Origin: a virus
Virus record (IMG/VR): IMGVR_UViG_3300032116_001189
Location: 1 to 25,603 of that record
Direction: 5' to 3' (one strand)
DNA: 25,603 nt
The notes below the pieces were generated by a model, which was not told the DNA's origin, made no database searches, and saw only the letters and a list, made by a program, of their open reading frames with translations. Below are positions 1-25,603 of the stretch, piece after piece (position 1 is the first letter of the stretch; each line of letters opens with the position of its first letter). Made by a program: the position numbers and the translations under genes.

Positions 1-2243
1 AGAGTATTAATTGATGCAAGTCTTGAAAATCTTTGAAGCATTTTTGCATGAGTTTCAAAATAAAACAAATCACCCAAAGCATTTCTATGACTTATCTCAT
101 TTAAACCAAATCCTATTCTTTGAATTTTATATGATGCTTTTATTTTATTTTGGTATACTTCATCATCTGGAGAATGATATCTTGCATATTTTGTATTAAA
201 AAACCAATTAGGACCATAAAATGAATATTTTCCTGTTGGACCTTCATCAAAAACACCAACATTTCCTGTCCAAGGAGCTGCTATATATAAAGGACTGTTT
301 ACATGTTGAGGTGCTTGAAAACGACTTTGTTGGTTTTGTATATAAGGTCTTACAAAACCAGTATCAACTACTCTTGTATTTAACTCAGTGTTTCTAGGTT
401 GATAACTAATTATATAACCTTGAATATTATTTAATTGATCTTGAGTAAAATTAATATTTGCAGCCCTTACTCTTAAAATATGTATATCATCTAAATCTCC
501 TAAATATTTAACAGCAGGATACTGTTGTGCAATTTCATCATGGTCAGGCATTCTATGATGTCTTATCATACCAGATAATCCATTATTGTTATAAACACTA
601 GTATAATTATTAGTAGAAAGCCACTCAATCAATCTTCTAGGTTTATTACTATTATAAGGTTGTCCAGGAATATGATATGCAAATCCCATACTTCCATCTT
701 TATAGATAGGAGTAATTGCAAAAGAATATACTTCTCCTCTTGTAAATCCTTTTAAAAGTAAAGGATCTTGATAAACATTACTATTACTAGATGCATTATC
801 TTTAGATATTGTAGGTTGTGTAAAAGTACTATTTCTAAAAAGAAATCTTACACTATTGCTATCATACCATTCAACTGCACCAGACCAAGAATTCCCATAA
901 TCAGAAGTAATTTGTGTACCAGGTGTTATAAAAGCAAATCTTCTATAATTAGTACCATCAGGATCAGGAAGATAATGAAATCTTTGTGCTTGTGAAGCAT
1001 TAACTTGTGATTGACTACTAAGACTAATATTCCAATTTGGAGAATACCATGCAAAATTCATTTTTGAATTGTAAAGTACATTTGTACCACTTGTTGCATT
1101 AAAAGCTGTAACAGCATCAAAATCTCTATAATTGTTTACAGGTTTTGATTCTATATACCATTCTAATTCAATGGCATTAGCTACTGCTTGAAAACCTGTA
1201 TCAAACTTTCTACTAGTAATATTTGAGAGAACAAGTACATTATCTTTTTGTTCTATACATTCAGCACTTGAGATTTTAACTGGTAACTCAGTAATTGCAC
1301 TTTCACTAATATCATTTAAATATTGAGTAGTTGAGTTAAATGATATTGTTGAGGTAGTTGAGATTTCAAATAATCCTAAACTTTTTATAGAGAGAGCATT
1401 TGTTATTCCTACATATGTTATAACAACAGGTTCTATATATCTATAGTTGGTATCTAAATTTTTCAAACTCATCTCAATTGAGAAATCACTAGGTGTTTGA
1501 GGAGCACCTCCAACTGTTGCATCATTATATATAGGAGTTACACCACTTGAATCTGAATATACTGGTATATTTATAAATCTAGAAGGAATATTAAATGTAG
1601 TTTTATTATTATCATCAGTTACATATCTAAATGCAAATGAGTAGATTCCAGATGGAAGACTTCCTCCTTTTAATACATTATATGTAGCATAAGGCATTTT
1701 AAAGTTTAACTGTAAATTCCAATCCAACTCACTATCATATAACCCTGCTGTATAAGCTGTTTGTGGGCTTGGGTTAATGTTTAAAAGATCCTCAAATGCT
1801 GTAACATTAAATCTTCTTGGTACATTGCTTTTTTCAACAAAATAAACAACAATCTGATTTAGGGAGTTAATTCTAGCTACACTATCAATAGGTCCTACAA
1901 AATTTAACTTATAGTTATTTTTAAAATTTGTAAAAGAATCATTAAATACCCTTCTATAAGTTTTGGTTTTATTATCAAATACTCCTATTTCAGAGTAAAG
2001 GTTACCATTATTACCTGTTTGTTTTAGAAAACAAATAAATGAATCTTTTATAGGACAAGCTCCTAAAAACTCATATGAGTAAGCATCTGTAAGAGATTGT
2101 ATTATTTCTTCTTGTTCTTCATTGGTAAGTCTTCCACTATCATTTCTAATCCAGTTATAAGCATCTGCATAAGATCCTTCTGGTTGTTCAACAGGACTAT
2201 TGGACCTATGTAATCCTTTCTCAAAACTATTTATACCTTCCAT
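1..2243 (-). CDS. Tail hub / tail stabilisation-type protein, 3' end beyond window
   Basis: A continuous frame runs from ATG at 2243 to the window edge, giving at least 747 residues with no stop; the C-terminus is missing. It begins MEGINSFEKGLHRSNSPVEQ, an opening typical of large tail proteins of crAss-like phages (the class compared with P22 gp10 and with tail hubs). Around residues 320-350 it reads EQKDNVLVLSNITSRKFD, a segment I also associate with this class. The protein is rich in Asn, Tyr, Ser and beta-prone stretches, with no signal peptide or membrane segment. It starts 6 bases after the stop of the preceding neck-type gene, so it is part of the same late operon. The role as tail hub in the assembled virion is inferred from family resemblance and position, not from a visible catalytic motif. 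Confidence 0.75.
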   Translation of the reverse strand, partial: MEGINSFEKGLHRSNSPVEQPEGSYADAYNWIRNDSGRLTNEEQEEIIQSLTDAYSYEFLGACPIKDSFICFLKQTGNNGNLYSEIGVFDNKTKTYRRVFNDSFTNFKNNYKLNFVGPIDSVARINSLNQIVVYFVEKSNVPRRFNVTAFEDLLNINPSPQTAYTAGLYDSELDWNLQLNFKMPYATYNVLKGGSLPSGIYSFAFRYVTDDNNKTTFNIPSRFINIPVYSDSSGVTPIYNDATVGGAPQTPSDFSIEMSLKNLDTNYRYIEPVVITYVGITNALSIKSLGLFEISTTSTISFNSTTQYLNDISESAITELPVKISSAECIEQKDNVLVLSNITSRKFDTGFQAVANAIELEWYIESKPVNNYRDFDAVTAFNATSGTNVLYNSKMNFAWYSPNWNISLSSQSQVNASQAQRFHYLPDPDGTNYRRFAFITPGTQITSDYGNSWSGAVEWYDSNSVRFLFRNSTFTQPTISKDNASSNSNVYQDPLLLKGFTRGEVYSFAITPIYKDGSMGFAYHIPGQPYNSNKPRRLIEWLSTNNYTSVYNNNGLSGMIRHHRMPDHDEIAQQYPAVKYLGDLDDIHILRVRAANINFTQDQLNNIQGYIISYQPRNTELNTRVVDTGFVRPYIQNQQSRFQAPQHVNSPLYIAAPWTGNVGVFDEGPTGKYSFYGPNWFFNTKYARYHSPDDEVYQNKIKASYKIQRIGFGLNEISHRNALGDLFYFETHAKMLQRFSRLASINT

Positions 2244-2249
2244 AATATT

Positions 2250-3059
2250 TTATCTAAATCTTCCATGTCTATTTTGTTGTTGCATAATACCCAGATACCT
2301 GAATGAGGTATAGTAATGGTTAGTTATAGGCAGTAACCTCATATTCTCATTTGACATTCTTTGCATCATATGAATGTCTGGCATTCTACCTTCTGTCCTA
2401 GCTTGCAAGCAATACTTATTCCACTTCTGCTCAAAGAACATCATCTTAAACTCTGGGTTCTTAAACTTGTATCCTTGATAAGAGAGTTGTTTACAGCAAT
2501 ACCACATACAAGCTTCAATAAAAGCTTCTAGGTCTGGGATTAATGGTAACTCATTCTCATCTGTAGGAACTGCCCAGTATTGCAAGGTAATAGTTCCTTT
2601 CTCAAGATTAAAGAGAAAGCAGTTATTCTCAATTCTATAATCAAGAACTGAGTTCCAAGTCAAATCATTCTCAGGAGTTAACCAATTATTAACTGAGTGT
2701 CTAATGGAATTATTAAAGGGATTGTACTGCTGTGTAGGGTCATAAAAGTTTACTCTCCTATTAGCATAGATGTATGAAGTCTCCAGATAATTAGGAAGAC
2801 GAGTTTCCTCTACAAAAGTTTCTTGTTGTCCATCAGGAGTTTCTACCTTTAACCATCTTAGGAAGTTAACCATATCACAGGGAATCTCTGCTCTATAGTT
2901 CTCAATAGTAAGAGTCTTCTCTTTTAGAACTTGTGGATAATCACCACCTATATGTTGTAGTGCAGCAGCTATCCATTCATAACAATCAGCTATTGGGAGT
3001 GGTTCCACTACTAGCTGTTCCAGCCTGTACACCACTGTGTTTATATTTGCTAACTTCAT
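2250..3059 (-). CDS. Neck/ring protein, P22 gp4-like tail stabilisation class
   Basis: A 269-residue protein lying directly upstream of the tail hub gene. The N-terminal part (NTVVYRLEQLVVEPLPIADC, then YEWIAAALQHIG) looks like the helical start of head-to-tail adaptor proteins. The middle is beta-rich, and the C-terminal third has a helical, aromatic stretch (EAFIEACMWYCCKQLSYQGY) followed by a basic tail ending in HGRFR. Crass-like phages carry such a protein beside the tail hub, where it forms part of the neck ring stack. Its start lies 74 bases inside the end of the preceding gene; the next Met is at about residue 63, which would remove the adaptor-like N-terminus, so I keep the long form. 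Function is inferred from composition and gene order. Confidence 0.65.
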   Translation of the reverse strand: MKLANINTVVYRLEQLVVEPLPIADCYEWIAAALQHIGGDYPQVLKEKTLTIENYRAEIPCDMVNFLRWLKVETPDGQQETFVEETRLPNYLETSYIYANRRVNFYDPTQQYNPFNNSIRHSVNNWLTPENDLTWNSVLDYRIENNCFLFNLEKGTITLQYWAVPTDENELPLIPDLEAFIEACMWYCCKQLSYQGYKFKNPEFKMMFFEQKWNKYCLQARTEGRMPDIHMMQRMSNENMRLLPITNHYYTSFRYLGIMQQQNRHGRFR

Positions 3060-3453
3060 AATATAACTTATACGAGTCTTTATTTTGAAGTATATAGGCT
3101 GCTAGAGACCTAGCTAAGACTCTGACTGTCTTAAACTTATATCTGCTAAAGATACCCTTTGGGGTATAATTTACCATACAAGCATAACCATTAGTATGCT
3201 CATTTAAGTGTCTAATAGTAAACCCCTCTTCTCTAGTAGCTTTAAAGTCTATAGGTTTTTTCTTAAATTGTCTCATAGGTTTAAAGCGTACTACCTCAAA
3301 GTTACCTATAGGAGTTTCTATAGTCTTACCTTTAAATAGATGAGAATACAATACCTTTTGAAATTCTTTTAGAATTTTCTCATAAGGTAAGTCTTTTAAG
3401 TGTGGGTAAGCAATAAGGAAATTTCCCTTATTGTTGGCTTCCATCATTTTCAT
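2986..3453 (-). CDS. Conserved crAss-type neck-region protein, function unknown
   Basis: About 155 residues if started at the ATG at 3453 (MKMMEANNKG); ATGs at 3447 and 3444 are equally possible. The frame is open back to 3498, but that start would lie 71 bases inside the preceding gene and add a poor hydrophobic stretch. The core (YSHLFKGKTIETPIGNFEVV, then KPIDFKATREEGFTIRHLNE) is a compact basic beta-rich domain. I associate it with a small protein found between the ring proteins in crAss-like and other Bacteroidota phages, sometimes labelled IHF-like or structural. The C-terminus is a Ser/Thr/Gly tail. It shares 74 bases with the next gene. A nucleic-acid-binding or neck role is possible; I cannot choose between them. 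Confidence 0.6.
   Translation of the reverse strand: MKMMEANNKGNFLIAYPHLKDLPYEKILKEFQKVLYSHLFKGKTIETPIGNFEVVRFKPMRQFKKKPIDFKATREEGFTIRHLNEHTNGYACMVNYTPKGIFSRYKFKTVRVLARSLAAYILQNKDSYKLYYEVSKYKHSGVQAGTASSGTTPNS
3068..3074 (-). promoter_or_regulatory. CGTATAA box before the ring-protein gene
   Basis: CGTATAA on the minus strand, 8 bases before the ATG at 3059. Together with its flanks it is identical over 16 bases to the copy at 14001 (CTTATACGAGTCTTTA as read on the plus strand). It also lies within the coding region of the upstream gene. Confidence 0.35.
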
Positions 3454-4099
3454 TGTCTTTAGGAATAGCAAAGGTAAACTTAAACTCTGATTCCTCAAGC
3501 ATTCTTATGATGGTAGATAGCATATTATTAGAGATGGGGTAATCCCACTCCATACCTTGAAATGGAGCTATCTTCTTATTTAGTTTAGCAACAATCTCTG
3601 GTTCCTCAAATACTCCTCTAACAAGTACTTTACTAGTTATACAAGTAGGAGGGAACTTTACATATATATGATTCTCTCTAACAAACCATCTAGGAAATCT
3701 ACCTGCATGTCTGGTATAAGATACAGAACCAAGGGATTGTAAGTCTAATTGTGTCCATCTATCTTCAAAGTCTGCTCTACCTACATAAGTTAGGTAATCA
3801 TGCATATGCCCCTCAATAGGTTTAGGTATCTCAATAGCTGTTCTTAGTATCTTATCTCCACTCTTAAAAGCTGGATCCATAGGACTAATAACCTTATCTA
3901 CTTTCTCAAGATCTACTGTTAGTTCCTGTATAACAAATGGAGATAAGGGTCTAGCTTTCTCCATATCCTGTCTAATAAGAAAAGATCTATAGTAATTCAA
4001 GATGAAGAGTACTTGTCTATCAGAGAGAGGGTTATCATCTGATTGGGAGAACTTACTCCTAAGCTCTTGAATGGTATATATTATCTTAGATAGTAACAT
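3428..4099 (-). CDS. Ring/neck structural protein, crAss-like
   Basis: A 223-residue protein. The N-terminal helices (SDRQVLFILNYYRSFLIRQD) followed by a beta-rich region and a basic RFPRWFVRENHIYVKFPP segment match the layout of phage neck proteins of the T7 gp11/adaptor type. It starts just after a strong minus-strand terminator at 4122-4150 and a CGTATAA box at 4106-4112, so it may open a new transcript for the neck and tail genes. The last codons (NENDGSQQ) overlap the next gene by 26 bases, consistent with translational coupling. The ring-protein assignment rests on size, predicted architecture and position between the 429-residue surface-type protein and the tail hub. Confidence 0.6.
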   Translation of the reverse strand: MLLSKIIYTIQELRSKFSQSDDNPLSDRQVLFILNYYRSFLIRQDMEKARPLSPFVIQELTVDLEKVDKVISPMDPAFKSGDKILRTAIEIPKPIEGHMHDYLTYVGRADFEDRWTQLDLQSLGSVSYTRHAGRFPRWFVRENHIYVKFPPTCITSKVLVRGVFEEPEIVAKLNKKIAPFQGMEWDYPISNNMLSTIIRMLEESEFKFTFAIPKDNENDGSQQ

Positions 4100-4105
4100 A
4101 TGTTT

Positions 4106-4112
4106 TTATACG
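4106..4112 (-). promoter_or_regulatory. CGTATAA box before the 223-residue neck gene
   Basis: Minus-strand CGTATAA, 6 bases before the ATG and just after a terminator. It shares ACTTTCGTATAAAAA with the copy at 9621. Confidence 0.45.
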
Positions 4113-4121
4113 AAAGTATAT

Positions 4122-4150
4122 AAAAAGAAAGAGGGAAGATTTCTCTTCCC
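4122..4150 (-). terminator. Minus-strand terminator after the 429-residue gene
   Basis: On the minus strand GGGAAGA/TCTTCCC, 7 bp with a GAAA loop (4133-4150), is followed by TCTTTCTTTTTA. A CGTATAA box follows at 4106-4112, so this point both ends one transcript and may start another. Confidence 0.75.
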
Positions 4151-4175
4151 CCTAACCGTGAGTCTCCGTTATATC

Positions 4176-5465
4176 TTAAGAGAATGTATAAGAACCAGAG
4201 GTAGGACTACCAGCCCAAGCATCCCATACTTCAAGGAAGTTTTTAACTGAGTTAGCTGGAGAAGGAGTTAAATCAAATTGTCCATCTGCAGAAAAAGGAC
4301 AAGCAACTACAGCAGTTTGCAAGAACTCAGCTTGATTAGACTGCATCATGTTATATCCCCATCCAGAAGTATAAGCTACAGTAAGCAAACAATAAAAAGT
4401 TCCAGAAGTAGCATTCAGAGGGAACAACTCAGCTGGGAACTCTCTATAGTTAATCAAAGGGTTAGAGTTAGTGTAAGCTTTTTCTTCAAGGTCTCTAACT
4501 TGACGGAAAGAACCAATTGGATAGATAGGTTCTGTCTTAGTAACAGTAACTATACCAGAATCATTACCTTTAGGAGTAATTACTACAAAGTCAACCATTC
4601 TAAACTGATCAAATCTGTTTTTCTGAGTTTGAGCAATTGCAGTAAAATTAAAAGTAAAGCTATCAAGAAGTGTAGCTGTAAAATATGCAGCTGCAGTAGA
4701 TCCAGTACCAGAAGTAACTGAGGTATTAGAACCTTGATAAGCAGTATCAAGAGTAATGATTTTGTTAGTAGTATCAACTTTCTCTACAAGATAAGAACTA
4801 TCTCCAAGATTCAACATTACACCAGCAACAAGAGAAGCACTAACAGTACCGGAGTAAGTTACAGCTCTTGAACCTCTAGAAACTGTAAGATTTGCACCAG
4901 CAGCAGTAGCACCAGTAGCTGAGTTACTAAATACTGCTCTTGCAACATTTACCAACTGGTAAGGAGAACCTGCAGAGGTAAGAGGATTAGCAGCAAAACC
5001 TTTAGCAATAGTGCTAGCCATTTCCATTTTGTAAGTAGCATCTGATGCAGAAAGAACAGCAGGAGTAGTATAAGAACCAATAACTTCAGTGTTCTTATTG
5101 TAAGTACCCATACGCAGATCTTCTTTAATCTGAATACCAATAGAGTAAGTAGTAGATGCAGCAAGGTCAGTTGAAGCTACAGCTGCAGTAGCAGAAGCTT
5201 CAGCAGTTGAAGATTCGTTATCATTAACTGCAGAGATATACTTAATGTTAGCAAGTTTAATTGGTGTAGAAAATACAGGAGTATTTACACCATTCTTACT
5301 AATGCAAGAAGCAATAACTACATCTTTAGATGTAAGTCCACTAGTGTTTGCTGCAAGTGGAGTGTAAGTAGCAGCATCAAGGAGAAGAAGGTCTCCAGGT
5401 ACCATTGTAGCGACAGTAGTTCCAGTACCTGCACCATCACCTACGAAAACTTTTAAAAGTTCCAT
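4176..5465 (-). CDS. Thr/Ala/Ser-rich virion protein (auxiliary capsid or tail surface)
   Basis: A 429-residue protein with low charge and long runs of Ala, Thr, Ser and Gly, as in phage decoration, fibre or tube proteins. Residues ~190-260 contain a repeat-like beta region (TVSRGSRAVTYSGTVSASLV). The C-terminal third is more ordered (PIYPIGSFRQVRDLEEKAYT). There is no signal peptide. It is the last gene of its sub-operon: a perfect GGGAAGA/TCTTCCC hairpin with a GAAA loop and a T-rich run follows it. The terminator suggests an abundant product whose expression is uncoupled from downstream genes. Position between two neck-type genes supports a virion role. Auxiliary capsid, head fibre or tail-tube functions are all possible. 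Confidence 0.55.
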   Translation of the reverse strand: MELLKVFVGDGAGTGTTVATMVPGDLLLLDAATYTPLAANTSGLTSKDVVIASCISKNGVNTPVFSTPIKLANIKYISAVNDNESSTAEASATAAVASTDLAASTTYSIGIQIKEDLRMGTYNKNTEVIGSYTTPAVLSASDATYKMEMASTIAKGFAANPLTSAGSPYQLVNVARAVFSNSATGATAAGANLTVSRGSRAVTYSGTVSASLVAGVMLNLGDSSYLVEKVDTTNKIITLDTAYQGSNTSVTSGTGSTAAAYFTATLLDSFTFNFTAIAQTQKNRFDQFRMVDFVVITPKGNDSGIVTVTKTEPIYPIGSFRQVRDLEEKAYTNSNPLINYREFPAELFPLNATSGTFYCLLTVAYTSGWGYNMMQSNQAEFLQTAVVACPFSADGQFDLTPSPANSVKNFLEVWDAWAGSPTSGSYTFS

Positions 5466-5500
5466 TTTTTTAAATTGTTTGTTTAAGTTATAAAATTTAT

Positions 5501-6151
5501 TTAAGTTACATCTTTAATTTGCACTTTAGCAGCAGTCCTTTCAGAACCATATGTTTCAAGTGCATATATTACAGCCAAATTTATTATCTGTTCATGTAGA
5601 GCAGGATGTAAATCTGAGCTTATATTTTGTTTATACGAGACTTCAATTGGTTTCTTCAAGTAAATTATATCAAAGTTTACAATACTTCCTCCACTTGGTA
5701 CATAAACCATAACTTTACCTTGTTTAAAGAAGATTGTAATCTCAGTATCATCACTCCTTTTAAAGGGGTTAGTTATAATCTTACTTTCATGGTCAAGGAT
5801 ATGTCTTACTGTTCTCACTTTACCAATTACTCCATTAATATCAATTGTAGCATTAGATTGCAAATGAAAGTAATAATCACTTGGTAAATCTATTGCATAT
5901 AAATCATCATCAAAGTTATTTGGAGTTATAGTAAGAGTTGGACTAGGTGCAGAAGCTAAAATACTTTGATTAGAAAGAACATCTGAGAGTTTCTGTGTAA
6001 CCTCATATCCCTGATAAGCTTCTTGTACAATTCTATTAATTGCTTTATTGAAGAAAATATCAACTACCTCAGGTTGTAGACGTAGAGCACTCTGAGTATC
6101 TAGAGTGTCTAGTTGTACCTTGAATGCTCTATGCCAATCTACAATATTCAT
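5501..6151 (-). CDS. Head-tail connector / ring protein, crAss-like
   Basis: A 216-residue protein. The first ~50 residues are helical (DIFFNKAINRIVQEAYQGYE), the centre is beta-rich (IDLPSDYYFHLQSNATIDIN), and the last 35 residues return to helix (LHEQIINLAVIYALETYGSE). This helix-beta-helix arrangement is common to phage neck adaptors. It starts 8 bases after the stop of the preceding gene, and that TAA stop is itself part of a CGTATAA box. A further copy of the heptamer lies inside the gene at 5631-5637, in the right orientation to serve the 429-residue gene. The ring/adaptor assignment is an inference from architecture and order. Confidence 0.6.
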   Translation of the reverse strand: MNIVDWHRAFKVQLDTLDTQSALRLQPEVVDIFFNKAINRIVQEAYQGYEVTQKLSDVLSNQSILASAPSPTLTITPNNFDDDLYAIDLPSDYYFHLQSNATIDINGVIGKVRTVRHILDHESKIITNPFKRSDDTEITIFFKQGKVMVYVPSGGSIVNFDIIYLKKPIEVSYKQNISSDLHPALHEQIINLAVIYALETYGSERTAAKVQIKDVT

Positions 6152-6159
6152 AGTATAGT

Positions 6160-6166
6160 TTATACG
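6160..6166 (-). promoter_or_regulatory. CGTATAA box containing a stop codon
   Basis: Minus-strand CGTATAA whose last three bases are the stop of the post-capsid gene; the next ATG is 8 bases further. Confidence 0.35.
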
Positions 6167-7023
6167 GTGAGAAGCTTATCATAAGCTTTCTCTACAAGAT
6201 CTTTAAGTTCTTGATTTTTCTTATCTTTTAAGAACTTGTAAATCTCATCAAATGTAAAGCCAAGTTGAATACCATTAAACTTGTATCCATTATTATCTTT
6301 AATAATTCCTCCTGAGAGATAAAGTTGGTTATACTTATACTTCTCATCTACAGTAGGATCACTCATTAAAGCTACAAAGGTATCTGCCTGCTTAGGAGAC
6401 CCTTCAATATAATCTGTAAGTCTCTCATCAATAGCAGCATCTAGAAGATTAGAAGCACTCTTACCAGTAATAACTGTAAAGTACTTTCTCTTATCCTCAG
6501 GTGTAAGGGTAAGATACTTAGCATAAGCCTCAGCTTTATGTCTTCTATTCTCAACCTTTTGCTTAGATGCTTCAGCAAGAGAAGTAAGTTCTAGCATAGC
6601 TGAAGAAGAGGGATTAGGATTATTATAAGCAATAGAGGGATTGGCAATTAGAAATTTAATTTTAAGATTGTTCCATACTTCCTCAATATCAGCTTCTCCA
6701 GTCTCAATAGTTGTACCATTATCTTTCCCCTCAGAATCTAGATTTACTTCATAGTCTACCCAGAAACCATTGTGCATTTCTCCAAAGCACTCAATAGGAC
6801 TATCATACCAAAAGTTACTTCTAGCAGAGAAATAACCCATAGGCTTACCCAACTTTTCCTCAAAATATTTCTCATCTTCTTTAGTAAGACCAGTAATAAA
6901 GTTATTAGACATATCTTTGTATGCCACAATTCTATATTTAGTCTTATCAAATTGGGTAAACTTCTTACCTCCTTTTGTAAATCCCCAAGATGATTTTGGG
7001 ATACTTCTTAATTTATACTTCAT
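6160..7023 (-). CDS. Conserved protein following the capsid gene, likely virion-associated
   Basis: A 287-residue protein with a basic N-terminus (SIPKSSWGFTKGGKKFTQFD), a segment rich in aromatic residues around 60-90, and a mostly helical C-terminal half with many Lys and Glu (EIYKFLKDKKNQELKDLVEK). No catalytic motif, signal peptide or membrane segment is visible. Crass-like phages often carry one uncharacterised head gene in this slot. It is separated from the capsid gene by a strong hairpin and has its own promoter-like TATATTTG about 27 bases upstream of the ATG, so it may be expressed independently. I do not recognise a function. Confidence 0.6.
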   Translation of the reverse strand: MKYKLRSIPKSSWGFTKGGKKFTQFDKTKYRIVAYKDMSNNFITGLTKEDEKYFEEKLGKPMGYFSARSNFWYDSPIECFGEMHNGFWVDYEVNLDSEGKDNGTTIETGEADIEEVWNNLKIKFLIANPSIAYNNPNPSSSAMLELTSLAEASKQKVENRRHKAEAYAKYLTLTPEDKRKYFTVITGKSASNLLDAAIDERLTDYIEGSPKQADTFVALMSDPTVDEKYKYNQLYLSGGIIKDNNGYKFNGIQLGFTFDEIYKFLKDKKNQELKDLVEKAYDKLLTV

Positions 7024-7049
7024 ATTATTTTTAAATTTTCTTGTTGTTG

Positions 7050-7057
7050 CAAATATA
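7050..7057 (-). promoter_or_regulatory. TATATTTG box upstream of the post-capsid gene
   Basis: Matches the Bacteroidota -7 consensus TAnnTTTG on the minus strand, 26 bases before the ATG at 7023 and directly after the capsid hairpin. It shares TATATTTGCAA with the box at 17427-17434. No convincing -33 TTTG. Confidence 0.4.
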
Positions 7058-7065
7058 TGTTGAAA

Positions 7066-7103
7066 TAGGATAGGAAACAGGAAAAATTCCTGCTCCTATC
7101 CTA
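7066..7103 (-). terminator. Long hairpin after the capsid gene
   Basis: TAGGATAGGA/TCCTATCCTA (10 bp) with an inner CAGGAA/TTCCTG stem (6 bp) and AAA loop. The T-run after it is weak (ATTTCAAC on the minus strand), so it may protect the capsid mRNA 3' end as much as terminate. Confidence 0.6.
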
Positions 7104-7120
7104 CAACAACATGAGAAAAA

Positions 7121-8578
7121 TTAGACAAACTTACCAATCTTAGCAGGAATCAGTTCACCGGCAGAAAGAGGATCTTTCAACAGGATACCAGACCTTCTAA
7201 TCATGTGGATTTGAGCACCATCAAGAGCAGAGCTAGAAGGAGCAAATCCTTGCTTGTAGTTACCATTGATGTCAGTCATACCTTCAATCTGGATTGAACC
7301 CATCTGAGCACCTTTCAAGGTTACTTTAACAAGGTTAGCACCATTAGCATTGTTACCAATGTTGAAGATAGTGAAACGAGAGGATTCCAAAGGATATCCA
7401 GTAGCAGGGTCAAGTTGTCTGTTAAGTACGATATCATCATACAGAGGACAATGTACTACAGTTACCTCAAGACCATTAGGGAACATACAAGTCTTAAACT
7501 GAGAACCAAAGCTCATATTCATTCCAGTGCCAGATACAAACTGTCCACCTTCATAAACTTTAATAGAGAGGTTCTTAACTTTTTCTTGAATGGCTCTATC
7601 AAACTCAATCATACCCTGTCTTCCAGTCATCATAACAAACTTGAAGTCTCCACCAGATTGACCATTGGCAATCCAAGAGAGGTTCATCAGGTAATCCTGA
7701 AGCATATCATAAGACAGTCTGTTATAGGTCTGCTTATTTCTGTTAGAAATTTGCTGACGAAGACCAGCACCTTCAATGATAGGTCTACCATTAGGTCCAA
7801 GAACATTACCCTTAGACATAGTTCCATACATAAGAGCAATCTCTTCACGCTTAAGAAGTTGAGCCATAGCTTCCCACTTAGCCTTCTCAATCCAAGAGAA
7901 AGTCTTAGATCCATCAGATTTGGTAAGCTCAATAGCAATCTTTTGCTTCATAGCTTCAGCAGAGATAGCATGCTCAATTCTGTGAGTAGTAAAGTAGTTC
8001 TCAAATTTAGCAGGAGAGAAGAAATCTACCCATCCACCTCTATCTGACATCTCAGATACAGGAGAATAAGCTCTACTCAACTTTGCACCTACTGTTACAT
8101 CATTAGGATCAAAGTACATAGCAGGGTCAGAGAACTGGAAAGTGTAAAGCCAACCATTACCAGTCTGAATAGGATCAGCAATGATGTTTACAAGAGAACC
8201 AGAATCTGTTCTTACTTTATCAATACCAGAGAACCACTTCTCTTCAAGAGTAAGTTGTACAGGAGCACAGTTAAGACCAAGATTAGCAGAAGTATTAGCA
8301 TTAGCAGTAATCTTGATAGTTCTATCATTCATGTAGGCTACATCCCACTGATAGATATTGCTATCAATTTCCTTTTCCTCAATTCTACCAAGAGCTTCAG
8401 TCAGACACTGGAGTGAGTGACCATATTGCTTACCCAAAAGGTAAGATACCACCTGTCCAAATTGGAAAGGTTTACGAAGGAGCAACTGATCAAGCTTATT
8501 GCTGTCAGTAAGTGCACCTGAGACCGCCCTAGCATCAATGAGTCTAGGGAGACTACTGGAATTTACATTAACATCCAT
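7121..8578 (-). CDS. Major capsid protein, crAss-like (HK97-type fold expected)
   Basis: At 485 residues it matches the usual length of crAss-like major capsid proteins (about 490). The N-terminus (DVNVNSSSLPRLIDARAVSG, then LLRKPFQFGQVVSYLLG) and the loop with GAGLRQQISNRNKQTYNRLS are of the type I know from this family. The C-terminus ends LKDPLSAGELIPAKIGKFV. Its base composition is more balanced and its codon use more even than in the neighbours, as expected for a highly expressed gene. The scaffold-like gene lies immediately upstream, the usual order. A 10 bp stem (7066-7103) follows the stop and probably stabilises or ends the message. The assignment comes from recognition of the sequence plus position; the HK97 fold is family knowledge. 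Confidence 0.9.
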   Translation of the reverse strand: MDVNVNSSSLPRLIDARAVSGALTDSNKLDQLLLRKPFQFGQVVSYLLGKQYGHSLQCLTEALGRIEEKEIDSNIYQWDVAYMNDRTIKITANANTSANLGLNCAPVQLTLEEKWFSGIDKVRTDSGSLVNIIADPIQTGNGWLYTFQFSDPAMYFDPNDVTVGAKLSRAYSPVSEMSDRGGWVDFFSPAKFENYFTTHRIEHAISAEAMKQKIAIELTKSDGSKTFSWIEKAKWEAMAQLLKREEIALMYGTMSKGNVLGPNGRPIIEGAGLRQQISNRNKQTYNRLSYDMLQDYLMNLSWIANGQSGGDFKFVMMTGRQGMIEFDRAIQEKVKNLSIKVYEGGQFVSGTGMNMSFGSQFKTCMFPNGLEVTVVHCPLYDDIVLNRQLDPATGYPLESSRFTIFNIGNNANGANLVKVTLKGAQMGSIQIEGMTDINGNYKQGFAPSSSALDGAQIHMIRRSGILLKDPLSAGELIPAKIGKFV

Positions 8579-8620
8579 TTTATTTTATTTGTTTTAAAGG
8601 TTTTACAATTTTATTTAATT

Positions 8621-9601
8621 TTATATAATAATATCATCAAAGTCATCAATATTACTATTTCTCTTACTACCTGAGGAACCTGAACGAATATTGTTATCCT
8701 TCTGGCTCTTCAAAGCTTTAGAGAGTTTATCAGCAACATTAGTAGTAGCTCTTTTCTGCATATCTTCAGCATTGAAGTTTGTGTAATACATAAAGGCCAT
8801 CACTAATTGTTTCTCATAATCCTGAGCATCTTCCTGTAATCTAGTCAAACCACTCTTAGTAGGAGCAGTCATATAGTTAAAGAAATCATCTCTAGTTCTC
8901 TTATCCAATTTAAAGCCTTGAATCTCTTCAATGCTATTTACAGTTTGTCTAAGAGTTACCATTTGCTCTCTTGCATATTCTTCTTCTTGAGCTTTTTGTT
9001 CCTCAAGAGAGTTTAGATATTCTTGCATTTGAGCTTTTTGAGAGTTTACAAGAGCAGCATGTGCTTCTTGAACTTCTCCTGCAAAACTTCCATCATCTTT
9101 AGAACTCTCAATTAAGCGAGCAATTCTATCTTCAGAAAGACCTTTAGCAGTATAGTAATCAATTACTACTTGCTCTTGAGTCCCCTCATCAGACATATCT
9201 AACTCACTGTAATTTACTTCTCCATAAATCTGCATTACATCTTGGATTGAACCTCCATTCTGTACTACATCATAGAGCATTGCAAGTTCTTCATTCTCTT
9301 GAAATGTAGCTGCAAGTCTTGCATTTACAGTATCTTCAAGGAGTTCCTGAATGCCATCTTCACTGACATCATACTCCTTGTCTTCATCTGCAAACAAAAC
9401 TCCTTTTTCTACTAGATCCTCCATAAGAATCTGGTAAGGAGTTTTATCTTCCTCATTAATCTCTTCTCCCTCCTCATCTTGTTCCTCATAAGACTCCTCA
9501 ACAGAGTCCTCAGTTTCCTCAAGATTTTCCTCCTCTACATCTGTCTCTCCAGGTGTAGGTTTTACATTTTCTAATTCTTCTTCTACAAAGTCTCCAAACA
9601 T
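8621..9601 (-). CDS. Putative scaffolding protein
   Basis: A 326-residue protein with a very acidic first ~55 residues (EEENLEETEDSVEESYEEQD), a helical, Gln/Glu-rich middle that should form coiled coil (QMQEYLNSLEEQKAQEEEYA), and a short basic-then-acidic tail ending NIDDFDDIII. There are no cysteines and no hydrophobic core segments. Phage scaffolds are typically acidic, elongated, helical proteins encoded immediately before the capsid gene, and this gene lies 42 bases upstream of it. A CGTATAA box is at 9621-9627, 19 bases before the ATG. No protease gene is recognisable in the window, so whether the scaffold is cleaved cannot be told. A cargo protein is the main alternative. Confidence 0.7.
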   Translation of the reverse strand: MFGDFVEEELENVKPTPGETDVEEENLEETEDSVEESYEEQDEEGEEINEEDKTPYQILMEDLVEKGVLFADEDKEYDVSEDGIQELLEDTVNARLAATFQENEELAMLYDVVQNGGSIQDVMQIYGEVNYSELDMSDEGTQEQVVIDYYTAKGLSEDRIARLIESSKDDGSFAGEVQEAHAALVNSQKAQMQEYLNSLEEQKAQEEEYAREQMVTLRQTVNSIEEIQGFKLDKRTRDDFFNYMTAPTKSGLTRLQEDAQDYEKQLVMAFMYYTNFNAEDMQKRATTNVADKLSKALKSQKDNNIRSGSSGSKRNSNIDDFDDIII

Positions 9602-9620
9602 GTTGTTCTAATTTTAATTT

Positions 9621-9627
9621 TTATACG
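9621..9627 (-). promoter_or_regulatory. CGTATAA box before the scaffold-like gene
   Basis: Minus-strand CGTATAA in an intergenic gap, 19 bases before the ATG at 9601. Same flanks (ACTTT...AAA) as the copy at 4106. Confidence 0.45.
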
Positions 9628-9668
9628 AAAGTTATTATGTTCTCTAATATTTTTTATTAGAATTTTTA

Positions 9669-11249
9669 TTATTTACCTTTTAAAGCTTCTCTTTTTGCAT
9701 TAAGTCTCATATGAAAGTTATAAGCTTCTGGATTTTCTTTTTTAAGTTTTTCCATATACCTAACACCTTGTTGTCTTAAAGCATTTTGTTCTTCTTCTTG
9801 CCTTTTTTTATAAAGTTCTCTTTGTTTTTGAATTCTACCAGCTACTGTTTCTAGATTAGTATTTACCATCTTTTTACCAGGATCTTCTGTTGTATGTTTA
9901 GCAGTTTTACTATTAGTATTAGTTTTTTGAGTATTTTTTGTTTGTTGAACAGAAGTTTGAGCAGGAACCTGTTTTGAGGGTTGATTAAATGGAATATTAA
10001 ATCCTGCCATAGCATATGGATTTTGATTACTCATTCTAACTAATTCTTGACCTGCAACTGGATTATTTCTTTTTGTTAAGAAATTTTTCCATTGATCTTC
10101 TGTCCAAGAATCTTCCTTCATTTTAACTAAAGGTTTATTTCCTCCTTTAGTAGCCATTCTAGCAGATTGAGATTGTTCTTGTTTAGTAGCTGCTCCATAT
10201 TTGCCAATACCTTCTACAGTAAACTCTTTACCAGATGCAATACCAGCTCTATATTGTTTCTGTTGAGTTGGAGTCATATCTTTAAAATCTATATATTTAT
10301 TAGATTTTTTAGAAGTTACATCTTTAAAAGCTTGACTACTCATAGATTTCTTAATCAAGGAATCTGTCAATGGAGTACCTTTCAATTTAGCTTCTTCTCT
10401 AGCTCTACCTAATTGCAACTCCTCATTAGAGGGGCCTAAAGGACTACTCTCATTATAAATAATAGGAGCTTTAGCCATGGCAGTAAGTCTTTTATTTTCT
10501 TGTCTTCTTTCTCTCCTAGATTGTTTTTCAACAGGAACTTTTTTTAAAGTAGCTGGAAGTTCAGGGGTTGAGGATAACTTAAGAAGGGGTGTTTTATTAG
10601 TTAAAGTTTCTATTTTTCCTTTAACATTAGGTTCAATTTTATCACCCATCATAAGAGCATTCTGTCTTTCCTGCCTCTCAAGATAATCCATATCAAGATA
10701 TCCTAAGTTGCCCTTAGCTGATTCTTTTTTATTATATTCTCTAATAAGTTTTGCAGCTTCTTTTCTTGTAGGACCTACTTGTGCATCATTAGGAGATTTA
10801 GATCCTTTTGGTGATCTTCTTGGAAGATCTGGCATATCAGGATTTAATGATGCAATATCAAACTTTTCAGCAGGTTCTTCTTTTACAGAAGAATAAGAAA
10901 TTTTATTATCATTCTCATCTAAGTCCTCAAGTATTCTTTTTTGTAGTTTTGAAGCTTGAAGATATTCATTACCTTCCTGATACTTAATTAGTTTACTACC
11001 TTTCTTATAAGGTCTCTCATTAGGATCTTTTTTCTTCATAAGAAGAGGCATTAAAGTTCCTGCTGCTTGAGCAATAGCTCCACCATAATTACCCATAAAA
11101 TTACCTGCTTTATCCATAAAAGAAGGTTTAGGAATAGAAACTTGTTTAGGAGTTCCAGAAACAAGTGGAACATCAGCAGTTTTTACTGAAGCCATTCTAG
11201 GAGTCATAAGTTCAGGAACTCCACCTTGATATTTCTTTATCTTCTTCAT
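9669..11249 (-). CDS. Basic low-complexity protein with KYQGG opening, likely packaged virion protein
   Basis: A 526-residue, strongly basic protein rich in Lys, Gln, Thr and Pro. It opens MKKIKKYQGGVPELMTPRMA and carries a second similar box near residue 90 (KGSKLIKYQEGNEYL). A short hydrophobic Gly/Ala stretch around residues 50-70 (NYGGAIAQAAGTLMPLLM) could insert into a membrane or pack against the portal. The rest appears disordered, with Gln/Asn/Thr-rich stretches, and the C-terminus is a charged helix. The KYQGG opening recurs in head-region proteins of crAss-like phages. Position between portal and scaffold suggests an internal or cargo protein. No enzymatic motif is seen. Confidence 0.6.
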   Translation of the reverse strand: MKKIKKYQGGVPELMTPRMASVKTADVPLVSGTPKQVSIPKPSFMDKAGNFMGNYGGAIAQAAGTLMPLLMKKKDPNERPYKKGSKLIKYQEGNEYLQASKLQKRILEDLDENDNKISYSSVKEEPAEKFDIASLNPDMPDLPRRSPKGSKSPNDAQVGPTRKEAAKLIREYNKKESAKGNLGYLDMDYLERQERQNALMMGDKIEPNVKGKIETLTNKTPLLKLSSTPELPATLKKVPVEKQSRRERRQENKRLTAMAKAPIIYNESSPLGPSNEELQLGRAREEAKLKGTPLTDSLIKKSMSSQAFKDVTSKKSNKYIDFKDMTPTQQKQYRAGIASGKEFTVEGIGKYGAATKQEQSQSARMATKGGNKPLVKMKEDSWTEDQWKNFLTKRNNPVAGQELVRMSNQNPYAMAGFNIPFNQPSKQVPAQTSVQQTKNTQKTNTNSKTAKHTTEDPGKKMVNTNLETVAGRIQKQRELYKKRQEEEQNALRQQGVRYMEKLKKENPEAYNFHMRLNAKREALKGK

Positions 11250-11254
11250 CCTTA

Positions 11255-11533
11255 TTAAAGGTTTTGCATAATTTTATACTGTGCATTAGAGAGTGCCTTA
11301 TGAATCTCTGCAAATACAGGATTCAATTGTTCTCCATACATAGTTCTAAAGATATTAGCAAGTTCTGCAAGTTTAGCTACAATTTCTTCTTTATTAATAG
11401 AAGAAGGTTTAGTTTCTACTACAGATTCTACAACTGGAGTTTCTTCTACTACAGGAGCAGGAGTAGTTTCTTCTACTTGTGCTACAATTGGAGTTTCTAC
11501 TTTATCTTCTTTGCTTTTAAATAATTTTGCCAT
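11255..11533 (-). CDS. Small acidic protein downstream of portal
   Basis: A 92-residue protein with a lysine-rich first 12 residues, a Val/Pro/Glu/Thr linker with imperfect repeats (PVVEETPVVESVVETKP), and a C-terminal amphipathic helix (EEIVAKLAELANIFRTMYGE). The linker plus helix looks like a tether and docking module. It starts 25 bases after the portal gene and ends 5 bases before the next ATG. A CGTATAA box lies at 11552-11558. No family recognised. The small size and position suggest an accessory head-assembly protein, which is inference only. Confidence 0.6.
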   Translation of the reverse strand: MAKLFKSKEDKVETPIVAQVEETTPAPVVEETPVVESVVETKPSSINKEEIVAKLAELANIFRTMYGEQLNPVFAEIHKALSNAQYKIMQNL

Positions 11534-11551
11534 GATATTTATATTTTATTT

Positions 11552-11558
11552 TTATACG
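11552..11558 (-). promoter_or_regulatory. CGTATAA box before the small acidic gene
   Basis: Minus-strand CGTATAA immediately after the portal stop and 18 bases before the ATG at 11533. Confidence 0.45.
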
Positions 11559-13955
11559 CTATTTGCTTTTGGGTTTATACTTAAGAGCTTTCTTCTTAAG
11601 AGATATCTCTTCTTTCTTAAGTGCAAGTTTATTATTCTCAAGTTTCATTCTATCATTATGGATTTTATTCTGTTGAGAGTTTTCTCTGTCTTGCATCTCT
11701 TTTTGCATCTGCATTCTAGACTTCTCAATTTCCATTTTCTGTTGTTTTTCAACTTGCTCAAATTGTTGCTTAGATTGTTGTAGAGAGAGTTTAGTAGCTT
11801 CCATTACATCAGGTATAGCATTCTGATTTACATCAGGATTATTCATACCAATACTTCCAAGAGCTCTAATCTCAGCTTCTCTAAGTCTTGCTTCTCTATC
11901 AAGTTGTTTTTGGTTCTCATCTCTATCCATCTTCTCTCTAGCAATTCTTTCATTACTCTCAATTTGCTGTTGCTGAATTTGAGATTGTTGCTCTTGAAGT
12001 TTTTGTTTTCTTTCCTCAGAAGCTTTAATAGAGGATTCTACCTCAGCAATAGAGTTGCTCTTAAGAAGGGTAACAAAGTTAGAGAATTGCAGAGTTCCAG
12101 AGGAAATACCTTCCTTAGCAAGACCCTTAAGTTGTTCAAGGATTGCATTATCCTTAATACTATCAGATACATAAAGTCCAAAGTCAGTGTTTAAGAGAGA
12201 TTTAGTATTTAAGACTGTTCTAGAGAACTCATCAAATACCAGTTTACCATGTTCATTAGTAGAGTATGCAATTTTAGCTATCTCTAATAGATGTTCAAGT
12301 ACCTTCTCCTTAACCATAGAGTGCTCATGGAAGTATATCTCAGTAAGAGCATTACTTTGTACTACAGATCTTTCTACACCTCCTACAGTCTCAGAGCTGT
12401 TAATTTGTCCTTTTCTCTGTCTAGAGATACCAGTAATATTTTCTACTGCTTCCTCAATCTTAGATAACATTGAGAAGTATCCTTGAATAGAGTTACTGAG
12501 AGTCATATCTATACCAGTAAACTGGTTAAACTTAGATACAGAGGAGGGATCTCCTTCTCTACCTTCTTCTGCTGAGTTTACAAATGCAATACCCAGAGTA
12601 TCAAAGTAATACATCCATTGCTCTACTGTCCATCCCTTAGATTTAGGTATTTGAGCAATATCCATTACAAACTTCTTACCCTTTGCCTTAGCAAACTCTA
12701 ACTCTAGTCTGTACCATATAATGTTATATAAGTACTGGTAGGGTTTAATGAGGTCCACAAGTGAGGTCGGCTTGCTGTTGATGTTGTTGAATATTCTACC
12801 AATGAAGGGGAGTTTACACTTATATGGATTGTCCACTGTGTTAAATTGATAGGGACTCTCGTAAGCAAAGAAGATTGTTGGTCCAATTTGGACTCCAATC
12901 CATGTTCTTGGAATCCAGTTCCACTCAACTGTAATTTCCCCTTTAAGTTCCTCAGGAATTTTAAAACTCTCATCAACAACTTTCTTTTGTACCTGTCCAT
13001 TCTGATCAAGGTAAGTTGCAGTCCCAATTTTCTTCTCACTTTTCCATGTGGTAAGCTGCATGAGAATCTTGGTACCTGTGTAGTTGTAGTGTGGGTATGT
13101 TGTTGTAATGACTTCTGGGGATTGTCCATATGATGCTGTTGCATTAAATATTTCTGCACTTCTTAAGTTCTCTTTATCTTTATCTGTAAGTCTGTCTCCA
13201 AACCAATCTAAGATTTGACCTCTATCTAACCACATTCTACCTACTGCCCAATCACAATCCTCAATAAAGAGTGAGTCTTGATTCTTATCACACTCAAAAT
13301 GTATTGGGTTCCAAGGAATTAAGACAGGTTCATTGTTAAAGATACCTGCATAGTACACCTCTTCTGCACAAGTAAGTGCATTCTGAAAACCTCTAATAAA
13401 ATGATTCTTAAGCTTAAGAGACTTCTCAAGGTGGTTTAAGAGTTTATTAGCAGTTATCTCTACATTATTAGTATAGGAGTTTGTAAAGTATTCCTCTACT
13501 TCCTTAGGAGTTTCTGCTTCTACCTTTTCTCCTAAAGCATTTCTAAGGATAGCAAGATAAGAGTACTCTAAAGCTTCTTTCTTGTCTTGGAGGTATTGGT
13601 TAAAGCCTTCTCCAGCAGTGGAGACAACTTTATAGGTAAATGGTCTTTTAAGCTCTTCTCCAACCAGTTGAAGAACTGAGGAACGCACAATATTATAGTC
13701 CTGAAAGTTAGCAGGAAGATTCCCAATGCTATCATGTATATCAACACCATAAGGCTTAGTGACATAGCTAAAGTCTTCAATATTGACAATGGAGTTAAAA
13801 AGATCATAATTAATTTGCTTAGCCTCTCTAGAAGTGCGAGATCCAGATAGGTTAGAGTATGCTCTACCTACTAGTGCAATAATGCATTTCTTCTGCCAAT
13901 CTAAGGTTTCCTTAGTTTTCTGAGGTACTCGTTGTTCTGGGAGTGGTGGAATCAT
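11559..13955 (-). CDS. Portal protein, crAss-like
   Basis: At 798 residues it is the size of crAss-like portals, which are larger than most. It has the usual sequence of a helical N-terminus, a region with conserved Trp/Pro motifs (TVEWNWIPRTWIGVQIGPTI) in the middle, and NITGISRQRKGQINSSETVG around residue 515, a segment that recurs in portals. The last ~150 residues form a long Gln/Glu/Arg-rich coiled coil with a basic end (KPKSK). It follows terminase directly: the start ATG shares a base with the terminase TAA (TAATG), so the two are translationally coupled. It should form the dodecameric DNA entry ring at one capsid vertex. Confidence 0.88.
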   Translation of the reverse strand: MIPPLPEQRVPQKTKETLDWQKKCIIALVGRAYSNLSGSRTSREAKQINYDLFNSIVNIEDFSYVTKPYGVDIHDSIGNLPANFQDYNIVRSSVLQLVGEELKRPFTYKVVSTAGEGFNQYLQDKKEALEYSYLAILRNALGEKVEAETPKEVEEYFTNSYTNNVEITANKLLNHLEKSLKLKNHFIRGFQNALTCAEEVYYAGIFNNEPVLIPWNPIHFECDKNQDSLFIEDCDWAVGRMWLDRGQILDWFGDRLTDKDKENLRSAEIFNATASYGQSPEVITTTYPHYNYTGTKILMQLTTWKSEKKIGTATYLDQNGQVQKKVVDESFKIPEELKGEITVEWNWIPRTWIGVQIGPTIFFAYESPYQFNTVDNPYKCKLPFIGRIFNNINSKPTSLVDLIKPYQYLYNIIWYRLELEFAKAKGKKFVMDIAQIPKSKGWTVEQWMYYFDTLGIAFVNSAEEGREGDPSSVSKFNQFTGIDMTLSNSIQGYFSMLSKIEEAVENITGISRQRKGQINSSETVGGVERSVVQSNALTEIYFHEHSMVKEKVLEHLLEIAKIAYSTNEHGKLVFDEFSRTVLNTKSLLNTDFGLYVSDSIKDNAILEQLKGLAKEGISSGTLQFSNFVTLLKSNSIAEVESSIKASEERKQKLQEQQSQIQQQQIESNERIAREKMDRDENQKQLDREARLREAEIRALGSIGMNNPDVNQNAIPDVMEATKLSLQQSKQQFEQVEKQQKMEIEKSRMQMQKEMQDRENSQQNKIHNDRMKLENNKLALKKEEISLKKKALKYKPKSK

Positions 13956-16003
13956 TAGTTACTAAATAATTTAGAAGAGAAGAAATCTCTACCATTCCTC
14001 TTATACGAGTCTTTAAAAGCAGGCTGTACTCTAGTCAACTCTATACTTCTAATAAGAGCTAGTGAGAAGGATATAAATCTATCAAAGTTACCTCTACTAT
14101 TGTAAGTAATAAGTTCTTGTAGTAGTCCTACACTCTTTATCTTATATACATTACTCTTACCATCCTCATACTCCTCTCTTAACCAGTTATTTACATAGGT
14201 AATGAGTTCATTCTTAACAGAGGAATATGAATTGCCGACAACTCTGATACCATAGGTGTTTGTGTGTTGGTTAGATGCAGCCTTGACAATACTTGGCGTT
14301 CTGGATAATAGATGTAACTTATGTTTGTTCTCACAGTGAGTTTTGAAATTGTTGATGTTATTCTCATATAGACAACTTGCATTATAGTACTCAATTAGGA
14401 GGATACATTGGTCATAGAATTCTTTGAAGTTCTGTGGCCTACCTGTATATTCTGCAACTGGAAGATCATGGGTTTCTTCCCCAATAGCATATCTTTTAAA
14501 GATAAATAGTGAACCAAGAGACTCACTATAGCTAGCTTCATCTGTAGCATAAGGATCTAACCCTGCAGTGTATAAATTATACGATGTACCAGGGGTTGGT
14601 TTCTCCCAAATCTGTATACATCCACTCTTATCAAGGGATTTATCTCTATATTCTAGTGGTCTTAAGGACAAATCTGGAATAAATTCTGGATTACCCCTCT
14701 CATCATAAGACATTTTACCACAGATACCCTTATACTCATCCTTAGTTTGGCATAATCCCAGTTGTTTACGCAGATCTTCAGTAGGAAATACATTATTAGA
14801 GATAATTTGAAAGGCTTCAGAAGGTGACCAAGCATACTCAGTAGTATGTCTAAGATACTCATCAGGAGATTTAGCTTTAGCTTTCTTATTTTCTCTGAGT
14901 TTAGTAAGGAGTTCTTTGGCTTTAGGTATATCTGAGTTGCCTTCTTTATCATAAGCCCCTTCATAGTTCTGATACATAGGAAAAAAGAAGCCTGCAGACT
15001 TTTCTTTTAAGCCATCCTCATCCCATACATTCTCAAAAGGCATCATATTATAGTTATCTGGGTTGTAATACATCTCTGCAAAGTCAATAGTACCAGCTTC
15101 CATGTCACCACCAGTACCAAAGACAATCATCATCCCAGTATAATAATCACCAGCCTTAATAGAAGGTTCCATAGCATAATAACTCTCATTCCAATTAATG
15201 AAGGTACCTGCTTCTTCTACAATAATTTTACTTGCATCAGCTCCCCTTGCAGCATCAGGGTTATTTTGAAAGGATACACAAGTAATAGCACTTTGATGTC
15301 CTTTAGAAAGCTCAGTACCATCATCAGTATACTCAATATAACCACTCTTAATGCGTCCATCAGCTATCTTATTAACAAGCCTACTTCTCTTAAAAGCTGG
15401 GCAATTAGTATTCAGATGATTAAGCATATCCATTACCTTAGTAAAGATACCAATTTCTGAGAATAGATACTTCTTATCATAAGCAGCTACTAAGGTTAGA
15501 CTTTTCTTGATGAAGGTATATTCCCAAGCAATGGTAGCAGCATTCTTATAAGAGAATCCTCTTCTTCTTGCTTTACCTACTATCATACTCTTTCCTCCCT
15601 CTGTCCATAAAACCTTGTTATTCAGATGTAAACTTGGGATTAAGGTAGGGTCTATACCATTCTCTGCTATCTCTAGAAACCAGAAGTACTCAAAGTCACC
15701 ATCCCAAAAATCAGGAAGTAGGAATCCTTTAGAGACCTTTCTCTTACCTCTATTATCATCAGTCAAGTTTACTTTATTGATGAGACAATAGTTTAGATAG
15801 AAATAATGTTTACCAGTAATCTTAGCTCCAGAAACTTCATAGCCATTGATACATCTATCATATTCTTGATCCCAGAATCTATCAAATTCTAGAGTCCCAG
15901 GAAGAGCATCAGTATATCTACCAGAAGTTATAAACCTATTACCGGCCTCTCTAAAAGGCTCAGTATTAATCCATATACCATTCTTATTTCTTATTGCTCC
16001 CAT
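13955..16003 (-). CDS. terL: Terminase large subunit (packaging ATPase and nuclease)
   Basis: A 682-residue protein. A Walker A-type loop appears at residues ~143-152 as GKARRRGFSY, the Arg-rich variant usual in crAss-like terminases. Walker B is IIVEEAG at ~260-266 with the acidic pair, followed by the coupling motif (IVFGTGGD) at ~293-300. The nuclease domain begins near residue 480 with AGLDPYATDEAS, where D483 is the expected first metal ligand. It cuts concatemeric DNA and drives it through the portal encoded immediately after. The first 13 bases overlap the preceding gene. Two CGTATAA heptamers lie within it; the one at 14001-14007 sits 45 bases upstream of the portal ATG and may be a promoter. 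Confidence 0.93.
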   Translation of the reverse strand: MGAIRNKNGIWINTEPFREAGNRFITSGRYTDALPGTLEFDRFWDQEYDRCINGYEVSGAKITGKHYFYLNYCLINKVNLTDDNRGKRKVSKGFLLPDFWDGDFEYFWFLEIAENGIDPTLIPSLHLNNKVLWTEGGKSMIVGKARRRGFSYKNAATIAWEYTFIKKSLTLVAAYDKKYLFSEIGIFTKVMDMLNHLNTNCPAFKRSRLVNKIADGRIKSGYIEYTDDGTELSKGHQSAITCVSFQNNPDAARGADASKIIVEEAGTFINWNESYYAMEPSIKAGDYYTGMMIVFGTGGDMEAGTIDFAEMYYNPDNYNMMPFENVWDEDGLKEKSAGFFFPMYQNYEGAYDKEGNSDIPKAKELLTKLRENKKAKAKSPDEYLRHTTEYAWSPSEAFQIISNNVFPTEDLRKQLGLCQTKDEYKGICGKMSYDERGNPEFIPDLSLRPLEYRDKSLDKSGCIQIWEKPTPGTSYNLYTAGLDPYATDEASYSESLGSLFIFKRYAIGEETHDLPVAEYTGRPQNFKEFYDQCILLIEYYNASCLYENNINNFKTHCENKHKLHLLSRTPSIVKAASNQHTNTYGIRVVGNSYSSVKNELITYVNNWLREEYEDGKSNVYKIKSVGLLQELITYNSRGNFDRFISFSLALIRSIELTRVQPAFKDSYKRNGRDFFSSKLFSN
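14001..14007 (-). promoter_or_regulatory. CGTATAA box upstream of portal
   Basis: Minus-strand CGTATAA inside the end of terL, 45 bases before the portal ATG. Its flanks equal those of the copy at 3068. Confidence 0.35.
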
Positions 16004-16509
16004 TTGTTAATCTTTGCTCCAGCTCTAACCTTATTCTGTGCTACATTCTCAGATTCTACTTTCTCTTTTAAGCCCTCTAAGGTTGTGATTACTTGTAGAG
16101 TATTCTTTAAGGCATCTGTAACCTCTTTAACCTTATATACAGGATTACCTCTAGCATCTAAGAGAGAATAATCTACATTTCTAAAGTAAGCTCTAGTTTG
16201 ATTGGCAGCATGTATAGCATCTTGCAAATACCTCATGTTAAAGGTATAATTAAGTTCTTTATATTTCTCAATTGCACTCTTAAGTTCAGGAGTTATAGAG
16301 AGTCCTAGATCCTTCTCTAGAGCAGCTATCTTTTGTTCCTCATCATAAGCTCTATAAGGAGAGTTATAATCAGCAAATAGGTATATATACTTAAATGCCT
16401 GAATACCATTGTCTTTTTTATTCTTCTCATATACTTCCTTAAACTCCGGAACTAAGAGGCAAGCCTCATGTAGAGTTACAGTAGCATTATTTATCTCTAT
16501 TATTTTCAT
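15991..16509 (-). CDS. Conserved protein upstream of terminase, possible small-terminase analogue
   Basis: A 172-residue, mostly helical protein. The stretch FKYIYLFADYNSPYRAYDEE at about residues 39-58 is one I associate with a family found immediately before terL in many Bacteroidota phages. The C-terminus (RAGAKINKWEQ) is a basic tail. No HTH typical of small terminase subunits is obvious. It overlaps both neighbours (23 bases with the HU-like gene, 13 bases with terL), so it is expressed with them. A packaging role such as small terminase is suggested by position only. Confidence 0.6.
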   Translation of the reverse strand: MKIIEINNATVTLHEACLLVPEFKEVYEKNKKDNGIQAFKYIYLFADYNSPYRAYDEEQKIAALEKDLGLSITPELKSAIEKYKELNYTFNMRYLQDAIHAANQTRAYFRNVDYSLLDARGNPVYKVKEVTDALKNTLQVITTLEGLKEKVESENVAQNKVRAGAKINKWEQ

Positions 16510-16714
16510 TTTTTATTCTTAAGTAGTTTTTATAGTTCTCTCTTTTAGAGAGTTTTTTAGTAAAGGTACCAATATACCTTACAGTTATCTTAGGAGTGTT
16601 ATTCTTCATCTCCTTACCAGTAGTTAAGAAAGCAAATTTTACAATATCTCTGACATCTTTGTACGGAATACCAAGATTATCAGCAACTTCTTTAATAATT
16701 AGACTAAGTCTCAC
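16487..16714 (-). CDS. HU/IHF-like DNA-binding protein
   Basis: A 75-residue protein whose first 60 residues follow the HU/IHF layout: two helices (LIIKEVADNLGIPYKDVRDI) and then a beta segment containing the signature I-x-V-x-x-x-GTF (ITVRYIGTFTKKLSKRENYK). The long DNA-embracing arm is short or missing and the protein ends in a basic, Asn-rich tail. Crass-like phages carry IHF-like genes near the structural block. It starts within the end of the previous gene (11-base overlap). It probably bends DNA for packaging or transcription; a role at the phage packaging site would fit its position but is inference. Confidence 0.7.
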   Translation of the reverse strand: MRLSLIIKEVADNLGIPYKDVRDIVKFAFLTTGKEMKNNTPKITVRYIGTFTKKLSKRENYKNYLRIKNENNRDK

Positions 16715-17042
16715 TAAAGATAAATTTAATATCTGCTAGATATATACCATTCCTAAAGCCAGAAGAAGTTAAGAGACCCTTCTTCTTAAGGGATGCTTTA
16801 ATGTTGTTGTAAGAAGCATCTTTTAAGGAGAGTTTATCCTTAATTTTCTTGTTAGTCTTAGGGGAGTTTAATAGTTCCCATGCAATAGTTGGGGTACTTT
16901 GGCTAAGGAATTCCTCATATTCCCTAAGTAATTCTGCAGAAACTTTTATTTCTGTCTCAGTAAGGTTAAAGTTTAGTGCCATAACCCTCATATAGTTGAG
17001 GTAAGTATCACCCCTCACTGCTATTAGTCTCTGTTTCTCCAT
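16704..17042 (-). CDS. Small winged-helix-like protein
   Basis: About 112 residues if started at the internal Met (MEKQRLIAVRG) at 17042. The frame is open to 17108, but that start would overlap the previous gene by 101 bases and adds a Leu-rich stretch of doubtful value. The C-terminal half (LSLKDASYNNIKASLKKKGL, then FRNGIYLADIKF) resembles a winged helix: a recognition helix followed by a two-strand wing. Crass-like phages have such a small wHTH gene before the terminase cluster, and it may regulate late genes. It is tightly packed with both neighbours. Confidence 0.55.
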   Translation of the reverse strand: MEKQRLIAVRGDTYLNYMRVMALNFNLTETEIKVSAELLREYEEFLSQSTPTIAWELLNSPKTNKKIKDKLSLKDASYNNIKASLKKKGLLTSSGFRNGIYLADIKFIFSET

Positions 17043-17406
17043 TAGTAAAAGGTATCTTAAGTTGTATAGAGTTAAGTTCTTCAGCAAGGTGTCTTTCCTC
17101 AGCTTCATTAATAAGTCTCATTATCTCTTCTGGGGTTTCCAAGAAGTTAAACATAATATCCTCAGTAAGTCCTTGCATAATAGTAAAAGTTTTCTCAGTC
17201 AAGGGAGAAGTTTGATTACCAATAAGGATAAAAGGAGGTAGTGTATTAAAGGCAAATACAATATCTTTATAAGCTAAGTTTTCCCCTTCATATACTTGTT
17301 CTCCAGCTTCCCTTAACATATCAGCAATATCATGTGTAATACTCTTTCCCTTAGAATCTTTTAATGAATCCTCAAATACTAACAATTTTAATTTTATACT
17401 TTTCAT
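17008..17406 (-). CDS. First gene of the late leftward operon, function unknown
   Basis: A 132-residue protein with a mixed alpha/beta N-terminus (SIKLKLLVFEDSLKDSKGKS), a hydrophobic middle (VFAFNTLPPFILIG), a helix rich in Glu (PEEIMRLINEAEERHLAEEL) and a Ser/Thr/Glu tail. I do not recognise the family. It is the promoter-proximal gene of the minus-strand arm: its ATG lies about 20 bases downstream of a TATATTTG box (17427-17434). The gene after it begins within its last 35 bases under my preferred start. Confidence 0.55.
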   Translation of the reverse strand: MKSIKLKLLVFEDSLKDSKGKSITHDIADMLREAGEQVYEGENLAYKDIVFAFNTLPPFILIGNQTSPLTEKTFTIMQGLTEDIMFNFLETPEEIMRLINEAEERHLAEELNSIQLKIPFTNGETETNSSEG

Positions 17407-17418
17407 ATTTATTCGTAT

Positions 17419-17434
17419 TATACTTGCAAATATA
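17419..17434. promoter_or_regulatory. Possible bidirectional promoter core between the two arms
   Basis: The sequence TATACTTGCAAATATA is almost its own reverse complement. On the minus strand it reads TATATTTG at 17427-17434, a full match to the Bacteroidota -7 box TAnnTTTG, with ATTG 21 bases upstream as a weak -33 element. On the plus strand TATACTTG (17419-17426) matches in seven of eight positions. Genes diverge from it at 17406 and 17447, 13-20 bases away on each side. Confidence 0.5.
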
Positions 17435-17446
17435 TATAAAATTTTT

Positions 17447-17644
17447 ATGAATAGACAATACAGGAGAAAAATGGAAAAATTGCAGAAGAAAGAGTATGAT
17501 CTTTTTGTTAAGAAGAATAAAAACTTTTTAGATGCAATAAAGGGAGATCAAGGATCTCAACAAGCATTACAAAGAATCAAAGAACTATTAGATAATTATG
17601 GCAAAAAACAAAGTAACGGAGACCCTATTCAAGAAGAAGCCTAA
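17447..17644 (+). CDS. Small charged helical protein, first rightward gene
   Basis: A 65-residue protein: a basic N-terminus (MNRQYRRKMEKLQKKEYDLF), a helix (SQQALQRIKELLDNYGKK) and an acidic end. It should be a single long helix or helical hairpin. It is the first gene on the plus strand, 13-20 bases from the divergent promoter. The next small gene begins inside it, 47 bases before its stop. I do not recognise a family. Confidence 0.6.
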   Translation: MNRQYRRKMEKLQKKEYDLFVKKNKNFLDAIKGDQGSQQALQRIKELLDNYGKKQSNGDPIQEEA

Positions 17645-17732
17645 AACCTCACTTGGTAGACATGCTAAGAAAGATAGTATCTCTAAGGCTAGTAAGAGGT
17701 ATAAGAAACCTTATGCTGGACAAGGAAGATAA
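17598..17732 (+). CDS. 44-residue basic protein ending in GQGR
   Basis: Overlapping frame with ATG at 17598 inside the preceding gene and TAA at 17732: MAKNKVTETLFKKKPKTSLG followed by RHAKKDSISKASKRYKKPYA and GQGR. It is strongly basic (about one residue in three is Lys or Arg), rich in Ser/Thr, and has no hydrophobic core. The pattern of GRHAKK, SK-S-K-YKK and a terminal GQGR is one I associate with short proteins in crAss-like and other Bacteroidota phages, which argues that this is a real gene. A nucleic-acid-binding or packaged role is plausible from charge alone. It is followed by a structured non-coding stretch. Confidence 0.65.
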   Translation: MAKNKVTETLFKKKPKTSLGRHAKKDSISKASKRYKKPYAGQGR

Positions 17733-17771
17733 AATATTTTTTTAGAAGTAGATATAAAGTCAAAAATTTTA

Positions 17772-17897
17772 CGTATAATTACTTAAAGTAATTACATACA
17801 TCTTTAAGGATGTATTGGGTGTACTGTAAGTAGAATCTAAGAGGCATTGTATAGCATATGCAATCAGGGGTAGTAGCTAAGTTACTACCTTTTTGTT
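17772..17897 (+). ncRNA. Candidate small RNA: three hairpins plus terminator
   Basis: No frame of note lies here. Stems in order: TAATTACTT/AAGTAATTA at 17776-17794 (9 bp around one base); ATACATC/GATGTAT at 17796-17815 (7 bp, 6-base loop); ATTGTATA/TATGCAAT at 17846-17864 (8 pairs, one G-U, 3-base loop); and a terminator stem GGTAGTA/TACTACC at 17869-17889 followed by TTTTTGTTTT. A plus-strand CGTATAA box (17772-17778) is at its left edge. It may be an independent RNA or the 3' UTR of the 44-residue gene. Confidence 0.5.
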
Positions 17898-17899
17898 TT
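17869..17899 (+). terminator. Intrinsic terminator
   Basis: Perfect 7 bp stem GGTAGTA/TACTACC with a 7-base loop, followed directly by TTTTTGTTTTA. It ends the transcript of the first two plus-strand genes and the hairpin cluster. Confidence 0.7.
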
Positions 17900-18055
17900 A
17901 CAGAAAAGTAGTATTGTATTTTACATTTTTAAAATTTTTTTAAAATTTTTTTTACTGTGTGGGGGTAATGGATAGCTAACAACAAAGTCCCCCAATCTCT
18001 TAGTTAGGGCGCGTACCCCCTTGCGTCTTTGTCTCACAATTTAATAATTACTAAA

Positions 18056-18301
18056 ATGCAGATTGCAAAAAACACCCCATTTTTCTTTCATTCTCTCCGT
18101 GGAGAGAAGTCGGCTCTCATCCTGGTTAAAAAGCCAGGTGTATTTAGTGGCACACCAGTATATGTAGCAAGAGACCTTGTTGCAGGTATGAACCCTGGAG
18201 ATGTAGCACGTCTTCAGATGGACTACACTGCCATACCTTGGATAGTAGATGGCGAGGCCAGAACTACCAAGACTGGTGAGGCACTGCTCATCCTGCAGTA
18301 A
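18056..18301 (+). CDS. 81-residue protein of unknown function, GC-richer than neighbours
   Basis: I start it at the ATG at 18056 (MQIAKNTPFFFHSLRGEKSA); a TTG at 18029 would add nine residues without need. The product looks like a small beta-rich domain (ALILVKKPGVFSGTPVYVAR in the first half, VDGEARTTKTGEALLIL at the end) with no cysteines, signal peptide or membrane segment. Base composition is visibly more GC-rich than in any neighbouring gene, and its codons include GTG, CTG, CTC and GGC that are rare elsewhere in the window. With its own leader and a strong terminator 4 bases after the stop it looks like an independent unit, possibly acquired from the host or another phage. Function not recognised. 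Confidence 0.65.
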   Translation: MQIAKNTPFFFHSLRGEKSALILVKKPGVFSGTPVYVARDLVAGMNPGDVARLQMDYTAIPWIVDGEARTTKTGEALLILQ

Positions 18302-18305
18302 TCAC

Positions 18306-18326
18306 GGGGGCTATGCCCCCTTTTAT
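18306..18326 (+). terminator. Intrinsic terminator after the 81-residue gene
   Basis: GGGGGC/GCCCCC perfect 6 bp stem with a TAT loop (18306-18320), followed by TTTTATTT. It begins 4 bases after the TAA stop. Confidence 0.85.
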
Positions 18327-18329
18327 TTG

Positions 18330-18602
18330 CTTTTTTATAGAGTAGAAACTTTTAGTAACATTGTTTACTGATTGTGTAAGTGATTGATAATCACTATAAC
18401 TCTCTATCACTCAACATACAAATTAAGGCTATTCCTTGTGTGTTGTTTTAATTTAATTATATAGCCATTTTTATACCTTACTGAACAAAGAGAGTATTCA
18501 GTGATGTTTGCATAGCTAGCAAACAAGGTTCTATCTTGACTAATAGGAGAGACTATTAAAAATTGTTAGAATTACAGGGGTGAAATTCCCCTTTCTTTTA
18601 AT
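18330..18602 (+). ncRNA. Candidate structured RNA of about 260 bases
   Basis: There is no gene between the terminator at 18306 and the frame at 18619. Stems: GTGATT/AATCAC (18380-18394); GGCTAT/ATAGCC (18427-18466, wide loop, followed by ATTTTTATAC); CTGAA/TTCAG (18481-18501); TGTTTGC/GCAAACA (18505-18525); TAATAG/CTATTA (18541-18558); and a final AGGGG/CCCCT hairpin with a T-rich run (18576-18602). It could be one RNA, or two separated by the stem at 18427-18466 acting as a terminator. Confidence 0.45.
18576..18602 (+). terminator. Intrinsic terminator
   Basis: AGGGG/CCCCT stem with a 7-base TGAAATT loop, then TTCTTTTAATTCTTT. It closes the hairpin cluster before the small frame at 18619. 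Confidence 0.6.
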
Positions 18603-18618
18603 TCTTTAATTCAAGTAT

Positions 18619-18744
18619 ATGTTTTTCTGTATTGAACACACAATATTTTGTTCTATTGTTTCAGTAGGACAAGACTATATTATTGTAGATTCTAATGGTC
18701 ATAAATATGTGACTAATTGGGATAATCTAATTGTTCCTTTTTAA
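18619..18744 (+). CDS. 41-residue hypothetical protein
   Basis: ATG at 18619 to TAA at 18744. The product starts MFFCIEHTIFCSIVSVGQDY and continues IIVDSNGHKYVTNWDNLIVP F. The second half (GQDYIIVDSNGHKYV) reads like two strands of a small beta barrel, which is why I list it; the first half is hydrophobic with two cysteines. No ribosome-binding motif, but none is expected in this group. The stop overlaps the left arm of the 12 bp helix that starts at 18741, so translation could affect folding of that element. Existence is uncertain. Confidence 0.4.
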   Translation: MFFCIEHTIFCSIVSVGQDYIIVDSNGHKYVTNWDNLIVPF

Positions 18745-18827
18745 TTACAACAACAGGGCTCTGTTCCTGCCTATGATATTTATCTGAATAGATAAATGGA
18801 GGGAAGAAAATAAAATGTTGTAATTAA
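18741..18827 (+). ncRNA. Candidate three-way-junction RNA element closed by a 12 bp helix
   Basis: TTAATTACAACA (18741-18752) is the exact reverse complement of TGTTGTAATTAA (18816-18827). Inside lie AACAG/CTGTT with a GGCT loop (just after the left arm, partly competing with its last bases) and TTTATCT/AGATAAA with a GAAT loop (18779-18796). Such a closed, branched fold in 87 bases suggests a regulatory RNA or riboswitch-like leader for the genes that follow. No known class recognised. Confidence 0.45.
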
Positions 18828-18830
18828 AAT

Positions 18831-18953
18831 TTTTGATTACATACCAATTGCAAGTGGTTAAGAAAACAAAAAAAGTCTATCTATTGAACTCTCAAAATAT
18901 AAACTGCTAGAGTTGTGAGTTCTGTAACAGTGTAAACTTAATTGTAATCAAAA
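18831..18953 (+). ncRNA. Candidate RNA element closed by an 11 bp helix
   Basis: TTTTGATTACA (18831-18841) pairs exactly with TGTAATCAAAA (18943-18953). Enclosed are ACCA/TGGT (near 18843-18858) and GAACTC/GAGTTC (about 18886-18922) stems. It follows the preceding element by 3 bases and ends 58 bases before the lipoprotein ATG, so it would be in that gene's leader. Between 18954 and 19011 I see nothing else. Confidence 0.4.
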
Positions 18954-19011
18954 TTAGTCCTAAGCATGACTATAAACTGCTTTTCTTTTATTTAGTAAAC
19001 AATTACCAATT

Positions 19012-19224
19012 ATGATAAAAAAACTTTTAACAATACTATCAGTGGGAGTGCTGTTAGTATCATGTACAACAAGTCCTGAAGATAGAGGATTATATCCTGT
19101 TGCAGTAAGGATTATTGGTACCCCAATAGTAAAAACAACACTAGTAGATACTCTATTAGTTGTTGGAGATACTGTTGAGACAAGACATAGAGATACTCTT
19201 GCACTATCAATTATTATTAGATAA
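19012..19224 (+). CDS. Small phage lipoprotein
   Basis: A 70-residue protein with a classic lipoprotein signal: MIKKLL, a hydrophobic stretch (TILSVGVLLV) and the lipobox LVSC at residues ~15-18, so the mature protein starts at Cys18 and has about 53 residues. The mature part begins TTSPEDRGLYPV and has beta character. It is probably exported and anchored in the host cell envelope. Small phage lipoproteins act in superinfection exclusion or as outer-membrane spanins; neither is shown by the sequence. A 41-residue frame starts on its stop codon (TAATG). Confidence 0.75.
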   Translation: MIKKLLTILSVGVLLVSCTTSPEDRGLYPVAVRIIGTPIVKTTLVDTLLVVGDTVETRHRDTLALSIIIR

Positions 19225-19349
19225 TGCATACTATCTATGTAAACAGAGAAGTCTATTCCCAGGTGTGGAATAGGCTCTCTTGCTTTTGTAAAGTTTATTC
19301 TCGCAAATATGAGGATGGACAATACATTTTAAGGATTGCTTTTAAGTAA
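19224..19349 (+). CDS. 41-residue protein coupled to the lipoprotein
   Basis: Its ATG shares the last base of the lipoprotein TAA stop (TAATG at 19222-19226), the same coupling seen at other gene pairs in this window. The product is MHTIYVNREVYSQVWNRLSC, then FCKVYSRKYEDGQYILRIAF K. It is basic and aromatic, with a Cys-Phe-Cys pair and no signal or membrane segment. The stop lies inside the following terminator stem. No family recognised; coupling and coding appearance make it likely real. Confidence 0.5.
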   Translation: MHTIYVNREVYSQVWNRLSCFCKVYSRKYEDGQYILRIAFK

Positions 19350-19360
19350 TCCTTTTTGTT
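19331..19360 (+). terminator. Intrinsic terminator between lipoprotein unit and large RNA region
   Basis: AAGGATTGCT/AGTAATCCTT stem of 10 pairs (one G-U) with a TTTA loop at 19331-19354, followed by TTTGTT. Any transcript of the region 19361-20095 therefore needs read-through or its own promoter. Confidence 0.8.
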
Positions 19361-20095
19361 AATGCACCATAACTCACTTCCCAAGGGTGAGCAGTTGTAA
19401 TAATATTCTCCCATCGTGGTAAGAACAGAGAACTATACTATGTGAGTATAGAGTACAATAATTTTATTGTATTGAAGTACATCTATTACAACTGAGTGCA
19501 GAGGGGCAAATTAAATGTGGTTAGCCGATTAATAGACACAAGTAACCTGAATTGACAGGCTGGGTATAGCGTTTCGCATATCATAGGTATAAGTGGAATA
19601 CCAGTGTTTGAGTTAAACAGAGTTAAGCTGTGTATACTCCAAGGGATTAATGCCCTCTATTTGTTGCCTAGAGCAAACACGATTTAGTGTTATAGGCTAT
19701 TTAGAACTTGGCAAGTTCACACATTTATTTATAAACTGGGGTTAGTGAATTACCCAGTATAAAAGACTCAATACTATCCAGTAAGTTACTGGCTGTTTGG
19801 ACAAACTAGACTCAAATGTCATAGGCTGATATACCTGAATGTATATCTGTATGAGTTGTAATCCCTCTGATCAAGGGTAAACATTAGAGAAGCAAATAAA
19901 TGACTTAATTGTACCCACGCTTGCTCTTATGGAAAGATAACTGTCAGTTTATAATGGGGACAGAAAATAATAAAACAACTTATACATTTAAGTAGACAAT
20001 TAAGAACCTTTAGAGATATAAGTATGCTCACGGTGTCTACATAATGCAAGTTTTACTCTTGCTACTAATCTTTATGTTTCACATTAATCAAACTT
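19361..20095 (+). ncRNA. Candidate large structured non-coding RNA (~735 bases)
   Basis: No frame longer than a handful of codons starts here, yet stems follow each other along its whole length. Clear ones: CAGTTGTAATA/TATTACAACTG (19392-19402 with 19484-19494, 11 bp) enclosing CTATACT/AGTATAG (19433-19451) and TACAATA/TATTGTA (19454-19471); GGTTA/TAACC (19519-19547); CCTG/CAGG; GGTAT/ATACC; GCCTA/TAGGC with inner AACAC/GTGTT (19666-19697); GAACTT/AAGTTC (19704-19718); ACTGGG/CCCAGT (19735-19758); CCAGTA/TACTGG (19778-19792); GATATAC/GTATATC (19828-19847); CCCT/AGGG; CTGTC/GACAG; GTAGACA/TGTCTAC (19992-20040); GCAAG/CTTGC (20046-20062). Size, density of stems and phage context resemble the GOLLD/ROOL type of ornate RNAs, but I cannot match it to a known class. 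Confidence 0.6.
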
Positions 20096-20099
20096 AAAA

Positions 20100-20255
20100 A
20101 TGGATCCTAAAATTCAGCAAAATCTTGAAGAGTTAAAACATTTTGATAGCTCAACAGCATTTATTGCTCTAGATTTAGAGCAATACATTAAAAAATTGCT
20201 TTTAAGAATCAAAAACTTGGAAGAAGCTAATAAGTTTCTTGAAAACTCATTGTAA
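20100..20255 (+). CDS. 51-residue coiled-coil protein
   Basis: ATG at 20100, TAA at 20255: MDPKIQQNLEELKHFDSSTA, then FIALDLEQYIKKLLLRIKNL and EEANKFLENSL. The heptad-like spacing of Leu/Ile suggests a coiled coil that probably dimerises. It is preceded by ATCAAACTTAAAA, the same A-rich leader seen before the genes at 20276 and 20656, which supports the start. It is the first gene after the large non-coding region. No family recognised. Confidence 0.6.
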   Translation: MDPKIQQNLEELKHFDSSTAFIALDLEQYIKKLLLRIKNLEEANKFLENSL

Positions 20256-20275
20256 AAATTAAATCAATTAAAAAA

Positions 20276-20614
20276 ATGGCAATTGAAAAAAACTTTAAAA
20301 CATTCTGTCTTTTTGAAGGCAGACATGAACTTCCAACAAATGAAGGTGCTATATGTACCTCATTTGATTTTATTACTAAAAAGGTAGTAAAATCAGAACT
20401 TTGGAAAATTGCGCGCAATGAACCTCATTGCAAAATTATTGTTACAGGTCTTACTCCTGCATTAACAGAGTTTATCTCTGATTGGTGCAGTGAATGGACT
20501 TTTAACAGAGGAGATCTGTATATGAATTGTGATATGCTCACAGGATTTGCAGACTTAACACTTCTTCACTTTGATTCTCAGAGTGGAGAATACTGGGAAC
20601 AGAGGGTAATTTAA
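20276..20614 (+). CDS. 112-residue protein with TGLTPAL / LHFDSQSGEYW motifs
   Basis: The centre and end read KIIVTGLTPALTEFISDWCS and LTLLHFDSQSGEYWEQRVI. The arrangement strand-TGLTPAL-helix followed by a strand-H-[FY]-D-x-x-[ST]-GEY ending is one I believe recurs in small proteins of Bacteroidota phages and mobile elements, with a Rossmann-like alternation. I cannot name a function. The leader ATCAATTAAAAAA matches those of neighbouring genes. The mRNA contains a 12-pair hairpin (20365-20395) and a 7 bp hairpin (20415-20431). The stop lies in the loop of a terminator. Confidence 0.65.
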   Translation: MAIEKNFKTFCLFEGRHELPTNEGAICTSFDFITKKVVKSELWKIARNEPHCKIIVTGLTPALTEFISDWCSEWTFNRGDLYMNCDMLTGFADLTLLHFDSQSGEYWEQRVI

Positions 20615-20636
20615 CCCTCTATTTCTTTTTGTTTTA
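20601..20636 (+). terminator. Terminator overlapping the stop codon
   Basis: AGAGGGT/ACCCTCT 7 bp stem (20601-20620) with an AATTTA loop containing the TAA stop, then ATTTCTTTTTGTTTT. The next ATG is only about 20 bases downstream, so read-through or an embedded promoter must serve it. Confidence 0.7.
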
Positions 20637-20655
20637 CATCAAACCAATTTAAAAA

Positions 20656-20775
20656 ATGGAAAACTTTTTTAAACAACAAAGGAGAATGAACTTTCTCTAT
20701 GACTTAATTTGTGCAGTAGGATTTGTACTTGTATTACTTATTATTGTTCTTAAAATATTAGTGCTTGCAATATGA
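20656..20775 (+). CDS. 39-residue single-pass membrane protein
   Basis: ATG at 20656, TGA at 20775: a basic N-terminus (MENFFKQQRRMNFLYDLICA) followed by a transmembrane helix (VGFVLVLLIIVLKILVLAI) reaching the C-terminus. The positive-inside rule places the N-terminus in the cytoplasm. The next gene starts in an ATGA overlap with its stop. The leader ATCAAACCAATTTAAAAA is the A-rich type. Small membrane proteins of phages may act in lysis timing or membrane defence; nothing here decides. Confidence 0.6.
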   Translation: MENFFKQQRRMNFLYDLICAVGFVLVLLIIVLKILVLAI

Positions 20776-21005
20776 GTAATAATGCAAAACAAGATACCAT
20801 CAGGAGGTTTACTAACCTCCTTGATGGTTCTATTATTCCTTCTGTTTCTGTTGCTACAATCATAGATTACTATGAAGAATTGAAGGTAATAGACAGAAAA
20901 AGAGTAAATGTCCTTGCTGCACTTAATAAAGAGTGTAGTATTACCAAAAAATTCATTGAAGCAGAAATTGCTGAAATGGAAGAAAAATATGATGATGAAT
21001 ACTAG
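20772..21005 (+). CDS. 77-residue helical protein, unknown
   Basis: MSNNAKQDTIRRFTNLLDGS at the start, then a helical body with heptads (VIDYYEELKV-like) and a very acidic C-terminus (EAEIAEMEEKYDDEY). The start overlaps the previous stop in ATGA. A 14-pair hairpin with one bulged base (20796-20828) lies within codons ~9-19 of the mRNA. The following gene begins in its last codons. No family recognised. Confidence 0.6.
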   Translation: MSNNAKQDTIRRFTNLLDGSIIPSVSVATIIDYYEELKVIDRKRVNVLAALNKECSITKKFIEAEIAEMEEKYDDEY

Positions 21006-21162
21006 TAAAGCTCAAGAGTGGTGGTTTTACAGATCACCACTCTTTAAACAACAACTGCAGATAAAATACTATCCTGCAACAAATTGGCAATATCTTTCAC
21101 AACAACAAATTTTAACAATTTACCAACATGAGAACAAGAATCTTTGGAATCAAGTCCATTAA
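20989..21162 (+). CDS. 57-residue protein, unknown
   Basis: Three consecutive ATGs (20989, 20992, 20995) inside the end of the preceding gene offer the start; 20995 would also fit. The product is MMMNTSKAQEWWFYRSPLFK followed by QQLQIKYYPATNWQYLSQQQ and a short tail. It is rich in Trp, Tyr and Gln, which is more like a folded small protein than a chance frame. A perfect 10 bp hairpin (21014-21044) sits at codons ~9-19. Its end overlaps the next gene by 35 bases. Confidence 0.55.
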   Translation: MMMNTSKAQEWWFYRSPLFKQQLQIKYYPATNWQYLSQQQILTIYQHENKNLWNQVH

Positions 21163-21487
21163 TATTAATGGCACATCTGTTCATACTATTAATGTTAGAA
21201 TTAATAGTAATCCTACTATTATGAGTAAGATTATTAATGATGATTTTTGGAAGACAAAACACACTATTCATATGTACAATGGTAAAAGCAAGATTACATT
21301 CTTGCATACTACTATAGATATGAATGAAGCTTTTGTTGCTGCAAAATCCTTAATTAAAATTCTTTTTGCTCATAAAGTAAGCAATCTATTCAATGATAAT
21401 TATATACTTGCTCCTAATGAGAAAGTAAATCTTATCAATGAAGTTCTTGCAAAAGAATTAAAACCATCAACAGATTATCCTTGGTAA
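21128..21487 (+). CDS. 119-residue protein, unknown
   Basis: A basic protein, MRTRIFGIKSININGTSVHT, with alternating short strands rich in Ile/Asn/Thr and a helical C-terminal half (FVAAKSLIKILFAHKVSNLF). No cysteines, signal or membrane segment. It ends TDYPW and its TAA overlaps the next ATG (TAATG at 21485-21489). An 8 bp hairpin ACTATTAA/TTAATAGT (21185-21208) is within the first 30 codons. Function unknown. Confidence 0.6.
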   Translation: MRTRIFGIKSININGTSVHTINVRINSNPTIMSKIINDDFWKTKHTIHMYNGKSKITFLHTTIDMNEAFVAAKSLIKILFAHKVSNLFNDNYILAPNEKVNLINEVLAKELKPSTDYPW

Positions 21488-21732
21488 TGAAAGTTATCTG
21501 TATTGATGCATCTTATAGGCCACAGGAGATACCAATCTCCTGTTGGCTTGTTGAAGGACAGGAATATACTGTCCTTAGAGTAGGTAAAAATAAACTTACT
21601 AATGAAGATTACTTCATGCTTAAAGAAGTTCAACCTACACCTCCATATGGAGGTTATAAAGTTGATAGGTTTATCTTAACTCCTCCAGAGAATATAGAAG
21701 CTCTTTATGAGCTACAATCTATAGAAAAGTAA
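21487..21732 (+). CDS. 81-residue conserved phage protein (MKVICID family)
   Basis: I use ATG 21487, which shares a base with the previous stop; an upstream TTG at 21481 adds only two residues. The pattern MKVICIDASYRPQEIPISCW, then EGQEYTVLRV and, at the end, YKVDRF is one I know from many Bacteroidota phage and prophage proteins of unknown function, probably an SH3-like barrel. Five perfect stems lie inside this 246-base gene (21522-21543, 21554-21576, 21602-21617, 21639-21654, 21699-21713), which is unusual for coding sequence. Confidence 0.65.
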   Translation: MKVICIDASYRPQEIPISCWLVEGQEYTVLRVGKNKLTNEDYFMLKEVQPTPPYGGYKVDRFILTPPENIEALYELQSIEK

Positions 21733-21808
21733 CTTCAATATTTTCTTTATTTATTTCATTATTTTATTTATTTATTTAAAAAACTCTTTTAAAAAACAAT
21801 TTAAAGTT

Positions 21809-22198
21809 ATGGCAAAGTTTGAATTTATCCGCGATGAAGAAAGGTCTCAAGATGTAGCTAGTTTCAATGCTAGACTTATTTCTCTTTCTCAAGAACCAGT
21901 AGGACAATTTCCTTCTGGTAAGTATTATCATGTTGGTACTATCCAATTTGAGAATGATAAAGGACAAATGGTGCAAAGAACTTGCATCATTAACAAAGCT
22001 AACTTTGATAAAGGTATGAGTGAGGGTAATGATTATCTTTGCAATGCCATCATCAGAGATGGGCAGAGTACTGTTCTTCTAGTATGTTCTCATTTGCAGG
22101 GTGGTTCTGCAAGGGCAGATTTCTCTGACTTTGGTTTTGGAAGTACTACTAGTACCTCTACTCAAGTAGTTAATGCTAATCCATTAGCAGTAGCTTAA
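21809..22198 (+). CDS. Possible OB-fold / single-stranded DNA-binding-like protein
   Basis: A 129-residue protein. The core (GQFPSGKYYHVGTIQFENDK, then RTCIINKANFDKGMSEGNDY and TVLLVCSHL) alternates strands with a short helix, compatible with an OB fold. It is followed by an acidic-aromatic segment (ARADFSDFGFG) reminiscent of the SSB tail, then a Thr/Ser/Ala tail. I think relatives occur in crAss-like phages. It has a 75-base AT-rich leader with TTTATTTATTT repeats and a very strong terminator directly after it, the layout of a separately controlled, abundant product. SSB function is inference. Confidence 0.55.
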   Translation: MAKFEFIRDEERSQDVASFNARLISLSQEPVGQFPSGKYYHVGTIQFENDKGQMVQRTCIINKANFDKGMSEGNDYLCNAIIRDGQSTVLLVCSHLQGGSARADFSDFGFGSTTSTSTQVVNANPLAVA

Positions 22199-22211
22199 GA
22201 TGTAGAACTAT

Positions 22212-22240
22212 AGGAGGGGAGAAATCCCCTCCTTTTTTAC
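22212..22240 (+). terminator. Strong intrinsic terminator with GAAA tetraloop
   Basis: AGGAGGGGA/TCCCCTCCT perfect 9 bp stem with a GAAA loop at 22212-22233, followed by TTTTT. The next ATG is at 22250, leaving no room for a conventional promoter between them. Confidence 0.9.
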
Positions 22241-22249
22241 TATCCTCTT

Positions 22250-22630
22250 ATGAAAGTAAAAGAGTTATGGGTTGCAGAACCTGCTCAACAAAAACCCATT
22301 CTTAAAGAAGAGTGGAGAGTATGCAGATTCATTAAGAACAAACCTGTTCTTACTGTACAACCTAATGGTTGGGGATACAGTAATGCAAAACTTGAGAAAT
22401 CTTTTTACTATATTGATGTTTACTATAAGTTCATAGATAATGGTATTAAGTTTAGTTATGATGAAAAGAAAGGTTATAAACCTCTTAAAAAACTCATAAA
22501 GTTTCCAAAAGAATATGTTCCTACAACTAACAAGAATGTCTTTATTCTTGAGAAAGTAGGAAGTCTAAAATTTAAATTTATCAAAGTTAATAAAATTACA
22601 AAATTAAAGATTTATGAAAAACAAGATTAA
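22250..22630 (+). CDS. 126-residue basic protein, unknown
   Basis: Lys-rich with many aromatic residues: MKVKELWVAEPAQQKPILKE, a central KSFYYIDVYYKFIDNGIKFS, and a beta-rich end with FKFIKVNKITKLKIYEKQD. Predicted mostly beta. No signal, membrane segment or motif that I can name. Its mRNA holds an 11 bp interrupted hairpin (22352-22381) and 7 bp stems at 22334-22351 and 22531-22550. It starts 12 bases after the T-run of a strong terminator and overlaps the next gene by 17 bases. Confidence 0.55.
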   Translation: MKVKELWVAEPAQQKPILKEEWRVCRFIKNKPVLTVQPNGWGYSNAKLEKSFYYIDVYYKFIDNGIKFSYDEKKGYKPLKKLIKFPKEYVPTTNKNVFILEKVGSLKFKFIKVNKITKLKIYEKQD

Positions 22631-22976
22631 AGACAACAGCAACAAGATTGAGTTCTCAGAGAAACATCTCTGGAAACACAAGAATGGTAGCATGGAATTG
22701 CTACCCACAATGCCAACTAAGAAAATACAGGAAGTAATACTTCCAGAAATTAGGAAAAGACTTGAGGAAAAAAGATCATCTCTTGCTCTTTTCCAAGAAA
22801 AGTTAGTTATTTGCAATGAGATTCTTGTTAATAGAGGTATTATTGCTAAAGAAGATAGTCTGCAAGATGCTATCATTCAGACTATTAAAAGATTGCCTAT
22901 TGATGCTGTAGAACAAGCTCTTGAAGAGATGCTTGAAGAAGAGCGCATTAGGGTAAATAAAAATAGGGTGCATTAA
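22614..22976 (+). CDS. 120-residue helical protein, unknown
   Basis: A charged helical protein: KKIQEVILPEIRKRLEEKRS in the middle and VEQALEEMLEEERIRVNKNR near the C-terminus suggest antiparallel coiled coils. The start at 22614 overlaps the previous gene by 17 bases. It ends 10 bases before a tRNA gene, so the tRNA is probably cut out of this gene's transcript. Stems at 22686-22705 and 22730-22744 are within the coding region. Function not recognised. Confidence 0.55.
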   Translation: MKNKIKDNSNKIEFSEKHLWKHKNGSMELLPTMPTKKIQEVILPEIRKRLEEKRSSLALFQEKLVICNEILVNRGIIAKEDSLQDAIIQTIKRLPIDAVEQALEEMLEEERIRVNKNRVH

Positions 22977-22986
22977 AACACCTTAT

Positions 22987-23060
22987 GGTTCTGTAGCTCA
23001 GCTGGATAGAGCAACTGCCTTCTAAGCAGTAGGTCTTTGGTTCGAATCCAAACAGAATCA
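22987..23060 (+). tRNA. tRNA-Arg (anticodon TCT)
   Basis: A full cloverleaf can be drawn. The acceptor stem is GGTTCTG/CAGAATC (one G-U). The D arm is GCTC-AGCTGGATA-GAGC. The anticodon stem is ACTGC/GCAGT with loop CTTCTAA, giving anticodon TCT (reads AGA/AGG). The variable loop is AGGTC, the T arm TTTGG-TTCGAAT-CCAAA, and the discriminator base A. CCA is not encoded. AGA is the main Arg codon in these AT-rich genes, so the tRNA would supplement the host supply. It lies 10 bases after a coding gene and before two terminators. Confidence 0.93.
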
Positions 23061-23101
23061 CATGTTATTTTGGTTAATTGTGAAACAATAGGTATGTAAA
23101 T

Positions 23102-23130
23102 TAGGGGAGATATTCTCCCCTACTTTATTT
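23102..23130 (+). terminator. Intrinsic terminator after the tRNA
   Basis: TAGGGGAGA/TCTCCCCTA perfect 9 bp stem with a TAT loop (23102-23122), followed by CTTTATTTT. It ends the transcript carrying the tRNA. Confidence 0.85.
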
Positions 23131-23189
23131 TCTCCTATTCTTTTAACCATAAAGATTTTCTTTGTTTATTTTGGTGTTTTAAATGAGGG

Positions 23190-23225
23190 ATAAGTTAGGG
23201 CATATTGTCCTAACTTATTTTTTTA
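23190..23225 (+). terminator. Second intrinsic terminator before the sigma-like gene
   Basis: ATAAGTTAGGGC/GTCCTAACTTAT, 12 pairs with one G-U and an ATATT loop (23190-23218), then TTTTTTTA. It is only 13 bases from the next ATG. TACATTTG at 23226-23233 matches the Bacteroidota -7 box, so the next message may start at or near the ATG. Between the two terminators (23131-23189) I see only AT-rich sequence. Confidence 0.85.
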
Positions 23226-23237
23226 TACATTTGTAGA

Positions 23238-23687
23238 ATGAATTTTGAATTTTACAAGTATAAAAAAGAGGTAAAGAGATTTGCCAAGAACAACTTTAAA
23301 CTAAAGGATGAGGATCTTGATGATTTTGTAGAAGATATACTCCTTAAAGCCACTCTCAAGCAACATCTCTTTGATAGCACTAAAAGTGCTGCTGTTACAT
23401 GGATTAATAATGTAGCAAGAAATCATTATATTGATAAATATATTAGGAAACAACATCCAGATTATGTTGATGATATACCTGAGAAATTACACTATAGTGA
23501 TGAGAGTAATATAGACATTAAGAATTTCAAAGAGACTTTAATTGGTACTCCATTATATATGTTCTTTCTCTTAAAGAGTGAGGACAAATCAGTCAAGGAT
23601 ATCTGCAATGAGCTCCAGATTTCTATGCAAGACTATAATGAGCTTAATAAACAATTAAAAATTAAATGGCATGAATACAATATTTGA
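23238..23687 (+). CDS. Small ECF-type sigma-70-like factor
   Basis: At 149 residues it is within the range of short ECF sigma factors. Region 2 appears in residues ~5-75: DEDLDDFVEDILLKATLK matches the acidic helix that contacts RNA polymerase, and TWINNVARNHYIDKYIRKQH corresponds to the W-[IL]-x-x-[IV]-A-[RK]-N-x-x-x-D-x-x-[RK] promoter-reading helix. The C-terminal part (SVKDICNELQISMQDYNELN) is a degenerate region-4 HTH. It follows a terminator directly and may be made from a leaderless mRNA beginning at TACATTTG. It probably redirects the host polymerase to phage promoters. The last 17 bases overlap the next gene. Confidence 0.7.
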   Translation: MNFEFYKYKKEVKRFAKNNFKLKDEDLDDFVEDILLKATLKQHLFDSTKSAAVTWINNVARNHYIDKYIRKQHPDYVDDIPEKLHYSDESNIDIKNFKETLIGTPLYMFFLLKSEDKSVKDICNELQISMQDYNELNKQLKIKWHEYNI

Positions 23688-24228
23688 GCTGCTAGTTTCT
23701 CTAGCAGCATTAAATTTTACAATTACAGGTATGGAATCTTATATTAAAATGTATAACTTCCAACAAGAAAGTCCTTTTAGAACTGCAATAAATGTATTCT
23801 CTGCAATATGTGCAGTATTATTATTCTTTTTACATTTAAATATACTTCTGGATAGATATGAAGAAAAGAAGCAAAAACAAATTCTCATTAAAGAGGATAG
23901 TGTTGAGGTTAAAGAAATACCTTTCCAGAAACTCAAGGCTACATACTATAATCCAACACAATCTCAATGTGATGGTGACCCCCTCACAACTGGAAGTGGA
24001 TATAGAATTAATCTTGAGAAACTTAAGAAAGGAAACATTAAAGTAGTAGCAGTATCTAGAGATCTGCTAAAGATTTACCCTTATGGTAGCACAATATATG
24101 TACATCAACCTGTACATCTTAGAGGTACTTATAAGGTAGAAGATACAATGAATAAGAGATTTACTAAAAGAATAGATTTTCTTGTTTATGATAAATTAAA
24201 TGTTGACAGTGTACATATAAGCATATGA
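23671..24228 (+). CDS. Membrane-anchored 3D-domain (double-psi beta-barrel) cell-wall protein
   Basis: A 185-residue protein. Two hydrophobic segments (~5-18 and ~35-60, SAICAVLLFFLHLNILL) are followed by a charged linker and a C-terminal 3D domain from ~90. The domain shows ATYYNPTQSQCDGDPLTTGS, then VVAVSRDLLKIYPYGSTIYV and GTYKVEDTMNKRFTKRIDFL, with the aspartates of the family in CDGDP, VEDTM and RIDF. Such domains occur in MltA-like lytic transglycosylases and RlpA-like proteins, so it may cleave or bind peptidoglycan at lysis or entry. The start lies within the sigma-like gene (17-base overlap), and an 8 bp hairpin (23688-23708) forms right after the sigma stop. Confidence 0.8.
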   Translation: MNTIFELLVSLAALNFTITGMESYIKMYNFQQESPFRTAINVFSAICAVLLFFLHLNILLDRYEEKKQKQILIKEDSVEVKEIPFQKLKATYYNPTQSQCDGDPLTTGSGYRINLEKLKKGNIKVVAVSRDLLKIYPYGSTIYVHQPVHLRGTYKVEDTMNKRFTKRIDFLVYDKLNVDSVHISI

Positions 24229-24392
24229 ATCATTATTATAAAACTAATTTTCCATCAAAGGATACTTGTCCAAAAACCTTCTCCTCAAGAAAGTTGAGGA
24301 GAATGGCTTTAAGAAAAACTGATAATATTATAGATGCTGCATTAGAGTATGAAAAAATGGTAAAAAAATATAAAAAAGGTTTTAAAATATGA
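24225..24392 (+). CDS. 55-residue basic protein, unknown
   Basis: ATGA overlap with the preceding stop (24225-24228) and ATGA overlap with the next start (24389-24392), so it is coupled on both sides. The product, MNHYYKTNFPSKDTCPKTFS, then SRKLRRMALRKTDNIIDAAL and a Lys-rich tail, is strongly basic and helical at the end. A perfect 10 bp hairpin TTCTCCTCAA/TTGAGGAGAA (24279-24303) spans codons ~19-27. It may bind nucleic acid. No family recognised. Confidence 0.6.
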   Translation: MNHYYKTNFPSKDTCPKTFSSRKLRRMALRKTDNIIDAALEYEKMVKKYKKGFKI

Positions 24393-24577
24393 GTCCTAAA
24401 GAAAAGGCAGAAGATTTAGTTGATAAGATGTTGTTTTACACTGCCAAAGAATGTGCATTACTAGCAGTAGATGAGGTGTTAAATGTATGGGAAAATCAAC
24501 AACCAAGGAGATTTGAAGAATGGCTGGGAATATTTCAATACTGGCAAGAAGTAAAACAAGAAATTAAAAACTTATGA
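24389..24577 (+). CDS. 62-residue conserved phage protein (AKECALLAVDE / YWQEVKQEI family)
   Basis: The elements KAEDLVDKM, then AKECALLAVDEVL and YWQEVKQEIKNL, form a pattern that I know from many short proteins of Bacteroidota phages, usually of 60-75 residues and of unknown function. It should be helical. It sits in a chain of genes with ATGA overlaps on both sides. Confidence 0.7.
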   Translation: MSPKEKAEDLVDKMLFYTAKECALLAVDEVLNVWENQQPRRFEEWLGIFQYWQEVKQEIKNL

Positions 24578-24987
24578 ATAAAATAATTGAGTTTGCTAAA
24601 GCTAATTGCAAAACTGTATTTAATGACCCTGCACATACAAGACTTAAATATAACTGCTTAATTCAGGGTTATATGCAAGCACTTAATGATAATAATATTC
24701 CACTTCCTGAAGATGGTTGGGAAGATGATTATGACCCTGCTTCTGATATAGTATATAATGGTACTATAGAATATAAAGAAGGTAAAGGTTATTATGCTGA
24801 AATATGGACAAATAAATGTATAGAATATCCTCTTTGTAAGAGGGATTTAGATTGGCTTGAAAAAAATGATATTAAAAATACTATTACAAACTCATTTGAT
24901 TATAATGTATTTATTAAAATCATTAATGGTGAAGCAGTAATGCAAGAACCTGAAGATGATAGAGAACCAGAATTAAATTATGAGTAA
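24574..24987 (+). CDS. 137-residue acidic protein, unknown
   Basis: A helical start (MNKIIEFAKANCKTVFNDPA, LIQGYMQALND) is followed by a beta-rich middle (IVYNGTIEYKEGKGYYAEIW) and a very acidic C-terminus (EPEDDREPELNYE). No signal or membrane segment. It overlaps the preceding gene in ATGA and ends 2 bases before the next ATG. Acidic tails are common in phage inhibitor and DNA-mimic proteins, but that is a weak hint. Not recognised. Confidence 0.6.
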   Translation: MNKIIEFAKANCKTVFNDPAHTRLKYNCLIQGYMQALNDNNIPLPEDGWEDDYDPASDIVYNGTIEYKEGKGYYAEIWTNKCIEYPLCKRDLDWLEKNDIKNTITNSFDYNVFIKIINGEAVMQEPEDDREPELNYE

Positions 24988-24989
24988 TT

Positions 24990-25253
24990 ATGAAATTGAT
25001 ATTAGAAAACTTATTTACAGAAGAACAAATTCATCAAGCTATGTGTTTTGGAATACAAGAAACTCATAGACTTTATAATGAAGATTTGCATGATATAGAA
25101 GATGAAAGAATTGATAAATTTATAAGGTCTCTTAAAAAACAAAACTTAAAACTTACTTTTAAAGATGAAAATGTTATAGTAGATGAAAAAATGTTTTATG
25201 ATTTTTACAGAAATGTAAACAAATTTTATGATAAACCTAGAGTATCTAAATAA
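24990..25253 (+). CDS. 87-residue protein, unknown
   Basis: Helical: MKLILENLFTEEQIHQAMCF, then RIDKFIRSLKKQNLKLTFKD and MFYDFYRNVNKFYDKPRVSK. Mixed charge and many aromatic residues near the C-terminus. It starts 2 bases after the previous stop and its last 26 bases overlap the next gene. No family recognised. Confidence 0.6.
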   Translation: MKLILENLFTEEQIHQAMCFGIQETHRLYNEDLHDIEDERIDKFIRSLKKQNLKLTFKDENVIVDEKMFYDFYRNVNKFYDKPRVSK

Positions 25254-25413
25254 ATACATTAAAGAAAAGAAGGAAAAATATCCTTCTCTTAAGAATGATA
25301 TTATGGAACTATACTACCTATGTCTATCTGAGATAGATGAAGGTGGATCTGAGCAAGCTGAGGTAGATTCTTGTATTTCTGATATTGAAGATTTAATAGA
25401 AGATAACTCTTGA
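25228..25413 (+). CDS. 61-residue acidic helical protein, last gene of the chain
   Basis: MINLEYLNKYIKEKKEKYPS, then a helix (LKNDIMELYYLCLSEIDEGG) and an acidic end (CISDIEDLIEDNS). It starts inside the previous gene. Immediately after its TGA stop begins the first TTCCCGACAA repeat. No family recognised; another short regulator is possible. Confidence 0.55.
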   Translation: MINLEYLNKYIKEKKEKYPSLKNDIMELYYLCLSEIDEGGSEQAEVDSCISDIEDLIEDNS

Positions 25414-25462
25414 TTCCCGACAAAATTTAGGTTTCCCGACAATAAATAGGGATTCCCGACAA
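25414..25462 (+). repeat. Three iterated TTCCCGACAA repeats with ~20-base period
   Basis: Identical 10-mers begin at 25414, 25433 and 25453 (periods 19 and 20). The units resemble each other beyond the core: each is followed by an AT-rich stretch ending in TTAG, ATAG or TTAG. Periodicity of about two helical turns fits binding sites for an oligomeric protein (operator or replication iterons). The core contrasts with the AT-rich surroundings. Confidence 0.75.
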
Positions 25463-25603
25463 ATATTAGTCAGGTGGTGTATATAAGTAACACCCTTCAT
25501 TGTCAGGATAGTAATATCTGGAAGGACGAAGTAAGTGCAATTCTTACCCTGACTGCTAAACATACCATTGAGATTTCTAAATCTCCTACTTACTTACGCA
25601 AGG
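25463..25603 (+). ncRNA. Foldable non-coding stretch at the window edge
   Basis: AGTCAGG (25469-25475) pairs with CCTGACT (25549-25555), enclosing GGTGT/ACACC and GTAAG/CTTAC hairpins; GAGATT/AATCTC follows. AAGTAAGT (~25527) could alternatively pair with ACTTACTT near 25590, suggesting switching or a pseudoknot. No frame is visible before the window ends. It could be the leader of the next gene or an RNA element; no known class recognised. Confidence 0.35.

Follow-up and report, generated by a model that had tools for sequence, protein, structure and literature searches.

A probable divergent type-P1 twister ribozyme at the start of a gene-free region in a crAss-like phage

Introduction

The question raised by positions 19361-20095 of the window (the whole stretch of DNA analysed, a 25.6 kb IMG/VR fragment of 25,603 nt from a crAss-like phage) is which RNA, if any, is encoded in some 735 nt without a useful frame. 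The original prediction was a single large and ornate RNA. A structured RNA was indeed found at the 5' start of this region, in positions 19353-19513, and the proposal was not borne out for the rest of the 735 nt. With a probability of roughly 0.86, this element is a divergent type-P1 twister self-cleaving ribozyme that would cut the rightward transcript at U19360/A19361 inside an operon. This reading draws on its sequence, its structure as seen by covariation, its position and its distribution.

Phage identity and gene layout

The crAss-like assignment made from the sequence alone was supported by TerL and the portal, whose nearest named relatives, with ~35% identity, were Flavobacterium phage FpV21-type and gut crAss phages. 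Genes are directed leftward up to position 17406 and rightward beyond it, and the region 19361-20095 sits in the rightward part, flanked by a 41-aa frame and a 51-aa frame (20100-20255). As had been noted, the region holds no useful frame (no ATG frame longer than 31 aa on the plus strand), the next gene starts at 20100 and a tRNA, here a tRNA-Arg, lies downstream. The composition is less AT-biased than in the surroundings, with a GC content of 0.34-0.36 against approximately 0.27-0.34 in the flanks, a mild difference. The coordinates of all features are listed in Table 1.

Table 1. Features of the window and of the probable ribozyme.
Feature	Position	Strand	Evidence or remarks
Portal	11559-13955	-	phage-family match
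TerL	13955-16003	-	phage-family match
41-aa open frame (putative gene)	19224-19349	+	3' end inside the terminator-like hairpin
Terminator-like hairpin	19331-19354	+	-10.9 kcal/mol; its U-tract supplies the 5' strand of P1
Probable twister-type ribozyme, whole element	19353-19513	+	48-copy alignment, covariation, R1
Stem P1, 5' strand	19356-19359	+	pairs with 19506-19509
Predicted cleavage step U19360/A19361	19360-19361	+	in twister the U-A step lies 3' of P1 (PMC5408937); 'UAA' in Rfam consensus
Stem P2 (UGCA)	19363-19366	+	pairs with 19497-19500; always paired but invariant
Candidate pseudoknot T2, CC	19367-19368	+	complementary to GG 19385-19386 in all copies; invariant
P4 hairpin, loop L4 UUCCCAAGG	19373-19391 (19373-19377/19387-19391)	+	covariation
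L4 CCC, pseudoknot T1	19380-19382	+	pairs with GGG 19503-19505
Stem P5 and variable cap 19402-19484	19392-19494 (19392-19401/19485-19494)	+	covariation; insert varies among relatives
GA of GAGGG, putative active-site guanine position	19501-19502	+	invariant in A2; alignment to published layout
Module B	19514-19730	+	outside the window only in L002, behind its ribozyme, short shared pieces aside; fold z -0.8
Module C	19721-20099	+	common to L005 in blocks 19721-19846 and 19987-20099; fold z -0.7
tRNA-Arg	22987-23061		within window

Conservation and distribution

Neither BLAST of the region 19361-20095 against named phages, which gave nothing useful, nor the downstream gene 20276-20614, through which no relatives were found, opened the locus to comparison. 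Twenty related loci were retrieved using the 132-aa protein encoded at 17008-17406. Those reaching far enough shared positions ~19347-19404 and 19484-19518 only; the insert between both blocks was unrelated, and so was most of the later sequence.

A pattern of the 5' half matched at least 119 IMG/VR stretches, one or two of them estimated by chance; these records are fragments and redundant in part. Distinct copies were read (n=110), and 104 carried the expected 3' half. Three of the six others were checked and showed small changes there, and the remaining ones end early. A pattern of the 3' half matched 17 stretches, all of which, except L031 (unrelated sequence), also have the P4/L4 part, as well as the TTAATGCACC part wherever the contig extends that far; this reciprocal search thus regained the same 5' side. 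The search pattern itself accounts for part of the 5' invariance, and positions internal to a pattern are not usable as evidence of invariance. A further copy (L092) has GC in place of the GA of GAGGG.

Forty-eight copies were aligned (alignment A2), and a covariance model of our own (R1) found a single location in the window, 19353-19513 (109.5 bits, E 9e-29). A looser 5' pattern over genome contigs gave chance matches, which were reused as a negative control: on these cellular loci (0.6 Mb), R1 found nothing below E 0.28. A descriptor gave 138 matches among viral loci and 2 in Markov sequence (7.5 Mb), a test that is partly circular because the viral loci were fetched by pattern. The element was present in 18 of 18 large records, and only once in 14 of them, counting G001, whose second weak match is the same place on the opposite strand. 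Three tandem copies were observed in L128. A search of named crAss-like phages with R1 gave no clear family member, and only weak twister-P1 matches in three.

Structure and covariation of the element

Compensatory changes in homologues, the check proposed with the original prediction, were strong for 19353-19513. In A2, 17 of 28 pairs, two pseudoknots counted, change on both sides, and 94.6% of paired cells are complementary, in comparison with 84.0% after shuffling and no more than 46% after a shift of one to three columns. P4 changes on both sides in all five pairs, with 98.8% of cells paired, and P5 does so in eight of its ten pairs; the previously noted 11-bp stem 19392-19402/19484-19494 is this P5 stem. 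In P1, changes on both sides occur at each of the three outer pairs, with 69% of cells paired, and these pairs were formed in 82, 77 and 70 of 104 copies, with 46, 48 and 50 expected; the inner P1 column, U19359, faces G or A in 46 of 48 copies. Since P1 pairs 19356-19359 with 19506-19509, the element starts at ~19353-19356 and not at 19361 as first placed. P2 forms four complementary pairs in every aligned copy, the pattern used in the search having set its 5' strand. Neither P2 nor T2 shows any variation, and both are therefore without covariation support; a possible alternative to the T2 pairing is C19367-G19496.

Pseudoknot T1 joins CC(C/A) with (G/T)GG, as C-G in 88 and A-T in 16 of 104 copies, without mismatches. 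Both states occur in the group of the window (L002, L005, L016 and L017 versus L006 and L019) and in the GTAGCCTGG flank context (L079 and L150 versus L047 and L088). As the states are mixed in at least two separate flank contexts, the exchange has been repeated, or was moved by recombination. A search for the T1 prediction with T/G at the middle position gave a single match, the decayed copy L299, in which T stands at the T1 position and the 3' strand is lost, not compensated. The minimum free energy fold of the window copy is the nested part of the proposed structure (z -3.6 for 19353-19513). Between the end of L4 and the 3' core the copies have 22 to 165 nt, and their P5 arm measures 16 to ~160 nt.

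The remaining part of the region

About fifteen stems had been taken as a sign of unusual structure. Over the whole region the fold z was -1.5, with 1 of 20 shuffles equally good, and by parts it was -3.6 for 19353-19513, -0.8 for 19514-19735 and -0.7 for 19736-20060, the two latter at chance level. Two neighbouring protein genes fold better (z -8.4 and -5.5), so the stem count is no evidence here. Only the first ~150-160 nt are general among relatives, and the remainder occurs in one relative each; module C is found elsewhere in L005 only, apart from short shared pieces. One hairpin of module B has a compensatory change (GGUAU/AUACC to GGAGC/GCUCC), and in two-sequence comparisons the closing helices and one hairpin of the modules differ compensatorily. 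The other ~580 nt consist of two swappable segments, both rare and with putative structure.

Genomic context and proposed cleavage

As had been described, the region begins after a terminator, a terminator-like hairpin that ends 4 nt before 19359. Hairpins of -8 kcal/mol or lower ending within 10 nt of the ribozyme were present in 37% of 104 copies, and by the same criterion in 4% of shuffled sequences and 11% of random positions. The upstream frame of the window ends inside the hairpin, which leaves no promoter room before the ribozyme, and the ribozyme should therefore lie within a longer transcript. No Bacteroidetes-type promoter TAnnTTTG was found in 17301-20150 on the plus strand. Of 93 cases, 80 have their nearest downstream frame on the strand of the element, often at a distance of 30-50 nt, and the genes differ; a riboswitch reading was rejected because the downstream genes share no common identity.

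From these data we infer catalysis, the cleavage site and the biological role as follows. The ribozyme would be transcribed as part of the rightward phage transcript and would fold into P1, P2 and P4 with pseudoknot T1, probably T2, and an additional P5 arm. The transcript would then be cut between U19360 and A19361, just after the terminator-like hairpin and within the operon. The upstream product would end in this hairpin with a 2',3'-cyclic phosphate, and the downstream product, comprising the ribozyme and the next gene, would begin with a 5'-OH. In this way cleavage would determine RNA ends and stability where two parts of a single operon meet. The probable function of the element is to sever the transcript of the phage itself at a single defined position.

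Small elements and genes near the twister copies were also recorded. A small hairpin, CCTAAGCATG...AAACTGCTTA, recurs in the window (18960-18985, plus strand) and in L037, L096, L100, L115 and L120, and stands directly before the twister in several contigs. In L144, a phage RNA-binding protein gene (phrog_850; PF25043, PF11443) lies at 3266-4651 on the plus strand, 209 nt past its twister.

Alternative explanations

A twister-derived fold that no longer cleaves and instead gives the downstream gene a structured 5' leader or a protein-binding element would accommodate the unusual T2 and L4, the large P5 inserts and the location 30-50 nt ahead of many start codons. It is improbable, since the catalysis-linked U-A step, the GA of GAxGG and the AAG of L4 are kept in nearly all copies and the downstream genes vary, with no common regulated gene seen; the weight of the kept 5' nucleotides in this argument is lowered by pattern bias. 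Quite improbable as well is a single GOLLD/ROOL-like phage RNA of 735 nt in which the ribozyme would form the 5' domain. In its favour, no gene starts before 20100, a few compensatory changes link modules B and C to single relatives, and L005 repeats the order of twister, hairpin module and module C; against this, an Rfam match is absent, no folding excess is seen outside the ribozyme, and L011, L016 and L017 have a gene leader directly after it.

The abrupt switch of downstream sequence and genes at the edges of the element, together with its tandem copies (L128), could also point to an element acting at DNA level, a recombination hot spot or an origin with hairpins read on single-stranded DNA. 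This is very improbable: the pseudoknot and junction geometry fit a known RNA enzyme, wobble-type changes are frequent in the column beside P1/T1, and the element shows a same-strand bias relative to genes.

Other structured RNAs

Hatchet ribozymes were above the Rfam cut-off in 4 of 34 records, among them L147 (10327-10463, plus strand; 82.2 bits). A hatchet sequence pattern occurred at eight loci of crAss-like phage contigs (L147, L034, L050, L054, L067, L088, L146 and L148), always on the same strand as the twister and 739-1443 nt upstream of it. The segment between both is not simply a non-coding RNA, as small frames can fit there. The hatchet upstream and the twister downstream might excise a defined RNA with 5'-OH and 2',3'-cyclic-phosphate ends, a possible ligation substrate that could yield a stable, even circular, phage RNA; we consider this rather unlikely. 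The window had no hatchet match, so its partner would have to be an unrecognised ribozyme. The Pistol family gave no match, but control genomes were likewise silent.

A second conserved structured RNA was observed in the window at 18377-18475 (plus strand), ~0.9 kb upstream of the twister. It combines the fixed hairpin GUGAUU-GAU-AAUCAC with a covarying helix of 11 bp and a possible pseudoknot, and is kept in 11 relatives, with six pairs changing on both sides. A further conserved RNA module, ACTCTCATCCAA(GC/TTGC)AGG ... AAGGGTTGCAACCTTGTGAGAGT, lies usually 80-300 nt upstream of the twister (L030 4552 and L043 5808, both on the minus strand, L068, L147, L153 and ~20 more); it had no Rfam match and is absent from the window. 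RAGATH-7 was identified above the Rfam cut-off (169 bits) at L292 1284-1497 (minus strand), in gut crAssphage cr60_1 (NC_055891.1).

Significance

What twister ribozymes do biologically is described as an open question in PMC5408937. A form missed by Rfam, mostly single-copy and widespread in crAss-like phages, offers a family in which this role can be tested, and the hatchet beside the twister in eight relatives gives the hatchet class a phage home. No report of twister or hatchet in crAss-like phages was found in open-licence PMC papers. These data suggest that divergent ribozymes with large inserts are under-counted.

Comparison with known systems

The likeness to GOLLD and ROOL noted originally lies in a phage-borne structured RNA, an ORF-free stretch and a tRNA within a few kb; in contrast to these large RNAs, the element is a twister-type ribozyme of ~160 nt, it matches no Rfam large-RNA family and the longer region is unconserved. 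Hatchet (RF02678) is a neighbour of the twister-type element in eight relatives, with an unrelated fold. RAGATH RNAs, which are linked to genes in the vicinity of twister and hammerhead ribozymes, are represented by RAGATH-7 in the crAss-like cr60_1, and none was present in the window.

The Rfam covariance-model search of the region gave no ribozyme or large-RNA match at gathering or at E <= 5-10, and the twister families did not match the window copy even at E <= 10. The copy L110 was also missed; its P5 is very short, so the P5 insert alone is not the cause. Such a match concerns a detection threshold (cut-off 67.2 bits) and not a structural feature; other crAss-like copies scored 30-48 bits against Rfam twister. 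At two other crAss-like phage loci, R1, built without them, and Rfam twister-P1 coincide: the second copy of G002 (73701-73776; R1 22.9 bits, E 7e-4; Rfam 48.5 bits, E 3e-11) and Bohxovirus PV686213.1 (77756-77843; R1 21.9 bits, E 0.0015; Rfam 36.3 bits, E 1e-7). Both families are therefore linked without reading by eye. Sub-threshold Rfam twister-P1 matches in crAss phages were recorded at NC_055896.1 2153-2205, PV686213.1 77759-77839, with two tRNAs within ~450 nt after it, and NC_055891.1 17419-17472; in the match of cr113_1 the T1 strands are GAC and GUC, a compensated change.

The element and type-P1 twister (RF03160) have the same order of parts, P1, UAA, P2 (4 bp), T2 strand, P4 with L4 UCC-N-AAG, P2', GA-N'-GG and P1', with a co-changing T1 and the U-A step, in agreement with the plan of the Rfam consensus and the description in PMC5408937. 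UAA, UCC-N-AAG and GA-N'-GG are kept in the alignment, the 5' side being partly imposed by the pattern and the 3' side not. Unlike RF03160, the element is without P3 and has a long P5 arm; among known twisters P3 is present in 78% and P5 in 1% (PMC6154101). It carries one more U in L4; the closing pair of this loop, a near-invariant G-C in twister, varies; and its T2 is CC/GG in place of the conserved GC/GC (PMC5408937). In T2 a sequence preference is lost and not an essential stem, hence the designation of the element as a divergent subclass of twister.
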